A stretch of DNA of 64,000 nt from Oscillospiraceae bacterium (lineage in GTDB: Bacteria; Bacillota; Clostridia; Saccharofermentanales; Saccharofermentanaceae). Location of the stretch: contig CACWXL010000005.1 in assembly GCA_902764825.1 (NCBI GenBank), positions 1-64,000 on the forward strand, in the 5' to 3' direction. Within the stretch, counting starts at the first letter, position 1. The number at the start of each line of letters is the position of its first letter. The translations under genes and the position numbers were made by a program. Shown one piece after another: positions 1 through 64,000 of this stretch. The notes beneath the pieces were generated by a model. It worked only from the letters and a program-made list of their open reading frames with translations. It was not told the origin of the DNA and made no database searches.

Positions 1-2
1 AT

Positions 3-941
3 CGCGGAGTTATAGACATAACATTGGAAGAAGACGGCAGATACGTCCTGGTGATCCTTGATGATATGAAATGGGAGCCTGCGACCCGTCAAGAGCACGG
101 CCGTATTCTCCAGGATAAGATCAATGATTATCTTGATTACATCGCGAGTGGACAGGCAGAAGAGGCAAAGCCCGGACTCCGACCCGTAATCCGCATCATT
201 GCAAAATATTCATACAGTAAGTTTTGCATTGATTTTCTTGAACGCGTGCGTGCTTTCATTAAGGGAAAAGATGATATCTGTGATATCGAATGGACGCATT
301 CATCTGAAGACGGTCCGTTTGAAGACGGATTCAGCGATGATTTTGTTTTCGACAAGACGAAAATATATCCAAGAATAAAGAAGAACTGGGCCAATGATCC
401 GCAAAACCAGGTATCATTGATGCCCCCGGATGCATCTGATCCGGATTATCCGGATCAGATGGTAATGATCCGCGTTATGGACAGTTTTATCGGGATGCTT
501 GTTCAAGATATGGGCAGTGTTCTAACCTATATAACTTACGACAAGCTGCCTGACGGGGCAGATGTCATGGAACTGTGGAACAAGGCCTTCGATAATCTCT
601 GCAGAGATATTCATTACAGATGGAGTGAATCAAAAGAGCCCGGCGTTTATGGCATTCTGGCAGGCGGGGATTTCGAAGCGGAAAGCTTATGCCTTGACTA
701 TGTCTGGAAAATTCTCTCGGATGACCTGAACGACGATCTGATCGTGTGCGTCCCCACAAAGGACATCGTTTTATACACGAAATCAAGCGATAAGAAGCTT
801 GTGAAAAAGATTCTGAAGATGGCTTCAGACATGTTTGAAAGCAATCGGGAAGAAACACCGCATCTCTTGTTTTGCAAAGATGTTTTTGTTTACAACAGGA
901 TAAGCGGGCATCTGGAGATCAGTACGAAATACAGTTTTTGA
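3..941 (+). CDS. Hypothetical protein, DUF6572-like plus DUF1444-like, 5' partial
   Basis: The reading frame is open to the left edge, so the gene probably begins outside the window; a TTG at 24 is the only start-like codon near the edge and has no convincing ribosome site. The first 100 visible residues (VLVILDDMKWEP, a long helix, then a strand with IRIIAKY) resemble the DUF6572 family. The last 170 residues, with an AGGDFEAESLCLDYVW segment followed by a VCVPTKDIVLYT strand, resemble DUF1444 (UPF0354) proteins. Neither family has a firm biochemical function. No signal peptide or membrane segment is visible, so it is probably cytosolic. The next gene starts 47 bases downstream. The family calls are from memory of motif patterns and are moderate in certainty; the partial status is directly visible. 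Confidence 0.6.
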   Translation, partial: RGVIDITLEEDGRYVLVILDDMKWEPATRQEHGRILQDKINDYLDYIASGQAEEAKPGLRPVIRIIAKYSYSKFCIDFLERVRAFIKGKDDICDIEWTHSSEDGPFEDGFSDDFVFDKTKIYPRIKKNWANDPQNQVSLMPPDASDPDYPDQMVMIRVMDSFIGMLVQDMGSVLTYITYDKLPDGADVMELWNKAFDNLCRDIHYRWSESKEPGVYGILAGGDFEAESLCLDYVWKILSDDLNDDLIVCVPTKDIVLYTKSSDKKLVKKILKMASDMFESNREETPHLLFCKDVFVYNRISGHLEISTKYSF

Positions 942-988
942 TACGAAGTTTTAAATAATATAATTAGCAGCAGAAAGGACTAGACATA

Positions 989-1528
989 ATGCCTTATAAC
1001 TATTCATATCAGCTTGATCCTAATCCCAATCTGGTTTCTTTGGATAAGGTTAAGTTTGATCCTGTTACCGAAGAACATAGAAGCCGCATCGAAGCGGAAA
1101 CGCAGCTCTTCCGGCAAAAGCGGCGGAAGGACCTGATAAGATCCATAGTCTTTTTCGTGATATCCTTGCTGCTCATTGTTCTAGGTGTGATCTTATGGCT
1201 CAAAGTATCGGTCATCCTTCTGTTTCTTCCGGTGTTTATAGCGATACCTTTCCTTATCCTTGCAATAATCTCGTTGATTTCATGCGTGGGATTTAAGGTC
1301 ACAGGCATAAAGGAATGCCGGGTCACTCACCTGGAGACCCATAAGTATTATACGGACAATGCCTATGATCTGCCTGTGGAAAGGAGCACTGACCGGGTTA
1401 CAGTCAGGATAGAAGACACCGGTGAAGAGGTCTCCGTCGTGACTGATGCTTATACCCAGATGCACTGCATTGAGGGCAAGAAGGTCTGGCTTCTCAAAAC
1501 ATCCAAAGGAACGATGATCTCTTTCTGA
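989..1528 (+). CDS. Small two-span membrane protein, unknown function
   Basis: I do not recognise a family. The 179-residue protein has a polar N-terminal 50 residues, a hydrophobic hairpin of two membrane spans at about residues 52-105 (IVFFVISLLLIVLGVILWL and the following ILLFLPVFIAIPFLIL stretch), then a C-terminal soluble domain rich in beta-strand-like sequence (TDRVTVRIEDTGEEVSVVT). An AAAGGA ribosome site lies about 11 bases before the ATG. A TATAAT-like box at 959-964 could give it a promoter of its own, but no good -35 box is seen. The next gene, also a membrane protein, starts 38 bases downstream in the same direction, so the two are probably cotranscribed. Confidence 0.6.
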   Translation: MPYNYSYQLDPNPNLVSLDKVKFDPVTEEHRSRIEAETQLFRQKRRKDLIRSIVFFVISLLLIVLGVILWLKVSVILLFLPVFIAIPFLILAIISLISCVGFKVTGIKECRVTHLETHKYYTDNAYDLPVERSTDRVTVRIEDTGEEVSVVTDAYTQMHCIEGKKVWLLKTSKGTMISF

Positions 1529-1566
1529 ACGATAATATATTATGTGTTTTTTGAACGGAGGAACAG

Positions 1567-2379
1567 ATGCGCGCAACTCCCATGTTTAAACTTCTAGGTC
1601 AGATGTGGATCCTGGTGCCATGTACGATCTATGTGATCGCATATGGGATATGCAACAGAGAGTTCCCCGGCCTGGACCCGATAAATGCCACCGTTTACTT
1701 ATTGGGAGGAATTTTGCTTATTCCGAGCTATATACAGGCTCCCAGGACGTATGCACTGTCGGAAATCCGCCGTTACGGCGCATCCGAAATGCCTGTATTC
1801 AGCAAAAATTATACCTATAAAAGAGACGGCAGCAATTTTACCTGGGCCGGCATCGACGAGAAGAGTTACCGCATAGCATTTTCCGCTTCGGAACAGGGCA
1901 CGAAAAACGGACAGGAAGTCTTAAAGGTCATTAAGAGCAAACCGAGGATCATATGGCTTCAACCGGGTGTGTGGCTTGCTATATATACTGCTATCCTCGT
2001 TCTGAATATCTTTTTAGATAATGCCGTATCTTCGCTTTTCGCCGGCATGGGTGCCGGTACAGGAATTACCTTGTTAAGAGGAATCGTATTCTATACACCG
2101 TGTGTTTTGGCTTTAGCATGTCCGGTCTTAAGTTTTATCTTCGTCATTGTCAGGGACAACATCCTCTATGAATGCGCCGTAAATTTGGCAAAAGAGATCG
2201 AGGCAGATCTGATTGCAAATGCAGGCTCTCCCATGAAGTGTTACCGCAACGTCTGTCCTAAATGCGGTGTCGTCTCTACAGCATCACTTAAGCACTGCAA
2301 CAACTGCGGAACATCTCTTGAAGTTTTGGATAGCACCATGGGCCTGGGCACATTAGAATTTTATAGAGACGACGATTAG
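1567..2379 (+). CDS. Membrane protein with C-terminal zinc ribbon
   Basis: A 270-residue protein preceded by a clear GGAGG ribosome site. It has two N-terminal membrane spans (residues about 8-55), a soluble stretch of about 70 residues, two or three more spans around residues 135-200 (WLAIYTAILVLNIFL; GIVFYTPCVLALACPVL), and a C-terminal zinc ribbon of CPKCG...CNNCG type at about residues 235-254. The four cysteines in two CxxC knuckles are directly visible; zinc binding is inferred. The function is unknown. It sits in a plus-strand pair with the preceding membrane protein and converges on the S41 protease gene, whose stop codon lies 30 bases away on the other strand. Confidence 0.6.
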   Translation: MRATPMFKLLGQMWILVPCTIYVIAYGICNREFPGLDPINATVYLLGGILLIPSYIQAPRTYALSEIRRYGASEMPVFSKNYTYKRDGSNFTWAGIDEKSYRIAFSASEQGTKNGQEVLKVIKSKPRIIWLQPGVWLAIYTAILVLNIFLDNAVSSLFAGMGAGTGITLLRGIVFYTPCVLALACPVLSFIFVIVRDNILYECAVNLAKEIEADLIANAGSPMKCYRNVCPKCGVVSTASLKHCNNCGTSLEVLDSTMGLGTLEFYRDDD

Positions 2380-2408
2380 TTCTCTGATTTAACTGCCTAA
2401 GGATTCCC

Positions 2409-4157
2409 TCAGGCATTTGATCTGAGATACTGCATAGCCCAGTTCAGCTCATAGTCTTCCTTGTCACGGAAGATCTTCATTGCCGCATCGTAATCTAAGG
2501 GAATGCGGACATCAACAGGGTTGCGGCTGACGCAGTCTTTGCGTGTATCAATGTTGGGATTACCATTGCCGTCAAGCACGGGACCGACAGGAAATCCTAC
2601 ATAGATATGTCCGCCCGTAAGAGCGCTGATGCCGCCTGTTTCCTGGTTGCAGCCGTAGGAGTCTGTAAGTCCTGCAACTGTGACATTAGGCATCATGGAA
2701 AGATAGAGCGTAGCTCCGTCGCCTGCACTGAGGCACCCGTAATTCGTGAGTACCAGGACCTTCAGATCAGCAAACTCGCCGTCACCTTTAATGCCATGTG
2801 TTGAAGTGCTCTTAAAGACGCCGTTCTTGCGTACACCTACGGCGTAATGATCCATATCCTCTGTTGAAAACAGGTCGCAAAGAGCATTGGCGATCTCGTC
2901 GTAACCGCCCTGATTATTACGGATATCTATGATGAGGTATTCCATTCCCTGTGCCTTGAGTCCACGAAGTTTCTCACGGAACATCTCTCTTGCCTTTGCA
3001 TGATTACCGGTCATGTATCCGATGAAGATATCGTAAAGGTCGTCGCCTGATGATTCAGCGGTAATCCTGAGATAGCCGCACTTGTCGTCCAGCATCTTCG
3101 TGCTGAAATTCTCAGCAAGAATAGAATCGTATTCATTCTCAGCGCCAAGCTTTTCGAAGTGCCTGTATAATCTGAATGCTTCAAGCTGGGTGTGCGGATC
3201 GCCGAGATCCTTAAGTGTTACCGTCTGTTCTGTGCCGTTGCTGTCAAGGAATGAGACCTCGATCGTGTCGCCTCCGACGCCCGAAAGCACGATTGCAGCG
3301 ATACGCTCAGCGTTTTCCTTAACGGACATACCGAGATTCGGAACTTCCTCCGCACAGGCCGTCAGAATATCCTTGCCGTTCCATTTTGTAATAACAGTAC
3401 CGTCCTTAATGCCCAGCTTCTGTACATCAGCGGTAGTGCAGACAGCGATTACATCACCGTTATCGAGCTGAACCATTGCAAGACCGTATTCACGGGGCTT
3501 ATATGACACTGTATAAGATATGCATCCTTCGATCCTGGCTTTATCATCTGTTACTACATGGACATGACCGTCGTGAAGCTCAGCGCAGAACATCATGACG
3601 GCATCTGTGAATTTCTCCTCATCCTGTTCCTGTTCCGCTTCTGTCACCATAGGCATGTATTTTGCTTCAAGCGCTGCAAAGTCTACTTCTTTCCATTCCT
3701 TAAGAACATAATGCTTGTCCATATCCTGAACCATTGAATGGAATGATTCGGTGTAGCTCTCTTTAGTATGATTGAAATAGTCCGGAGACATGCCGATATT
3801 GTAGAAACCCATTACACATGTCACAAGTCCTGCAAGCACCGCTGTGATCTTATATCCGATCTTGCGCTTTGCAAAAGGTATTGGCAGGAGCGCGAAAAGT
3901 GCGACTGCATAAAGCGGAAAGAACCCTACAACAAACAAGGGAAATCCCACCAGATAAATAATCGCATGAACTGCGGCGATGACAGCCGGCAGAAAGCAAA
4001 GCCCGCGCCACAGGCGGATCTTCTTTTTATCGCCCTTCCACTTGTGGTGGAGAACTGCGAGCACGATCATGATTATAACGACCGCACCAAACCATATGAG
4101 CTGCTCTTTATTAGATACGGAGATCCTGTGCCAAAGTGTGCCGAAAAAGGTATTCAT
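2409..4157 (-). CDS. Membrane-bound S41-family (C-terminal processing type) peptidase
   Basis: The 582-residue protein starts at an ATG with GGAGGG seven bases upstream; a TTG 15 bases further out is unlikely. Residues 1-130 hold about four membrane spans, so the protein is anchored. A PDZ-like segment around 225-300 (KLGIKDGTVITKWNGKDIL) precedes the S41 core: LIIDIRNNQGG, then TNYGCLSAGDG with Ser477 in the nucleophile position, and a TDSYGCNQETGG stretch. In the family this domain cleaves exposed or misfolded protein tails outside the membrane using Ser and often Lys; I cannot place an obvious catalytic Lys, so the exact mechanism is open. The gene stands alone, convergent with the zinc-ribbon membrane protein gene. 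The substrate is unknown. Confidence 0.75.
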   Translation of the reverse strand: MNTFFGTLWHRISVSNKEQLIWFGAVVIIMIVLAVLHHKWKGDKKKIRLWRGLCFLPAVIAAVHAIIYLVGFPLFVVGFFPLYAVALFALLPIPFAKRKIGYKITAVLAGLVTCVMGFYNIGMSPDYFNHTKESYTESFHSMVQDMDKHYVLKEWKEVDFAALEAKYMPMVTEAEQEQDEEKFTDAVMMFCAELHDGHVHVVTDDKARIEGCISYTVSYKPREYGLAMVQLDNGDVIAVCTTADVQKLGIKDGTVITKWNGKDILTACAEEVPNLGMSVKENAERIAAIVLSGVGGDTIEVSFLDSNGTEQTVTLKDLGDPHTQLEAFRLYRHFEKLGAENEYDSILAENFSTKMLDDKCGYLRITAESSGDDLYDIFIGYMTGNHAKAREMFREKLRGLKAQGMEYLIIDIRNNQGGYDEIANALCDLFSTEDMDHYAVGVRKNGVFKSTSTHGIKGDGEFADLKVLVLTNYGCLSAGDGATLYLSMMPNVTVAGLTDSYGCNQETGGISALTGGHIYVGFPVGPVLDGNGNPNIDTRKDCVSRNPVDVRIPLDYDAAMKIFRDKEDYELNWAMQYLRSNA

Positions 4158-4212
4158 GTATAGACCCTCCAAATTTCTTATTCATGTGTTAGACGGAGGA
4201 AGATCAATTTCG

Positions 4213-4368
4213 TTACAAGAATTCTTCCGGGCGGCAAAAAAAGTTGCAGTCCTTGAAATTGATACCCTTGGCCCTGTCGGAATACACTCCTCCCATACTG
4301 CACTCATATATCTCGGTATTTATGACGTCTAAATCAGAACAATCCCAATACTCGATGCCCCATTTTTG
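4213..4368 (-). pseudogene. Possible decayed gene fragment
   Basis: The interval 4158-4473 (about 316 bases) has no intact gene. On the minus strand one frame reads about 51 plausible codons (KWGIEYWDCSDLDVINTEI, then a further Cys- and Phe-containing stretch) to a TAA at 4213-4215, with no acceptable start or ribosome site. Upstream of it the neighbouring frame looks more protein-like (KKAALQLFQAKMG), as if a frameshift separates the pieces. This may be the tail of a decayed gene. The same interval also holds a TATAAT box at 4447-4452 that may serve the next plus-strand gene. The evidence is coding-like composition only, so this is a weak call. Confidence 0.22.
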
Positions 4369-4473
4369 CCTGAAAGAGCTGCAGGGCCGCCTTCTTTGAT
4401 GTTTTATAAAAGACCAACTCCGCGGACTGTTTAATTGATTGGATGATATAATTATCTTGTCAGAGGGAAAGAT

Positions 4474-4941
4474 ATGAATAAGAAACTGCCGGAATGGTTT
4501 GGTAAGAAAAGAATAGTCAATACATGTTTTGATAATACCTCCACGGAAATAATCAAGTGGGAAGTATTACCTGTTAATAACGGGCAGCATATAAAAGTCC
4601 GCTTTTTGAAGGCCGATTCCGAAAACCGTCAGGGGATCGTTGCAGCAATATACGCCGGAGACGGAACGCTGAGTGTTAATGGTGTGACAGGACGATTTTT
4701 CGAATTGTGGGCAGATGAGTGTCCTCCCGAATTTGAGATCGTATGTAATTCCGCTGAAGGATTTCTAAGTGTTTATAATATTTTTGAAGAGAACAGCTGG
4801 AGCGGGAAAAGAAAAGTCTCGCAAATGGACTTTAGCGGAATGATTCTTGAAAAGAATGGCAACAAATATAAATATTGTTGTAACAATGCAAAACTAAATC
4901 AGGACTTCGACAAACTGATATTTGAAATTGAATTGCTATGA
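4474..4941 (+). CDS. Hypothetical 155-residue protein
   Basis: I do not recognise a family. The protein is soluble, with no signal peptide or membrane segment, and is rich in aromatic residues and alternating beta-strand-like segments (GQHIKVRFLKAD; GTLSVNGVTGRFFELW). A GAGGGA ribosome site is placed about 6 bases before the ATG, and TATAAT at 4447-4452 is a plausible -10 box. It stands as a single gene; its stop codon overlaps the stop of the small minus-strand gene that ends at 4936. It could be a small effector or immunity-type protein, but nothing in the sequence establishes that. Confidence 0.5.
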   Translation: MNKKLPEWFGKKRIVNTCFDNTSTEIIKWEVLPVNNGQHIKVRFLKADSENRQGIVAAIYAGDGTLSVNGVTGRFFELWADECPPEFEIVCNSAEGFLSVYNIFEENSWSGKRKVSQMDFSGMILEKNGNKYKYCCNNAKLNQDFDKLIFEIELL

Positions 4942-5100
4942 TAATCCTCTGTCAGGCTTTCCCTGGTTTAACCTTTCAGTAAAACAGAAGCCCGGAAGCG
5001 TAAAGAGAACATGACTGTTGAACATGATCACGCCAAAGGTGCCAAGCATGGCGCCGGCAAATCCCGTTATCAGGAACAACCACTCACGCTTTAGATTCAT
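4936..5100 (-). CDS. Small single-span membrane protein at the end of the glycosylation operon
   Basis: A 54-codon frame starts at ATG 5100, eight bases after the GtrA stop codon, and ends at TAG 4936-4938. It encodes a basic start (MNLKREW), one hydrophobic segment of about 20 residues (LFLITGFAGAMLGTFGVIMF) and a short polar tail. The ribosome site is weak (AAGAAG), which fits translational coupling to the gene before it. It is too short to assign to a family and may be an accessory subunit of the GtrA-type transporter or a degenerate remnant. Its last three codons overlap the 3' end of the convergent 155-residue gene. Confidence 0.45.
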   Translation of the reverse strand: MNLKREWLFLITGFAGAMLGTFGVIMFNSHVLFTLPGFCFTERLNQGKPDRGLS

Positions 5101-5108
5101 GTTTCTTC

Positions 5109-5582
5109 TTATTGATCTTTTCCGTTCTCTGCCTTGGGCTGTTCAGGCTTCTGCCTGTATATCCAGAGTTTTCTCGCTAAGTAATTCCAGATGAATACGA
5201 TGCCTGTAGCAATTATCTTGGCCAATGTCTTCAGGAATTCCGTCTTCATTCCGATAACGGTTACAAAGAGGAACATCAGTCCGAGGTTTGCCAGAAGTCC
5301 AATGCCGCTTACGCCGAATACCTGGATAAATTCCTTGCCCTTCTTCTTTCCCAGCTTGGAATTCTTAAATGTGAATGTCCTTCCGAGGAACCAGTTGGTC
5401 GTCGTGGAAAAGACAAACGCGAGAGCCGTAGCCGGAAGATACGGCATGTTCAATAATCTTCCGAGAAGGAAGAATGAGATCCACTCAACGAGAGCGGATA
5501 CTCCTCCGACAATAAAATAGGATATAAACTGCTTGATCTCCGCTCCCGTCAGATATGAGAGCAAACCCTTCTTCTCACTCAT
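5109..5582 (-). CDS. GtrA family membrane protein
   Basis: A 157-residue protein with four membrane spans (about residues 14-35, 43-62, 80-103 and 113-135) and the GtrA-family start (IKQFISYFIVGGVSALVEW). GtrA proteins are thought to move undecaprenyl-phosphate-linked sugars across the membrane for glycosylation of surface polymers. The ATG at 5582 lies next to the stop of the preceding gene (TGATTATG), implying translational coupling; a GTG two codons upstream is less likely. It is the fourth gene of a minus-strand set with a GT-C transferase, a polyprenol-phosphate GT2 and a sugar-activation fusion, a context that strongly supports the flippase role. The C-terminal 20 residues are polar (KPEQPKAENG). 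Confidence 0.85.
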   Translation of the reverse strand: MSEKKGLLSYLTGAEIKQFISYFIVGGVSALVEWISFFLLGRLLNMPYLPATALAFVFSTTTNWFLGRTFTFKNSKLGKKKGKEFIQVFGVSGIGLLANLGLMFLFVTVIGMKTEFLKTLAKIIATGIVFIWNYLARKLWIYRQKPEQPKAENGKDQ

Positions 5583-5584
5583 AA

Positions 5585-7534
5585 TCACTCATTGTCCTGC
5601 TGTGAATAACGCCACATGGTCTCACGGTAAGCATCCGGAAGACCGATGTCGAATGATTCCCCGTCAGGAACGAATCCGAAGAGGCCGTTGTTCTCACGGA
5701 TAGTATCGAGAGCTGATGTAAGGCCGAATTCTTTGCCTTCGGAAGGCTTTCCTACTACCTTGATCTGCCTTTCGAGCTCATCGAAGACTTCGGGAGTCAG
5801 TACATACTGGCCGAAAGTGGCATAGTACTTCCTCTCTCCTCTTGCATTGTCGATGCCAAGATATTCTTCGGCATAATCGTCCGTCGGCTTCTCGACCATA
5901 CGGTCAGCCTTAAGGATCGTTTCTTCCTTATTGTTCCAGCAGCCGTGGACGATTCCGTAATGAACGACACGGCTCAAAGGTATCTCGGTAATGCTGACAA
6001 GCGCGCCGCCGCACTCTTTGTATGCGTCGATAACCTGCTTGCAGCAGTTGACTGCGGTATTCGATCTATAGAGGAAATCGCCCAGGAGCAGTAATGCGGG
6101 CTCGCCGTCCGTAAATCTTTTCGCGAGCCATACGGCATGACCGAATCCCAGTCTCTCACGCTGATATACATAGGTAATGTGGTGACGGAGATTTGAGATG
6201 AGATCCTCGTATTTTCTTTTGCTGTCAGGGAGCTTCTCCTGCTGTTCTTCCGGCAGGGGCTCGAAAAATCTGTCGAAGTCCGGCTGTTCGTCTTCGCCTA
6301 TGATAAGGCAGATATCTTCGATCCCGGCTTCCATGAGCTGCTCGAGCATTATCAGCAGCGCGGGCTTTAATACTCCGTCCCTGTCAAGGACAGGCATCAT
6401 GCACTTAGGCATGCATTTTGTTGCCGGGAATACACGGGTGCCGAATCCCGCAAGAGGAATGATAGCTTTTCTTACGGTCTGGCCGGGCTTTAAGGTCAGA
6501 AGGAATGAGGGCATGCCCTTCTCGTTTTTCAGATATTCCTGAAGCTTTTTGGCAGACTTTTCATCCTTTGCGAGGAACTGGACTGTTCCGTCTCCCTGTG
6601 AACCGACGCCTTTGCCGCCCCATGTCAATTCGCTGATATAAGGATCTTTCAGTACGGAATGAAGGACCGGGGCTTCCAGTTCAGAGCACATCGGTGCCAC
6701 CTTCTCATCGAATAAAGCCTGGGCTTCCTTCATGAGCCTGCCTAACCCTTCAGCATCACCCTTTATGAGCAGATCCTTGGCTTTGCTTACGATCTCTGTA
6801 TTGTCGCGGCCAAGCGCTTCCTGGACCTTCTTCTCGGCATCGGTATTGGCGAAAGGATATGCTTTACCGAGATCTGCGAGGATCTTGATCGTGTCCTTTG
6901 AAGCCATAAGATTGGCGATTACCCAGTGGAAGGTAGAACCGACGCGGATAGGCTTCGAATCGATCTCAACGCCGTCGAATTCCATCTGAACAGGCTTAAC
7001 GCCGTAAGCGCAGGCCTGGTCCAGACGTCCGCATCTGGAAGGCGTACGCTGCTCACCGCGGAAAGCGGCCTGCATCTCGCCCTTAATGTTCATCCTGAGC
7101 AGATAGAGCTGGTTAAAAGCGCGTGCGACGAGCACGCAGATCGCTGCAGAGGATGAGAGTCCGCTCTTAATGGGAAGGTCACGCTTCTCGATCGTGATCT
7201 TCACACCGCCGACTCTGTAATTATCGTTGATATATGAAGCGACGCCGGCAACATATGAGAAATATCCGCCCTGCTGCGCAACTTCAAGGAGCTTGGAAGA
7301 ATCCATCTCGCATTCCCAGGATTCTTTCTCCGGGAAATCGGGAGATGTTGTAATTATGAACCTGTCGGCTTTCTCAGCCGTGGCATATATGCCCTGCTCG
7401 ACGCCTGATACGATCGCCTGGCCCTTCTCGATATCCGAATTTACCGTACGGTACATTCCGGCCCAGTCAGAATGCTCTCCGAAGAGGCATAAACGGCCGG
7501 GGACAAATAAATGGATCTTTTTCTTATCGGACAT
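5585..7534 (-). CDS. Fused GHMP sugar kinase - sugar-1-phosphate nucleotidyltransferase
   Basis: The 649-residue protein joins two enzymes of sugar activation. Residues 1 to about 345 are a galactokinase-like GHMP kinase: GRLCLFGEHSDWAG near the start, the ATP loop GLSSSAA at about 122-128, CGRLDQACAYG, and GVGSQGDG near residue 315. From about residue 357 the protein becomes a GalU-like nucleotidyltransferase with GFGTRVFPATK...PK, followed by LLLLGDFLY as the metal-binding Asp region. The expected reactions are sugar + ATP to sugar-1-phosphate, then + NTP to NDP-sugar; which sugar is unknown. In the known L-fucokinase/GDP-fucose pyrophosphorylase the order is the reverse, so this is a different fusion. 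It sits between the GT2 and GtrA genes and probably supplies their donor sugar. Confidence 0.8.
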   Translation of the reverse strand: MSDKKKIHLFVPGRLCLFGEHSDWAGMYRTVNSDIEKGQAIVSGVEQGIYATAEKADRFIITTSPDFPEKESWECEMDSSKLLEVAQQGGYFSYVAGVASYINDNYRVGGVKITIEKRDLPIKSGLSSSAAICVLVARAFNQLYLLRMNIKGEMQAAFRGEQRTPSRCGRLDQACAYGVKPVQMEFDGVEIDSKPIRVGSTFHWVIANLMASKDTIKILADLGKAYPFANTDAEKKVQEALGRDNTEIVSKAKDLLIKGDAEGLGRLMKEAQALFDEKVAPMCSELEAPVLHSVLKDPYISELTWGGKGVGSQGDGTVQFLAKDEKSAKKLQEYLKNEKGMPSFLLTLKPGQTVRKAIIPLAGFGTRVFPATKCMPKCMMPVLDRDGVLKPALLIMLEQLMEAGIEDICLIIGEDEQPDFDRFFEPLPEEQQEKLPDSKRKYEDLISNLRHHITYVYQRERLGFGHAVWLAKRFTDGEPALLLLGDFLYRSNTAVNCCKQVIDAYKECGGALVSITEIPLSRVVHYGIVHGCWNNKEETILKADRMVEKPTDDYAEEYLGIDNARGERKYYATFGQYVLTPEVFDELERQIKVVGKPSEGKEFGLTSALDTIRENNGLFGFVPDGESFDIGLPDAYRETMWRYSQQDNE

Positions 7535-7562
7535 CTGATCTATTCTCCCGTTAATTTAAGAA

Positions 7563-8252
7563 TCAGCCCTTGCGGTATTTCCAGATGCAGATGATCGCAC
7601 GGACACCGTCTTTGAATCCGATCTTCTTTCCCTCTTCGTTTGTACGGGGATAATAAGAGATCGGCACTTCCTTGACTTTGATGCCCATTTTCGAGATCTT
7701 TGCAGTGATCTCAGGCTCAAAGCCGAAGCGGTTCTCCTTAATGTCAACTGCCTGGATGATCTCACGCTTGAAGCACTTATAGCATGTCTCCATGTCAGTC
7801 AGCTTCAGATGAGTAAAGAGGTTGGAGAGCTTTGTGAGGAACTTGTTTGCCATACGGTTGGCAAGATAACCCTTTGCTGCCTGGTTCAAGAATCTTGAAC
7901 CGTAGCAGACGTCACATTCGCCGTCTATGATGGGCTTGATTACCTTAGGATATTCATTGGGGTCATATTCGAGATCCGCATCCTGAATGATGACGATATC
8001 GCCTGTTGCGTGCTGGAATCCGGTCCTTAACGCGCCGCCTTTTCCCTGGTTTACTTCGTGATGGATGACTTTGCTGACCAGGGGAGCGATCTCCTTATCA
8101 AGGATCTCGCTTGTACCGTCTGTGCTCTTATCGTCAACGACTATGATCTCTTTGTTCTTGACAGGTGCTGCCAATACTTTCTCGACGATCGTATGGATGT
8201 TGTTCTTCTCGTTGTAGCAAGGGATAACTATCGAAAGAGTAATATTATCCAT
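7563..8252 (-). CDS. Family 2 glycosyltransferase, polyprenol-phosphate sugar synthase type
   Basis: A 229-residue GT2 of the dolichol-phosphate-mannose-synthase or GtrB type. It begins [14 protein letters not shown], has VVDDKSTDG and the metal-binding [11 protein letters not shown] motif near residue 88, then YGSRFL. The start chosen is ATG 8252, with GGGAGGAAG seven bases upstream; the longer frame only extends into the preceding gene. It lacks the C-terminal membrane hairpins found in many GtrB proteins, so it is probably peripheral. Enzymes of this type load a sugar from a nucleotide donor onto undecaprenyl phosphate on the cytoplasmic face. The start lies inside the 3' end of the GT-C gene (8-base overlap), indicating coupled translation. 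Confidence 0.85.
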
Positions 8253-9840
8253 TGTTGCTTCCTCCCACCTTTTCTTTATCAATCTTATATAGTCTGAACA
8301 ATCTGTTGCCAAACTGCTGCTCTAACGAATCTCTGTTCGCATTTATGTAATCGAAATATCTGCTGTCGCCGGAGTAATTAAGTATATAATCAGCGTCGCC
8401 GATAGTTTCAGGCAAATCTGTATTGTTCGTATAAGAATATACATCCGTATAAAGACGAAGTATCCTTGGTCTATAGAATATCACTACATCGTCTCTGGAG
8501 AGATTATTATTTATATAATCGTACATTTCCAGGGCATACTGCGAATTAACCGATTCCTCCAGAGGAGCGCTTGCGATAGCTCCATTTGCTATCCTTACTG
8601 CACCGAAGAGCATGCAGAGTAAAAGAACGGCTGCAAAATCCACTCTTGCGATCTTCCCGAGATTGTCCCTGAAAGTAACTTCTTTGCCGGACTTCTTTTC
8701 CGCTTTCTTCTCACCTTCACCGGTCATCCCGTAGTAAGCCAGGATAAGGACTGCCGGGAACAAGGAAATGATGAATCTCGTGCCCTGCTGGTAATCGTAA
8801 ACGAACAGCATAAGGAGCATTACGATCAGATATAAAGGCAGGTGGTCCGACTTCCGGATCCGCCTTACCATGCCGATGAATACTGCGGCAATGAAAGGGA
8901 TCATGAGAACGCCTATGCATACCGGAATGATCATCTTGTGTTCCTTTAAGACCTTAGGCAGGAATGAGACATTCTGGATGTTCTGCGTAAACATCGAAAA
9001 CAGCATGTTGGCATAATAGGTAATGTTCGAGATAAGCTGCCCGGAAGTTACCGAGAAATAATCCAGATACGTGGAACCGCCCGTAGGGAGCACTATTGAA
9101 AGGAAAGCCGCAAGTGCGAGGAAAGTAACGTAGGGCACGCACATAACGGCAAATGCCTTTATGGTCATTCTCTTGTTCTTAATTTCCGTTATGAACTTTA
9201 TAAGGTCGACGATGCCAAGAGCAGCGAGCAAAGCCAGGGCCATCGTTCTGGTCGAGAAGGCTGCGAAAGCCAGGACGCCGACGAGGACGGCGTATTTGAC
9301 ATTGCGCTTCTCGAGATATCTGTCGATAAGAGCCCATGCTATGACCGTAAACATAAGGCACGGTATGTCAGAGATGATGCTCTTAGTAAGTCCGGCATAA
9401 TGGATGTTGATGATAACGGCGCCGCAGATAAGAAGGGCCGCGCCAAATCTGATATTTCTCCTCAGAAGGAGTATGTAAAGGGCGGTAACAGTGACCGCAA
9501 GGCAAAAAGCCATGAAAATCTGGTAAGGAATAAAATTAAGACCCCAGATCATGTAGATCGGAACGATCAGGATGGAAGTAAGCCAGGGATAAGAATGCGC
9601 GCCAAGACCGCTTGCAGAATGATCAATGGTATATGAGTGCTTCGCGAACCATTCATTGACATTTCCTTCTGCAATGGCTCTTGCCTGGGATAAATACTGG
9701 CTGAAATCGCCGCTCCATGACTGGGTATCTGCAATTCCGATCACCGATATGACCATTGCAGCAACAAACAGTGCAATGCCTGCAATAACGAGCTTCTTAT
9801 TGTCATTTGATCCCGAGCGGATACCGAGTTTTTCTGCCAT
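8245..9840 (-). CDS. GT-C type membrane glycosyltransferase (ArnT/GT39-like)
   Basis: The 531-residue protein has about ten to twelve membrane spans and a short extracellular C-terminal domain (from about 420). After the first span comes [18 protein letters not shown], matching the acidic first-loop motif of GT-C transferases that use polyprenol-phosphate sugars outside the membrane. The C-terminal part ([19 protein letters not shown]) resembles the extracellular caps of such enzymes. It is the first gene of the minus-strand glycosylation operon, and its upstream region (9841-10051) is shared with the divergent YidC-phosphatase gene. It is likely to transfer the lipid-linked sugar made by the GT2 and flipped by GtrA onto a surface polymer. 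Acceptor and sugar cannot be read from the sequence. Confidence 0.72.
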
Positions 9841-9941
9841 TTCCTATTATCGTTCAGTCTTTTCCTTAATTTTCCGCAACAAAAAATGCTTGGGTCACAA
9901 GCATTCGCGAATGAAAAGAGTATACCATATCACTCTTTAAG

Positions 9942-9970
9942 TTGAAGTAAAGAAATTAAAGTAATAAAAT
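9942..9970 (+). promoter_or_regulatory. Promoter, TTGAAG-17-TAAAAT (copy 1)
   Basis: The boxes TTGAAG (9942-9947) and TAAAAT (9965-9970) are separated by 17 bases and lie about 80 bases before the first YidC-phosphatase gene. The same element with the same spacing and similar surrounding bases is found at 12826-12854, which strengthens both calls. Confidence 0.6.
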
Positions 9971-10051
9971 AGAGAGCCGTTGACGGCAGGTGCCGGAAAC
10001 GGAATAAATACGCTCCTTATTTGGGGAATAGTACGGAAGTGAATTGAATAA

Positions 10052-12811
10052 ATGTCATTCTTGACTGCACTTTATACATTGATCATCTCTCCTCTTGAGC
10101 TTCTTTTTGAAGTCGTATTCACGATAGCCAACAGGATCATCGGTAATCCCGGCCTGTCGATAATATTCCTAAGCCTCGCTTTTAACTTCCTGGTGCTCCC
10201 TTTGTATAAGCGCGCCGACGAGCTTCAGGCAGAAGAACGTGACATCCAGGCTAAGATGGCCCCCAGGCTCAAGCGCATTAAGAGCACCTTCAAAGGTGAC
10301 GAGCGCTTCTTCATGATCCAGGAATATTACCGCATCAATCACTATAAGCCCATCTACCAGCTGAAGAGCTCTGTATCTCTGCTCTTGCAGATCCCGTTCT
10401 TCATTGCAGCATACAGACTCCTTTCCAGGATGCAGTGCCTTCAGGGCATGCAGTTCGGCTTTATCGCCGACTTGGGCAAGGAAGATGCCACCTTCATGAT
10501 AGGGAGCTTTCCTGTTAATATCCTTCCGATCCTGATGACGCTCATCAATATCGTATCAGGCATCATCTACACTAAAGGACACCCTCTTAAGTCGAAGATA
10601 CAGGTTTACGGTCTTGCACTTGTATTCCTCGTACTGCTCTACCATTCACCTTCAGGCCTCGTATTCTACTGGCTCTTAAACAATGTATTCTCGCTTGTAA
10701 AGAACATCTTCTATAAGCTTAAAGACCCCAAAAAGGCCGTATATATCCTTTTCGCGGTCGCAGGAATAGGCATAACCGTAATGGCCTTCGTAAAGCCGGG
10801 TCTGGACTTAAGACAGAAGATCCTTTTGTGGATTGGTTCACTCTTGCTCATAATGCCTTTGGCATTCAGCTTCATTAAGAAAAAGCAGATAACTAAAGTC
10901 TACGAGAAAAAGCACGGAGCATTCTTTGCAGGTGCCGTTCTGATGGCTCTTCTTACGGGATTTTTGATCCCCGGCTCGGTCATCAGCGCTTCGGCAGAAG
11001 AATTCATCGATGTTATCAATCCGTCGACTCCGTTCCTATATGTGGTTAATTCGATGCTGCTCTCATTCGGCAGTTTTGTCCTCTGGGGCGGGGTTTTCTA
11101 CTTCTTCATGAGTGACAGGATGCGCACATTGTTCAGCAGAGCGGTCTGGGTCATCTGCGGTGTCTCCGTCATCAACTTCATGCTGTTCGGCACAAAGCTC
11201 GGCACGCTCTCTGCCACACTGCAGTTTAAGACCGCGCCTGCCTTCAAGCTTAAGGATTACCTGATAAATGCCCTGGTGGTGATCGCCGCAGCGGCAGTGC
11301 TTTATTTCATAATCGCTAAATTCAGGAAGATAGTAATGCCGGTTCTCCTTGTCGGCATCCTTGCCGTAATCGGTGTCGGTTCTTATAACACTGTCATGAT
11401 CAACCGTTCTTTTGCCGAATTCGAGAGCAAGTCCAGAGCTTCGGACATGCCTGTCATCCCTTTGAGCAAAACAGGACAGAACGTTGTAGTACTTATGCTC
11501 GACCGTGCCGTCGGTGACCTTGTCCCTTACCTCATGGATGAGAAACCTTCACTTAAAGAACAGTTCAACGATTTTACATACTATCCGAACACGATCTCAT
11601 ACGGCACACATACCCTCTATGCGGCGCCGGCACTTTTCGGCGGCTACGAATATACTCCCGAGAGGATAAACGAGAGACCGGACGAGCTCCTCAGAGACAA
11701 GCACGATGAGGCGCTTAAGGTAATGCCTGTCCTGTTCGGAGAAAACGGATATGATGTAACGATAATAGATCCGCCGCTTTCCGGATATGTATGGACATCC
11801 GACCTCTCGATCTACGATGATCATCCGGAATTCAACACCTATCTGACCAGCGGCAAGTTCGATATCATCGACAACGGAGTCAATATCACCGCCGATGCGG
11901 CATCACTGGTAAGCAGATCGCGCAACCGCAACTTCTTCTTATATTCTCTGATGAAGACCTCTCCTGTTATCCTGCAGGAGACCCTCTATGATGGCGGTGT
12001 TTATAACGAATCCAGGAGCGCTGCCAAGAGGATCGACGGTTCCGCTGAGACCGATGCCCTTGTACAGCACACATACGGACTCTCAAAAAGTGTCGGATAC
12101 GACCTGGAATTCTTAAAGTCTTATGCCGTACTTGATAATCTTACGAAGATAACGGAGATCAACGATGATCCCAAACCTTCCTTCGTACTGATGGCAAACG
12201 AGACCACGCATTCCCCCTGCTTCCTCCAGAAGCCGGACTATAAGATTGCATATAACGTCGACAACACCATTTACGACAAGGGACTGTCTGAAGGCATCAG
12301 ACTTAACAACAGGACCCTCAATATGTATTCAAACGACCAGGTGACCCATTACCACATCAATATGGCGGCCTTCATGAAGCTTGGCGAATGGTTTGATTAT
12401 CTGCGTGCAAACGGTGTCTGGGACAACACCCGTATAATCCTCGTATCTGACCACTCAACACCCGTAGGCTACTACGACATTATGTGTGTCGGCAAGGAAA
12501 TGGGCGGCTACCTCCCCCTCCTTATGGTCAAGGATTTCAATGCGTCAGGCTATTCTGTCTGCGATGATTTCATGACCAATGCAGATACTCCGGTCATCGC
12601 GACTTCAGGCATCATCAAAGGACCTGTTAATCCCTACACCGGCAAGCCGATCGATTCGAGCCTCAAGACCGGAGCCGAGAAAGTCATTTTGTCCGGCGAA
12701 TACAGTCTTTACAAGAACCTGGACAGAACGACATTCAAGATGGGTTCATGGTATGTCGTTGAAGGAGATCCGCATAAGTCCAACAGCTGGAAATATGTGG
12801 GAGAGAAGTGA
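10052..12811 (+). CDS. YidC-like membrane domain fused to an extracellular alkaline-phosphatase-superfamily domain (copy 1)
   Basis: The 919-residue protein begins with a YidC/Oxa1-type insertase domain (residues about 1-225: IGNPGLSIIFLSLAFNFLVLP, PLYKRADE, LLLQIPFFIAAYRLLS, and the final FYWLLNNVFSL). Six or more further spans fill residues 230-460. From about 480 it becomes an extracellular alkaline-phosphatase/sulfatase-type fold: metal-ligand D484 in VVVLMLDR, Thr521 in SYGTHT as candidate nucleophile, ANETTHS, and VSDH (D800, H801) as metal ligands. LtaS- and MdoB-type phosphotransferases share this layout. It probably transfers a phosphate-containing group to a surface polymer; the YidC part may be structural. 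The next gene, which has its own promoter, encodes a CDP-glycerol transferase-like protein. Confidence 0.8.
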   Translation: MSFLTALYTLIISPLELLFEVVFTIANRIIGNPGLSIIFLSLAFNFLVLPLYKRADELQAEERDIQAKMAPRLKRIKSTFKGDERFFMIQEYYRINHYKPIYQLKSSVSLLLQIPFFIAAYRLLSRMQCLQGMQFGFIADLGKEDATFMIGSFPVNILPILMTLINIVSGIIYTKGHPLKSKIQVYGLALVFLVLLYHSPSGLVFYWLLNNVFSLVKNIFYKLKDPKKAVYILFAVAGIGITVMAFVKPGLDLRQKILLWIGSLLLIMPLAFSFIKKKQITKVYEKKHGAFFAGAVLMALLTGFLIPGSVISASAEEFIDVINPSTPFLYVVNSMLLSFGSFVLWGGVFYFFMSDRMRTLFSRAVWVICGVSVINFMLFGTKLGTLSATLQFKTAPAFKLKDYLINALVVIAAAAVLYFIIAKFRKIVMPVLLVGILAVIGVGSYNTVMINRSFAEFESKSRASDMPVIPLSKTGQNVVVLMLDRAVGDLVPYLMDEKPSLKEQFNDFTYYPNTISYGTHTLYAAPALFGGYEYTPERINERPDELLRDKHDEALKVMPVLFGENGYDVTIIDPPLSGYVWTSDLSIYDDHPEFNTYLTSGKFDIIDNGVNITADAASLVSRSRNRNFFLYSLMKTSPVILQETLYDGGVYNESRSAAKRIDGSAETDALVQHTYGLSKSVGYDLEFLKSYAVLDNLTKITEINDDPKPSFVLMANETTHSPCFLQKPDYKIAYNVDNTIYDKGLSEGIRLNNRTLNMYSNDQVTHYHINMAAFMKLGEWFDYLRANGVWDNTRIILVSDHSTPVGYYDIMCVGKEMGGYLPLLMVKDFNASGYSVCDDFMTNADTPVIATSGIIKGPVNPYTGKPIDSSLKTGAEKVILSGEYSLYKNLDRTTFKMGSWYVVEGDPHKSNSWKYVGEK
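10088..10831 (+). repeat. Near-identical duplicated tract, copy 1
   Basis: This 744-base segment matches 14257-15000 in the second paralogue with about 25 mismatches by eye, mostly at third codon positions. The 36 bases before it, encoding nearly the same residues, differ at many silent sites, and identity falls away abruptly after the shared TTTTGTGG. The tract covers the YidC domain. Sharp edges inside the reading frames suggest gene conversion rather than simple duplication. Confidence 0.85.
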
Positions 12812-12825
12812 TTTAGGGGCTCAAG

Positions 12826-12854
12826 TTGAAGCCATAAATTAAAAGTAATAAAAT
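12826..12854 (+). promoter_or_regulatory. Promoter, TTGAAG-17-TAAAAT (copy 2)
   Basis: TTGAAG at 12826-12831 and TAAAAT at 12849-12854 are spaced by 17 bases, just after the first YidC-phosphatase gene and 46 bases before the GTG start of the glycerophosphotransferase gene. The flanking AAGTTGAAG and AAAGTAATAAAAT bases also match copy 1, so promoter and coding region were probably duplicated together. Confidence 0.6.
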
Positions 12855-12900
12855 TAAATTTGGGTTATATATTCGCAGTATTTATTGTTGAGGTCTCTTA

Positions 12901-14217
12901 GTGAATATACTTAAGCTTTTATACATCGATCCCGGTACGGGTGGAATGCTCTTTACCGTACTGTTCGGTATCTTCGGCGTAATCGTTTTCTCTTTGCGCG
13001 CTCTCCTTGTAAAGATGAAGTTTGCCGTAGGACGCGACAAGAATGCCAAGGTCAGCAGTCAGAAGATCCCTCTTGCCATATTCGCTGAGACAAAAAGATA
13101 CTGGAGCATTTTCGAGCCCATCTTGGACGAGCTCGAAAAGAAGAAGCAGGAGACCGTATATCTTACCTGCTCTGAAGATGACCCTATATTTAAAAAGGGC
13201 TACAAATACATTAAGGGCGAATACTTAGGAGAAGGCAACAAGGCCTATTCCAAGCTCAATATGCTCAATGCATCCGTGCTGTTCTCAACTACTCCGAGCC
13301 TTGACGTCTTCCAGTGGAAGCGCTCCAAGACCGTTGACTGCTATATCCACATCATGCATGCGGCAAAGGACATCACTCTTTACCGAATGTTCGGAACAGA
13401 CCATTACGATGCATTCATCCTCTCAGGCGAATATCAGATAAAGCAGATCAGGGCACTTGAAGAGATGAGAGGTCTTCCTCAAAGAGATTATGCCCTCTGC
13501 GGCGTTCCATATCTCGATGTAATGAAGAAGCGCGTTGAGGAAGCAGGCGAGGTTCCGCCTCACGAGCGCACGGTCCTTCTCGCACCTTCCTGGGGCGAGA
13601 GCGGCATCTTATCCAGGTTCGGAGAAGAACTCATCGACAACCTCATCACGACGGGATACAAGCTGATCGTAAGACCTCACCCCCAGTCCTTTGACGTTGA
13701 AAAAGAACTCCTGGACAGGCTTATGTCCAAATATAACGATGAATCCAAAGTAATCTGGAACAGGGATATCGATAATTTCGAAGTGCTGAGACAGTCAGAT
13801 ATCCTGATCTCCGATTTCTCGGGTGTCATGTTCGAATTCGCGATGGTATTCGATAAGCCCATCATCTATACGGATACGAAGTTCGATCCTAAGCCTTACG
13901 ATGCCGACTGGATCGATGAGACTCCATGGACATTCAGCATCCTCCCTTCCCTCGGACTTGAGCTTAATGAGAGCAACTCCGGCAACATAAAGGAATTGAT
14001 CGATAAATGCATCGAAGATCCTTCCTTTGTAAAGGGACGCGAAAAGGCCCGTTCCGACATCTGGGTAAACATCGGATCAAGCGCTGAGAAATCAGCTGAT
14101 TACATCATCTCGAAAGTTAAGGAAACAACAGCCAAAAAGCCTGAGGCAGAAAAAGAGCCCGGCAAGTCCAAAAAGAAAACCGCAGGAAAGAAAAACAAGA
14201 GTGCTAAAACCGCTTAA
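12901..14217 (+). CDS. CDP-glycerol glycerophosphotransferase family protein (TagF/TagB-like)
   Basis: A 438-residue protein of the family that adds glycerol-phosphate or ribitol-phosphate units to teichoic acids on the inner membrane face. It starts at GTG with GAGG eight bases upstream. The N-terminus has an LYIDPGTGG motif and a membrane span (about 14-36). The transferase core shows HIMHAAKD, a LLAPSWGESG strand-loop, LIVRPHP with the conserved His, and SDILISDFSGVMFEFA near residue 300. The C-terminal 30 residues are lysine-rich and low complexity. It lies between the two YidC-phosphatase fusion genes and is followed after only three bases by the second one. That context points to polymerisation or modification of a phosphate-linked surface polymer. 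Confidence 0.85.
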   Translation: MNILKLLYIDPGTGGMLFTVLFGIFGVIVFSLRALLVKMKFAVGRDKNAKVSSQKIPLAIFAETKRYWSIFEPILDELEKKKQETVYLTCSEDDPIFKKGYKYIKGEYLGEGNKAYSKLNMLNASVLFSTTPSLDVFQWKRSKTVDCYIHIMHAAKDITLYRMFGTDHYDAFILSGEYQIKQIRALEEMRGLPQRDYALCGVPYLDVMKKRVEEAGEVPPHERTVLLAPSWGESGILSRFGEELIDNLITTGYKLIVRPHPQSFDVEKELLDRLMSKYNDESKVIWNRDIDNFEVLRQSDILISDFSGVMFEFAMVFDKPIIYTDTKFDPKPYDADWIDETPWTFSILPSLGLELNESNSGNIKELIDKCIEDPSFVKGREKARSDIWVNIGSSAEKSADYIISKVKETTAKKPEAEKEPGKSKKKTAGKKNKSAKTA

Positions 14218-14220
14218 CAG

Positions 14221-16986
14221 ATGTCTTTTTTAACTGTACTTTACACGTTAATACTCTCTCCTCTTGAGCTTCTTTTTGAAGTCGTATTCACGATAGCCAA
14301 CAGGATCATCGGTAATCCCGGTCTGTCGATAATATTCCTAAGCCTCGCTTTTAACTTCCTGGTGCTCCCTTTGTATAAGCGCGCCGACGAGCTTCAGGCA
14401 GAAGAACGAGACATACAGGCTAAGATGGCTCCGAGGCTCAAGCGCATCAAGAGCACCTTCAAAGGTGACGAGCGCTTCTTCATGATCCAGGAATACTACC
14501 GCATCAATCACTATAAACCCATCTACCAGCTGAAGAGCTCTGTATCTCTGCTCTTGCAGATTCCGTTCTTCATTGCAGCATACAGGCTCCTTTCCAGGAT
14601 GCAGTGTCTTCAGGGCATGCAGTTCGGCTTTATCGCTGACTTGGGCAAGGAAGATGCCACCTTCATGATAGGAAGCTTTCCTGTTAATATCCTTCCGATC
14701 CTGATGACGCTCATCAATATCGTATCAGGCATCATCTACACCAAGGGACATCCTCTTAAGTCAAAGATACAGGTATACGGTCTTGCACTTGTATTCCTCG
14801 TACTGCTCTACCATTCACCTTCAGGCCTCGTTTTCTACTGGCTCTTAAACAATGTATTCTCGCTTGTAAAGAACATCTTCTATAAGCTTAAAGACCCGAG
14901 AAAGGCCGTATATATCCTTTTCGCGGTCGCAGGAATAGGCATAACCGTAATGACCTTCGTAAAGGAAGGTCTGGACTTAAGACAGAAGATCCTTTTGTGG
15001 GCCGGCGCGCTCTTGCTCATAATGCCGCTCGTATCTCTTAAGATCAGATTTAAGAAGATTTCTGATGTCGCTTCTGCAGGAAAGAACGATTACGGGCTGT
15101 TCTTTTCGGGCGCCGTCCTTATGGCCCTGATATCAGGTGTCCTCATTCCTTCGGCAGTAATAAACGATTCGCCGCAGGAATTCATCGATGTGGTAAATCC
15201 CTACAACCCGTTCCTCTATATAGTTAACTCGGGCGTCCTGGCCCTCGGAAGTTTTGTCCTCTGGGGAAGCATCTTCTATTTCTTTATGAGCGGCAAGGCT
15301 AAATCCGTATTTTCCAAGGCAATGTGGATCTGCTGCGGAATATCCGTCATCGACTATATGTTATTCGGCACAAAGCTCGGAACCATGAATTCGGCACTTC
15401 AATACGATAAGGCGCCGGCGTTCAGGGTGTCTGACTATGTGCTTAATATCTTGGCAGTTCTGGCCGTAACCGTATTATTCGCATTTGTCGTAATCAGGTT
15501 CAGAAAGATAGCCAAGACCGTTATTATCATCGGAATATTGACCGTCATCGTGATCGGTGCATTTAATTCAGCTGCGATAATAAGCAACTACAAAGAGTAT
15601 TCAGACCGCACGGAAGCTTCTGAGATGCCTGTGATACCATTGAGCAGAAACGGAAAGAATGTCATCGTGCTGATGTTAGACCGGTCCGAAGGCCTTCAGA
15701 TCCCTTATATCTTCAACGAGAAGCCGGAATTAAAGGATCAGTTTGACGGCTTTACCTACTATCCGAATACAAATTCATACGGTCAGTCCACGATCGTTGG
15801 TTCGCCGGCTTTATACGGCGGATATGAATATACTCCGCAAAAGCTCAACGAGAGACCGGATGAGGCGCTTAAAGATAAGCATAATGAGGCGCTGAAGGTA
15901 ATGCCTGTCCTCTTCAGCAGAAACGGATATAACGTTACGGTAATAGATCCTTCTTATGCCAACTATCAGGAAATCCCGGATCTTTCCATCTATGACGGTT
16001 ATCCCAACATCAACCGCTACCTTGCACAGGGAAAATACAGCATCTTCTCTGACAATGAAAATTATGCGGGTTCTGAGCGTCTTAAGAGCACGCTTAACCG
16101 TAATCTCTTTTGCTTCTCGCTGATGAAATCAGCTCCGGTCATCCTTCAGGAGACCCTCTATAACGGCGGCCTCTATAACGGCTCCGACCTCAGTTCTGAC
16201 AGTCAGGCAGGAGCGGTAACCGCTTCATCCCTTATCCAGTACGTTTCCGGCATCTCAAGAAGCAAGGGCTACCTTAAGTCATTCATCGAATGCTATGCCG
16301 TTCTCTTGAACCTGGATGAGATGACCTCCATATCTGACGGCAGCGAAAACAACTTCCTCATGATGGCCAACGATACGACCCACTCTGCCTGCCTTCTCCA
16401 GCAGCCGGATTATGTTCCGCAGTACAATGTCGACAACACCGCTTACGATGTCGACATGGAGTCAAGATATACGGTAAACGGCGTAACGATGAACATGAGC
16501 GAACAGTATCCTGTCATCCACTATCACGCTAATATTGCCACCTTCATACAGCTCGGCAAATGGTTCGATTATCTGCGCGAACAGGGCGTCTGGGACAATA
16601 CAAGGATAATCCTCGTATCCGACCACGCAAGAGGCCTCGGTCAGTTTAACATCACCTGTGAAGGCCAGGATATGGAATTCTATTTCCCCCTGCTGATGGT
16701 CAAGGACTTTAACAGCAAAGGATTTAACGTCAGTCAGGAATCCATGACCAATGCCGATACTCCCGTCATAGCGACAAACGGCCTCATAAAGGATCCGACC
16801 AATCCCTTTACCGGAAACCCCATAAATTCCGACCCCAAATTCGGCATCAGATATATCTACTATACGGATTTCATCAGTGCCGCAGACAACTCGGGCAATA
16901 CTTTCGAGCACGGCAAATGGTACAGATTAGACGGCGATCCGCACGATCCGGCAAGCTGGAAATACGTCGGTGAGAAGCTCCCGTAA
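14221..16986 (+). CDS. YidC-like membrane domain fused to an extracellular alkaline-phosphatase-superfamily domain (copy 2)
   Basis: A 921-residue paralogue of the gene at 10052. The YidC domain is almost identical at the DNA level, while the middle membrane part and extracellular domain have diverged. The phosphatase-fold residues are kept: D487 in VIVLMLDR, Thr524 in SYGQST (aligned with Thr521 of copy 1), ANDTTHS, and VSDH with D801 and H802. The start is three bases after the glycerophosphotransferase stop, without a strong ribosome site, so translation is probably coupled. Divergent extracellular parts on a conserved membrane part suggest the two copies act on different acceptors or donors. 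Whether the YidC part still inserts proteins is unknown. Confidence 0.8.
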   Translation: MSFLTVLYTLILSPLELLFEVVFTIANRIIGNPGLSIIFLSLAFNFLVLPLYKRADELQAEERDIQAKMAPRLKRIKSTFKGDERFFMIQEYYRINHYKPIYQLKSSVSLLLQIPFFIAAYRLLSRMQCLQGMQFGFIADLGKEDATFMIGSFPVNILPILMTLINIVSGIIYTKGHPLKSKIQVYGLALVFLVLLYHSPSGLVFYWLLNNVFSLVKNIFYKLKDPRKAVYILFAVAGIGITVMTFVKEGLDLRQKILLWAGALLLIMPLVSLKIRFKKISDVASAGKNDYGLFFSGAVLMALISGVLIPSAVINDSPQEFIDVVNPYNPFLYIVNSGVLALGSFVLWGSIFYFFMSGKAKSVFSKAMWICCGISVIDYMLFGTKLGTMNSALQYDKAPAFRVSDYVLNILAVLAVTVLFAFVVIRFRKIAKTVIIIGILTVIVIGAFNSAAIISNYKEYSDRTEASEMPVIPLSRNGKNVIVLMLDRSEGLQIPYIFNEKPELKDQFDGFTYYPNTNSYGQSTIVGSPALYGGYEYTPQKLNERPDEALKDKHNEALKVMPVLFSRNGYNVTVIDPSYANYQEIPDLSIYDGYPNINRYLAQGKYSIFSDNENYAGSERLKSTLNRNLFCFSLMKSAPVILQETLYNGGLYNGSDLSSDSQAGAVTASSLIQYVSGISRSKGYLKSFIECYAVLLNLDEMTSISDGSENNFLMMANDTTHSACLLQQPDYVPQYNVDNTAYDVDMESRYTVNGVTMNMSEQYPVIHYHANIATFIQLGKWFDYLREQGVWDNTRIILVSDHARGLGQFNITCEGQDMEFYFPLLMVKDFNSKGFNVSQESMTNADTPVIATNGLIKDPTNPFTGNPINSDPKFGIRYIYYTDFISAADNSGNTFEHGKWYRLDGDPHDPASWKYVGEKLP
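14257..15000 (+). repeat. Near-identical duplicated tract, copy 2
   Basis: This is the partner of 10088-10831 and covers the YidC-like domain of the second paralogue. The most non-conservative change is a three-base Pro to Glu substitution near the 3' edge (CCG to GAA). The offset is constant at 4169 bases, with no insertion or deletion seen. Confidence 0.85.
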
Positions 16987-17107
16987 TAAGCTCCCCCTTC
17001 CCCAAAAACGTGAAAAACGCGGTCGGTGTATAATATAAGAACAGCATTCATCATAGATCGAATGCTCCAGGGACGCTATTTGCTTGGAATAAGGAGGGGA
17101 CACAAAC

Positions 17108-18481
17108 ATGCGCCTGACATTAAACAACCATGCTCTTTTAAGGAGGGCCGCCGGGGCTTTTGCCTGCCTCATGTGCCTTATCCTGATCCCGATGGTAAGC
17201 CTGGCAGCGGGCACCGGGATGTCAGCCGAAGCTGACGCATCACATTTTGCAACAGACCTTGCTTTCTATGCAGGAGCTTTCTCAACGGCAGTAACAGCAT
17301 CGATCAACCCGTCAGCAACCATGGCGGTCTTGGCGATCTTAGGTGCCATTGAAAATGCTGCCATATATCAGCCTGATTCGGCAGTTCTCTGCAGTATCGC
17401 AGATTTCTTAAACGGCGTGCCGATCTTAAGAGAAGTCGGAAAGCTCCCCATAGCCAATCCATATGCGGCAGTTTTCCTTACGCTCATCGCGGCTGCTCTT
17501 ATCATCATCCACTCATTTGCCGAATCCAAATTCGTATCTGAAGAGACGATCGACAAGCTCGATAAGCTTATAGGTTATATCTGCACAGTCTCGATCTCGC
17601 TCCTGCCCTTTGTAACCAATGATGCACTTGAAGCAGATCCGCCGGTAATCAAAGGTGCCGCTCTGACACGCTCAGCAGGATTCTTCAGCAATGCCCCTGC
17701 AGGAACGCACGGTCCCGGAACCTACATCCTTGCGGGTATCACTGTAATCGCCATAACGGTCTTCTATTACTGCATCTATTCATGTGTCGACAATTGGGAG
17801 GTCATAGTTGCTGCTTTCCCTATGAAGGGAACGAGCCTTATCTGGCAGATCGTAAAGGCTCTCATCCACGCTTTATTGCTGGTGCTCCAGATCTTTGCGC
17901 CCGTCATAAGCTTCATCATCAGCATCCACCTTGCAGTCGCAGGATTGTTCCTGTTCAGGATACTCAAGAGGAATTCACAGTACTACAAGGACGTCTATGT
18001 TTTCACGATCTTAAGAAAGATCTTCAAGAGAAATGATGAGATCCCGAAGATCGAGAAACACGTTCCGAGAAAGCTAAAAAAGCTCTATCCCGGCATGGAA
18101 CTCTGCATGTCCGTCTATACTTTCCACGGTATAGGAAGGCTTCCGAAGCGTTCGAGAGTATGGCTCATCAAGGAAGACGGTAAGCTCGACATCGTTTACA
18201 AGCGCCTCATAAGAAAGCCTTACATCGTTTCCTGGAGTGACTTAAGGACGCAGCACGAGGGCAAGCAGTTTTATCTTGAGACCTGTGCGAGATTTTTGAA
18301 GATCCGCACGGAAGACAGAAAGTTCGAAGCCGTCATGTCAACAAGATATAAGCCTGAGACGGAAATGCTGTCTGAGCTTTTGGACCTTAAGGATTTCGAG
18401 CCCGTCAAGCAGGAGATCAAAGAGACCAAAAAGCTTAAGCGCAGGATGAAGCACAAAAAGGCTGCGGCTGAATCCGTCTGA
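17108..18481 (+). CDS. Multi-span membrane protein, unknown function
   Basis: I do not recognise the family of this 457-residue protein. Residues 1-32 look like a signal peptide or first span (GAFACLMCLILIPMVSLAAG). About five to six more spans follow, at roughly 85-105, 115-138, 155-175, 200-220 and 250-285. The C-terminal 170 residues are basic and cytosolic, and the stretch around RVWLIKEDGKLDIVYKR could be a PH-like fold. AAGGAGG stands about 11 bases before the ATG, and a TATAAT at 17029-17034 may be its -10 box, though no good -35 is visible. It follows the glycopolymer island in the same direction, so a role in the cell envelope is possible but only inferred. Confidence 0.6.
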   Translation: MRLTLNNHALLRRAAGAFACLMCLILIPMVSLAAGTGMSAEADASHFATDLAFYAGAFSTAVTASINPSATMAVLAILGAIENAAIYQPDSAVLCSIADFLNGVPILREVGKLPIANPYAAVFLTLIAAALIIIHSFAESKFVSEETIDKLDKLIGYICTVSISLLPFVTNDALEADPPVIKGAALTRSAGFFSNAPAGTHGPGTYILAGITVIAITVFYYCIYSCVDNWEVIVAAFPMKGTSLIWQIVKALIHALLLVLQIFAPVISFIISIHLAVAGLFLFRILKRNSQYYKDVYVFTILRKIFKRNDEIPKIEKHVPRKLKKLYPGMELCMSVYTFHGIGRLPKRSRVWLIKEDGKLDIVYKRLIRKPYIVSWSDLRTQHEGKQFYLETCARFLKIRTEDRKFEAVMSTRYKPETEMLSELLDLKDFEPVKQEIKETKKLKRRMKHKKAAAESV

Positions 18482-18511
18482 CGCAAAGAACGATTAAATA
18501 AACGCAAATGA

Positions 18512-18546
18512 ATACTGCCGCATCATTCCTGCGGCAGTATGTTTTT
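18512..18546 (+). terminator. Rho-independent terminator
   Basis: A perfect 11-base stem (18512-18522 with 18530-18540) around a 7-base loop is followed by GTTTTT on the plus strand. It ends the membrane protein gene at 17108-18481 and overlaps the tail of the convergent CBS gene, whose stop codon lies in the loop. Confidence 0.75.
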
Positions 18547-18954
18547 CTCATAATAATGTTTTATGATCGACCTTCTTGTTACGATCCCTATGAACATTCC
18601 CCTGTCATCGGTGATCGGTACGAAGTTTGAATCCATGGTCCTGGTAATGAGTTCTTCAACAGACTGGGTGATCAGTACCGGCTTGTACTTGTATTTGTTA
18701 AGGTTCACGTCGGTAAGCTTAAACTGCTTTAAGCTCTCTATAGCCATAGTGTGGGGCTCTCCGCCCTCACCTTTTACGATGAACCACAGAAGGTCTCCTT
18801 CACTTACGGTCCCGACATAGTGACCTTCCCTGTCGATGACAGGTACAGCTGCATAGGAAGTGCTGTGCATCTTCTCTAATGCCTGGTCAACCGTTATGTC
18901 ATTGTAAAGATATGTGATCTCCTGCTTGGGTCTGGTGAAAAAAGCAATATTCAT
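18523..18954 (-). CDS. Two-CBS-domain protein
   Basis: The 143-residue protein is made almost wholly of a CBS pair: one at about residues 15-70 (TVDQALEKMHSTSYAAVPVID with GHYVGTVSEGDLL) and one at about 85-140 (EELITRTMDSNFVPITDD, MFIGIVTRRSII). CBS pairs bind adenosine nucleotides and regulate partner proteins; no effector domain is attached here. The ATG overlaps the stop of the preceding esterase-like gene by one base (TAATG), so translation is coupled. It is the last gene of the minus-strand cluster and ends inside a terminator stem. The binding ligand cannot be told from sequence. Confidence 0.8.
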   Translation of the reverse strand: MNIAFFTRPKQEITYLYNDITVDQALEKMHSTSYAAVPVIDREGHYVGTVSEGDLLWFIVKGEGGEPHTMAIESLKQFKLTDVNLNKYKYKPVLITQSVEELITRTMDSNFVPITDDRGMFIGIVTRRSIIKHYYEKNILPQE

Positions 18955-20531
18955 TAAGCACCGCCTAAATCCTTATCAATTCTTACCTGGAAAGGTGTGG
19001 CGGTAAGACCGTTCTGCGCATGCAGAGGTGTCGGGCCGTATGAGAAAAATGCATATCTTACTTTTGAAGGGAATTCGACAAGAGGGCATGACAACAATAT
19101 CGTCTTGCCGTCGAAGTCGACATTGGCTTCAGCAGGATAGAACTTTCCGTCATCGCCTGCAACTTCGAAGCCTGAATCATCAGGTCCGAATCCGGTCGTA
19201 AGGTTGAGGAGCAGGTAGTCTCCTCCGAAGGTGATCTCAACGCCTTCGCCTCTTCTCGCATCGATGATGAACGGTGATACGGCGTCGACCTTTTCGAATC
19301 CGTAAACGAACTTCTCTGCAAGAAGGGCAAGCCTGTCACCCGGTGTCTTCTTGTCAGAAGGGAACAGGTTGTTGAACTCACCGCAATCTACTATTACCGC
19401 CATATAAACATTGGGCATGTCGATCGCCACGATCTGCTGCTGCTCGCGCAGGAGCGGCCATGACATGTCGTCGAAGCCCATATATTTTCGATCTTTTGAA
19501 ATATACATAGGAAGCTGGCAGAAGATAAACGGCAGCTGGTCGTCGAAGAATACGTCACGCCATTCCTTGATCATGGTCTCGAAAACATGTCCGTACTCAG
19601 ACTGGTGTCCGTCAGTATCTGCCTCACCCTGATAGAAGATAACGCCGCGCAGAGTATAAGGAGCGATCCTTAAGATCATGCACTCGAAAGCAGCGCCCGG
19701 ACGTCTCGGCGACTTAGGTCCGACAGGTGCCGGCCACGGTGCAGGTCCGAACTTTATATCTGCTTCAGGATATGTGAGATAGGGATTCTCCTTAAGTGCC
19801 TCATTGAGCACCTTATTGTATTCTGCGTATCTTTCCTCAAACTCGGCGTCAGCCTTGTCGAATTCCTCCGGTGTAAGCTCGGAAGCCGCGTCGTCGAAAT
19901 CCTTGATATACTGTCTTCCCTCTTTTGTAGAGAGCAGTGATTCCACGCTCTGCCAGTTATCGATGGTTGCTCTAGTGGAGCAGCACTGAATTATTCCGAT
20001 CTTGGCATCAAGTCTGGATTCGAGCTCTCTTGCAAAATAGAAAGCAACGGCACTCATCTGCCCTGCTGTCTCGCTGTCTATGTCGACCCACTGTGTCTCA
20101 GCCTCTGCCTGTGCCTGTCTCTCGCTCAAATGACCGAAAGTAGGAACTCTGTAGAATCTGATCTCAGTCTTGCCTATCTTAGGGAGGATGAACTTGGCAA
20201 ATTCAGATCTGGTAAGCGGGTATTCCATGTTGCCGCCGCCTGCCGCGAGCCATACCTCGCCTGCATATACGTCAACGAGCTTCTTGACTTCCAAGTCATT
20301 CTCGAAGACCTTGATCTCATAGGGACCGCCCGGCTCGTCAACCGGCTCAAGACAGATAAGGAAGCTTCCGTCCTGCTCGGTTCCGCAAGTGCCTGTAGAG
20401 ACCTCTTCTCCGTTCTTGAAGAGAGATGCCCTGATCACACAGGTCTTATCAGAATAGCCAAACACACGAAGCTCTGCGCCCCACTGGAAGACCATCTTAT
20501 CTTTAAAAATGCCGTTAAGTGTAATTGCCAT
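18954..20531 (-). CDS. Sialate O-acetylesterase-like protein lacking the catalytic Ser and His
   Basis: The 525-residue protein has the sialate O-acetylesterase (SASA) layout: N-terminal beta domain (1-85), then the SGNH-type core with EVWLAAGGGNMEYPL at 92-106, GVIFYQGEAD at 296-305 and a C-terminal GDRLALLAEKFVYG block. In active members the first block reads GQSNM, with Ser as nucleophile, and the last block is preceded by an HP motif with the catalytic His. Here these positions read Gly100 and Phe390 (NNLFPSDK). No signal peptide is visible, so it is probably cytosolic. It was likely once an esterase acting on acetylated sugars and is now predicted inactive or changed in role. It starts 143 bases after the SCP2 gene and is coupled to the CBS gene. 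Confidence 0.75.
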   Translation of the reverse strand: MAITLNGIFKDKMVFQWGAELRVFGYSDKTCVIRASLFKNGEEVSTGTCGTEQDGSFLICLEPVDEPGGPYEIKVFENDLEVKKLVDVYAGEVWLAAGGGNMEYPLTRSEFAKFILPKIGKTEIRFYRVPTFGHLSERQAQAEAETQWVDIDSETAGQMSAVAFYFARELESRLDAKIGIIQCCSTRATIDNWQSVESLLSTKEGRQYIKDFDDAASELTPEEFDKADAEFEERYAEYNKVLNEALKENPYLTYPEADIKFGPAPWPAPVGPKSPRRPGAAFECMILRIAPYTLRGVIFYQGEADTDGHQSEYGHVFETMIKEWRDVFFDDQLPFIFCQLPMYISKDRKYMGFDDMSWPLLREQQQIVAIDMPNVYMAVIVDCGEFNNLFPSDKKTPGDRLALLAEKFVYGFEKVDAVSPFIIDARRGEGVEITFGGDYLLLNLTTGFGPDDSGFEVAGDDGKFYPAEANVDFDGKTILLSCPLVEFPSKVRYAFFSYGPTPLHAQNGLTATPFQVRIDKDLGGA

Positions 20532-20674
20532 ACCTTTTTATTTTATCAAATTATCAAAGAAAATGCTCACAAGGTTGTTCATCATGATCAGAGTATAGCG
20601 GACGATTATAAAGAAACTGTTAGGCACCGTGTACGAAAGCCTAAACAACTTGTGAATAGTATTTTAATCAAAGG

Positions 20675-21010
20675 TCAGCCGAACATTGTCTTGCAGAATA
20701 CCACTGCCTGAGCCGCGTCACCGTTTATGGTAATGCTGCCCTGTGATACTGCCACTACAAAATCCTTATTTCCGCTCAATACAGCAGCAAATGTCTCAGC
20801 ATCCGCATCGATATAGAAAGGCGCATTGATGTATTCATAAGGAGCTACTTCTGCAACGCCGTCTTCAACCTTTACATATAACGGAAGATTGTCTAAGTTG
20901 CCGTTCAATGTAATCTGGGTAGCCGTGTCCTGAAGAAAAGATACCTTTTTAGCCTTGTCTTCGACTGCCTTATAGATGCTGCCGAATCTGGGTTCAACCT
21001 TCTTTTGCAT
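20675..21010 (-). CDS. SCP2 sterol-carrier-like domain protein
   Basis: This small 111-residue protein has the SCP2 pattern: strands ITLNGNLDNLPLYVKVEDG and EVAPYEYINAPFYIDAD, then ETFAAVLSGNKDFVVAVSQGSITINGD, and a final helix. The domain forms a hydrophobic pocket that binds lipids or acyl compounds; stand-alone bacterial versions are poorly characterised. A GGAGT ribosome site precedes the ATG. It begins 23 bases after the SDR gene, so the two are probably cotranscribed, and a shared lipid- or ketone-related role is possible. No membrane segment is seen. The 143 bases downstream, before the esterase-like gene, contain no other gene. Confidence 0.8.
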   Translation of the reverse strand: MQKKVEPRFGSIYKAVEDKAKKVSFLQDTATQITLNGNLDNLPLYVKVEDGVAEVAPYEYINAPFYIDADAETFAAVLSGNKDFVVAVSQGSITINGDAAQAVVFCKTMFG

Positions 21011-21033
21011 ATTAGATCACTCCTTTAAATATA

Positions 21034-21843
21034 TTATTCCTTTACAGCTTTGCTCTCGAAAGCAAGTATCCATGAGATTGGAACCGCCTTAGAGGCAAAG
21101 TGCAGTAATTTCTGTGAGAACGGATATGACATCATCCGCTTTCCCCTAACGGAAGCCTTAAGCGTGGCTTTTGCAAGCTTAACAGGGTCGATAACAAAAT
21201 TCTTACGCCAATCTGTAAAATTAGTTTCCTTGCCTTCGGTTGCCCTTCTCTGGAAATCCGTCGCAACGGGACCGGGGCAGACTACAAGGACATCTATTCC
21301 CTTAGGCTTAAGCTCGCAGCTCATGGCTCTGGAAAATGATATTACGTAAGACTTGCTTGCAGCATAGCAGGCAAATCCGGGCTGCGGCAGGAAGCCTGCC
21401 GACGAACCGATATTGATTATCTTTGAATGAGTTTTGTCTTCGGTCTTCATGTAAGGCGTCGTGATCCTTATCATCTCACTTAACGCCGTGCAGTTAATGG
21501 AGATCGTATCTCCTAAAGCCTTCGTGGGCTTGTCGGCCATAAGGCCCTTTATGCCCATTCCGGCAGAATTGATGAGAAGCCCTACTTTAGGCTCTTCTGC
21601 CTTAAGTTTATCTTCAACAGTCCTGATTCCTGAATCGGTCGAGAGATCTGCAGTGACCGGAACTATCCTGACGCCTTTTATGGAAGATGCCAGTTCATTA
21701 AGTGCATCCTCACGCCTTGCTATAGCCCATATCTCATCAAAAGGAGTCTTGAAGTATTCTTTGCTGTCACCTGCAAGAAGCCCGATAAAAGCCTTTCCTA
21801 TGCCTGATGAAGCTCCGGTTACGATTGCGATCTTCTGGTACAT
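21034..21843 (-). CDS. Short-chain dehydrogenase/reductase
   Basis: A 269-residue classical SDR. It shows the NAD(P)-binding TGASSGIGK at about residues 9-17, the NSAGMG motif (usually NNAG), a catalytic Ser in IINIGSSAG and YAASK with Tyr and Lys. The start chosen is ATG 21843, with GGGGAG upstream; the longer frame adds residues without a ribosome site. The protein is cytosolic and reduces or oxidises a hydroxyl or keto group of an unknown substrate. The C-terminal tail (LLHFASKAVPISWILAFE) is hydrophobic and may associate with the membrane, as in some lipid-related SDRs. It lies between the radical SAM gene (56-base gap) and the SCP2 gene. Confidence 0.85.
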   Translation of the reverse strand: MYQKIAIVTGASSGIGKAFIGLLAGDSKEYFKTPFDEIWAIARREDALNELASSIKGVRIVPVTADLSTDSGIRTVEDKLKAEEPKVGLLINSAGMGIKGLMADKPTKALGDTISINCTALSEMIRITTPYMKTEDKTHSKIINIGSSAGFLPQPGFACYAASKSYVISFSRAMSCELKPKGIDVLVVCPGPVATDFQRRATEGKETNFTDWRKNFVIDPVKLAKATLKASVRGKRMMSYPFSQKLLHFASKAVPISWILAFESKAVKE

Positions 21844-21899
21844 ATAGTTCTCCCCACGAGAAGTTCCGTACCTTAAATAATACACTCTGTAAAAAAATA

Positions 21900-22973
21900 T
21901 TAAAAGAGAATGTCCTTAAAGCAGACTCTCTGCTTATTTTTATCGTAATCAAAGCAGTGCCTGGAGCCACCCGCGCACCACTTCTCCCATTCGCACTTCT
22001 GACAATCTTCGCAAAGCGAGGACAAAGGCTTTCTGAATTCCTGAAAGCGGTTAAACCAGACGTCACTGAACTTGTCCTTATAGATATTTCCCTGAACAAA
22101 TTCGGGTCTTTCCTCAATATCAAGGCACGCAGTGATATCTCCGTTTACCCTTATTGCTGCCGTGTGTGTGCCTGCGCCGCAATAGAAGAACCAGTCCCTT
22201 ACTTCTCTCTCATATTCCAGTCCGAGGAAATGAGAACATCCGTAATTTACGGGTATTCCCTGTTCTCTCTTGTCGCGTATGAAATTAAAGATATATCTCT
22301 GGTCATCAGGTGTAAGCAGCATGTCCGGATAATCGAGAGCCCTTCCCATCGGCTCAATGCCTATTACTCTCCATGAATCGAGATCCATCTTATCCAGGAT
22401 ATCGAAAAGCTCATCTAATTCGCCGATATTCCGGTGATTAACGACAGTCGTTACCTGAATGTGCTTGAAAGCCTTACGGTCAATGAGGTTCTGTATTCCC
22501 TGCATCGCCCTGTCGTAACCGCCTGCAATCCCTCTTTGTCTGTCATGCGTATCACGAAGTCCGTCGATACTGACAGATACCGTTCCCATTTTTGTTCTTG
22601 CGAGCATATCGGCAACATCTTTTGTGATAAGCGTTGCATTTGTCGTCATGCCCCAGTGGAACCCATTATCTACGGCATAGCCCAAAAGCTCTTCGAAATC
22701 AGGATACAAAAGAGGCTCTCCGCCCGTAATGCAAAGCTGCACTCTCTTAAGATCGAAATGCTCCTTAACATCATCCAGAACGGCCTTAAAAGCTTCCTTG
22801 TCAGGTCCGTGTCCTAATCCGGGCTCGCACGAACTGCCGCAATGAAAACACTTCGAATTGCAGCTTCTGGTTAATTCAAAAAACAGGTAGATCAGATCAG
22901 GCTTCTCGAAAAGTCTGGCTCTCTGTTCGGCTTTCCGGTCAAGATAAGCCTTCTTTGCTTCGATTATATCCAC
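21900..22973 (-). CDS. Radical SAM/SPASM enzyme, probable peptide maturase for the VYGPP protein
   Basis: The 357-residue enzyme has the radical SAM [4Fe-4S] motif at Cys38, Cys42, Cys45 (RSCNSKCFHC), the SAM-binding ITGGEPLLYP, and a C-terminal SPASM cysteine set (YCGAG, ITACLDI, then CEDCQKCEWEKWCAGG) for auxiliary clusters. SPASM enzymes often form thioether, carbon-carbon or other bonds in ribosomal peptides, or activate sulfatases. Here the GTG start lies only five bases after the stop of a short gene with four VYGPP motifs, with a weak ribosome site, so the two are translationally coupled. That pairing makes the VYGPP protein the obvious substrate, resembling the radical SAM/lipoprotein pairs described in Bacteroidetes (recalled, not searched). 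The SDR follows 56 bases later. Confidence 0.85.
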   Translation of the reverse strand: MDIIEAKKAYLDRKAEQRARLFEKPDLIYLFFELTRSCNSKCFHCGSSCEPGLGHGPDKEAFKAVLDDVKEHFDLKRVQLCITGGEPLLYPDFEELLGYAVDNGFHWGMTTNATLITKDVADMLARTKMGTVSVSIDGLRDTHDRQRGIAGGYDRAMQGIQNLIDRKAFKHIQVTTVVNHRNIGELDELFDILDKMDLDSWRVIGIEPMGRALDYPDMLLTPDDQRYIFNFIRDKREQGIPVNYGCSHFLGLEYEREVRDWFFYCGAGTHTAAIRVNGDITACLDIEERPEFVQGNIYKDKFSDVWFNRFQEFRKPLSSLCEDCQKCEWEKWCAGGSRHCFDYDKNKQRVCFKDILF

Positions 22974-22978
22974 GGATA

Positions 22979-23290
22979 TCAGTTCTCAAAATCTTCCGGC
23001 GGACCGTAAACATCTACTTCAGGGCCATCAAGAGTCTCATCCGGCGGAGGTCCGTAGACGCCTACTTCGTTGTTATTATCTCCGTCACGCTTTGAAAAAG
23101 GCACTGTCTCATCAGTCTCTTTGCTTGTCTCTTCAGTCTCATATGAAGTGAGTTCCGGCGGCGGAGGACCGTAAACATTAGTCTCCGGCGGACTCGGAGG
23201 TCCATAGACACATGCTTCAACTGCCAAGCTCAACGCACCGATCCCGGCAGCTATCGCAGCAAAGGTTAGAGGTTTTTTCGCTCTCTTCAT
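22979..23290 (-). CDS. Secreted/lipoprotein-like protein with four VYGPP motifs, candidate RiPP precursor
   Basis: This 103-residue protein starts with a basic, then hydrophobic N-terminus (MKRAKKPLTFAAIAAGIGAL) ending VEAC at Cys27, a poor lipobox. Four copies of Val-Tyr-Gly-Pro-Pro follow, at residues 28-32, 39-43, 78-82 and 94-98, each followed by Pro or acidic residues. Between copies two and three lies an acidic, Thr-rich spacer. There is no known catalytic domain. It has a GGGGGA ribosome site, follows the large surface protein by 23 bases and precedes the radical SAM gene by five. The repeated short core next to a SPASM enzyme suggests repeated post-translational modification, perhaps on Tyr, before export and anchoring; the modification itself is inferred. 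Confidence 0.7.
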   Translation of the reverse strand: MKRAKKPLTFAAIAAGIGALSLAVEACVYGPPSPPETNVYGPPPPELTSYETEETSKETDETVPFSKRDGDNNNEVGVYGPPPDETLDGPEVDVYGPPEDFEN

Positions 23291-23313
23291 ATGATATATC
23301 CCCCTGATTACTA

Positions 23314-26300
23314 TCAGCTGATATCCTGTTTATCTTCGTCGGACTGTCCCTCGGAAGCGTTCTCTCCGTTAAGTCCCTTGAATCCTGCCACCGGGGCTGA
23401 TGCCGTAGGAGCAGCCTTAGCATTAGGATCCATGATAGAAGGTCTCTGTCCTTCCAATGCCGCGCCCATAGCAGGGGCAGTCGCTCTCTTGTTTGCTTCA
23501 TTCTCCTGATCAACGATCGCGGAAGGTCTTACGATGCCGCCGTATGCGGAAACGTGACCGTCCTGCTCGGAAGAAGAATCGCGTCCTGTCTGTGCTCTCT
23601 TGAAGAATGCGGACTTATGAGACTTGGCAGAATCGGCAATGCTCGTATAAGCAGCCCTTGCCTTTTCTTCTTCAGCCTTCTTTGCCTCGATCTCTTCAAG
23701 ACGCTTCTTTTCTTCGAGTTCTCTTGCAGCCTTTGCCTCTTCGCTCTCCTTGAAAGCGGAAACATTAGCCATTGCAGGTGCTGCCCAAACGGGTGCTCTT
23801 CCTGAATTGTTGTAAGTCTTTCCTGCAAGTATGCTTCCCAACTGGTTGGAGTTGGAGGATGCCTTTGCACGATCCTTAGAGATCGAAGGACCCGAAATAT
23901 CAGTGGATGCGGAAGCTCCGACACCGGAAGAGGAACCGCTCTTGAATGACATCAGAGGATTGCTCTTGATCTCACTTACCTTTGAGCTTTCCTTTGACTC
24001 GGATACCTTCTCCTTCTTGCTGTCGAGCATCTTGTCATATCCTTCGGCAGAAGCGAGAGCGGAAATGCCCGGTGCTACTGTATTCTCTGAAGTTGCCAAA
24101 GTATTTCTGAAGAATGCGGATGTCTTAGCCTGAGCCTTTGCGCGCTCGGCACGTGCTTCTCTTGCAGCCTCTGCAGCCTGCTTAGCCTTCTGTGCTTCAG
24201 CGAGCTTGGCTTCAGCGGCTGCCTTTGCCTCTGCTGCCGCCTTCTCGGCTTCTGCTGCCGCAGCTCTTGCACGCTCTGCAGCCAGTGCTTCTTCCTGCTT
24301 AGCGAGTTCTGCTGCCTTGGCAGCTTCCTCTGCCTTTCTCTTCTCTTCAGCCAGTCTGGCCGCTTCTGCTCTCTCAGCTTCTTCGGCACGTCTGGCTTCC
24401 TCAGCCTTCCTTGCCTCTTCGGCCTTCCTGAGTGCTTCTTCTCTTCTGGCTTCTTCAGCCTTTCTAAGCTGTTCGGCTATTCTGGCTTCCTCGGCTCTTC
24501 TTTCTTCCTGAGCCTTCTTTGCAGCTTCGATCCTCTCGCGCTCAGCGGTCCTTAAAGACTCCTGGATCTTTCTTGCTTCCTCTGCCTTGGCTTCGGCTTC
24601 AGCCTTTGCGATAGCAGCAAGTCTTATTGCCTCTTCAGCCTTTTTCTGCTCTTCTAATCTAGCACGCTCAGCTGCCTCAGCTGCTTCCTTTGCCTTTCTT
24701 GCATCCTCAGCCTTTCTCGCTTCTTCTGCGAGTCTTGCCTCTTCTGCCTTCCTGGCAATCTCTGCTTTCCTTGCTTCTTCAGCCTGTCTGGCTTCTTCAG
24801 CAGCCTTCTTCTCAGCCTCGAGCCTCTTGGCTTCAGCGTTCTTTCTTATCTCTTCGACTCTTGCAGCCTGAGCGGCTCTTCTCTCCTCAAGGAGCTTAGC
24901 TGCCTTCTCACGCTCAGCGATCTGCTCGGGTGTAAGTTCATTCTTGGGACGTCTGATAGGTTCAGACTTCTTCTCTTCCTTAACGGCAGCTGCTGCGGCT
25001 GCAGTTCCGGCCAGAGCGGCAGGAGTTACAGCAGGTGTAACTGCACTCTTGAAAGGTGAGCCTGATGCAGAAGGATCGGCTGACGGCAATGTTCCCGGTA
25101 CCTTGGAGGGCTTGAAAATATCCTTCCTTGCCGAATTCTGCATGCTGCGGTTAACTCTCGGAAGTCCTCCGACGATATTTGTCTGGGAACCGACAGTGCC
25201 CTGTGCTGCAGTCTCAGCTGCCTTCTCTGCAGGCTTTGCAGCTGAAGTATTCGCAGGCTTGAACAGGTTGCCGAATGCGGGCTGCCTGTTTGTTGTATCA
25301 GCAGGCTTGAACGCATTCTTTGCCGCATGATCCTGAACATTCTTCGGTACAGTCTGTGTGCTTGAAGCATGTGCAGGCTTGAAAGCATTAATCGCGGAAT
25401 TCTGTGTTGCCGCAGGTCTTGCTGCCGCATCACTTGCAGGCTTGAATGCGCTGTTGACCGGAGTCTTGGCAGGAGATGCTGCATCGGGCTTAGCTGCCGC
25501 ATTGCTTGCAGGCTTAAACGCACTGTTGATGGGCTTTCCGGCAGAAGGCTTGGATTCAAGCCTGTTATCCGTTCTCATTGCATTCTTCATTGCGTTGTTC
25601 TGCGCAACGGAATTTACATTGGTCTCGATTCCTGAAGCGTTAGTAGGCCTGAAAGGAGAAGCTGTCTTGGAATTCGTTGTTCTTGCAGCTGCGGTTGTTG
25701 CTGCAACGCCGCCTAAAGCAGCCTTTGTCTGACCTGCGGATGCGGGTCTGAATGCATTGCTCTTCAAGGCCGAATTATCTGTAGTTTTAGAAGCGGATCT
25801 GAAAGCGACCTGATTCTTGCTGTCTGTCGTAGCCTTAGGAGATTCAACTGAACGGTCAGAAGGAAGCTTCATGGGACCCTTCTTCTCAACCGGCTTGGGA
25901 GCAGTACCGGGTGCAGGCTTGAAAGGACTGATCTCGCCTGATTCCATAGCCTTGATCTCCTTCATTGCCGTTGCAGCGTTAAATGTTCGGCTGGTACTGG
26001 AAGCAGGAGCTTCCTCCGGCTTAACTTTCTTAACAGGTCCGAGATATCCGAATTTATCAGCGATAAACGGAACGCCCGGAATAAATGCGATCGCAAGATC
26101 CACACCTTCCAGTTCCTTCTTATCCTTAAGATACTTGTATCTTGCAAATCCGGCACCTGCAAGCAGTACAAGGAGGATCCACCAGAACCATGTGGGATTC
26201 ACAGGACCTTTCTTCTTACCGGTTGCAGCAAGAGCAGCGATTACAGGTGTAGGTGTCGGAGTAGGAGTAGGCGTGCCGTCTCCTGTCTCAGTATTGCCGC

Positions 26301-26604
26301 CTCCACCATTGGTTGTTGTAGTAACGGAGGCTTCTGTTGTATCGGATGCAGACGTATCTACGATTCCGCCAACAATACCACCTGCAGCACCATCGACAAT
26401 GTTCGGATCCAATGTGCTTGTAGCTGTAGGATCAAGTATCGTCTCTGTCGGCTTAGGTGCCTCAGTCTCAACGGGTGCACTTGTATTTGTCGGCTTTGGA
26501 GCCTTTGTATTTGTAGGCTTGGGAGCCTTAGTATTCGTGGGTTTAGGTGCCTCAGTATTCGTATTTGTCGGCACAGGTGTATTTGTTGCCTTCTTGGTAG
26601 GCAC
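23314..26604 (-). CDS. Large surface/coiled-coil protein, 3' part of a frameshifted gene
   Basis: This is the downstream part of one gene that begins at 27284; it has no convincing start of its own (a GTG inside a repeat). It encodes the end of a Thr-Pro linker (KATNTPVP, APKPTNTK units), one membrane span (PTWFWWILLVLLAGAGF) followed by Lys/Arg residues, a segment with repeated NAFKPA/SAFKPA-type motifs, a long Ala-Glu-Arg coiled coil (about 24080-24960) and a disordered tail. The charge after the span places this part in the cytoplasm and the linker outside. Removing one of two CCTTCTTT copies at 26715-26730 restores a single frame of about 1320 residues. It resembles no protein I know by function; a link between an extracellular binding domain and the cytoskeleton or division site is possible. 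Confidence 0.65.
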   Translation of the reverse strand: MPTKKATNTPVPTNTNTEAPKPTNTKAPKPTNTKAPKPTNTSAPVETEAPKPTETILDPTATSTLDPNIVDGAAGGIVGGIVDTSASDTTEASVTTTTNGGGGNTETGDGTPTPTPTPTPVIAALAATGKKKGPVNPTWFWWILLVLLAGAGFARYKYLKDKKELEGVDLAIAFIPGVPFIADKFGYLGPVKKVKPEEAPASSTSRTFNAATAMKEIKAMESGEISPFKPAPGTAPKPVEKKGPMKLPSDRSVESPKATTDSKNQVAFRSASKTTDNSALKSNAFRPASAGQTKAALGGVAATTAAARTTNSKTASPFRPTNASGIETNVNSVAQNNAMKNAMRTDNRLESKPSAGKPINSAFKPASNAAAKPDAASPAKTPVNSAFKPASDAAARPAATQNSAINAFKPAHASSTQTVPKNVQDHAAKNAFKPADTTNRQPAFGNLFKPANTSAAKPAEKAAETAAQGTVGSQTNIVGGLPRVNRSMQNSARKDIFKPSKVPGTLPSADPSASGSPFKSAVTPAVTPAALAGTAAAAAAVKEEKKSEPIRRPKNELTPEQIAEREKAAKLLEERRAAQAARVEEIRKNAEAKRLEAEKKAAEEARQAEEARKAEIARKAEEARLAEEARKAEDARKAKEAAEAAERARLEEQKKAEEAIRLAAIAKAEAEAKAEEARKIQESLRTAERERIEAAKKAQEERRAEEARIAEQLRKAEEARREEALRKAEEARKAEEARRAEEAERAEAARLAEEKRKAEEAAKAAELAKQEEALAAERARAAAAEAEKAAAEAKAAAEAKLAEAQKAKQAAEAAREARAERAKAQAKTSAFFRNTLATSENTVAPGISALASAEGYDKMLDSKKEKVSESKESSKVSEIKSNPLMSFKSGSSSGVGASASTDISGPSISKDRAKASSNSNQLGSILAGKTYNNSGRAPVWAAPAMANVSAFKESEEAKAARELEEKKRLEEIEAKKAEEEKARAAYTSIADSAKSHKSAFFKRAQTGRDSSSEQDGHVSAYGGIVRPSAIVDQENEANKRATAPAMGAALEGQRPSIMDPNAKAAPTASAPVAGFKGLNGENASEGQSDEDKQDIS

Positions 26605-27284
26605 AGGAGTATTCGTAGCCTTCTTTGTAGGGACAGGTGTATTAGTAGCCTTCTTTGTCGGCCTCGGTGTAGGCGTATTTGTAGCCTTTTTTGTAGGGAC
26701 AGGTGTATTAGTAGCCTTCTTTCCTTCTTTGTCGGCCTCGGTGTAGGAGTGTTTGTAGCCTTCTTTGTCGGCCTCGGCGTAGGAGTGTTTGTAGCCTTCT
26801 TTGTAGGCGTAGGCGTAGGTGTGTTTGTATTGGTTGGCTTAGGGGGATCTGTAGGCTTAGGCGTAGGAGTTACATGAATATCCTTACTGACAACCTTAAC
26901 CTTCAGCGGATCGGGAAGATCTGTACCATTGACTGAAATGTAATAATTTCCATTAGGTTTTCCACCCCAACCATTAAATTGAACCTTACATTTCTGTTCG
27001 CCATCAGATATTATTTTTACGGGACCTGAACAGGACAGATTTGCCGAACAATTAAACTCGAAAATGATGGTTACATAACCTTTACCAAAATCTTCAATAA
27101 CAACATTAAATCCGCCTTCATCTCCCCAGGATTTTGCGTTTTTTACTTCTACCGTTCCGGCAGTACCAGCGGCCTGAACATCCTGAACATCAAAAAACTG
27201 CAACGCAAAAGACATGCCGATAAGCACGCAAAGAAGCATACATATCGACTTAAGCGAGAAGCGACCCGAATAGCTGCCCGTCAT
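26358..27284 (-). CDS. Large surface protein, 5' part: signal peptide, beta domain, Thr-Pro linker (frameshifted)
   Basis: The start is ATG 27284 with GGAGG nine bases upstream. Residues 1-40 are a signal peptide (MLLCVLIGMSFALQFF; cleavage near VQAAG). Residues about 43-135 form a beta-rich domain (GFNVVIEDFGKGYVTIIFEF...SVNGTDLPDPLKVKVV), reminiscent of a carbohydrate-binding module and of the first domain of the nearby cellulase. A TPTPTPTK/ATNTPTPRP linker follows. After the 8-base duplication at 26715-26730 this frame becomes out-of-phase, Arg- and Leu-rich nonsense (from KKERRLLIH) and runs to 26358. In the restored frame it continues into the membrane span and coiled coil of 23314-26604. 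Whether the break is real, phase-variable or a sequence error cannot be told here. Confidence 0.65.
   Translation of the reverse strand: MTGSYSGRFSLKSICMLLCVLIGMSFALQFFDVQDVQAAGTAGTVEVKNAKSWGDEGGFNVVIEDFGKGYVTIIFEFNCSANLSCSGPVKIISDGEQKCKVQFNGWGGKPNGNYYISVNGTDLPDPLKVKVVSKDIHVTPTPKPTDPPKPTNTNTPTPTPTKKATNTPTPRPTKKATNTPTPRPTKKERRLLIHLSLQKRLQIRLHRGRQRRLLIHLSLQRRLRILLCLPRRQQIHLCRQIRILRHLNPRILRLPSLQIQRLQSRQIQVHPLRLRHLSRQRRYLILQLQAHWIRTLSMVLQVVLLAES
26440..26870 (-). repeat. Thr-Pro linker repeats (10-12 codon units)
   Basis: Tandem coding repeats of the form TKKATNTPxP and APKPTNTK occur with small DNA differences. Such Thr-Pro linkers separate binding domains from the wall or membrane in clostridial surface enzymes. 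The repeats favour slipped-strand changes, and one is seen at 26715-26730. Confidence 0.75.
26715..26730. repeat. 8-bp tandem duplication causing a frameshift
   Basis: CCTTCTTT occurs twice in tandem (26715-26722, 26723-26730), whereas the other repeat units read GTAGCCTTCTTTGTCGG with a single copy. The extra 8 bases shift the frame. Deleting them gives exactly 1321 codons from ATG 27284 to the stop at 23314. Confidence 0.85.
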
Positions 27285-27315
27285 CAATATTTACCTCCAA
27301 AAGCACACACCTCTC

Positions 27316-27331
27316 CTAATATAAATATTAG
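27316..27331. promoter_or_regulatory. Palindromic operator-like site
   Basis: CTAATAT-AA-ATATTAG is a perfect 7-base inverted repeat with a two-base centre. It lies just downstream of the predicted start of transcription of the large surface protein gene. Its position fits a repressor site; no cognate regulator is seen in the window. Confidence 0.35.
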
Positions 27332-27342
27332 AAGATACTAAA

Positions 27343-27372
27343 ATTATACAAGCAAAGTGCTTATATTATCAA
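27343..27372 (-). promoter_or_regulatory. Promoter of the large surface protein / VYGPP operon
   Basis: On the minus strand TTGATA (27367-27372) and TATAAT (27343-27348) are separated by 18 bases, about 60 bases before ATG 27284. It probably drives the large surface protein, VYGPP and radical SAM genes, which follow with short gaps. Confidence 0.6.
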
Positions 27373-27402
27373 GAGAACAATAATGGCGGAAATGTGACGG
27401 AA

Positions 27403-28299
27403 CTAAGGCTTTTCGCCCTCTTCACTGTTATTTTGTTCGAGTATTTCCTCGTTGGGGACAAAGCCTTCCACGGCTTCTTTTGCGGCGGGTATAATGGCCT
27501 CTTCGCCGGACTTCAATATCTCGGGCTTCTCCGCCTGAACTTCAGCAGGACGGTCAATCTCTGCATTGGATACTTCCGTGCCGATCTGAGGTCTCATAGC
27601 TTCACTGTATGCAGCATCATCTTCAGCGGGTTCATCAGTGATTTCAACCCTGGCTGCAGTAGGACGCTTTAAGGCCGTAGGCTTTACCTTCTGAACCGGA
27701 GCATCCGTGATCCTTACTTCGGAAGGTGCGGCAGAATCCATGACGAGGGCAGGAGTCTCAGCTTCCTTGCCGACTTCATCGGAATCAAGTTCTTTTCTCT
27801 GCTGCTGGCGTGCCTCAAGAGTATTGGAATAAACAGGTCTGATGGGCGCTGTATTGGACTTTTGCAGGTAACCGTTGATGATGATCTGCTCTTTTGCCTT
27901 GTCGATCTCTTCGGCCTTTTTCGAAGAGATTCCGAGAGAACCGAAGACTTCACTTGCTTCCTTTTCTTCTCTTTGAGCTTCGCTCTTTCCTCCGAGCAGA
28001 GTGTTTTTAGAAGCTGCTTCATCAGCTTCCTTTTTCTTGGGATCTCTGGTGTCACGCTTTATCTGGCGGATCTTTTTCTTTTCGCCTTTTTTGGATAAGA
28101 CTTCAACGCGGTTAACGACCTGCTCAGCCTTCCAGGCGGTGTCGATCTCATTGTTGATCTTTTCCTTGCGCTTATCCATTATCTTGATGATTACCGTCGC
28201 AATTATAAGACCGATGATGACACAGACCGCAAGGCCGATGACCAGTGGTCCCAGCTGGCTGTTGTCTTCGAAAATATTGGCCATGTAGATAAACTCCAT
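27403..28299 (-). CDS. Single-span membrane protein with long charged cytosolic tail
   Basis: The start is ATG 28299, with AGGAGG nine bases upstream, one base after the stop of the cellulase gene. The 298-residue protein has a short extracellular N-terminus (MEFIYMANIFEDNSQ), one membrane span at about 17-39 (LVIGLAVCVIIGLIIATVII) and a charged, mostly helical then disordered tail rich in Lys and Glu. No enzyme motif is visible and I do not recognise a family. It shares its plan (one span plus long charged cytosolic tail) with the neighbouring large surface protein, and its close coupling to the cellulase suggests these proteins act together at the membrane. The function is unknown. Confidence 0.55.
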   Translation of the reverse strand: MEFIYMANIFEDNSQLGPLVIGLAVCVIIGLIIATVIIKIMDKRKEKINNEIDTAWKAEQVVNRVEVLSKKGEKKKIRQIKRDTRDPKKKEADEAASKNTLLGGKSEAQREEKEASEVFGSLGISSKKAEEIDKAKEQIIINGYLQKSNTAPIRPVYSNTLEARQQQRKELDSDEVGKEAETPALVMDSAAPSEVRITDAPVQKVKPTALKRPTAARVEITDEPAEDDAAYSEAMRPQIGTEVSNAEIDRPAEVQAEKPEILKSGEEAIIPAAKEAVEGFVPNEEILEQNNSEEGEKP

Positions 28300-28300
28300 G

Positions 28301-30379
28301 TTAACTGTCCTCCTGCGCATCTTCCGGTCCTTTGCCGGGTTCTGCAACATTTGCTTCGTCAGAAATCATATTCGCAGCCTCAAGTTCCTCAGGATCAAGA
28401 GGCACTACCTTTTCTCCCGCTTTTCGAGCACTTGCCCTCTTCTTCAAAAAGACCGTGAGAGCAACGGCTGCACCGATCAGTACTACAGCTATTATAACAA
28501 CTGCGGCAAGAACAGTTGAGGCTTTTCGCACCATATTAGAGGCAAGATCGGTTTTATTCTCCTCAATTACGCCAAATGTGGCCTGAATGTCAGATTCTGA
28601 AGTCGTCTCATCGGTTGTCTCTGCCTCAAGTGTATTCGGCTTTGGCTTAACCGGCGCGGGTGAAATTATAACACCATCGTAATCGCCTAAGGCAATGCCG
28701 TTGACGCCCAGAGGAACAGCATGGTCAAGACCAATGAACTTGCCGTCTTCTGTCTGCCACAGAACCGGTTTTACTAAGTTATACTTTTCTTCGTCCCATG
28801 TCTTGAAGTCATCTTTTACAAGGCCGCCTGTGTCACCGGAATTGGCATTAAAGCACCAGAAAGTATGGTGAAGATGCTTCTCGGCTATGAGCTGCCTGAA
28901 GTATTCCATCCATTTCAGGTTATCGCCTTCCATGAAGCCGCCCCACTCACCTACGAAGATCGGAGCAATATCTTCTTCTGCGATATAGAGCCAGTAATCG
29001 TGCCAGGCGTCTTTATAGAGCGATTCATATGTAAAACCGCCCTTAAACCACGGCTGTTCATAGACTCTCGGGCCGTAATCGTGAGGCGAATATACGATCT
29101 GCTTATTTCTCTCAGCTGAACCGAAATCCACCGGGTAATCCTTAACGCCCATGAGGTTTGCGCCCCACCAGGTGTTGTAGTAATCGTTATCGTCATCTTT
29201 GGATACGAAGTTGTTTGCCTTTATGTCCTTAGGATAGATCTGGATACCTTCAATGATGATGAGGGCGTTGGGATTCTTGTCCAGAACGGCATTGCCTGCA
29301 AGCTCTGCGACCATCTTCCAGTTGTCCTTGTCCTTCGAACCGTTCCAGATCGCATGGGGAGATTCCGCAGCTTTTCCGTGAGGCTCGTTCTTCAAGTCGT
29401 AACCGATTATGGTGTCGTTATCCTTATATCTTTCCGCAGCCCATGAGAGTGATGCGATAAAATCATCGACCGTCATGTCGTCCCTGTACCAGACAGGGTG
29501 ATTGTGCCCGGATGCGTCTGTCTTAACGGAATGGATGTCGATTATCACCTTCATGCCGTTCTGCTCACAGAGCGAGAGAACATAGTCGAAGATCTCCAGT
29601 GAATTCATCGAATTAAGCTCACTGTTATAAGCATTGTTGTAATTGGCTCTCGGGTATTCACCCTTCTTCCACTGAAGAAGAAGTTCGGCGCTCATTGGAA
29701 CTCTTAACACATTAAATCCTCTGTCGGCGATCGCCTTTAAAGTGTCTTTCAGATTGCAGTTCCAGACACCGTCAAACATGTTGGTTCCGGTGTTATAGCC
29801 AAACCAGTTGCAGCCTGTAAGCCACACTTCCTTGCCGTCCTTATCAACGATATGAGAGCCTTCAGTCGTAAGCCAGTCATCGCCTGCGACGCCTTTTGTG
29901 TTGCGTGCCGGACCGGGGTTGTTCACACTCTCAGTTGCCTGAGTGTTATTGGCAGTGGTTGCCGCAGTTGTCGCTTCCGTCTCCTTGACGGTGCCTGACT
30001 GGCCGTCACCTGAGACGGATATGAGCTTTGCTGAATTAACGTTGCTTCCGGTAACCTGGATTCCGACTTTGTTATCGAACCCCCAGCTGTTTGAACCGGT
30101 CGAAGAACATGTGGCAGTTACCCGGCTGTCCTTGATGACATAAGAGTCAAATCCCCATCCTGTTGCAGAATCTATCTTGCCAGAGAATTCTGCGACTACA
30201 GTGATGCTTTTATAGCCTGAACAGCCGGAAAGCTGTATCTCAAGCTGGCCTCCTGATCCCCAGCAGTTGGATGTTGCCGTGCCGGAAGGAGCCGCCATGG
30301 AGATCATGGGGCAGAGAGTAAAAACAAGGACAAATGAAATAAAAAGCAGAAGGATCTTCTGCCCTGTTTTGCGTTTCAT
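28301..30379 (-). CDS. GH5 endoglucanase (cellulase), membrane-anchored
   Basis: The 692-residue protein has a signal peptide (1-29, ending SMAAP), an N-terminal beta domain at about 32-130 with repeated Trp-Gly pairs (NCWGSGG, GWGFDS, SWGFDN) that looks like a cellulose-binding module, a Thr-rich linker, then a GH5 domain at about 165-535. Its acid/base Glu is in YDLKNEPHG and the nucleophile Glu is in VGEWGG. A C-terminal membrane span (about 625-650, [20 protein letters not shown]) with a charged cytosolic tail anchors it. No dockerin or LPxTG signal is seen. It should cut beta-1,4-glucans at the cell surface. It lies 12 bases after the dCMP deaminase gene and one base before a single-span protein gene. 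Confidence 0.88.
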
Positions 30380-30391
30380 ATTAAGACTCCA

Positions 30392-30877
30392 TCAGAGATC
30401 GATCTCAGCTTTTCTGCCTGACGGCTGATATTTCTCGTATACGACGCCTGCCGCATCGAGCATCTTCCTGGCTGCCCTGGAAGCATCAGTGTCATGGTAC
30501 TTGTCATCGAAATAAACAACTTTTGCAACACGCTTCTGAATAAGTGCCTTGGTGCATTCGTTGCAGGGGAAGAGCGTAACATATACCGTGGAACCGGCAA
30601 GGTTGCCTTCCTTGGAATTAAGGATCGCATTGAGCTCGGCATGAGCGACAAACGCATACTTCGTGTCGAGCATTCCGCCTGATCTTGCCCAGGGGAACTC
30701 CTCATCGTCACAGCCAATGGGGAATCCGTTATAACCGACGGATAAGATGTAGTTATCCTTGTCAACGATGCATGCGCCAACCTGAGTGGAAGGGTCCTTG
30801 CTCCTCATGGAAGCAAGCTTTGCAACGCCCATAAAGTACTCGTCCCAGCTGATATAATCAGTTCTCTTGTCGCTCAT
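30392..30877 (-). CDS. Deoxycytidylate (dCMP) deaminase family protein
   Basis: A 161-residue zinc deaminase with the family motifs HAELNAIL (zinc His and catalytic Glu) and PCNECTKALIQ (zinc cysteines), following QVGACIVDKDNYILSVGYNG. It converts dCMP to dUMP, feeding thymidylate synthesis in the cytosol; ComEB-type proteins share this fold. The start chosen is ATG 30877, with GGAGG six bases upstream. It is the first gene upstream of the cellulase, with a 12-base gap. This is an unusual housekeeping partner and probably reflects chance co-transcription. Confidence 0.85.
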   Translation of the reverse strand: MSDKRTDYISWDEYFMGVAKLASMRSKDPSTQVGACIVDKDNYILSVGYNGFPIGCDDEEFPWARSGGMLDTKYAFVAHAELNAILNSKEGNLAGSTVYVTLFPCNECTKALIQKRVAKVVYFDDKYHDTDASRAARKMLDAAGVVYEKYQPSGRKAEIDL

Positions 30878-30969
30878 AAGAGACCTCCGAAGTATTATTA
30901 AAAGCACCCTTAATTCTATCTGAACTAAGGGCGCGTATCAACAAAACAATCAAAAAAACGGGAGAAGTA

Positions 30970-32010
30970 TCAGTCCCTGCCGCAGTTCATGACGAGGCTC
31001 TCTACCAGGTCTTCATATGAGATGCCGTCTGCCTTTGCCGCCTCAGGAAGAAGCGAGGTATTTGTCATGCCCGGAAGGTTGTTTGCTTCGATGAACCAGA
31101 ATTCGTGATTGACATCGTCATACATCATGTCGACTCTGCCGTACTGTGTCATTCTAAGGAGCTTGAAGATCTTCAGGGCGATCTTCTGTCCCTTCTTGTA
31201 GTCTTCCTCATCGATCTGTGCGGGACATACATGTGTCGTAAGCCCGTCCTGATACTTGTTCTTATAGTCGTAGAATCCCTCGTGAGGAATGATCTCCGTG
31301 ATGGGAAGAGCCTTGTCATTTACGATGGAGATGGTGATCTCACGAGCCTTTATAAACTTCTCGATGAGGATCTTCTGGTGGTAAGAAGCCGCATACTTGA
31401 TCGCAGCCTCAAATTCATCCTGTGACTTAACGATGGATACACCGCAGGAAGAACCGTTGCCTATAGGCTTAACAACACATGGAATGCCGAGTTCCGCATT
31501 TACTCTCTCGAAAGTAAGCTTCTCAGGATCGTCAACGATCCAGTCGGCAGTGTTATAACCTGCTGCTCTTGCAAGGGCCTTTGAAAGGTCCTTATCCATT
31601 GCGATAGCGCATCCTAAATAATCGCATCCTGTGTATTCGATATCGAAAGCATCAAGAAGAGCCTGTACCTGGCCGTTCTCACCGTGGCTTCCGTGAAGTC
31701 CAAGGAAGACCTTGTCTGCAAATTTGCACATTTCGATGACTCTGGGGCCTACCCAGCTCTTTCTTCCGCCGTGCTGTCTGATGATCTCATCAAGATCAGG
31801 TTCGGTCTCAGGAATGGTATAGGAGAAGGGATTGACCGTTCCTCTTCTGAAATATGTCTCGCAGGGATAGTTCGTCTCGATTCCGTCATACAGATCGACC
31901 AGCGCCACCTCGTGTCCCTTGGACAGAAGAGCATTGGCAATTAAGCTTGCTGATTTGAGTGATACGTCTCTTTCCGGCGACAATCCTCCGCCAAGAACAG
32001 TAATTTTCAT
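30970..32010 (-). CDS. ddl: D-alanine--D-alanine ligase
   Basis: A 346-residue ATP-grasp enzyme that joins two D-alanines for peptidoglycan precursors in the cytosol. It shows the family start KITVLGGGLSPERDVSL, LGLHGSHGENGQVQALLD, the ATP-grasp VVKPIGNGSSCGVSIV, a lysine in KILIEKF, and the C-terminal FWFIEANNLPGMTNTSLLP metal-binding block. The start is ATG 32010, preceded by GGGGAAATTGT; the longer frame lies in the promoter region. It stands as a single gene divergent from the giant membrane protein gene at 32156. The active-site LPGMTNTSLLPEAA block has Leu-Leu-Pro rather than the usual Phe/Tyr-Pro, a mild variation. Confidence 0.9.
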   Translation of the reverse strand: MKITVLGGGLSPERDVSLKSASLIANALLSKGHEVALVDLYDGIETNYPCETYFRRGTVNPFSYTIPETEPDLDEIIRQHGGRKSWVGPRVIEMCKFADKVFLGLHGSHGENGQVQALLDAFDIEYTGCDYLGCAIAMDKDLSKALARAAGYNTADWIVDDPEKLTFERVNAELGIPCVVKPIGNGSSCGVSIVKSQDEFEAAIKYAASYHQKILIEKFIKAREITISIVNDKALPITEIIPHEGFYDYKNKYQDGLTTHVCPAQIDEEDYKKGQKIALKIFKLLRMTQYGRVDMMYDDVNHEFWFIEANNLPGMTNTSLLPEAAKADGISYEDLVESLVMNCGRD

Positions 32011-32043
32011 ACAATTTCCCCTTTTATCGCAAAAGATAGACAG

Positions 32044-32072
32044 ATTATACTCTTTTTCGGGCAAGGTCTTCA
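32044..32072 (-). promoter_or_regulatory. Promoter of the D-Ala-D-Ala ligase gene
   Basis: On the minus strand a perfect TATAAT (32044-32049) lies 17 bases after a weak TGAAGA box (32067-32072), about 34 bases before the ATG. The strong -10 and suitable distance support it; the -35 is poor. Confidence 0.45.
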
Positions 32073-32155
32073 TCGATACTCACAAATTGCCACATGTTTG
32101 TAAAAAGCTAAGTTGTGATAATATTAGTTACAATATTTAAAATAAGGGGATTTAT

Positions 32156-35100
32156 ATGCTCGCTATTTTGTATTTGATATTGTGCGCCGTATTCGGTATG
32201 TGCTTCGTCGGCCTTTGTGTACCGGACGTGCGCAGGTTGTATATTGCATGCAGTCCTGCTGCAAAATCTATCACACACATTCCCAACACGCTGTTTACCG
32301 TTCCCGCAGGAATCGTAACGGGCATGATGTGTGTGCCTTTCTTCAATTACTATGTGACATTGGGTCTCACTTATATTTTCAATAACGGCCCGCTCTGCAT
32401 GAAGCTCGGCGTGCTTATTACTTTCGCATTCTTCATCTGGATGATCCTCACATGCTTAGTCCTCATCAACCGTAAGAGGATCAAGCGTGAAGAACTCAGA
32501 TCAGCCGGTTCCACGATGATCGAAGATTACAGATCTAACATCGTTGATGCTTTATTCTACGGAATCGTAACCATCCTGATCACTGCTACAGCTACTTTCC
32601 TCATGTTCTATACATACAGGATCAACGGAACTACGCTTCAGAGCGGTTTCTCGACATTCTCGGATCTGTCACCCCACACCGCAATGGTATCTTCATTCGG
32701 CAAGGGCTTTAACTTCCCTACGCAGTACATGCATTTCTCCGGAGACGGAATAAAGTATCACTTCTTCTTCTACTTCCTGGCCGGAATGCTTGAATACTTA
32801 GGACTTCCGATCGATTATGCGATCAATCTCCCTTCTATTATCGCCATGGTATGCGCTCTCGTCCTTTTGGGACTTCTTGCAGTGCTCATCAGCTCCAGAA
32901 GGATCGCTTTTGCAGTAGCACCCGTACTGGTCTTCTTCAGAAGCTCTCTTAATGCTTTCGTACACATCAAGGAACTTATGGCTGAAGGCAATACTTTGCA
33001 GCAGGCAGTTAAGGCGATCCTTGAATTCAACCAGTGGTATAAGGTCACCGACTACGATGACTGGGGCATCTGGGCCATCAACGTATATCCCAACCAGAGA
33101 CACTTGATGCTCGGCGTTGCTGTCATTATCATCATGGTGATCATCTTCCTGCCGTTCGTAAGAAGACTCGGAATTTCCTTATCACGTTCCGAAGACTTCG
33201 GTGACGGAGTCAAGACATTCGCATTCTCAAAGAACGCATGGCTTACAAGATCAGGGGATCCTCTCTATCCTGTATCCATTGCATTCCTCGCATGTGTTCT
33301 CGTAAGCATCATGCCTTATTTCCACGGTTCATGCCTCATTGCGCTTCTTCTTGTGCTCTTCGGCATGGCCATCTTCTCAGAGAGCAGACTTCTTTACCTG
33401 ATAGTAGCCGTTTTTGCCGTCGGTTCATCCTATGCCCAGACACTGGCATTCTCCGGCGGATACAGTAATGTAGTCTCATTCAAGTTCGCGCCCGGCTTCA
33501 TTCTCGACAAGCCCTCTGTTGCTGACCTGGCACACTACCTGTATATCGTAACAGGACTTACGATTATCCTGGCTTTGGTCTTTGCGGTTACGGTACTCAT
33601 CGTTGATATCGTACGCAAGAAGCCTGTCTACCGCTTCCTTTTGTTCCTTTGCGCACTTAACCCGATGATCTTTGCTTTCCTTTTCCAGGTAACATTGGAG
33701 AAGCTCGCAAACCATAAGTTCATTCAGGTATCACTCATTCTCCTCGACGTATTCGTCGCTGCACTTATCGCCAACCTCTTCTTCATTCCGCTCAAGATCA
33801 GAAAGGCGGCTGAGGCTGAGGCATACGATCCTTCAGAAGACGAAGAAGATGATGTCGATGCATCATCTGATGACGGTGATCTTGCAGTAACCACGATCTC
33901 TACCGGTGCCGGTGTCAGAACACCCGTACTTGCTGCCGGCAGTGCATTCGGTGAGCCTCTCGAAGAGAAGAAAGAAGATCCTCTCGATATCGAAGCCATG
34001 GATTCCCACACAGGCATCGACGCTGATATTTCCGGCCTGAACGGTGACTCCGATACAGCTCCCGCCAAGGAAAAGGAAGAGATCAAAGAGGAACCCGTTC
34101 CTGCAGAACTTCTTTTCGGTGACGAGAAGAAAGAATCAGAGGAAGAAACAGATGAAGAGGCAGATGAATCTTCTGAAGAAACTGATCCTGAAGAGTCTGC
34201 TTCCGAAGATACCGGATCTGAAGATAATTCTTCCGACGAAGATAACAAGGCTGAAGAAGAGAAAGCTTCTGAGACTGAAGGATCCAATGACAGCGAAAAG
34301 TCTGACGATTCTGAAGCCAAGGCCGGCGTTGAGGCTCTGGCTGCACTCTTCGGTGAAGAGATAAATCACAGCAAAGATTCTGAAGAAACTTCCGAAGAAG
34401 ATAAGGAAGAAAGTTCAGAAGAGAAGGCTGACGATAAGAAGACAGATGATTCCGACGATTCAGACGAAGCAGTCATGGAATCTACACCTGAGCCTGCGCA
34501 TGCCTCAATGCGACCCGGTTCCATCGCTCTGGACCAGGTTAAGTTCGGTGAAGATGAACCTGATGATGAGGATGACAGCAATGTTCTCATCCAGTCCTCC
34601 AACGAGGTCGTCGAAGTCGTTGAAGCCGATGAGCTTATCTCCAAGGAAGAACTGAATCCTTCGGAACTCAAGCATGAGCCTGTCAAGACAAAGAAGGAAA
34701 AGGGTATCCCGCTTGCAGCATGGATCGCATTAGAGCTTGCAGGATGCATCCTGGCCATTGCTTTGATGGTTCCTCTTACTGCTACCGGCATAAGCGAATG
34801 GGCTACATATATCAACCTGAATAAGGGTTATACTTCAGTTAATATCAATTCTCCCGTAACCAAGTGGATCATGGAGAATACTGATCCTTCTGATGTATTC
34901 CTTACACCCCGCTGGTCGATGAACCGCTTCATCCTTGCAGGACGTCCCATGTACTACGGCTGGCCTTATTACGCATGGTCTGCAGGACATGACACATATA
35001 CAAGAGAGACCATCTACCTGTGGCTCGTCTCAGGCTGCGACAATGATATCGAAGAGTTCACAAGATATTGCAAAGAACGTCATATCAGATATCTCATCGC

Positions 35101-35227
35101 TGACAGCGAATTCTATAATGCCGAATTCGATAACGGCGTTACTTTCAACAGGGAATTCGTCGAGAAGAACCTCACGCACGCAGCATACTTCGCAGAGGAA
35201 GACACTACGATCTACAGGATCTATTGA
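32156..35227 (+). CDS. Large GT-C-like membrane protein with an acidic cytosolic insert
   Basis: The 1023-residue protein has about 12 membrane spans in residues 1-550 (first span MLAILYLILCAVFGMCFVG, followed by an extracellular loop containing SGDGIKYHFFFYFLAG). Residues about 555-850 are an extremely acidic Ser/Glu/Asp-rich stretch. One more span (about 858-880) and a C-terminal extracellular domain (WIMENTDPSDVFLTPRW...RHIRYLIADSEFY) follow. The membrane part and extracellular cap resemble polyprenol-dependent GT-C glycosyltransferases, but I cannot name a family. The acidic region would be a cytosolic loop, and such inserts are unusual. RBS is AAGGGGA; possible promoter boxes lie at 32098-32124 but are weak. 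The gene is convergent with the GGDEF gene. Confidence 0.6.
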   Translation: MLAILYLILCAVFGMCFVGLCVPDVRRLYIACSPAAKSITHIPNTLFTVPAGIVTGMMCVPFFNYYVTLGLTYIFNNGPLCMKLGVLITFAFFIWMILTCLVLINRKRIKREELRSAGSTMIEDYRSNIVDALFYGIVTILITATATFLMFYTYRINGTTLQSGFSTFSDLSPHTAMVSSFGKGFNFPTQYMHFSGDGIKYHFFFYFLAGMLEYLGLPIDYAINLPSIIAMVCALVLLGLLAVLISSRRIAFAVAPVLVFFRSSLNAFVHIKELMAEGNTLQQAVKAILEFNQWYKVTDYDDWGIWAINVYPNQRHLMLGVAVIIIMVIIFLPFVRRLGISLSRSEDFGDGVKTFAFSKNAWLTRSGDPLYPVSIAFLACVLVSIMPYFHGSCLIALLLVLFGMAIFSESRLLYLIVAVFAVGSSYAQTLAFSGGYSNVVSFKFAPGFILDKPSVADLAHYLYIVTGLTIILALVFAVTVLIVDIVRKKPVYRFLLFLCALNPMIFAFLFQVTLEKLANHKFIQVSLILLDVFVAALIANLFFIPLKIRKAAEAEAYDPSEDEEDDVDASSDDGDLAVTTISTGAGVRTPVLAAGSAFGEPLEEKKEDPLDIEAMDSHTGIDADISGLNGDSDTAPAKEKEEIKEEPVPAELLFGDEKKESEEETDEEADESSEETDPEESASEDTGSEDNSSDEDNKAEEEKASETEGSNDSEKSDDSEAKAGVEALAALFGEEINHSKDSEETSEEDKEESSEEKADDKKTDDSDDSDEAVMESTPEPAHASMRPGSIALDQVKFGEDEPDDEDDSNVLIQSSNEVVEVVEADELISKEELNPSELKHEPVKTKKEKGIPLAAWIALELAGCILAIALMVPLTATGISEWATYINLNKGYTSVNINSPVTKWIMENTDPSDVFLTPRWSMNRFILAGRPMYYGWPYYAWSAGHDTYTRETIYLWLVSGCDNDIEEFTRYCKERHIRYLIADSEFYNAEFDNGVTFNREFVEKNLTHAAYFAEEDTTIYRIY

Positions 35228-35245
35228 TCTTAAAAAGGATTGATG

Positions 35246-37168
35246 TCAGATGATTCCGGGATGAGTCTTGTGGTACTCGTTCTTGATCTCGTACATCATT
35301 ACGTCAGCTTCTTCAACGTAATCGTTGACGTTCTTGTCTGATGCAGGATCTGTAAGAACATATCCTACGCTTATCGAGAACTTGAAAGGATTGATCCCGA
35401 GATTATTCTCTCTGTCGATATAGCCGATCATGTCGCGCTCGAACTTGTCGGCGTAATCCTTTGTGGCATTCGCAGCAATTATCAGGAATTCGTCACCGCC
35501 GTAACGGATGCCTATAGCGTTGTCATCTCCTATGCATCTCTTGATCGCATCGGCCACAATGTTGATCGCCCTGTCACCGAAGACATGTCCGTAGCGGTCG
35601 TTGATCTTCTTCATGTGGTTTATGTCAGCGAACATGATCATGGCACGGTTGCCGTGCTCTTTGCTCTCTTCCACGATCGGAACGGCATGGCTTACAAAGC
35701 AGAATCTGTTGTAAAGACCTGTCATGGGATCCTTGTCGTAGAGGAAACGGAGTTCCTTGTTGACCATTTCCAAACGCATGTTGATCCTAAGTTCCATGAA
35801 GGAATGCTCGAGCTTTTCGAGATATTCGTAGATACGGAAAGCTTCGTCGATTATGTACGTGCCGTCTCTGAATACGACATAGCCGTAATTGTACTGTTCG
35901 TTATGCAGAGGATAGAAGAAATAGATATGCTGCTGACCCTCTGTCTTAATGAATCCGGGCTTTCCAATTCTCTTGTCGATGCCTTCCTCGGTAATCTTCC
36001 CGCCGGATAAAGCGACCGCGATATCAAAACCGGTGTCGTAGCAATCCTTGAGGACTTCCTCGTCGGGGGACGCAAGATCATCATAGTAAGCCTTGTTGAG
36101 CATGATGTAATAATCATCACCGATATACTCGTGATTGTCGGTGTAGAAGGCTCTTAAAGTCTTCTTCATGTCATCATAGTCTTTGGATTCAAGGATCTTG
36201 GTACGTTCTGTACGCATGAAGCGGTTAAAGAAATCCGCCTGCTTGCTCTTCGCATGGATATTTCTGCAGTAATCTCTTCTGCCGATGTCATACGGGCTGT
36301 TTGCTTCCAGATTACAGCGGCAGCTCTCACCCACAACGAGCTTTGAAGCTACTGAAGTATAAACGTTGTCACTTACGCCGTCGATCTCGTCATAGAGAAT
36401 CTTACATGCGTTATAGCCTACCGTTACATAATCCTGATCGACTGTAGTCATGGCAGGATAAGACACCCTGCCCTCACCGATATTGTCGAATCCGGTGACT
36501 ATGACGTCATTAGGAAGGTCGTAGCCTAAGTCTCTGAGCTCGCAGCTGACTGCGAGGGCCATGATGTCATTGGCGCATATGATCGCGTCAGGAAGGCCCT
36601 CAGGAGCCTTGGAGAGTTCGTCTGCGATAGCTATGGCGGTCTCATTGACCCAGTTGCCGTAGAAGATATCCTTATCGTCGAGTTTAAGCCCGTACTTTGC
36701 CAGGACTTCGCAGACGACATTATACCTTTCTACTGTATCTACGTGACCCTCTGTACCGCCGATATAAACTACTCTCTTAACACCATGACACGTAATGAGG
36801 TGCTCAACGAGGTCCCTCATGCCGTCTTCGTTATTGATGTCGACATTGGGTATTCCGTCAAATGACATACCGACGCTTACTACGGGGAGTCCCTTCTCCT
36901 TTGCTGCCCTGCAGCAGTGTTCGGCAAGTTCCGGATTATTCAGAATGCCTGAGAAGACTATAAGTCCGTCGTAATCTTCGAGATTAGCAAGCTGATAGAT
37001 ATTAAACTGTCCGACATTAAACGTGGGCTTCTCGTTGCTTGCTGCAAATCCGATATAAAAATGCGTATCAAAATCCTTTATTGCAGCGTATCTCTTGATG
37101 CCCTCAATCGCCTTGAGAGTAATGCTTCCGTTGTAACCATTCGAAAAAACGGCAATTCTGTGCTTCAT
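35246..37168 (-). CDS. Cytosolic LacI-type sugar-sensor domain fused to GGDEF diguanylate cyclase
   Basis: The 640-residue protein begins at once with a periplasmic-binding-protein fold of the LacI/GalR type (RIAVFSNGYNGSITLKAIEGI, GLIVFSGI, DAIICANDIMALAVSCELRDLG, VIVTGFDN), but has neither the usual helix-turn-helix nor a signal peptide, so the sensor is predicted to be cytosolic. A linker domain (about 290-480) leads to a GGDEF domain at about 480-640 with an intact RYGGDEF motif, which makes cyclic di-GMP. The RxxD product-inhibition site normally five residues before GGDEF is not present. It is monocistronic, convergent with the membrane protein gene. The predicted role is to convert the level of an intracellular sugar or sugar phosphate into a c-di-GMP signal. 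Confidence 0.8.
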   Translation of the reverse strand: MKHRIAVFSNGYNGSITLKAIEGIKRYAAIKDFDTHFYIGFAASNEKPTFNVGQFNIYQLANLEDYDGLIVFSGILNNPELAEHCCRAAKEKGLPVVSVGMSFDGIPNVDINNEDGMRDLVEHLITCHGVKRVVYIGGTEGHVDTVERYNVVCEVLAKYGLKLDDKDIFYGNWVNETAIAIADELSKAPEGLPDAIICANDIMALAVSCELRDLGYDLPNDVIVTGFDNIGEGRVSYPAMTTVDQDYVTVGYNACKILYDEIDGVSDNVYTSVASKLVVGESCRCNLEANSPYDIGRRDYCRNIHAKSKQADFFNRFMRTERTKILESKDYDDMKKTLRAFYTDNHEYIGDDYYIMLNKAYYDDLASPDEEVLKDCYDTGFDIAVALSGGKITEEGIDKRIGKPGFIKTEGQQHIYFFYPLHNEQYNYGYVVFRDGTYIIDEAFRIYEYLEKLEHSFMELRINMRLEMVNKELRFLYDKDPMTGLYNRFCFVSHAVPIVEESKEHGNRAMIMFADINHMKKINDRYGHVFGDRAINIVADAIKRCIGDDNAIGIRYGGDEFLIIAANATKDYADKFERDMIGYIDRENNLGINPFKFSISVGYVLTDPASDKNVNDYVEEADVMMYEIKNEYHKTHPGII

Positions 37169-37295
37169 AACCGCAACCCTTAAAATATTTTTAACCTATC
37201 TGATTGATATTATATAACTCGAAAAGGCCCATTTATACAGGATAATAATGCGATTCTGTAAACAAAAAACTAATAAAATCCTAACGCGCCGCGCA

Positions 37296-37332
37296 CTAAA
37301 AAAAAGAGGCTGCCCGCTAAAGGCAGCCTCTT
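37296..37332 (-). terminator. Rho-independent terminator of the hydrogenase operon
   Basis: An 11-base perfect stem (37304-37314 with 37322-37332) with a 7-base loop is followed by T8 on the minus strand. It lies 22 bases after the hydA stop. The stem core AGAGGCTGCC recurs in the terminator at 43961-43992. Confidence 0.85.
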
Positions 37333-37354
37333 GAAATGCTTTTATTCAGACTTA

Positions 37355-39130
37355 TTACTTTACGTCATTGAAGCCTTCTCTTGCAGCATATGTTGTGTGT
37401 AGGAGCTCGTGAGCCTTGTGTGAGTTAGGCTCGCCGAGATACTTCTCGTAGAGTTCAACGATCTGAGGATTCTTATGAGACTGACGGAGTACCTGACGCT
37501 CATCCTCGGAATAGAGTGCCTGAGCTCTCTTCTCCTTGTATGTGTCGAGGATATCGTCTGCCTCATTAGGCATGAAGCAAGGACGTACATAAGGCTGACC
37601 GCCGCCGTTGATACAACCGCCGGGGCATCCCATGATCTCGATGAACTGGTACTTTGACTTGCCTTCGCGGATCTCGTCTAAGAGAACCTTAGCGCTCTTC
37701 ATGCCGGAAGCGATAGCAACGTTAACTGTTGTACCGTTGATGTCGAGAGAAGCCTCACGGATACCGGCGTCGTGACCACGAACAGCCTTGATCTCGATAG
37801 GCTCGCATTCCTTACCTGTGAGCTTGAAGTAAACAGTTCTGAGAGCTGCTTCCATAACGCCGCCTGTTACACCGAAGATAACACCTGCGCCTGTGTAATC
37901 GCCCATGATATCCTGATCCCACTCCTCATCAGGGAGACGGTTGAACATGATACCTGCACGGCGGATCATTCTTGCGAGCTCACGTGTTGTGAGAACTGCG
38001 TCTACATCAGGATAACCATTTGTAACGAGCTGCTCTCTTTCCTTCTCGAACTTCTTAGCAACACAAGGCATGATGGATACAACGAAGATATCCTTAGGGT
38101 CGATGCCCTTCTCCTGTGCCCAGTAAGACTTGATTACTGCGCCCTGCATCTCGTGAGGAGACTTGCAGGAAGAAAGGTGAGGGAGAAGATCGCCGTAGTT
38201 GTACTCAGCGTAGTTGATCCATCCGGGTGAGCAGGATGTGATCATAGGGAGAACGCCGCCGTTCTGGAGACGTCCTAAGAGCTCTGTGCCCTCTTCCATG
38301 ATCGTAAGGTCTGCACCGAAGTTAACGTCATAAACTCTCTCGAAGCCGAGTCTTCTCAAAGCTGCGATCATCTTGCCTGTGCAAGGTGTTCCGACAGGAT
38401 TGTCGAACTCTTCGCCGATAGCTGCACGAACTGCAGGAGCAGCCTGAACGATAACGTGCTTGCCTGCCTTGAAAGCTGCATCTACCTTGTCGATCTCGGA
38501 GTGTTCCATCAAAGCGCCTGTAGGGCAGACATTGACGCACTGACCGCACTGGATACAAGGAGAATCAGCGAAGCTTCTGTTCTCAGCAGGTGATACGAAT
38601 GTTGCGAAGCCACGGTTCTCGAATCCTAAGATTCCCATGCCGTGAGCATTGGAGCAGCGAGCGATACAACGGCCGCAGAGGATACACTTGGATGTATCAC
38701 GGATAAGTCCGGGAGCAAGTGTATCGATGTGTGTCTCAGAGTGAACACCCTGGAAAGCATCTTCTCTTGCGCCTGTGATCTGAGCTACGCGGAGGAGCTC
38801 GCACTGGCCGTTCTTATCGCACTGCTGGCAGTTCTTATTGTGATTGGAGAGCATAAGCTCTACAGATCTTCTACGAGCCTGTACTGCTGCAGGAGAAGAG
38901 ATCTTGATCTCCATACCCTCAGCTACAGGATATACGCAGGATGCAACGAGTCCTCTGGCGCCTGTAGCCTCTACGAGACATACACGGCATGAACCCTGGT
39001 TGCACTCTCCGTGATTAAATGCACAAAGTGAAGGAATCTCATAGCCACAAGCCTTAGCAGCTTCAAGAATGGTGAGGCCGGCTTCAACCTGATAGGGCTG
39101 ACCTTCAATTTTAATATTAACTAAACTCAT
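37355..39130 (-). CDS. hydA: [FeFe] hydrogenase catalytic subunit, HydA type
   Basis: The 591-residue catalytic subunit carries an N-terminal [2Fe-2S] domain (CGYEIPSLCAFNHGECNQGSCRVC), a His-containing cluster site (HNKNCQQCDKNGQC), two [4Fe-4S] sites (CILCGRCIARC and CIQCGQCVNVCPTGA) and the H-cluster domain with TSCSPGW, MPCVAKKFE and EIMGCPGGCINGGGQP. It reduces protons to H2 or runs the reverse. With HydB and HydC upstream it forms the trimeric complex that in related anaerobes oxidises NADH and reduced ferredoxin together (electron confurcation). All H-cluster cysteines are present. It is the last gene of the HydC-HydB-HydA operon and starts 15 bases after hydB. Confidence 0.92.
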   Translation of the reverse strand: MSLVNIKIEGQPYQVEAGLTILEAAKACGYEIPSLCAFNHGECNQGSCRVCLVEATGARGLVASCVYPVAEGMEIKISSPAAVQARRRSVELMLSNHNKNCQQCDKNGQCELLRVAQITGAREDAFQGVHSETHIDTLAPGLIRDTSKCILCGRCIARCSNAHGMGILGFENRGFATFVSPAENRSFADSPCIQCGQCVNVCPTGALMEHSEIDKVDAAFKAGKHVIVQAAPAVRAAIGEEFDNPVGTPCTGKMIAALRRLGFERVYDVNFGADLTIMEEGTELLGRLQNGGVLPMITSCSPGWINYAEYNYGDLLPHLSSCKSPHEMQGAVIKSYWAQEKGIDPKDIFVVSIMPCVAKKFEKEREQLVTNGYPDVDAVLTTRELARMIRRAGIMFNRLPDEEWDQDIMGDYTGAGVIFGVTGGVMEAALRTVYFKLTGKECEPIEIKAVRGHDAGIREASLDINGTTVNVAIASGMKSAKVLLDEIREGKSKYQFIEIMGCPGGCINGGGQPYVRPCFMPNEADDILDTYKEKRAQALYSEDERQVLRQSHKNPQIVELYEKYLGEPNSHKAHELLHTTYAAREGFNDVK

Positions 39131-39145
39131 TCTTTTGCCTCCTGA

Positions 39146-41029
39146 TTAAACCTTCGAAATTGCGTTGAACTTACATGTGCTGATGCACGCACCGCACTTA
39201 ACGCACTTATCAGCGTCAATAGCCATAGATGCGAGCTTGTGTCCTTCTGCAACGTAGTCTGTACGTGTGATGCAGCTTGCAGGACAGCCCTTAGCGCACA
39301 TACCGCAGCCGATACACTTATCAGCGTCGATCTTGTAAGACATAAGGTTCTTACATACGTGAGCAGGGCACTTCTTGTCAACGATGTGAGCAAGATACTC
39401 GTCACGGAAGTGAGCAAGAGTAGAGTTTACAGGGTTGGATGCTGTCTGTCCGAGAGCACAGAGGGAGTTAGCCTTGATCGTCTGGCTCAGTTCTTCGAGC
39501 TCGTCAAGATCCTTCATTGTGCCCTTACCCTCAGTGATTCTTGTGAGGATCTCGAGCATTCTCTTTGTACCGATACGGCAAGGTGTGCACTTACCGCAGG
39601 ACTCGTCGCAGATGAATTCCATATAGAACTTAGCAACGTCAACCATGCAGTTGTCTTCGTCCATTACGATAGCACCGCCGGAACCCATCATGGAGCCCTT
39701 AGCTACGAGGTTATCGAAATCGATAGGCTCATCAAGATATTCTGCTGTTAAGCATCCGCCGGAAGGACCACCTGTCTGGATAGCCTTGAACTGCTTGCCA
39801 TCCGGGATACCGCCGCCGATATCATAAATGAGTTCTCTTAATGTTGTACCCATAGGTACTTCTACGAGACCAACGTTATTAACTTTTCCGCCAAGAGCAA
39901 ATACCTTAGTACCCTTGGACTTCTCTGTACCAACTGATGCGAACTTATCAGCGCCCTCTCTAAGGATGTAAGGAACGCATGCAAGTGTCTCTACGTTGTT
40001 AACGCATGTCGGCTTGCCCCAGAGACCCTTAACTGCCGGGAACGGCGGCCTCGGACGAGGCATACCGCGCTTACCTTCGATGGAGTTGAGGAGAGCTGTT
40101 TCCTCACCGCAAACGAATGCGCCTGCACCGAGTCTGATCTGGCAGTCGAAGCTGAAGTCTGAACCAAGGATGTTCTTTCCGAGGAGACCTTCTGCTCTGG
40201 CCTGCTCGATAGCGATCTTAAGTCTCTTAACTGCGATCGGGTACTCGGCACGAACATAGAAGTAACCTTCTGAAGCGCCGAAAGCGTAACCGGCGATCAT
40301 CATACCTTCGATAACTCCGAGAGGGTTACCTTCGAGGATGGAACGATCCATGAATGCACCCGGGTCGCCCTCGTCGCCGTTACATACTACGTACTTCTGA
40401 TCAGCTTCAACGTTAAGAGCGAACTGCCACTTTCTGCCTGTGGGGAATCCGCCGCCGCCACGGCCACGGAGACCGGAATTCAATACTTCGTTGATAACTT
40501 CCTGCTGTGTCATTGTGAGAGCTTTCTTAATACCCTGGAAAGCGCCCATGCCGATTGCTTCGTTGATGTCCTCAGGATTGATTACGCCGCAGCCGTTGAG
40601 AGCAACACGTCTCTGCTTCTTGTAGAAGAGGATATCATCCTGCTTTGTAACCTTCTCGCCTGTCTTAGGATCAACATAAAGAAGACGCTCAACGATCTCG
40701 CCGCCGATAATGTCTTTCTCGACGATCTCGTCAACGTCTTCGATCTTTACCATCTTATAAAGAGTATCCTCAGGATAGATCTTAACGAAAGGTCCCTGTG
40801 AACAGAAACCGAAACAGCCTACCTGGTTAACGGTAGCCTTGTCCTCAATTCCCTTCTCCTTGAGAAGAGCGTTAAATCTTTCCATGATCTCTGTGGAGTG
40901 TGCAGAAAGACATCCTGTACCACCGCAGAGTACGATGTGACGCTTGCCGTCACCGCCCTTGATCTTGTCGTCAAGGCTCTTGGAGAGAGCTTCAAATCTC
41001 TCATTAAGGTCAGTAACAGAACTTATCAT
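39146..41029 (-). CDS. hydB: NuoF-like hydrogenase flavoprotein subunit, HydB type
   Basis: A 627-residue subunit with an N-terminal thioredoxin-like [2Fe-2S] domain (about 30-120, CGGTGC and GCFGFC), a NuoF core binding FMN and NADH (RGRGGGGFPTG; CNGDEGDPGAF), the SCGKCTPCRIG [4Fe-4S] site, and two C-terminal [4Fe-4S] ferredoxin motifs (CIGCGMCAKGCPASC, CVKCGACISTC). It is the NAD-binding subunit of the trimeric [FeFe] hydrogenase. The ATG overlaps the hydC stop by four bases (ATGA) and is followed 15 bases later by hydA. All cluster cysteines expected for the family are visible. The complex is expected to be soluble in the cytosol. Confidence 0.92.
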   Translation of the reverse strand: MISSVTDLNERFEALSKSLDDKIKGGDGKRHIVLCGGTGCLSAHSTEIMERFNALLKEKGIEDKATVNQVGCFGFCSQGPFVKIYPEDTLYKMVKIEDVDEIVEKDIIGGEIVERLLYVDPKTGEKVTKQDDILFYKKQRRVALNGCGVINPEDINEAIGMGAFQGIKKALTMTQQEVINEVLNSGLRGRGGGGFPTGRKWQFALNVEADQKYVVCNGDEGDPGAFMDRSILEGNPLGVIEGMMIAGYAFGASEGYFYVRAEYPIAVKRLKIAIEQARAEGLLGKNILGSDFSFDCQIRLGAGAFVCGEETALLNSIEGKRGMPRPRPPFPAVKGLWGKPTCVNNVETLACVPYILREGADKFASVGTEKSKGTKVFALGGKVNNVGLVEVPMGTTLRELIYDIGGGIPDGKQFKAIQTGGPSGGCLTAEYLDEPIDFDNLVAKGSMMGSGGAIVMDEDNCMVDVAKFYMEFICDESCGKCTPCRIGTKRMLEILTRITEGKGTMKDLDELEELSQTIKANSLCALGQTASNPVNSTLAHFRDEYLAHIVDKKCPAHVCKNLMSYKIDADKCIGCGMCAKGCPASCITRTDYVAEGHKLASMAIDADKCVKCGACISTCKFNAISKV

Positions 41030-41514
41030 GCCTTAGCTGCCTCCTCTTTTAATTCTTTAATGATTAAGGGAACCTGGTCTACCTTTACCTTAGGGTAAAC
41101 CTTACCGTTGATGCTTACTGCGGGTGCGATACCGCAAGCGCCGATGCAGCGGAGAGCGTCCAAAGTGAAAAGACCGTCCTCTGATGTCTCACCGGGCTTG
41201 ATGCCTAAGAGCTCCTGGAACTTGTCGATAACGTTCTGAGCGCCCTTAACGTAGCAAGCTGTACCAAGGCAGCAGCCTACAACGTACTTTCCCTTCGGAG
41301 TAAGAGAAAAGAATGAGTAGAATGTAACAACTCCATAGATCTCTGCTACCGAAATACCTGTCTTCTTGGAAACTAATTCCTGAACTTCGAGCGGAATGTA
41401 TCCGTACTCATTCTGAATGTCACTCAGGATCATCATTAAGGGAGTCTTATCGTTTACGTGACGATCACAGATCTCCGAAATCTGAGCGACAGCAGCTTCT
41501 TGTAATTTTGCCAT
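41026..41514 (-). CDS. hydC: NuoE-like hydrogenase [2Fe-2S] subunit, HydC type
   Basis: This 162-residue thioredoxin-like [2Fe-2S] subunit shows CCLGTACYVKGA and CIGACGIAP, the four cluster cysteines of NuoE/HydC proteins. The start chosen is ATG 41514, with AGGAGG five bases upstream; the longer frame has no ribosome site. It is the first gene of the hydCBA operon and its stop overlaps the hydB start. A long perfect hairpin at 41569-41598 lies in the gap between the EF-G-like gene and this start and may affect expression. Confidence 0.9.
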   Translation of the reverse strand: MAKLQEAAVAQISEICDRHVNDKTPLMMILSDIQNEYGYIPLEVQELVSKKTGISVAEIYGVVTFYSFFSLTPKGKYVVGCCLGTACYVKGAQNVIDKFQELLGIKPGETSEDGLFTLDALRCIGACGIAPAVSINGKVYPKVKVDQVPLIIKELKEEAAKA

Positions 41515-41568
41515 AAAAACCTCCTGCCTCTTTTGGGAATATTCCAACCTGTCAATTTTACTTTGCAA

Positions 41569-41598
41569 GGTGGCGGTTAGTCCATACTAACCGCCACC
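41569..41598. promoter_or_regulatory. Perfect 12-bp hairpin before the hydrogenase operon
   Basis: GGTGGCGGTTAG and CTAACCGCCACC, separated by TCCATA, form a perfect 12-base stem. No T-run follows on either strand, so it is not a standard terminator. It lies between the EF-G-like stop and hydC, about 55 bases upstream of the hydC ATG. It could be an RNA processing or stabilising element, or an operator. Confidence 0.5.
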
Positions 41599-41654
41599 CA
41601 TTATCAACGTTTTATGTATCAAAAGTGTAAAATCCTTAACGCTTTTGAATAACC

Positions 41655-43730
41655 TTACTCTTCCTCAACATTGCTTGATGCGATTACCTTCTCGGCAACT
41701 TCCGGAGGAGCAGCCTCATAACGGACGTGAGACATAGCGAACCAGCCTCTGCCCTGAGTCATGGACTTAAGGTCAGTAGCATACTCAAGCATCTCAGCCG
41801 TAGGAACTTCTGCATTGACAACAGAACCGAGTTCGTCTGCGTCGATACCCATGATGCGGCCGCGTCTCTTATTGAGGTCGCCCATGATATCACCCTGCTT
41901 ATCCTCAGGAATATGAACCTCTACCTTGGAGATGGGTTCGAGGAGTACAGGATTAGCTGCAGCCATGCCTGCCTTGAATGCGAGGTTGGCGGCGATCTTG
42001 AATGCCATTTCCGAAGAGTCTACGTCGTGGTAAGAACCGTCAACCAGTGTAGCCTTGAGGTTAACTACGGGATAGCCTGCGAGGATACCCTTCTTAACGG
42101 ATTCCTGTAATCCCTTCTCAACTGCAGGGAAGAAGTTCTTCGGTACGGCACCGCCGAATACCTTCTCTTCGAATACGAGATCTTCAGTCTCAGCGTTGGG
42201 TTCGAATTCGATCCAGACATCACCATACTGGCCGTGACCGCCGGACTGCTTCTTGTGCTTACCCTGAACCTTAACCTTCTTGCGGATAGCTTCACGGTAA
42301 GGAACCTTGGGCTCGCCTAATTCACAATCAACATTGTATTTATTCTTGAGCTGGCTTACGAGAACCTTGAGCTGCATGTCACCGATACCGGAAAGTACCA
42401 TCTGCTTTGTCTCAGGGTTTGTCTCGACTGTGAAGCAATGGTCTTCGTCAGCGAGCTTTGTAAGACCGGAGATGATCTTGTCTTCGTCGCCCTTCTTTGT
42501 AGGAACGATCGACTTGGAAAGACAAGGCTGAGGGAACTTGATCTTAGGCATCTCGAGGATACGGGCGCGGTCACAGATAGTATCGTTTGTATCCGTGTTG
42601 GAGAGCTTGGAAGCTGCGCCGATATCGCCTGCAGTGATGCAGTCTGTGGAGATCTGTTCCTTACCCTTAAGGAAGAACAGGCCGCCGATCCTCTCATCCT
42701 TACCCTTAGTTGCATTATAAACAGTGGAGTTGGCGCGGAGAGTACCTGCGTTAACCTTGAAGATACTGATCTTACCGACGAACGGGTCAGAGATCGTCTT
42801 GAAGCAGAATGCTGCGAGAGGATCGTCAATAGAGCAGCTTACCATCTGTGTGCTGCCGTCAGGAAGTGTAGCTTCAAGAGCGGGCTTCTTGCCTGCCGGA
42901 GGTGTATCCTTGGAGATGCAGTTCAGGAGGAAGTCAACGCCCCAGTTCATGTAAGCGGAACCGCAGTAGATCGGGTGGAGCTTACCTTCACGGAAGCCTG
43001 CATGTACGCCGTGACGGAACTCGTCTTCAGTGAACTTCTCGCCTGCGAAGAACTTCTCCATCAATTCGTCGTCTGCTTCTGCAACTACCTCATTAACCTT
43101 CTCCTGGAGCTCGTCAACTCTTGCGTTGTACTTTTCAGGAAGAGGATATTCAACAAACTTGCCTGTAGCCTTATCTATAGAGAAAGCCTTGCGGTTCATA
43201 ACGTCAACGATACCTGTCATCTTGCCGTCTTCCATGATAGGGAATGAAAGCGGGATAACAGAAGAGCCGTAACGCTCCATCATACGGGCTGCAACAGCCT
43301 CAAAATCCGCATTGGGCTCGTCCATTCTGTTCATAAAGAACAGGAACGGAACTTTCTTACCATTCAAAAGTCTGATTGCCTTCTCGGAACCGACGGATGT
43401 GCCGCCCTTAGCCGAGATCATGATAACACCGGAATCTGCGATCCTTATTCCGCTCATCTCTTCGCCTAAGAAGTCGAAGTCACCTGGAGTGTCGATGATA
43501 TTGATCTTGCTTCCCTTGTATTCGCAGCAGGCAACGGAAAGGCCTACTGACATCTGTCTCTTGATCTCCTCAGGATCATAGTCAAGCGTAGTATTTCCGT
43601 CATTGATGCGGCCTTGACGATTAATTGCTTTGGTGTAATAGAGAATAGCCTCAGCTAAGGTCGTCTTGCCGGAACCTACGTGGCCGAACAACGCTATGTT
43701 GCGAATCTTATCTGCGGAATAATTTTCCAT
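41655..43730 (-). CDS. Elongation factor G-like GTPase (EF-G2 type)
   Basis: The 691-residue translational GTPase has P-loop GHVGSGKTT, switch DTPGDFDF, and NRMD in place of the usual NKMD. Domain II, an EF-G domain IV (HGQYGDVWIEFEP) and a C-terminal domain (GDLNKRRGRIMGID) follow. The canonical EF-G of most bacteria has AHIDAGKTT, so this is probably the second, EF-G-like paralogue, for which a translation role is not established. It starts with an AAGGAGG ribosome site and has a TATAAT-like box about 40 bases upstream. A terminator of the neighbouring zinc-ribbon gene lies before that promoter. It precedes hydCBA by 140 bases with a hairpin between. Confidence 0.85.
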   Translation of the reverse strand: MENYSADKIRNIALFGHVGSGKTTLAEAILYYTKAINRQGRINDGNTTLDYDPEEIKRQMSVGLSVACCEYKGSKINIIDTPGDFDFLGEEMSGIRIADSGVIMISAKGGTSVGSEKAIRLLNGKKVPFLFFMNRMDEPNADFEAVAARMMERYGSSVIPLSFPIMEDGKMTGIVDVMNRKAFSIDKATGKFVEYPLPEKYNARVDELQEKVNEVVAEADDELMEKFFAGEKFTEDEFRHGVHAGFREGKLHPIYCGSAYMNWGVDFLLNCISKDTPPAGKKPALEATLPDGSTQMVSCSIDDPLAAFCFKTISDPFVGKISIFKVNAGTLRANSTVYNATKGKDERIGGLFFLKGKEQISTDCITAGDIGAASKLSNTDTNDTICDRARILEMPKIKFPQPCLSKSIVPTKKGDEDKIISGLTKLADEDHCFTVETNPETKQMVLSGIGDMQLKVLVSQLKNKYNVDCELGEPKVPYREAIRKKVKVQGKHKKQSGGHGQYGDVWIEFEPNAETEDLVFEEKVFGGAVPKNFFPAVEKGLQESVKKGILAGYPVVNLKATLVDGSYHDVDSSEMAFKIAANLAFKAGMAAANPVLLEPISKVEVHIPEDKQGDIMGDLNKRRGRIMGIDADELGSVVNAEVPTAEMLEYATDLKSMTQGRGWFAMSHVRYEAAPPEVAEKVIASSNVEEE

Positions 43731-43960
43731 CAGTCTTGTCCTCCTTCGAAGTCAAAAATAAATACTTTCCTATTATATAAGATTCGATATGCCAATTCCA
43801 CAAAAAATATGTGGCAACTAATAGTTTTTTTGTGCATAGTTTTGACGACCTACACAAATCTTTTTTAGAATTGGCGGCCGGCCTTCTTTTCCATGCTTAC
43901 CGGATTGCCGTCAAAGTCGCGAAAAACGTTTTTCAGGCGGCATTCTTCATTTCAAGGGAT

Positions 43961-43992
43961 AATAAAAGAGGCTGCCCGCAGGGACAGCCTCT
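43961..43992 (-). terminator. Rho-independent terminator of the zinc-ribbon coiled-coil gene
   Basis: An AGAGGCTG/CAGCCTCT stem (43967-43974 with 43985-43992), extended by CCC/GGG, is followed on the minus strand by TTTTATT. The rest of the interval 43731-44016 holds the EF-G-like promoter and no gene. Confidence 0.8.
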
Positions 43993-44016
43993 CGTAATAT
44001 CAAATGCAGATAAGCG

Positions 44017-45720
44017 TTATACCTTCGGTTTGCCGAAGATAAGTACAAGTCTGTCTTCCTTCTGTGCGAAAGGACTTCCGGAAAGTGAGGAAAGACCTGC
44101 ATCTGATCCGCCGCCCATCTGGGAGATGAGCTTACCGCCGTCATCGTCTACAACGTGGATCAATGTCCAGCCTTCGGATGACTTCTTCTTAAGGAGCTTT
44201 GTGAGAGCTTCAACGTTGACTTCAGAAGACTTGTTGTGCTCGACTACTTCTACGGAATAATCCATAGGTGTGCCGGCACCGCCGCCGCCTGATCTGACTC
44301 TCTTTTCCAATTCTGCAACTGCTGCGTCGAGTGATGCAAGCTTCTTCTCAAGCTCAGCCTTCTCCATCTCTTTCTCCTTAACCTGTTCTTTTAATTCTTC
44401 GATCTGATCGAGCATCTTGCCCTTCTCGCTCTCGCTTAAGGCAGCCTGCTTGAGGAATACCGACTGCTTCTCGGCATTAAGAACGATCTCCTGGGCTGCA
44501 GCTTCTGCAAGAACAGTAGCGTTCTTGGAATCTGCGATGATCTCCTTGGCTTCCTTAAGTTCGGCCTGGAGGCCCTTGATCTGGCTCTGGATCTCTTCAG
44601 ACTCTTTGCGGTACTCGGAATATTCCTTTTCTGCCTGAGCCTTCTTGTCTTCAGCCTCTTCGAGTTCTTTTCTGGAAGCTTCCATTGTCTCGTCGAGGTC
44701 TCTGCGCTGCTGGGCAACTTCCTTTTCAAAGGTTGCGATCTCAGTATTGAGCTGGTCTCTTCTGGTCATGGCAGCCTCTGCTTCGACCATTACGGCCTTA
44801 GCCTTCTCTGTCATGTCGTCGAGCTCTGCCTGAGCCTGCTTGTTGCGCTCTTCAAGGTGAGCAATGATCTTATCTCTCTCAGCCTGTGCTTCAGCGATGA
44901 GCTTCTCCTTCTCGGCATTGGCGATGTCTCTGTCGCGCTCTGCCTCCTGCTTCATCTTGAGAACGTCAGCTGCCTGCTTCTCTGCGATCTTCTTATTCTC
45001 TTCGGCGATCCTGATCTTCTCTTTCTCAAAATCCTCACCGAGCTTAACGATCTTAGCCTCTGCAGCCTTGATCTCTTTCTCTTTATCGGCCTTGATCTTG
45101 TCAGCGTTGTCCATCATTGCCTGAACTTCTTTTGCCTGTGCAATGAGTTCATCTCTCTGGGCAAGAGCTGCGGCATATTCCTTCTCTACCTGTGCGGCAA
45201 GCTGTTCTGTCTGCTTCTGGGTCTCTTCGTAGATCTTCTGCTGCTCGATCCTTGCAGCTTCGATCATCTCGTCGTGTTCTTTCTGAGATTTCTTCTTGGC
45301 TTCCGCCATCATCTCGTTAGCTTCCTTGCGGAGCGAATCTCTCTTGTCACGGGCTTCGATTACTTCGTCACGGATAGTATCGACTGATTTCTCCAAAGCT
45401 TCCTGCTCAGCGAGCTTCTTCTTCTGGAATGTCGTGAATTCCTTATCAAGCTTTGCTCTCTCGGTCTCAAACTGTTCCTGCATGTTTGCATAGTCGCGCT
45501 TCAGCTTATCCAAAGCCTCGAGGATCCTCTTCTCTTCTTCGGAACGCTTTGCCTCAGCACGTGCGATATTCTCAGCCTGCTTCTGATCAAGGATCTTCTT
45601 CGCTTCAGCAGCAGCTTCGTCGTTATTACCCTGGGAAGCCTTCTGGAAATCGTATTTGCACATTGAGCAGCGAGCAACATTGTCGCCCATCATTACGCCG
45701 CAAACCGGACATCTCTTCAT
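44017..45720 (-). CDS. Zinc-ribbon, long coiled-coil protein with C-terminal DUF4177-like domain
   Basis: The 567-residue protein has an N-terminal zinc ribbon (CPVCGVMMGDNVARCSMC, residues 4-21), a very long Glu/Lys/Ala-rich coiled coil (about 40-480), and a C-terminal small domain (DYSVEVVEHN, TKLLKKKSSEGWTLIHVVDD) of the DUF4177 type, in which a signal is followed by EGW and a hydrophobic strand. The start chosen is ATG 45720, with AGGAG upstream. It is cytosolic with no membrane segment. The function is unknown; its architecture suggests a scaffold whose terminal domain docks another protein. It is a single gene with its own terminator, divergent from the ABC transporter. Confidence 0.65.
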   Translation of the reverse strand: MKRCPVCGVMMGDNVARCSMCKYDFQKASQGNNDEAAAEAKKILDQKQAENIARAEAKRSEEEKRILEALDKLKRDYANMQEQFETERAKLDKEFTTFQKKKLAEQEALEKSVDTIRDEVIEARDKRDSLRKEANEMMAEAKKKSQKEHDEMIEAARIEQQKIYEETQKQTEQLAAQVEKEYAAALAQRDELIAQAKEVQAMMDNADKIKADKEKEIKAAEAKIVKLGEDFEKEKIRIAEENKKIAEKQAADVLKMKQEAERDRDIANAEKEKLIAEAQAERDKIIAHLEERNKQAQAELDDMTEKAKAVMVEAEAAMTRRDQLNTEIATFEKEVAQQRRDLDETMEASRKELEEAEDKKAQAEKEYSEYRKESEEIQSQIKGLQAELKEAKEIIADSKNATVLAEAAAQEIVLNAEKQSVFLKQAALSESEKGKMLDQIEELKEQVKEKEMEKAELEKKLASLDAAVAELEKRVRSGGGGAGTPMDYSVEVVEHNKSSEVNVEALTKLLKKKSSEGWTLIHVVDDDGGKLISQMGGGSDAGLSSLSGSPFAQKEDRLVLIFGKPKV

Positions 45721-45896
45721 ACCTGATTCTCCTAAAAATGCACGCAAATAGGAACGCGCGCAAAAATGATATGACTTATTATATACCAGGCGGCAATGAT
45801 TTATTAAGTTTCCTTAAAAGAATTTTTATAAATTTTTAGTTAATTTTGGAATGAACCGGTTCCGTACGCCCGCTTTTTTTGTATGTAATGCCCTAT

Positions 45897-45924
45897 TTGT
45901 AAGCCTTTTCGCCGTCCTTATAAT
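45897..45924 (+). promoter_or_regulatory. Promoter of the peptide ABC importer
   Basis: TTGTAA (45897-45902) and a perfect TATAAT (45919-45924) are spaced by 16 bases, 27 bases before the ATG of the binding-protein gene. A strong AGGAGGGG ribosome site follows. Confidence 0.6.
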
Positions 45925-45951
45925 GAATTAACTGTTTTACAGGAGGGGAAT

Positions 45952-47469
45952 ATGAAGAATTTAATCAAAAGCATAGTGATCGCATCTGCTGTCGCCCTTA
46001 CATTATCGGGCTTTGCGGGATGCTCTAAAAAGACCGGCACAGCAAACAACAATGCCGTAGTCGGAATCACACAGGAACCCGGTATCTTCGATCCGCATAC
46101 AGTAGTTGCAGCAGGCGACGAAGAGATCATTTTCAATGTCTATGAGGGACTTTACAAGTACGACAGCAAGGGTGATCTTAATCCCTGTCTTGCTACTGAT
46201 GTAGCTATCTCTGATGATGCATCCGTATACACTTTCACGATCAGAGAGGGCGTTAAGTTCCATGACGGTTCAGACCTCGATGCGGCTGATGTCGTTTATT
46301 CACTCAAGCGTGCAGCAGGTCTTCTCGAAAATCAGGACGGTACTGCTCTCGTTCAGGAACTCGACCCGATCAAGGACGTAAAGGCAGTTGACGGCAAGGT
46401 AGAGGTCACTCTCGAATCCGGCAACACAGAACTCTTAAGCTATTTCACGACAGGCATCATTCCTGAAGGTTACGATAACTGCCAGGCTGCTCCCGTCGGA
46501 ACAGGTCCTTTCAAGTTCGAGTCATACAATCCCGGCCAGAGCGTTATCCTTGTAAAGAATGAGAATTACTGGCAGAAGGGTCTTCCCTATCTTGATAAGG
46601 TTACATTCAAGGTCTGCGCTGATATGGACGCAGGTCTCACAGAGCTTGCAGCAGGCTCCATCGACATCTTCCCTTATCTTACGACTGACCGTGCAAACCA
46701 GCTCGACAAATCAAAGTACAACATTCTTTCCAACGGCTCCAACATGGTCCAGATCTTCGCTCTCAACAATTCTGTTGAGCCTCTGAACAACTTAAAGGTA
46801 CGTCAGGCGATCAACTATGCAGTAAGCAGAAAGGACGTCATCTCCGTAACCATGGACGGTGCAGGCGTCGAGCTTACGACTGCAATGAGCCCTGCCATGG
46901 GAAGCTACTACGACAAGTCTCTTGACGGTACTTTCGCTCAGGATGTCGAGAAGGCAAAGGCTCTCCTCGCGGAGGCCGGTTATGAGAACGGCTTTAACAT
47001 TACATGTACCGTTCCTTCTTCCTACCTGATCCACGTTAACACAGCAGTTGAGCTCGCTTCCGAGCTTAAGGCTGTCGGCATCAACATGGAGATCAAGCAG
47101 GTTGACTGGGCTACATGGCTCGATAAGGTTTATACAAACCGTCAGTATGAGACAACAGTCATCGCTCTCACAAGCTCTTATGCCCCCTACGATGTTCTCG
47201 ACCGTTACCAGTCAGCATCTTCCGGCAACTTCATCAACTACAAGAACGATAAGGTTGACGAGCTCATGGCAAAGATCCCTACGATCGCTGATACCAAGGA
47301 AAAGACCGAACTCTACCATCAGGTATTAAAGCTCCTTACGGATGATGCCTGCTCCGTATATCTCCAGGATCCTACGACTATCACTGCCGTATCCACAAGA
47401 CTTGAAGGATATAACGTTTATCCGATGTATGTTCAGGATATGTCACAGGTAAAGGTTACAGGCAACTGA
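45952..47469 (+). CDS. Peptide-type ABC transporter substrate-binding lipoprotein
   Basis: The 505-residue protein has a lipoprotein signal with lipobox FAGC (Cys24) and the SBP family 5 fold: EPGIFDPHTV, YTFTIREGVKFHDGSDLDAADV, GTGPFKFESYNPGQ and the C-terminal NFINYKNDKVDELM region. Family 5 proteins bind oligopeptides, nickel complexes or oligosaccharides outside the cell. It starts the transporter operon: two permeases and a double ATPase follow. A strong terminator at 47495-47527 lies between it and the permeases, which should make the binding protein more abundant than the membrane parts. The ligand cannot be told from sequence. Confidence 0.88.
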   Translation: MKNLIKSIVIASAVALTLSGFAGCSKKTGTANNNAVVGITQEPGIFDPHTVVAAGDEEIIFNVYEGLYKYDSKGDLNPCLATDVAISDDASVYTFTIREGVKFHDGSDLDAADVVYSLKRAAGLLENQDGTALVQELDPIKDVKAVDGKVEVTLESGNTELLSYFTTGIIPEGYDNCQAAPVGTGPFKFESYNPGQSVILVKNENYWQKGLPYLDKVTFKVCADMDAGLTELAAGSIDIFPYLTTDRANQLDKSKYNILSNGSNMVQIFALNNSVEPLNNLKVRQAINYAVSRKDVISVTMDGAGVELTTAMSPAMGSYYDKSLDGTFAQDVEKAKALLAEAGYENGFNITCTVPSSYLIHVNTAVELASELKAVGINMEIKQVDWATWLDKVYTNRQYETTVIALTSSYAPYDVLDRYQSASSGNFINYKNDKVDELMAKIPTIADTKEKTELYHQVLKLLTDDACSVYLQDPTTITAVSTRLEGYNVYPMYVQDMSQVKVTGN

Positions 47470-47494
47470 TAAACACTCTGATTCTTTACATAAA

Positions 47495-47527
47495 GGAGCT
47501 GTCTGATCTGCAGGCAGCTCCTTTTTT
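47495..47527 (+). terminator. Terminator (attenuating) between binding protein and permeases
   Basis: An 11-base stem (47495-47505 with 47511-47521, one G-T pair) with a 5-base loop is followed by T6. Read-through or the weak promoter at 47530-47557 would serve the permease genes. Confidence 0.8.
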
Positions 47528-47529
47528 CT

Positions 47530-47557
47530 TTTGATTTATCCGAAAAGCATATATAAT
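47530..47557 (+). promoter_or_regulatory. Possible promoter of the permease genes
   Basis: TTTGAT (47530-47535) is followed by a 16-base spacer and a perfect TATAAT (47552-47557), just after the terminator. The -35 box is poor, so this is tentative. Confidence 0.4.
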
Positions 47558-47591
47558 GAATTGTTAATTTACGCGATAAATATAGGGGGAT

Positions 47592-48551
47592 ATGGATTTG
47601 CAGGGCAAGGCCGGTTATTTTGTCGGTAAACTCATCGAGCTTCTGGTGACACTGCTTCTTGTGTCATTGCTTGTTTTCGCGGCCTTCTCGATCATCCCGG
47701 GCGACACAGCGCGAGTAATGTTAGGACCCGAAGCCTCCGAGGCCCAGGTTGATCTCTTAAGGACTCAGTTGGGTCTGGACAGGCCCCTTGCAGTACGCTA
47801 TTTCTCATGGCTTTTCGGGATCCTCACATTTAATCCCGGCACTTCATATGCATACAACATGAATGTCGGAGAGCTTATCGCACAAAGGCTCCCCGTTACT
47901 GTCGGCATGAGCGCCATCGCAATGGTAATGGTCATCCTGATCTCTTACCCTCTGGCTGTTTTAAGCGCGCGAAAACCGGGACGCTTGGGCGATCAGGTAT
48001 GCTCGGTAATAGGACATGTCCTCTTTGCGATCCCTCCTTATGTCGCATCGCTCCTCTTGATCCTTCTTGCAAGTTCGGTATTCTCGCTCGTTACCGTCGG
48101 CAACTACGTAACACCGTCTGACGATTTCATCGGCTATATAGGATGTCTGCTCCTGCCTTCATTCGCGATAGCCCTTCCCAAGATCGCAATGAGCTTCAAG
48201 TTCCTGAGATCTTCGATTATCGAGCAAAGGGCATCTGACTATGTACGCACTTCCAAGAGCCACGGCCTTTCAGACCTGAAGATACTTGTCCGTCACGTTC
48301 TTCCGAACTCCAACGTATCTTCGATCACCATAATCTCGATAATCCTATCCGACATCCTGGGCGGAAGCCTTATCGTCGAACAGGTCTTCAACCTTCCCGG
48401 ATTGGGACGCCTCCTGCTGTCGGCAATATCCAGAAGAGACTTCCCGCTCCTTTCAGGGATCGTCTTTTATCTCGCATTCATAACAGTTCTTCTGTACTTC
48501 TTATCCGATATCCTGGCCGCCATCACTGATCCCAGGATCAGGCTGAAATAA
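47592..48551 (+). CDS. Peptide-type ABC transporter permease (DppB-like)
   Basis: A 319-residue inner-membrane permease with six spans. It shows the DppB/OppB pattern: first span and large loop ending LGLDRPLAVRYFSWL, then the EAA loop (RASDYVRTSKSHGLSDLKIL) that contacts the ATPase. A GGGGGA ribosome site precedes the ATG. The second permease starts 15 bases after its stop. Together with the other subunits it forms the membrane channel for the substrate delivered by the upstream lipoprotein. No abnormal features are visible; the length is close to the family's usual range. Confidence 0.9.
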   Translation: MDLQGKAGYFVGKLIELLVTLLLVSLLVFAAFSIIPGDTARVMLGPEASEAQVDLLRTQLGLDRPLAVRYFSWLFGILTFNPGTSYAYNMNVGELIAQRLPVTVGMSAIAMVMVILISYPLAVLSARKPGRLGDQVCSVIGHVLFAIPPYVASLLLILLASSVFSLVTVGNYVTPSDDFIGYIGCLLLPSFAIALPKIAMSFKFLRSSIIEQRASDYVRTSKSHGLSDLKILVRHVLPNSNVSSITIISIILSDILGGSLIVEQVFNLPGLGRLLLSAISRRDFPLLSGIVFYLAFITVLLYFLSDILAAITDPRIRLK

Positions 48552-48566
48552 GGGGGATCAGCAAGT

Positions 48567-49409
48567 ATGGAAACTGTCAGACATAATAAATACAGATCTC
48601 CTGAAGCATCCGCCTTCTATGCGGCGGGCCTTGCTCTTTTGGGGATCGTCGTGGTCACTTTTATCATCTCCTTATTCTGGACACCATATTCTCCCGAAGC
48701 GACAGATGCTGCATCAAAGCTCCTCGCACCCTGCTTAGAGCACCCGTTCGGAACCGATAATTTCGGAAGAGATGTCCTGTCTCGTGTTATGTCTGCATCG
48801 AAATACACGATCTACATATCTGCCGCAGGCGTAGCGATCGCGCTTATCTTAGGCACTCTCGCAGGCATTCCCGCAGGTTACTTCGGCGGTTATACCGACA
48901 AGGGGATAATGCTCCTAGGCAACAGCATAATGTGCTTCCCGGGAATCCTCCTGGCGCTCGTGGCTGTAGCTGTTTTCGGCGCTTCGGTAACCAATGTCAT
49001 CTGGGCATTGGGCCTTGTCTTCGCACCGACCTTTGCGAGGGTATGCCGTGTCGGCACGATGGAAATAAAAGAATTGGATTATATAACGCACGCGCGCGTA
49101 ATGGGCGTTAAGCCGTACCGCATCATGGCGATGCATATATTCCCTAACCTGGTTCCCCAGCTCCTTCCGGCAACCGTCATCGGCCTTGCCAACATGACAT
49201 TGTTCGAATCCGGAATGAGCTATCTCGGACTTGGCGTGCAGCCCCCTGATGCTTCATTCGGAAAGATGCTCTCTGACAGCCAGGCATATATCCGCGTTGC
49301 GCCCTGGCTCGTCGTATTCCCTGCCCTGATGCTGGTCTTCTACATTCTGGGCCTCTATTTCATTTCAGAGGGACTTCGCGTCAACCTCGCGAAAGGAGGC
49401 AAGAGATGA
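48567..49409 (+). CDS. Peptide-type ABC transporter permease (DppC-like)
   Basis: The 280-residue second permease shows the DppC pattern: N-terminal span, HPFGTDNFGRDVLSRVMSASK and the EAA loop (LDYITHARVMGVKPYRIM). There are six spans. It starts with AGGGGGA, and its stop overlaps the ATPase start by four bases (ATGA). It pairs with the DppB-like permease in the heterodimeric channel. The length is slightly short but normal for the family. Confidence 0.9.
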   Translation: METVRHNKYRSPEASAFYAAGLALLGIVVVTFIISLFWTPYSPEATDAASKLLAPCLEHPFGTDNFGRDVLSRVMSASKYTIYISAAGVAIALILGTLAGIPAGYFGGYTDKGIMLLGNSIMCFPGILLALVAVAVFGASVTNVIWALGLVFAPTFARVCRVGTMEIKELDYITHARVMGVKPYRIMAMHIFPNLVPQLLPATVIGLANMTLFESGMSYLGLGVQPPDASFGKMLSDSQAYIRVAPWLVVFPALMLVFYILGLYFISEGLRVNLAKGGKR

Positions 49410-51052
49410 CCCGCCACATACACATCGTTAAGGTCCATCACCTGACCCTCTCTTTCCCGACACGCAAGAACCCGAATCCGAAGCCGGTATTGGACGACGT
49501 CGATTTCGGAATAAGAGACGGCGAGATATTAGGCCTGATCGGTAATTCCGGATGCGGCAAGACCATGACTTCACTGGCGATCGCAGGACTGCTTCCCGAG
49601 AATGCCGAGATCACTTCCGGCTCCATCAAGTTCGCCGGCAAGGATCTTCTTGCAATGAGTCCCAAGGAACGCCGCTCCATGCTCGGAAAAGACATCGGCA
49701 TGATCTTCCAGGAACCTTCAACTGCATTAGACCCCCTCATGGTCATCGGAAAGCAGCTGGAAGAAGTCCTTACGGCGCATAAAGAAAACCTTCAGTCCAA
49801 AGAAGAGCGCCGCAAGGCTATCATCGATATGTTGAAACTCGTAGGCTTCCCCAATGCCGAAGAGATCATGACACGCTACCCGCATCAGTTATCGGGCGGC
49901 CAGCGCCAGAGAGTCCTCATCGCGGGCGCAGCGCTCCTTAAGCCGCGCCTCCTTATCTGTGACGAACCTACTTCGTCACTCGATACCGTTACTACCATTT
50001 CCATTCTGGAGCTCCTCAAAGAACTCTGCCACAAGCTCCATATAACGATCCTGTTCATCTCACACGACCTCTCTGTCGTAAGAGGATTCTGCGACCGCGT
50101 CATGGTCATGAGAGACGGTAAGATCGTTGACAGGGATACTGCATCAGAGATCCTTACGAACCCCAGGAATGCCTTCACTGCAGAGCTTCTGACCAATGCC
50201 AGACTCGACACGAGGATACTCGGTCTGGAGCCGGTAAAGGTCGACTATGAGAAAGAACCTGTCCTTACGGCCAAGGACATTACTGCAGGTTACGGAAGAA
50301 CCCTTTTCGAGGGCATCAAGAATAAGAAAGCTAAAGACAGCGGCACCAACATGGTCCTCAAGGGCGTTTCCCTTGACGTCTATCCGAACGAGATCTTAGG
50401 CCTTATCGGCGGCTCAGGTTCCGGCAAGACCACTCTCATCAGATCGCTATTAGGGCTCCTTCCTCATTCAGGTACTGTCAGCATCAGGAGCGACAGGATC
50501 GGCGTGATCTTCCAGGATCCCGTATCCTGCCTGAACCCTGCCCACACGATCAAGTGGCACATGCTGGAAGCTCTGAATGCTTCTTCACGTGCAAAGGAGA
50601 TCAAGGGCAGCGGCACGTGGCAAGAGCGCAAAGCCGGAGTCCTTAAGCGCATCATTGAAGTTCTTGATATATGCGGTCTTGAAGAAAAGCATTTAATGCG
50701 CCACCCGAACGAACTGTCGGGCGGACAGCGTCAGCGTGTAGCGATCGCAATGTGTCTTATCCAGGATCCGTCGCTCATCATCGCAGATGAACCGTTCTCT
50801 TCCCTTGATGCCAGTTCCTCGGCTGAGCTCTTAAAACTCGTAACCGACATCAACAGGGAGCAGCATACAGCGTTCCTTCTTATCACGCACAATATCCACA
50901 TCGTAAGACAGATCGCGCCCAGAGTCATCGTCATGAGCGACGGCGTGATCTGCGAAGAAGGCATAACGTCCGATGTGCTGAACGATCCGAAGTCTGAAGC
51001 TGCTTCCGCACTTCTTGCAGCCGAGCGTCAGATACACGGAAGCTTCTCCTGA
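49406..51052 (+). CDS. Fused double ABC ATPase (DppD-DppF type)
   Basis: The 548-residue protein carries two complete ATPase domains: residues about 5-260 with Walker A GNSGCGKT, signature LSGGQRQR and Walker B LLICDEPTSS; and about 285-540 with GGSGSGKT, LSGGQRQR and LIIADEPFSS. In most organisms these are two separate genes; here they form one chain, so each transporter has one fused ATPase. The start overlaps the DppC-like stop by four bases (ATGA). It energises import. The region after it, 51053-51194, contains two hairpins and no gene. Confidence 0.9.
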   Translation: MTRHIHIVKVHHLTLSFPTRKNPNPKPVLDDVDFGIRDGEILGLIGNSGCGKTMTSLAIAGLLPENAEITSGSIKFAGKDLLAMSPKERRSMLGKDIGMIFQEPSTALDPLMVIGKQLEEVLTAHKENLQSKEERRKAIIDMLKLVGFPNAEEIMTRYPHQLSGGQRQRVLIAGAALLKPRLLICDEPTSSLDTVTTISILELLKELCHKLHITILFISHDLSVVRGFCDRVMVMRDGKIVDRDTASEILTNPRNAFTAELLTNARLDTRILGLEPVKVDYEKEPVLTAKDITAGYGRTLFEGIKNKKAKDSGTNMVLKGVSLDVYPNEILGLIGGSGSGKTTLIRSLLGLLPHSGTVSIRSDRIGVIFQDPVSCLNPAHTIKWHMLEALNASSRAKEIKGSGTWQERKAGVLKRIIEVLDICGLEEKHLMRHPNELSGGQRQRVAIAMCLIQDPSLIIADEPFSSLDASSSAELLKLVTDINREQHTAFLLITHNIHIVRQIAPRVIVMSDGVICEEGITSDVLNDPKSEAASALLAAERQIHGSFS

Positions 51053-51074
51053 TCTTTCCCGTAAACGCAAGACA

Positions 51075-51134
51075 GGCTGCTCCGAAGAGCAGCCCGCCTC
51101 AAGGGTGATCTATATAAAGTGGATGCCACTTTAT
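51075..51134. other. Two perfect hairpins between convergent genes
   Basis: GGCTGCTC-CGAA-GAGCAGCC (51075-51094) has a stable four-base loop. ATAAAGTGG-ATG-CCACTTTAT (51114-51134) is a nine-base palindrome. Neither has a clear T-run, so both are possible weak terminators or RNA-end stabilisers for the ABC operon and the pilin-like gene. Confidence 0.45.
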
Positions 51135-51194
51135 TACTGTTTAAATCTATCTTCCCCTTATCTCAATATCTTAATTGCATATCCATAAACTTGA

Positions 51195-51950
51195 TTAAGC
51201 TGGAACATAAGATACCACTATTACCTTAGAAGCATCTAAGGTACCCATATCTCCGGGGCCACTGGTGCTGAAACCAAAACTTGTATTGTTATTACCATTA
51301 GGTATTGTAACTGTATAGTAATGCCCATTACGTGAGACTGCGAAGCCATTATTAGAATTTAATTGGTTAACCAGATCATAAGGAATATAAACTGTCATTT
51401 CCGTTATCGGCACGTTAAAGCTCATGGTCAGACCGTACATGCCACCTGATACGCTGGATCCATCAGCGGCTGTAGTTCCGGTCTTGGAACCTACTCTTCC
51501 GCTGAGAGTACTTTCTGTTGATGATTCAGACGATTCAGACGATTCTGATGATTCTGATGATTCTGATGATTCAGACGATTCTGACGATTCTGACGATTCT
51601 GACGATTGTAATGTTTCCTTATCTCCTTCACTACCACCAGCTACAGTAGGTGTTACGGACTCTGAATTCTCTCCATCGCCATCAGACGGAGTATAGTAGT
51701 GAATACCAAAAAACTGCGCTGCGTCTATTGTCCACTGATCTATTTCATCCCAGGCACCGGCTTCGAATAATTCTTTGCCCGTAGGATCTCGACCATGCGT
51801 CTCATTTAAATCTTTACGCTTCTTTTTCGCATTTTCTAAAGTAACTGCAACACCAACGAAGGCCGCTGATGCAACAATGACTATGATGGCTACGACTACA
51901 ATGATCTCAGTGAGGGTAAAGCCCCTCTTGCTAACTCTCATTTTTTTCAT
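51195..51950 (-). CDS. Pilin-like protein with prepilin N-terminus and Ser-Ser-Glu repeats
   Basis: The start is ATG 51950, or an ATG 9 bases further in. The 251-residue protein has a short basic leader and the prepilin cleavage/methylation motif KRGFTLTEIIVVVAIIVI, which forms the pilin N-terminal helix and is cut between Gly and Phe by a prepilin peptidase. The remainder is predicted extracellular and contains nine SSE units encoded by a 9-base minisatellite (51523-51603), then a domain ending in YTVTIPNGNNN and VIVVSYVPA. No pilus assembly genes are nearby, so it depends on a system encoded elsewhere or is a pseudopilin. Promoter boxes TTGATT (18) TATAAT lie at 51994-52023. Confidence 0.75.
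   Translation of the reverse strand: MKKMRVSKRGFTLTEIIVVVAIIVIVASAAFVGVAVTLENAKKKRKDLNETHGRDPTGKELFEAGAWDEIDQWTIDAAQFFGIHYYTPSDGDGENSESVTPTVAGGSEGDKETLQSSESSESSESSESSESSESSESSESSESSTESTLSGRVGSKTGTTAADGSSVSGGMYGLTMSFNVPITEMTVYIPYDLVNQLNSNNGFAVSRNGHYYTVTIPNGNNNTSFGFSTSGPGDMGTLDASKVIVVSYVPA
51523..51603 (-). repeat. 9-bp minisatellite encoding (SSE)9
   Basis: Nine tandem copies of a 9-base unit (GATTCAGAC/GATTCTGAT/GATTCTGAC on the plus strand) encode Ser-Ser-Glu. The units differ only at silent sites. Each gain or loss changes the protein by three residues without a frameshift. Confidence 0.9.
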
Positions 51951-51993
51951 ATAGATCACACTCCCTTGAATCAACTTCTTCGCTGATACCATC

Positions 51994-52023
51994 ATTATAA
52001 GGGAGCAATTTTTGACAAATCAA
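51994..52023 (-). promoter_or_regulatory. Promoter of the pilin-like gene
   Basis: On the minus strand TTGATT (52018-52023) and TATAAT (51994-51999) are spaced by 18 bases, upstream of the pilin-like start. Confidence 0.5.
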
Positions 52024-52075
52024 TCACCAGATTATTGAAATTATGAGAGCGTTTTGAACAATATGTTACAAACAG

Positions 52076-53458
52076 TTAAACTGATTTTGTCGAAATGAGC
52101 TTTTGGGCTTCAATAATCAAAGAGTCCTTATTATTGGGACATTCCCCGTCCAGATAGAGTTCGAAAAGCCGGGATAAGATCTCACCGACCATGGGACCTT
52201 CTTTCGCGCCCAGCGAAATAATGTCCTTTCCGCCGATAGCAAGATTTGTTATATCAAAGACCGCACCCGAAGCTTTGAGATCCTCAGATATGGCATTCAG
52301 CTCCTCCAGCCTCTTAAGGCGGTTCTGTCCCAAAGGTGAATGTGCGAGGATATCCGCTCTCTGCAGGACCTTAAGTTTATCAAGGATCTCCATGGGATAC
52401 TGACACATGAATCTGTGGACCTTTATCCTGTCAGGTTTAAGATAAGTATCGTGAAGTCTCACCAGAAGGCAGACATTGCTGACAAACTGTTTGGAGCATT
52501 TAAGTCCTGTAAGGACCCTCTCCGTGATGGCTTCACTTACGGCCGGATGGCCTTTCATATGACCTGTTCCGTTCTCAAGAACGAAGCATTCCGGCTTGCC
52601 CAGATCATGAAAGAGCGCTGCCATGGCAAGCTCAGGATCTCGTCCCTGACCTTCAACAAACGGTATCTCAGAAAGAACATCAAGCGTATGTTCCAGTACA
52701 TCCCTGTCGTGAAATTCCGATCTCTGATCAAAACCCCTGCATACAGCTATCTCCGGAATGATGACGCTCATCACCTTCCATCCGATCCTGATTGCCTGTG
52801 GCGCATACCTGCCGGTTACTATCCCTACGAGTTCAGAGGCGATCCTCTCGCCTGATATATTCTTTAATTCCCCGCAATGGGTCTCCATCGCATTAAGTGT
52901 TTCCGGTTCGATATCAAACCCCAAACGAGAACAGAACCTGATGCCTCTTAAGATCCTCAATGCGTCTTCCTCAAAGCGTTCTGCCGGATCTCCTACTGTT
53001 CTTATGATGTGCTTTGCGGCATCAGTCACTCCGCCTTCGGGATCATGGATAACACCATCGGCATCCATGTACATCGCATTTATAGTAAAGTCTCTTCGTC
53101 TGACATCTTCTTCGATCGATGTTTTGAAAGATACTTCGTCCGGTCTTCTCTGATCCGAATAAGAACCGTCTTCGCGGAAGGTCGTTACTTCGACATTGCC
53201 GTCCTCAGTTATGGCAGTCACCGTGCCGTGTTTTATTCCGTTATCGTAATGATCCAATCCTGCTCTTTTGAAGATCTCCAGAGTCTCTTCAGGTCTTGCG
53301 GAAGTAGCCACGTCATAGTCGTGAGGTTCCGTTCCCAAAACGATATCACGCACTGCGCCACCGGCCACGTAAGCCTTGTGGCCTTCGTTTTCGAGCAATC
53401 TCAAAATATTGCCCACATAATCAGGGATCCTTTTTTCTGTCTCAGGAACTTCTTTCAT
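52076..53458 (-). CDS. CCA tRNA nucleotidyltransferase (poly(A) polymerase family)
   Basis: This 460-residue enzyme adds or repairs the CCA end of tRNAs. The head has VAGGAVRDIVLGTEPHDYDVA with the two metal-binding Asp residues, then DGSYSDQRRP and a DFTINAMYM motif; the RNA-binding part includes EDALRILRGIRFCSRLGF. An HD-type domain (ALFHDLGKPECF; LLVRLHDTY) follows. The start ATG 53458 has no ribosome site, and a perfect TATAAT at 53466-53471 on the minus strand places the expected RNA start within a base or so of the ATG, so the mRNA may be leaderless. No other suitable start codon exists before the conserved head. It is divergent from the GH31 gene. Confidence 0.88.
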   Translation of the reverse strand: MKEVPETEKRIPDYVGNILRLLENEGHKAYVAGGAVRDIVLGTEPHDYDVATSARPEETLEIFKRAGLDHYDNGIKHGTVTAITEDGNVEVTTFREDGSYSDQRRPDEVSFKTSIEEDVRRRDFTINAMYMDADGVIHDPEGGVTDAAKHIIRTVGDPAERFEEDALRILRGIRFCSRLGFDIEPETLNAMETHCGELKNISGERIASELVGIVTGRYAPQAIRIGWKVMSVIIPEIAVCRGFDQRSEFHDRDVLEHTLDVLSEIPFVEGQGRDPELAMAALFHDLGKPECFVLENGTGHMKGHPAVSEAITERVLTGLKCSKQFVSNVCLLVRLHDTYLKPDRIKVHRFMCQYPMEILDKLKVLQRADILAHSPLGQNRLKRLEELNAISEDLKASGAVFDITNLAIGGKDIISLGAKEGPMVGEILSRLFELYLDGECPNNKDSLIIEAQKLISTKSV

Positions 53459-53594
53459 ATTTTAATTATAGCAGAGCAGGGTTGTTGCCGTGCGAATCGT
53501 CATATTCTTGAAATAATATATACGCACGTGTTTAGTTATAATGAATTTGTTTGATGTCAAACGTTCTTTATCTATTTTCATTTGGAGGGATAAT

Positions 53595-55886
53595 ATGTTC
53601 TTCACGAGAAAGCCTTATCAGATCGATTCCGTCTATTACGTCGACAACACATTAAGGATCGGCTGCGATTGCCAGGCGTTTTCAGAAACTCTCACCGGCT
53701 GTAAAGACTGCTTCAAGGATGCGAAAGGAAGGATCACCGTTTCCGTCTTCTCTCCTGCAAGCAACATAATCTCCATAAAGGTATTAAGCCATCACGCTGA
53801 ACCTAAGACAAAGGGTTATTCCGTAATAGAACTCTCTCCTTCCGGATTCGGAACGCTTGATGATTCAGGCGAATACTTCGTATTTAAGAGCGGACATCTT
53901 GAAGCAAGGATCAGCAAAAAGATCTTTGAGATCAAGTTCTTCTACTGCGGTACAGAACTTCTGAAACAGAACGCAAACATGCCGATCTACTACAAGACCG
54001 ACTCAGGTTCCGAGAGCTACTACACGCTTTCTTCGAACGCCATTCTCGGTGCTTCGGTCGATCTGAAGCCGAAGGAAAACATATACGGACTCGGCGGTGC
54101 CGGCGCTTCGATCATCCGCAACGGACAGATCGTTAAGTGCAACACGATCGAATCCAGAGCCGGCGCGGAGCACATTCCTTTCATCCTCTCCGGTTCCAGA
54201 TACGGCTTGTTCGTTAATACGAACCGCCCCGTCACCTTCGATGTCGGTTCCGACAGCGGCACCTTAAACTTCGAAGTTGAAGGCGAGGAATTGGAATACA
54301 GCATCATCGCAGGCGACACTTCCATGCAGATCCTTGAGATCTTCAGCCAGCTTAACGGTCGTATCCCTGCACTCTCATATTCTACAGGCGGTATCTCAGT
54401 CGCATTAAATGACGATGAGAAGCTGACCGCGCAGCAGATCCTTGATGCAGTAAAGAATGCAAGAGCAGCAGGCGTCAACATAAAGGAGCTCTGGATCGGA
54501 AACTCATGGCGTCCTGATTATGCTCCTTACGGCTTTACCTTTGACGCTGTCAGATTCCCGGATCCCGGCGGGTTTGCAAAGACAATTGCCGATATGGGTA
54601 TCATTCTCGGTCTGTCAGTAAATCCCTTCATATCCGAGAGAGCACCGGAATTCATCGAACTTCTGGACTCCGGTCTCCTTGTATCGTTCCCTGACGGCAG
54701 AGCTGTTCTCTGTGATGCCGAGAAGGGCGGCGTTGCCATGCTCGATCTCAACATTCCCGAAGCAAGGAGCTGGTTCATCAACGCATGTTCCGCACTTGCA
54801 AGAGAAGGCTTCTCTGTTTTCGAATCCAACTACACATATTCAATGACGCAGGCCTTCGAAAAAGCATGCGGCAAGCGTGATTATCTCTTAAACTTCACGA
54901 GCATCCTCAATTCCGCTTTGAGCGATGTATCCGCAAGAGAGCGCGGCCGCTACGGCTCATTCATAATCGCCGATTCCATAAGCTCAGGCGACCAGCAGTC
55001 ACCCTACAGCAATATCTACACTACGTTGAAGGCTGATTACTGCGATCTTAATGCTGCGATAAAGAATGCTGTCTCTTATGGTCTTACCGGCTTTGGCGGC
55101 CTCAACATCGATATTCCCGAACAGGAACTCAACGATCCCAGGCTCTTCGACCGCTATGTCGGGTTCGCTTCTTACGTTCCGCATTCCAGATTCAAGGGCA
55201 CATTGAGATTCCTTGAGAATGCAAGAACATTGGAATCGCTCAAGGCATTCTCCGCTATCAGAACAGGTCTTGCACCTTATAACTATTCAAGTCTTTGCGA
55301 GAGCGTAAAATACGGCACTCCCGTTATCAGGGCTATGTCACTTGAATTTACAGGAGATCCCGTTGCCGAGACGATCGATTCCCAATATATGCTCGGTGCA
55401 TCGCTCCTGGTAACGCCTGTTGTCACGCCCGGTGACAGTGTAAGAGTCTATATCCCTGCCGGCATATGGACTGACTTCATGACTCACGAGAAGATCCAGG
55501 GTCCCCGCTTTATCACACGCAAAGTTATTGCCAATTCCGTTCCGGTATTCGCACGTCCCAATTCGATCATCCCTACAAGGACGCCTGATTCCAACAGCGG
55601 CATCGGCTCACTCGACAACCTTACATTTACCTGCTTCGGCTTAAGTCAGGGCGCACCTGCCGCATGCGAGGTCTTCGCTGACGGCGGACAGGCATCAGGC
55701 ATAATCTCCGCTGAAGTATCAGGAAACAAGATCATTGTACGCACCCAGAATCTGGGCGGCACAAAGCATCTTATCCTCTCAGGGATCTTCAATGTGGTCG
55801 GACTGTCTGAATCAGTGCCGGAGAAGCTCAGCTACGGCACATCCATCGAATTCTTAAGCAACGAGCTCGTTATAAGCTTAGGCTAA
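53595..55886 (+). CDS. GH31-family protein with altered catalytic residues
   Basis: The 763-residue protein starts at ATG 53595, with GGAGGG upstream. It has the GH31 layout: beta-sandwich N-domain (to about 250), then a TIM-barrel with IKELWIGNSWRPDYAP, ILGLSVNPFISERAPEF and the nucleophile block GFSVFESNYTYSM. Active GH31 enzymes have Asp there (FKTDFGE-type motif); here the residue is Asn412. The acid/base region (IIADSISSGDQQ) also departs from the RSxxxGxQ pattern. C-terminal beta domains follow. It has no signal peptide and is likely cytosolic. It was derived from an alpha-glucosidase or alpha-xylosidase and is predicted to have lost hydrolysis or to be a sugar-binding protein. Confidence 0.75.
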   Translation: MFFTRKPYQIDSVYYVDNTLRIGCDCQAFSETLTGCKDCFKDAKGRITVSVFSPASNIISIKVLSHHAEPKTKGYSVIELSPSGFGTLDDSGEYFVFKSGHLEARISKKIFEIKFFYCGTELLKQNANMPIYYKTDSGSESYYTLSSNAILGASVDLKPKENIYGLGGAGASIIRNGQIVKCNTIESRAGAEHIPFILSGSRYGLFVNTNRPVTFDVGSDSGTLNFEVEGEELEYSIIAGDTSMQILEIFSQLNGRIPALSYSTGGISVALNDDEKLTAQQILDAVKNARAAGVNIKELWIGNSWRPDYAPYGFTFDAVRFPDPGGFAKTIADMGIILGLSVNPFISERAPEFIELLDSGLLVSFPDGRAVLCDAEKGGVAMLDLNIPEARSWFINACSALAREGFSVFESNYTYSMTQAFEKACGKRDYLLNFTSILNSALSDVSARERGRYGSFIIADSISSGDQQSPYSNIYTTLKADYCDLNAAIKNAVSYGLTGFGGLNIDIPEQELNDPRLFDRYVGFASYVPHSRFKGTLRFLENARTLESLKAFSAIRTGLAPYNYSSLCESVKYGTPVIRAMSLEFTGDPVAETIDSQYMLGASLLVTPVVTPGDSVRVYIPAGIWTDFMTHEKIQGPRFITRKVIANSVPVFARPNSIIPTRTPDSNSGIGSLDNLTFTCFGLSQGAPAACEVFADGGQASGIISAEVSGNKIIVRTQNLGGTKHLILSGIFNVVGLSESVPEKLSYGTSIEFLSNELVISLG

Positions 55887-56843
55887 GGGAACCGAATCAA
55901 AGAAGCCGATAAGATCTTTAAAATACTCTTCCTTCACGGGCTCATTCTGGATCTCGTGACGGTAAGGGCCGTAGCTCTTTGACTTCAGATTTGCGCCTGC
56001 ATCCTTCATCCTGGCGATGACCTTTTCGACACCTTCGGCGTAGCTTCCTACAGGATCATCATCACCGTAAGTAAAGAAGCAGGGACGGTCAGGGATAAGC
56101 GCATACGCTTCTTCGCTCTGCATGAACCCGATAAGCCCGAACAGAGTCTTGAAGCCTTCGCCCGTAAAGTAGAATCCGCACATCGGATCGTCGATATACT
56201 TCTGAACCTCTTCCGGAACGGTGGACAGCCAGTCGTAGCTCGTCTTCGGGTCCTTGATACGCTTTGTATAACTTCCGAAAGCAATGAGGCTTAAGAGCTT
56301 GTTCTTTTTCCTGGCCCCTCCGAAAACGCAAGCGGTGCTTGCAAGGAATTTGCCCATGCCGACGGCGGGATTGGGACCCATTGTCGATGAGAAAACAAAA
56401 CCGTCAAATCTTCTGCTGTATCTCGGCGTCGAAAAGATCGATCTTACAACAAATGAACCCATCGAGTGTCCGTAAAGGATATATTTGAGACCTTCTCTGC
56501 CGAAGCGCTCGACTGCATATTCGTGAAGCCCCATCTCATCCGTAAGGATCACCTTCCATGCGTCTTTTACGCCGCCGAAGTAACCCTTGGGGTATCCGGC
56601 ATCCTTATTGAGATAATATGTCTGGCCGTGTCCTGCCATGTCCATTCCGCAGACATGGTAGCCTGCCTCATTGAACTTTTGGATCATCTCTTCGTAGCGC
56701 TCCAGATATTCTGCCATTCCGTGGCAGATCTGAACGACGCCTTTTATCTCGGGAGCTGATGACGGATAAAAGAATCCGGCAATCTTAAATCCTTTTCCGA
56801 TCGAACTTACGAATTCTTTTCTCTCGGGATTAAGTAATGACAT
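55878..56843 (-). CDS. Alpha/beta hydrolase, monoacylglycerol-lipase type
   Basis: The 321-residue protein has the monoacylglycerol-lipase-like pattern: VQICHGMAEYLERYEEMIQ, GMDMAGHGQTY, catalytic Ser in LYGHSMGSFVVRS, Asp in FTYGDDDPVGSY and His in YGPYRHEIQNE. It should hydrolyse lipid or other esters in the cytosol. The ATG has AAGGAGG upstream and lies 11 bases after the zinc-peptidase gene, with which it is probably cotranscribed. Its 3' end overlaps the last nine bases of the convergent GH31 gene. The physiological substrate is unknown. Confidence 0.85.
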   Translation of the reverse strand: MSLLNPERKEFVSSIGKGFKIAGFFYPSSAPEIKGVVQICHGMAEYLERYEEMIQKFNEAGYHVCGMDMAGHGQTYYLNKDAGYPKGYFGGVKDAWKVILTDEMGLHEYAVERFGREGLKYILYGHSMGSFVVRSIFSTPRYSRRFDGFVFSSTMGPNPAVGMGKFLASTACVFGGARKKNKLLSLIAFGSYTKRIKDPKTSYDWLSTVPEEVQKYIDDPMCGFYFTGEGFKTLFGLIGFMQSEEAYALIPDRPCFFTYGDDDPVGSYAEGVEKVIARMKDAGANLKSKSYGPYRHEIQNEPVKEEYFKDLIGFFDSVPLA

Positions 56844-56854
56844 AAGGGGCCTCC

Positions 56855-57592
56855 TTATCTTCTCCTTCTGCCTCTCATAAGCAGGAGTCTCATAAGTGTC
56901 AGTGCAGCACTCGCAAGTGCCACGGCGTATGTGTCACCTGCTGCCCAGAGCACGCTCCTGGCAGCCTTATACTGATCGTCAGATACCCACCCGAATTCCT
57001 TCATGGCCTTGAGGCCTCTTCTGCTCGCGTCACGCTCGATCGGGAGTGTGACCAGATAGAATATAAATACTACTGAATAAAGAACTATGCCTAAGGTGCT
57101 GATATAGTAACCCATATTGCTCATCTCAAGGCTTTTTGCTGCATACATGATGACAACGCCGATTATCGCGATCCAGACACTGATCTTCGATGTGATGCCC
57201 GCGATCGGAGCGATTATCTGACGCACCTTATAGAGTGCCATGCTCGAATGTGCCTGACATGCATGTCCGCATTCATGTGCGGCAACGGCAACTGCAGTAA
57301 TCGAATTCCTGCCGTAAGTAGTCTCTGAAAGATTGATCGTCTCTTCCTTCGGATTATAGTTATCGGTCATCTCGCCGCTTGTTGCCTGAATGGTTACGCC
57401 ATAGACCTCATTTGATGAGAGCATCTCCCGGACGCAGGTGTTGGCGTCCTTGCCGCTTGCAACCGGAACATTGCTGTATTTTTTAACCAACCTGTTAAGT
57501 CTTCCCCTTACGATAAGGCTCCAGATCATGATAGCGATGGCAAAAATATAGAATAAGAAACTGTAATCCCCAAGATTATAAAACCAGTACAT
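56855..57592 (-). CDS. Membrane zinc metallopeptidase (PF04298-type)
   Basis: A 245-residue protein with an N-terminal span, HEXXH in AAHECGHACQAHS, the sequence ETINLSETTYGRNSITAVAVA that precedes it in this family, and three or four further spans. The family is a poorly studied group of membrane zinc peptidases (YugP-like). The metal ligands are His and His of HEXXH plus a downstream Glu or Asp that I cannot pinpoint. It starts with AGGAGG and is followed by the alpha/beta hydrolase gene 11 bases later. A role in membrane protein quality control is inferred only from related proteins. Confidence 0.85.
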   Translation of the reverse strand: MYWFYNLGDYSFLFYIFAIAIMIWSLIVRGRLNRLVKKYSNVPVASGKDANTCVREMLSSNEVYGVTIQATSGEMTDNYNPKEETINLSETTYGRNSITAVAVAAHECGHACQAHSSMALYKVRQIIAPIAGITSKISVWIAIIGVVIMYAAKSLEMSNMGYYISTLGIVLYSVVFIFYLVTLPIERDASRRGLKAMKEFGWVSDDQYKAARSVLWAAGDTYAVALASAALTLMRLLLMRGRRRR

Positions 57593-57750
57593 GTCGTCCT
57601 CCTTATTCTTATCAGAGTGCTCTTATGTGAATATTCTATCACCTTTCCGCAGCAGATTTCACTCACGGGAAGATGCCGCTTCTTTAAATTGATTTTTATT
57701 TAATTTTCCATACAATAAGAAACAATAATAAAAATTAATGAATTTTTATA

Positions 57751-57779
57751 TTGCCACGGTGCCTGCTGTTTGGTATGCT
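57751..57779 (+). promoter_or_regulatory. Promoter of the nfn operon
   Basis: TTGCCA (57751-57756) and TATGCT (57774-57779) have a 17-base spacer. Transcription would start near 57786, just before the 8-base inverted repeat. Confidence 0.55.
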
Positions 57780-57797
57780 ACCATACAAGTAGGACCC

Positions 57798-57826
57798 ATG
57801 AACGGATCCTTTGCGTAACCGTTCAT
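57798..57826 (+). promoter_or_regulatory. Inverted repeat in the nfn leader next to the ribosome site
   Basis: ATGAACGG (57798-57805) and CCGTTCAT (57819-57826) are a perfect eight-base inverted repeat with a 13-base loop, ending one base before AAGGAGG. It could act as an operator or an RNA hairpin that affects ribosome access. Confidence 0.45.
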
Positions 57827-57843
57827 TAAGGAGGATTAAGGAT

Positions 57844-58722
57844 ATGTTTGAGATCATTACCAAGAAGATGCTTGGCCCCAAAGTCTTTCTGATGGAAATA
57901 ATGGCTCCCATGGTTGCGAAAAAAGCCATGCCCGGCCAGTTCCTGATCGTAAGGGCTGATAAGGACGGCGAGAGGATCCCTCTTACCGTTTGCGACTTTG
58001 ACAGGGATACGGGCATCATTACTATCGTTTACCAGACAGTCGGCGCTGAGACCGAGAGAATGAGCAGAATGAATGAGGGCGAATGCTTTGCAGACGTCGT
58101 AGGTCCTCTCGGAAATCCCTCTGACCTCGTTGATCTCCCCATAGAAGAACTCAAAGCTAAGAAGATCTTATTCATCGCAGGCGGTGTCGGAACCGCTCCC
58201 GTCTATAACCAGCTCAAGTGGCTCCACGACAACGGTGTCGAGGTCGACTGCATCCAGGGCGCAAGGACCAAGGAACTCCTTATCTTCGAAGACGAGATGA
58301 AGGCTGTCACAAAGAATCTGTATTTCGCAACTGACGACGGCTCCTACGGAATCCACGGCAACGTATGTGTAGCGCTCCAGAAGCTCTGGGATGAGGGCGT
58401 CCGCTACGATCACTGCGTAGTCATAGGACCCGTCATCATGATGAAGTTTGCATGCCAGCTCACAAAGCAGCTCGGCATCCCCACGGTCGTTTCCATGAAC
58501 ACCATCATGGTCGACGGCACCGGCATGTGCGGCGCCTGCAGGCTTTTAGTAGGCGGCGAAGTAAAGTTCGCCTGCGTTGACGGACCTGAATTCGACGGAC
58601 ATGCCGTTGATTTCGACCAGGCGCTGCAGCGTTCACGCCTCTACAAGACACAGGAAGGCGAGCTTATGTTAAGGCTCACCGAAGGCGACACCCACAGCGG
58701 CGGCTGCGGAATGTGCTCATAA
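57844..58722 (+). CDS. nfnA: Ferredoxin--NADP+ reductase subunit alpha (NfnA-like, [2Fe-2S]/FAD)
   Basis: A 292-residue protein of the dihydroorotate-dehydrogenase electron-transfer subunit type. The FAD domain has PGQFLIVRADKDGERIPLT; the NAD(P) domain has LFIAGGVGTAPVYNQLKWL; the [2Fe-2S] site is CGACRLLVGGEVKFACVDG, and a C-terminal GGCGMCS is seen. With the following gene it forms the electron-bifurcating NADH-dependent reduced ferredoxin:NADP+ oxidoreductase. The start is ATG 57844 with AAGGAGG; a TTG-based longer frame lies within an inverted repeat and is rejected. The next gene starts 13 bases later. Confidence 0.88.
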   Translation: MFEIITKKMLGPKVFLMEIMAPMVAKKAMPGQFLIVRADKDGERIPLTVCDFDRDTGIITIVYQTVGAETERMSRMNEGECFADVVGPLGNPSDLVDLPIEELKAKKILFIAGGVGTAPVYNQLKWLHDNGVEVDCIQGARTKELLIFEDEMKAVTKNLYFATDDGSYGIHGNVCVALQKLWDEGVRYDHCVVIGPVIMMKFACQLTKQLGIPTVVSMNTIMVDGTGMCGACRLLVGGEVKFACVDGPEFDGHAVDFDQALQRSRLYKTQEGELMLRLTEGDTHSGGCGMCS

Positions 58723-58735
58723 GGGGGATAAGATA

Positions 58736-60130
58736 ATGGAATTTGATGTAATGAAGAAAGTACCGGTCGCTGAACAGGATCCTCAGATCCGTGCCACAAA
58801 CTTCGACGAGGTCTGTCTCGGCTATACAAAGGAAGAAGCGGTTCTGGAAGCATCCCGCTGCCTTAACTGCAAGAATGCCCGCTGCATGCAGGGATGCCCC
58901 GTATCGATCAACATACCGGGCTTCATTTCAAAGGTTAAGGATGGAGACATCGAGGGCGCATATAATGTCATCTCCCTCTCCTCTTCACTTCCTGCGGTAT
59001 GCGGCCGTGTATGCCCTCAGGAGACTCAGTGCGAGGCTCAGTGCATAAGAGGAGTTAAGGGTGAAGCAGTATCCATCGGACGTCTCGAGAGATTCGTCGC
59101 TGACTCCGCAAAGGAAATGGGCATCAAGCCTCAGCTTCCTTCAGACATGGTAAAGAAGGGTAAGAAAGTAGCAGTCATCGGTGCAGGTCCTTCAGGACTC
59201 ACCTGTGCAGGCGACCTTGCCAAGATGGGTTATGACGTAACGATCTTCGAAGCTCTGCACAAGGCAGGCGGCGTTCTCGTTTACGGTATCCCCGAATTCC
59301 GTCTCCCCAAGGAGAAGGTAGTTGCAAAGGAAGTCGAGAATATTAAGGAATTGGGCGTAAAGATCGTGACTGACGCAGTCATAGGACGTTCGCTTACAAT
59401 CGATGATCTTTTCGAGAACGAGGGATTCTCAGCAGTATTCATCGGATCCGGCGCCGGACTTCCCCGCTTCATGAATATTCCCGGCGAGCAGGCCCTGGGC
59501 GTGTTCTCCGCTAACGAATACCTCACGAGATCGAACCTCATGGGCGCTTTCTCACCCGATTCCAGAACACCTATCATGAGAGCCAAGAAGGCTGTTATCG
59601 TAGGCGGCGGAAATGTTGCCATGGACGCAGCACGTACCGCAAAGAGACTCGGAGCTGAGGTCCACGTTGTTTACAGAAGATCAGAGGCCGAGCTCCCTGC
59701 CCGTGCCGAAGAAGTACATCACGCAAAAGAGGAAGGCATTATCTTCGACCTCCTTACAAACCCTGTCGAGATCGTTGCTGATGAGAACGGCTGGGTAAAG
59801 GGCTGCACATGCATCCGCATGGAACTTGGTGAGCCTGACGCATCCGGCAGAAGATCACCTGTGCCGGTCGAAGGTTCTGAATTTACTATCGACTGCGATG
59901 CGGTCATCATGTCACTCGGCACATCACCTAACCCTCTTATCAAGAAGACGACGGAAGGCCTTGAGGTCAATAAGCGCGGCGGCATAATCGTCAATGAAGC
60001 TGAGATGACATCAAGAGCCGGTGTTTTCGCAGGCGGTGACGCTGTAACGGGCGCTGCAACGGTTATCCTTGCTATGGGTGCCGGAAAAGCTGCCGCAAAG
60101 GGCATCGACGAGTATCTTTCAAAGCAGTAA
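58736..60130 (+). CDS. nfnB: Glutamate-synthase small-subunit-like oxidoreductase (NfnB/GltD-like)
   Basis: The 464-residue flavoprotein begins with a two-cluster [4Fe-4S] domain (ASRCLNCKNARCMQGCPVSINIP; GRVCPQETQCEAQC) and continues with FAD binding VIGAGPSGLTCAGDL, GGVLVYGIPEFRLPKE, and NADP binding VVGGGNVAMDAA-type (VIVGGGNVAMDAARTAKRLG). Such proteins are the small subunits of glutamate synthase or the B subunit of Nfn. With NfnA immediately upstream and no glutamate synthase large subunit nearby, the Nfn role is more likely: moving electrons among ferredoxin, NADH and NADPH. A terminator follows. It starts with AGGGGGA and is cytosolic. Confidence 0.9.
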   Translation: MEFDVMKKVPVAEQDPQIRATNFDEVCLGYTKEEAVLEASRCLNCKNARCMQGCPVSINIPGFISKVKDGDIEGAYNVISLSSSLPAVCGRVCPQETQCEAQCIRGVKGEAVSIGRLERFVADSAKEMGIKPQLPSDMVKKGKKVAVIGAGPSGLTCAGDLAKMGYDVTIFEALHKAGGVLVYGIPEFRLPKEKVVAKEVENIKELGVKIVTDAVIGRSLTIDDLFENEGFSAVFIGSGAGLPRFMNIPGEQALGVFSANEYLTRSNLMGAFSPDSRTPIMRAKKAVIVGGGNVAMDAARTAKRLGAEVHVVYRRSEAELPARAEEVHHAKEEGIIFDLLTNPVEIVADENGWVKGCTCIRMELGEPDASGRRSPVPVEGSEFTIDCDAVIMSLGTSPNPLIKKTTEGLEVNKRGGIIVNEAEMTSRAGVFAGGDAVTGAATVILAMGAGKAAAKGIDEYLSKQ

Positions 60131-60153
60131 GCTTATAATCGGCTGTTTATTAT

Positions 60154-60180
60154 GGGCGTCCTTAACAGGGCGCCCTTTTT
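60154..60180 (+). terminator. Rho-independent terminator of the nfn operon
   Basis: An eight-base stem GGGCGTCC/GGGCGCCC (60154-60161 with 60168-60175; one T-G pair) and six-base loop are followed by T5. It lies 23 bases after the nfnB stop. Confidence 0.85.
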
Positions 60181-60188
60181 ATGTCTGC

Positions 60189-60222
60189 GAAAAAAAAGCC
60201 CGCACTCTAAACGGGTGCGGGC
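60189..60222 (-). terminator. Rho-independent terminator of the PGK-TPI gene
   Basis: On the minus strand GCCCGCAC and GTGCGGGC (60198-60205 and 60215-60222 on plus) form an eight-base stem, followed by T8. The gene's stop is at 60249, so two terminators stand back to back here. Confidence 0.88.
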
Positions 60223-60248
60223 CATAAACTGATCTGTTTTAATTCAAC

Positions 60249-62198
60249 TTATGCGTTGCAGATGATGGAGAAATCCTCAGCCTTGAGGGAAGCGCCACCT
60301 ACGAGACCACCGTTGATGTCAGCCTGAGCGAAGAGGCCTGCAGCGTTCTTGGCATTGCAGGAACCGCCGTACTGGATCGTGATAGCCTCAGCGCACTTAG
60401 GGCAATAGAGCTCAGCGATTACGCCACGGATGAACTTGCAAACTTCCTCAGCCTGCTCGTCTGTAGCTGTCTTGCCTGTGCCGATAGCCCAGATAGGCTC
60501 ATAAGCGATCGTGATCTGGCAGAGCTTGTCAGCAGGGATATCCTTGAAAGCGCCAACGATCTGACCCTTGATCCAGTCGAATGTCTCGCCTGCTTCACGC
60601 TGAGCAAGAGACTCGCCGCAGCAGATGATAGGTCTTACACCATACTTGAGGAGTGCAAGAGCCTTCTTGTTAACTGTCTCGTCTGTCTCTGCGTTGTACT
60701 CTCTTCTCTCGGAGTGGCCGATGATGCAGTAATTTACGCCCATCTTAGCGAGCCAGAGAGGTGAGATCTCGCCTGTGAAAGCACCCTTCTCTTCGAAGTG
60801 GCAGTTCTGAGCAGCGATCTTGATGTTTGTGTAAGCAGCAGCCTCAACTGCAGCAGCAAGTGCTGTAGCAGGAACGCCGAGAGCGATTCTGTGCTCAGCA
60901 TTCTTAACGAGGGGCTTGAGCTCTTCGATGAGCTTAACTGCATCTGCAGGGATACCGCAGTTCATCTTCCAGTTGCCTGCAGCAAAGATTCTGCCTGTCT
61001 TCTTGTCGTTGAGGCAGTCGATACCGGGGAGAACCTTACCCTCGATATACTCGAGAGAAGCGCCGCCGCCTGTGGAGATGTGAGAAACCTTATCAGCATA
61101 GCCGAGCTTCTCGATAGCAGCTGCGGAGTCACCGCCGCCGATGATGGATGTGCAGTCTGCGTCAGCGATAGCCTGAGCGATTGCCTTTGTACCAACTGCG
61201 AACTTCTCGAACTCGAAAACGCCTGCAGGGCCGTTCCAGATAACTGTCTTAGCGCCCTTGATAGCTTCAGAGAACTTAGCGATCGTCTCAGGTCCGATGT
61301 CGAGGCCCTGCCAGCCGTCAGGGATCTCCATTGTAGGAACTACCTTGCTGTTAGCGTTTGCATCGAAAGCATCAGCAACAACAGTATCTGTAGGAAGAAG
61401 GAGCTTAACGCCCTTCTCTTCTGCCTTAGCGAGGATCTCCTTAGCGAGGTCAACCTTGTCAGCCTCGAAGAGGGAGTCACCGATCTTGCCGCCCTGAGCG
61501 CCGATGAATGTATAAGCCATACCACCGCCGATGATGATGGTGTCAGCCTTGTCCAAAAGGTTTGTGATAACGCCGATCTTGTCGGAAACCTTAGCACCGC
61601 CAAGAATAGCAACGAACGGTCTTGCAGGATTGTCAAGCGCACCGCCGATGAAGTCTATCTCTTTCTTGATGAGATAACCGCAAGCGGAAGGAAGGAAGTT
61701 AGCAAGACCTGCTGTTGAAGCATGAGCACGGTGAGCTGTACCGAATGCATCGTTAACATAGAGGTCAGCCATAGAAGCGAGCTCTGCAGCGAACTTAGGA
61801 TCGTTCTTTGTCTCTTCCTTGTGGAAACGGACGTTCTCGAGCATGAGAACTTCGCCTTCCTTGAGAGCAGCAGCCTTAGCCTTTGCATCTTCGCCGATAA
61901 CGTCAGCAGCCAGAGTAACAGGCTGTCCGAGAAGCTCAGCGAGACGGTCAGCAGCGGGCTTCATTGAGAACTTAGCCTCAGGACCGTTCTTCGGACGGCC
62001 GAGATGTGAAACGAGGATAACCTTTGCCTTGTTGTCTACGAGATACTTGATCGTAGGAAGAGCACCCTTGATACGCTTGTCGTCTGTGATCTTTGTGCCT
62101 GTTTCCTTGTCGAGCGGTACGTTAAAGTCAACGCGGACGATAACTCTCTTGCCGGCTACGTCTAAATCTTCGACGCTTTTCTTGTCATACATTGCCAT
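60249..62198 (-). CDS. pgk-tpi: Fused phosphoglycerate kinase - triosephosphate isomerase
   Basis: One 649-residue chain carries two glycolytic enzymes. Residues about 1-400 are phosphoglycerate kinase ([50 protein letters not shown]). From about 405 it is triosephosphate isomerase: [10 protein letters not shown] with catalytic Asn/Lys, IIGHSERRE with catalytic His, and [13 protein letters not shown] with catalytic Glu. No stop or frameshift separates the parts, and the junction [15 protein letters not shown] is short. Such a fusion is known from Thermotoga. All main catalytic residues are present. The gene is monocistronic with its own promoter (62278-62306) and terminator. Confidence 0.95.
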
Positions 62199-62277
62199 GG
62201 ATTTTCACACTCCTGATTCATATTTTGTGTTTTTTGGAAACGTCCGTGAAGACGCCTCTTAATTTACTAACGCGAAA

Positions 62278-62306
62278 ATTATACTATCTTCGCGCGATAT
62301 ATTAAA
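62278..62306 (-). promoter_or_regulatory. Promoter of the PGK-TPI gene
   Basis: On the minus strand TTTAAT (62301-62306) and a perfect TATAAT (62278-62283) are separated by 17 bases, about 80 bases before the ATG. Confidence 0.55.
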
Positions 62307-62310
62307 GCAA

Positions 62311-62349
62311 TAAAAAAGGCGAGTTTGGCGAATAATGTGCCAAACCCGC
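62311..62349 (-). terminator. Rho-independent terminator of the PlsC-type gene
   Basis: On the minus strand an 11-base stem (arms 62319-62329 and 62339-62349 on plus; one G-T pair) with a nine-base loop is followed by CTTTTTT. It ends the acyltransferase gene whose stop lies at 62382. Confidence 0.85.
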
Positions 62350-62381
62350 TTGATTTTTTCCTGAAAACGTTCTAGTGAAAA

Positions 62382-63713
62382 TTATTTCTTTTTTCCGAGG
62401 AGCGTTACGATCTCATGGATCTTGAAGACTTTCTGTCCGTCGACATAGAATCTGTAGAGTTCTCCGTCCTTGTCGTAGATCTCGAAATGCTTGCCGTATG
62501 AAGCAACAAGTCCTCTCATCGTATCGATCTCAAAGACCTTGGTCTGGAAAGGCGCCGTAGGATCGAGCGTCCTGTCCTTATACTTCTTCATCGGCTTTCC
62601 CTTCTTGTAGGGGATGCCTTCTTCAGCAGGACAGTCAGTTCCGACGTATGTGATCTCCTTGTCCGTGATCGTGATCCTGCCCTTTCCTGTTTTCGCGAAC
62701 GTGAATCTGTCGAAAACCTTGAACAGATCGGCGTTCATCTCCATCTTGAAGCCGCCTGCGTCGAGCTGGTCCTTTATGAGGCCCCTCTCCCACTCTGTCC
62801 ACTTGTGGAGGTCGTCGAAAACAACGCACTGAGGATCAACCTTCTCGATAAGGCCCGTAGGGAGATATCTTGCCGCATTTCCGCAGTTGGAGCACTGGAT
62901 CATGTCGTGCTTGCCGGAATTCATATACTGCATCGTATATTCGGAGCCGCATCTGGGGCACGCATAAGCGATGTTCTGAAGACCTGCTGCGAGCTTCCTG
63001 CTCTTATACTTTCTGGGATTCTCGCGGATCCAGTCATTCTCGTTATAGTCAACGGCATCGAGGATCTTCTGCTGAAGTTCTTCGATCGATAATTCCTTGA
63101 CTTCGTCAGAATAGATCTTCTTAACGAACTCGGCGCTGATCCTGCCCTTGCGCATTCCGGACTTGGACCATCTCGGCCAAGCAAGGTACGCACCATGGAT
63201 GTGGGCGATATATACAGAGGCATTAGCCTTCTTCGCAAGTCTTGCAACGCCGTCGTCAAAGCCAATGGACTTGCCGTCGACGTGTCTTGTTGCCTCAGGA
63301 TATACGATGATGACGCCGTTACGCTTCATGACACGCATCATGGCCTTGACCGCAGCGGTATCAACTACGAACTGCTTCTTGGGGATCGCGCCGCCAAGCT
63401 TGAACCAGTGGCCCCATGCAGGTGCCCTGAATACGAACTCACCGGTAACGAAGTTTGCAGGTCTAGCCTTGGTAAGGCGGTTGATGATCATGGGGTCGAG
63501 ATAAGACTCATGATTGGAGATAACGATAATGGGGCCTTCGTGATTAACGAATTCCATGTCGGGCTTTACCTTGATATGCGTATAAGCGCATACCAAAGGA
63601 ACGATTATGCGCGAGCCTAAAAATCCAAAATAGAATTTGCTCGGCACACATCCTATATCATAATCGCGCGGCGCCTTAGAGCGGGAAGCCGCATTACTCA
63701 CGTTTTCCTGCAT
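62382..63713 (-). CDS. 1-acylglycerol-3-phosphate acyltransferase (PlsC)-like with C-terminal zinc ribbon
   Basis: The 443-residue protein has a PlsC-type domain at about 25-235: acyltransferase motif HESYLD (HX4D) in ISNHESYLDPMI, then VYPEATRHVDG (family usually PEGTR), near a membrane-associated first helix. A zinc ribbon follows at about 252-280 (CPRCGSEYTMQYMNSG, CSNCG), then a C-terminal domain of about 160 residues with beta-strand pattern (GRITITDKEITYVG). PlsC domains esterify lysophosphatidic acid in membrane lipid synthesis. The ribbon and C-terminal part are not found in standard PlsC, so the acceptor may differ. It is monocistronic with a terminator. Confidence 0.8.
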   Translation of the reverse strand: MQENVSNAASRSKAPRDYDIGCVPSKFYFGFLGSRIIVPLVCAYTHIKVKPDMEFVNHEGPIIVISNHESYLDPMIINRLTKARPANFVTGEFVFRAPAWGHWFKLGGAIPKKQFVVDTAAVKAMMRVMKRNGVIIVYPEATRHVDGKSIGFDDGVARLAKKANASVYIAHIHGAYLAWPRWSKSGMRKGRISAEFVKKIYSDEVKELSIEELQQKILDAVDYNENDWIRENPRKYKSRKLAAGLQNIAYACPRCGSEYTMQYMNSGKHDMIQCSNCGNAARYLPTGLIEKVDPQCVVFDDLHKWTEWERGLIKDQLDAGGFKMEMNADLFKVFDRFTFAKTGKGRITITDKEITYVGTDCPAEEGIPYKKGKPMKKYKDRTLDPTAPFQTKVFEIDTMRGLVASYGKHFEIYDKDGELYRFYVDGQKVFKIHEIVTLLGKKK

Positions 63714-63773
63714 TTAACTACTCCGTGTATCTCAAGTTAGAAAGTGATAGTTTGTGTATTATACAACATTTCG

Positions 63774-64000
63774 TCAAGTGGTGCTTGCACTTTCCTGAAT
63801 AACAGAATTACTTGATATCTCAAGCGCTCCGCCATCCTTTATGACTATCACCTTTCCGTCCTCTGCAGCGCTGCCCTGTGCAAGGAGCGCGTCAGGGTCA
63901 GATGTCTCCACAGCATCGATGATCGCCAGGTGTCCGGGCTTAACGATGCCGTCGAGCATAGCTTCGGAGAAGCGGTCTTCGACCATGGATGTAATGACTC
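63774..64000 (-). CDS. ATP-dependent Clp protease ATP-binding subunit, 3' end only (ClpC/ClpA-like)
   Basis: The frame is open to the right edge, so only the last 75 or so codons are visible. The segment TSMVEDRFSEAMLDGIVKPG matches the extreme C-terminus of Clp ATPases of the ClpA/B/C group (VED-SE-LL-G pattern after the second AAA domain), where the small subdomain ends. The remaining 50 residues (GKVIVIKDGGALEISSN) form a poorly conserved tail. The ATPase and protease-binding parts lie outside the window, so the exact paralogue cannot be named. Confidence 0.65.
   Translation of the reverse strand, partial: VITSMVEDRFSEAMLDGIVKPGHLAIIDAVETSDPDALLAQGSAAEDGKVIVIKDGGALEISSNSVIQESASTT

Follow-up and report, generated by a model that had tools for sequence, protein, structure and literature searches.

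Clostridial radical SAM/lipoprotein-type pairs with multiplied V-Y-G-P sites

Within a 64,000-nucleotide stretch of an Oscillospiraceae bacterium genome (the window; source assembly ~3.0 Mb), a small protein with four VYGPP motifs and the radical SAM/SPASM enzyme encoded beside it belong to the radical SAM/lipoprotein systems as a branch from Clostridia in which the sites are multiplied (Table 1). Judged from comparative sequence data, the two are very probably a substrate and its maturase, and chemical alteration of the protein at each motif, ahead of its arrival at the cell surface, is very likely. A sequence-only reading of the same DNA, made without database searches, had put them forward as a candidate modified-peptide system, and comparative pairing supports that assignment. 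The Clostridia branch keeps only the repeated V-Y-G-P and thereby isolates the likely modification site, while the sister relation of its enzymes to the peptide spliceases gives a predicted mass shift.

Table 1. Positions in the window of the paired genes, their motifs and the neighbouring genes
Feature	Position	Strand	Remarks
VYGPP-repeat protein (putative precursor/substrate)	22979..23290	-	103 aa; acidic Thr/Glu/Asp-rich spacers
Conserved N-terminal signal region MKRAKKPLTFAAIAAGIGALSLAVEAC	23210..23290	-	candidate lipid-accepting Cys27 at its end
VYGPP site 1, residues 28-32	23195..23209	-	immediately after Cys27
VYGPP site 2, residues 39-43	23162..23176	-	
VYGPP site 3, residues 78-82	23045..23059	-	local context GVYGPP
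VYGPP site 4, residues 94-98	22997..23011	-	
TIGR04133-like radical SAM/SPASM enzyme (putative maturase)	21900..22973	-	357 aa, without RRE domain, GTG start
CX3CX2C motif C38, C42, C45, SAM-binding 4Fe-4S cluster	22839..22862	-	invariant in alignments
SPASM region C265...C283...C324xxC327x5C333...H339...C351	21921..22181	-	CX3C cysteine replaced, His339 invariant
Large membrane-spanning surface protein	23314..27287	-	upstream in same operon, 23 bases ahead of substrate gene
Short-chain dehydrogenase (SDR)	21034..21885	-	directly downstream of enzyme, conserved in genus

The sequence-only reading had described four exact VYGPP copies in a 103-residue protein, and each of their coordinates was confirmed. 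The open reading frame has an ATG start preceded by an AGGGGG-like ribosome site. Its product runs from a basic start through a hydrophobic stretch to a cysteine and the first VYGPP, and continues as a Thr/Glu/Asp/Pro-rich, acidic chain that is expected to be unfolded. A scan against the NCBIfam models returned 0 families at E<=1, so the protein has no TIGR04134 match, and the same profile scan gave no family match to a Nif11/NHLP leader.

In an alignment of 11 orthologues the N-terminal 27 residues are mostly invariant or nearly so, an unusual degree of conservation for a signal sequence, and this region possibly doubles as the leader read by the enzyme. The signal-like N-terminus claimed earlier was borne out, while the lipid anchor claimed with it is likely only. 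The candidate lipobox is non-canonical, with a Glu at -2 (AVEAC/AVEGC) that is conserved in the genus, and for this reason lipidation is uncertain in the source genus; the partners found in relatives have canonical lipoboxes (e.g., FAAAGC in locus L028). From these sequences the VYGPP protein is likely to be lipid-anchored, and its product should lie outside the membrane, held by lipid or by the signal sequence. The CVYGPP at residues 27-32 places a YGxP near the candidate lipid-attachment Cys, as in TIGR04134 partners.

The motif itself is strictly conserved. The 26 orthologues contain 116 VYGP sites, a mean of 4.5 per protein and between 2 and 6 in each (VYGPA counted), and V, Y, G and the first P are identical in 116/116. 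The position that follows is P in 106 sites and A in 10, and is mostly succeeded by P and an acidic residue. Nearly all tyrosines of these proteins (116/124) fall within the motif. V-Y-G-P is encoded by 26 different synonymous codings among the 116 sites, which rules out recent duplication alone, and the spacers between sites differ in length and sequence among orthologues. A DNA pattern for VYGP[PA] occurs 6 times in the whole genome, 4 of them in the substrate gene. The VYGPP repeats are not a product of chance. Thioether formation via Cys was considered and rejected: a Cys precedes V in 46 of the 116 sites, but D and N together are about equally common there.

Enzyme and motif protein occur together throughout the genus. 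A scan of genome contigs yielded 25 loci with an enzyme at 83-97% identity, and a VYGPP-repeat ORF lies immediately upstream in 25/25. Six genomes of the same genus that have the enzyme show clusters of 2-5 motif matches beside it; four that lack it show 0, 0, 1 and 2 scattered matches, at or below the control level. At the level of the class, an enzyme profile found a close relative in 16 of 391 genomes, and a substrate profile matched 8 genomes of the class sample, 7 of which have the enzyme. The eighth (G706) was discounted, its weak 18.6-bit match lying within a frame of 565 aa. The source genome has its relatives among Saccharofermentans/Ruminococcaceae, and a good many of these genomes were assembled from rumen and gut metagenomes.

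More distant homologues extend the pairing to dissimilar partners. An [X]YGxP protein stands beside the enzyme homologue in every complete neighbourhood read, bar L071, where PAYGID keeps XYG and the proline is absent; the co-occurrence check proposed in the sequence-only reading thus came out in favour of the pair, with this one proline-less exception. Locus L028 belongs to another family and its enzyme is 54% identical; the partner there is a lipoprotein (MKINPKKAMMIGLASSVLFAAAGC...) with VYGPPE and VYGPPED that is dissimilar to the window protein outside the VYGPP motif. DVYGPP is found in the L062 partner, CVYGPP and DVYGPP in that of L063, and two such proteins in L064; in L065, cut by a contig end, DVYGPP and AVYGPP are visible. 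The partners in L066-L068 carry CAYGPP or CGYGPP, with a later VYGPP in two of the three. L069 has ALYGVP in a partner downstream of the enzyme, L070 has PMYGSPE, and the L072 partner, CGMYGPPPRSYYTMNGRV, matches TIGR04134 beside an enzyme of 385.8 bits, below the TIGR04133 cut-off. Partner motifs in the Clostridia relatives thus comprise VYGPP, AYGPP, GYGPP, LYGVP, MYGSP and MYGPP, and from these sequences it is the motif, and not fold or homology, that the enzyme family follows. Read by eye, the other neighbours in L028 resemble an HU-type DNA-binding protein and a diguanylate cyclase, and L063 has a MATE-like transporter; since the neighbours differ outside the genus, the role of the pair is not tied to cellulose. 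Near the enzyme relative in L070 (1-703) lie two short membrane proteins, one with MYGSPE and the other with EYAPPKSP, which suggests, at the level of sequence, that this branch tolerates Ala in place of Gly.

The neighbouring gene, which the sequence-only reading had called a SPASM radical SAM enzyme, is one: it follows the substrate gene after a gap of 5 bases, and its product matches Pfam Radical_SAM (6.6e-21) and SPASM (2.7e-9). Its best NCBIfam model is TIGR04133 (rSAM_w_lipo; 266.1 bits, E 3.9e-79), and as this is below the 425-bit cut-off, the enzyme is not a member by NCBI's rule. Likewise below their cut-offs are the second-best family, MftC (TIGR03962; 141 bits, cut-off 265), TIGR04103 (103.7 bits, cut-off 725) and the WgkB cyclophane maturase model NF050035 (96.3 bits, 1.8e-27, cut-off 650). 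An AlphaFold model of the enzyme (pLDDT 89) shows a single N-terminal helix followed by the barrel, and no RRE fold was seen in it. The nearest solved folds to this model are SuiB, anSMEcpe and SkfB; a PDB sequence search found no close relative. Scanning the neighbouring ORFs with family models revealed no PlpY/RRE-type gene.

In the alignment, the SPASM CX3C cysteine is absent from every row of the TIGR04133 clade, while a His two positions after it is invariant. Most TIGR04133 rows read CxGG[SA]xH, versus GGCxxx in most of the sister group and MftC. On this sequence evidence, one auxiliary cluster of the clade is probably bound differently, and a different reaction could follow. The invariant His, present in the window (21921-22181) and in loci L028 and L062-L075, is in itself a possible unusual auxiliary-cluster ligand.

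The link to the radical SAM/lipoprotein families of Bacteroidetes, suggested earlier as a comparison, proved right: the best family is TIGR04133, whose partners bear EYGSP, EYGTP and CYGMP (in full CEYGSP, CEYGTP and CYGMP among TIGR04134 partners of Bacteroidota and Treponema). Bacteroidota TIGR04133 members score 608 and 617 bits, and the window enzyme falls into one clade with members above the cut-off (19 rows, support 100/99 and 99/99). On Parabacteroides and Treponema records the pairs are annotated, with a TIGR04134 'radical SAM-associated putative lipoprotein' gene touching the enzyme gene, and an unannotated Phocaeicola record holds the same pair. The partners from Treponema, Bacteroidota and L072 match the TIGR04134 model; a TIGR04134 search gave no match in the source genome and likewise none in 14 control genomes, and is uninformative. 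A first phylum-wide TIGR04133 search had returned mostly other SPASM enzymes and only two true pairs. The window pair resembles the TIGR04133/TIGR04134 pairs in the full-length similarity of its enzyme, in clade, in the closeness of the enzyme gene to a secreted-protein gene and in a YGxP near a Cys. It differs in that its enzyme scores below the cut-off and in that its partner has neither a TIGR04134 match nor a recognised folded domain, and four V-Y-G-P sites instead of one. Literature searched by name, with Scott et al. 2022 (Chem) outside its coverage, contained no TIGR04133 biochemistry and no TIGR04133/TIGR04134 reaction, and a survey of Bacteroidales RiPPs makes no mention of the lipoprotein pairs (PMC10352776).

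The phylogeny gives the enzyme a shared ancestry with the splicease group. In a midpoint-rooted tree, TIGR04133 is sister to a group made up of TIGR04103, TIGR03913, two NHLP-linked enzymes of this phylum and two further relatives; support is 98/98 with all rows and 99/99 without four long or odd branches. MftC, PqqE, NirJ and other SPASM enzymes fall outside both, and a constrained tree joining TIGR04133 with MftC was rejected (p-AU 0.025). PlpX and the cyclophane enzymes are not among the rows, and PlpX enters through its family: IPR026482 is taken here to be TIGR04103 (nif11-class maturase 3). PlpX is assigned to IPR026482 (PMC11002830). It cuts tyramine out of X-Tyr-Gly, after which the two ends are joined through an alpha-ketoamide (PMC11002830, PMC10533398). 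One precursor can be spliced at several sites (PMC10373908), and the reaction does not depend on a RiPP leader (PMC10533398). In the splicease sites Tyr-Gly is constant and X variable (PMC11002830, PMC10533398, PMC10373908), and published splice tags include LYGLPI.

The sister-group substrates that were read have X-Tyr sites, in most cases X-Tyr-Gly. A Nostoc TIGR04103 enzyme (853 bits) has the core ALYGLPPELF, whose LYGLPPE is strikingly similar to VYGPPPE in the window; an Agathobacter substrate has VMYGTG, and NHLP cores beside sister-group enzymes read TAYGIARP and LAYGVPIHG. The window pair and the PlpX-type systems share, besides the sister clades, an X-Tyr-Gly site and the possibility of multiple sites per precursor; unlike them, the window pair has a signal peptide, no Nif11/NHLP leader or PlpY/RRE partner, and one SPASM Cys replaced. 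The TIGR03913 'GDL motif' trio (DUF1843 peptides) belongs to the same sister group, and its peptides contain LYGGA, PYGVA and PYGAG as well as MYMAT, LYAAG and MYAAS, that is, LYG, PYG and MYA sites; unlike the window protein, these small peptides have no signal sequence. Some sister enzymes thus stand beside XYA/XYM peptides, and different reactions may occur within the clade. Another multi-site XYAxP candidate is a protein with ~10 KYAAP/MYAPP/EYMAP-like repeats in L029 (931-3426); the radical SAM enzyme beside it is TIGR03913/TIGR04103-like and ends in a C-terminal repeat region.

The sequence-only reading had not settled the chemistry; tree and substrates favour the splicease group over a generic cross-linker. 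By analogy, the chemistry that appears most likely, though it is proposed tentatively, is excision of tyramine from each V-Y-G to leave an alpha-keto-beta-amino (ketoamide) residue. Each Val-Tyr-Gly would be processed by the TIGR04133-like enzyme while still in the cytoplasm, either ahead of Sec export or in its course, and a 5'-deoxyadenosyl radical would attack Tyr, as in PlpX. Each site would lose C8H9NO (-135.08 Da; published value -135.0757), giving -540.3 Da for four sites, and the chain would be rejoined with Val converted to an alpha-keto-beta-amino acid joined to Gly-Pro-Pro. The product would be a disordered, acidic, membrane-anchored protein displaying several electrophilic ketoamides outside the cell. 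Spliceotide-type ketoamide peptides inhibit proteases (PMC10373908, PMC11117315), and in the simplest role the ketoamides could trap serine/cysteine proteases by reversible covalent binding, close to the operon's surface protein and the cellulase, and so shield the surface apparatus. Splicing, surface display and protease trapping taken as a whole make up the best explanation, held at just under the level at which it would be called probable; the protease-trapping role on its own is unlikely. Several observations stand against splicing: the pair has no PlpY/RRE neighbour, and PlpX works with PlpY; there is no Nif11/NHLP leader; the SPASM CX3C cysteine is lost; and PlpX is the sole sister-group enzyme cited as characterised.

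A first competing reading is a cross-linking maturase. Short repeated motifs are cross-linked at their aromatic residues by many SPASM enzymes, and within V-Y-G-P-P the enzyme could tie Tyr, through its ring or C-beta, to a nearby residue, for example as a small cyclophane or ether; each site would change by -2 Da, and the surface protein would gain a rigid ring. The WgkB match, although far below its cut-off, and the presence of SuiB, a Lys-Trp cross-linker, among the closest folds are in line with such a reaction, as is the proline three residues after Tyr, which is almost always kept. Yet the residue before Tyr (V, A, G, M, L, E, C) and the one two after it (P, S, T, M, V) vary, so that this proline is the only constant cross-link partner, and the reading is rather improbable, though with a tree that did not cover cyclophane enzymes this is no exclusion on phylogenetic grounds. 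The same variation of X beside a constant Tyr-Gly is what one would expect if X were retained and Tyr largely lost. Somewhat less credit still is given to a different change at Tyr or in the backbone, of the type associated with TIGR04133/TIGR04103/MftC, in which tyramine is not lost: oxidation, desaturation or formation of a Val-Tyr bond. MftC is a SPASM enzyme that acts on a Val-Tyr pair and links the two residues (PMC8326336), it is the second-best family, the CGVY at the end of its substrate resembles GVYGPP at site 3, and the auxiliary-cluster ligands of TIGR04133 differ from those of both groups. However, MftC decarboxylates a C-terminal Tyr and has an MftB chaperone, whereas Tyr is internal at all window sites, and the tree test separates the two clades. 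Splicing is ranked above both of these readings because of the sister-group tree and the variable X with constant Tyr-Gly.

Two further alternatives concern the number of sites and the pairing itself. In Bacteroidota partners a single YGxP next to the lipid Cys is followed by a folded domain, and in the window genus CVYGPP directly follows the Cys, so that modification could be confined to the first site, with the further repeats acting as binding or structural elements. V-Y-G-P is nevertheless exact at all sites regardless of position, and the sites of L028 and L062 lie away from the Cys, which makes this a quite remote reading. That a secreted proline-rich protein merely happens to adjoin an unrelated radical SAM gene is scarcely credible: VYGPP-like strings could arise in proline-rich surface proteins, but YGxP is found in only ~2% of the 60-200 aa open frames of the same loci, partners included, and the pairing is conserved across families, phyla and dissimilar partners. 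The comparative data refute the chance-neighbour reading.

With tyramine excision again taken as the preferred chemistry, a broader proposal can be made, possible but on the doubtful side: a stand-alone, multi-site splicease of the TIGR04133 clade that works without a RiPP leader or RRE partner and installs a ketoamide array on the surface, with the same occurring in Bacteroidota TIGR04134 lipoproteins. TIGR04133/TIGR04134 pairs are present in gut Bacteroidota. Were splicing true, ketoamides, which are protease-inhibiting warheads, would be a normal feature of gut and rumen bacterial surface proteins, and a small enzyme that works alone would be at hand as a tool to introduce such residues. 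In Tropicibacter oceani (L085, 1689-4497), a sister-group radical SAM gene lies directly before a gene with a trypsin-like peptidase domain, a neighbour of interest if such systems make protease inhibitors.

The large surface protein that had been placed in the same operon is indeed there, and the genus retains the order surface protein, VYGPP protein, radical SAM enzyme and SDR. The VYGPP gene is preceded by a gap of 16-50 bases and followed by short gaps or overlap. The VYGPP gene is probably co-transcribed with the surface-protein gene in the genus. A PT-rich linker and a transmembrane segment are present in the surface protein, and further upstream on the same strand of the window there is a gene for a GH5 cellulase. 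We know of no participation of the short-chain dehydrogenase in the system. In the window the surface-protein gene is split by a frameshift in a PT-rich repeat into overlapping frames (26358-27287 and 23314-26604), and the protein is a single open frame in most relatives; the frameshift may be an assembly error, decay or slippage-based switching. Elsewhere on the plus strand, 10052-12811 and 14221-16986 encode two closely similar proteins of 919/921 aa that, read by eye, seem to combine a membrane portion of YidC/Oxa1 type with a sulfatase-like domain, and between them lies a CDP-glycerol-glycerophosphotransferase-like gene.
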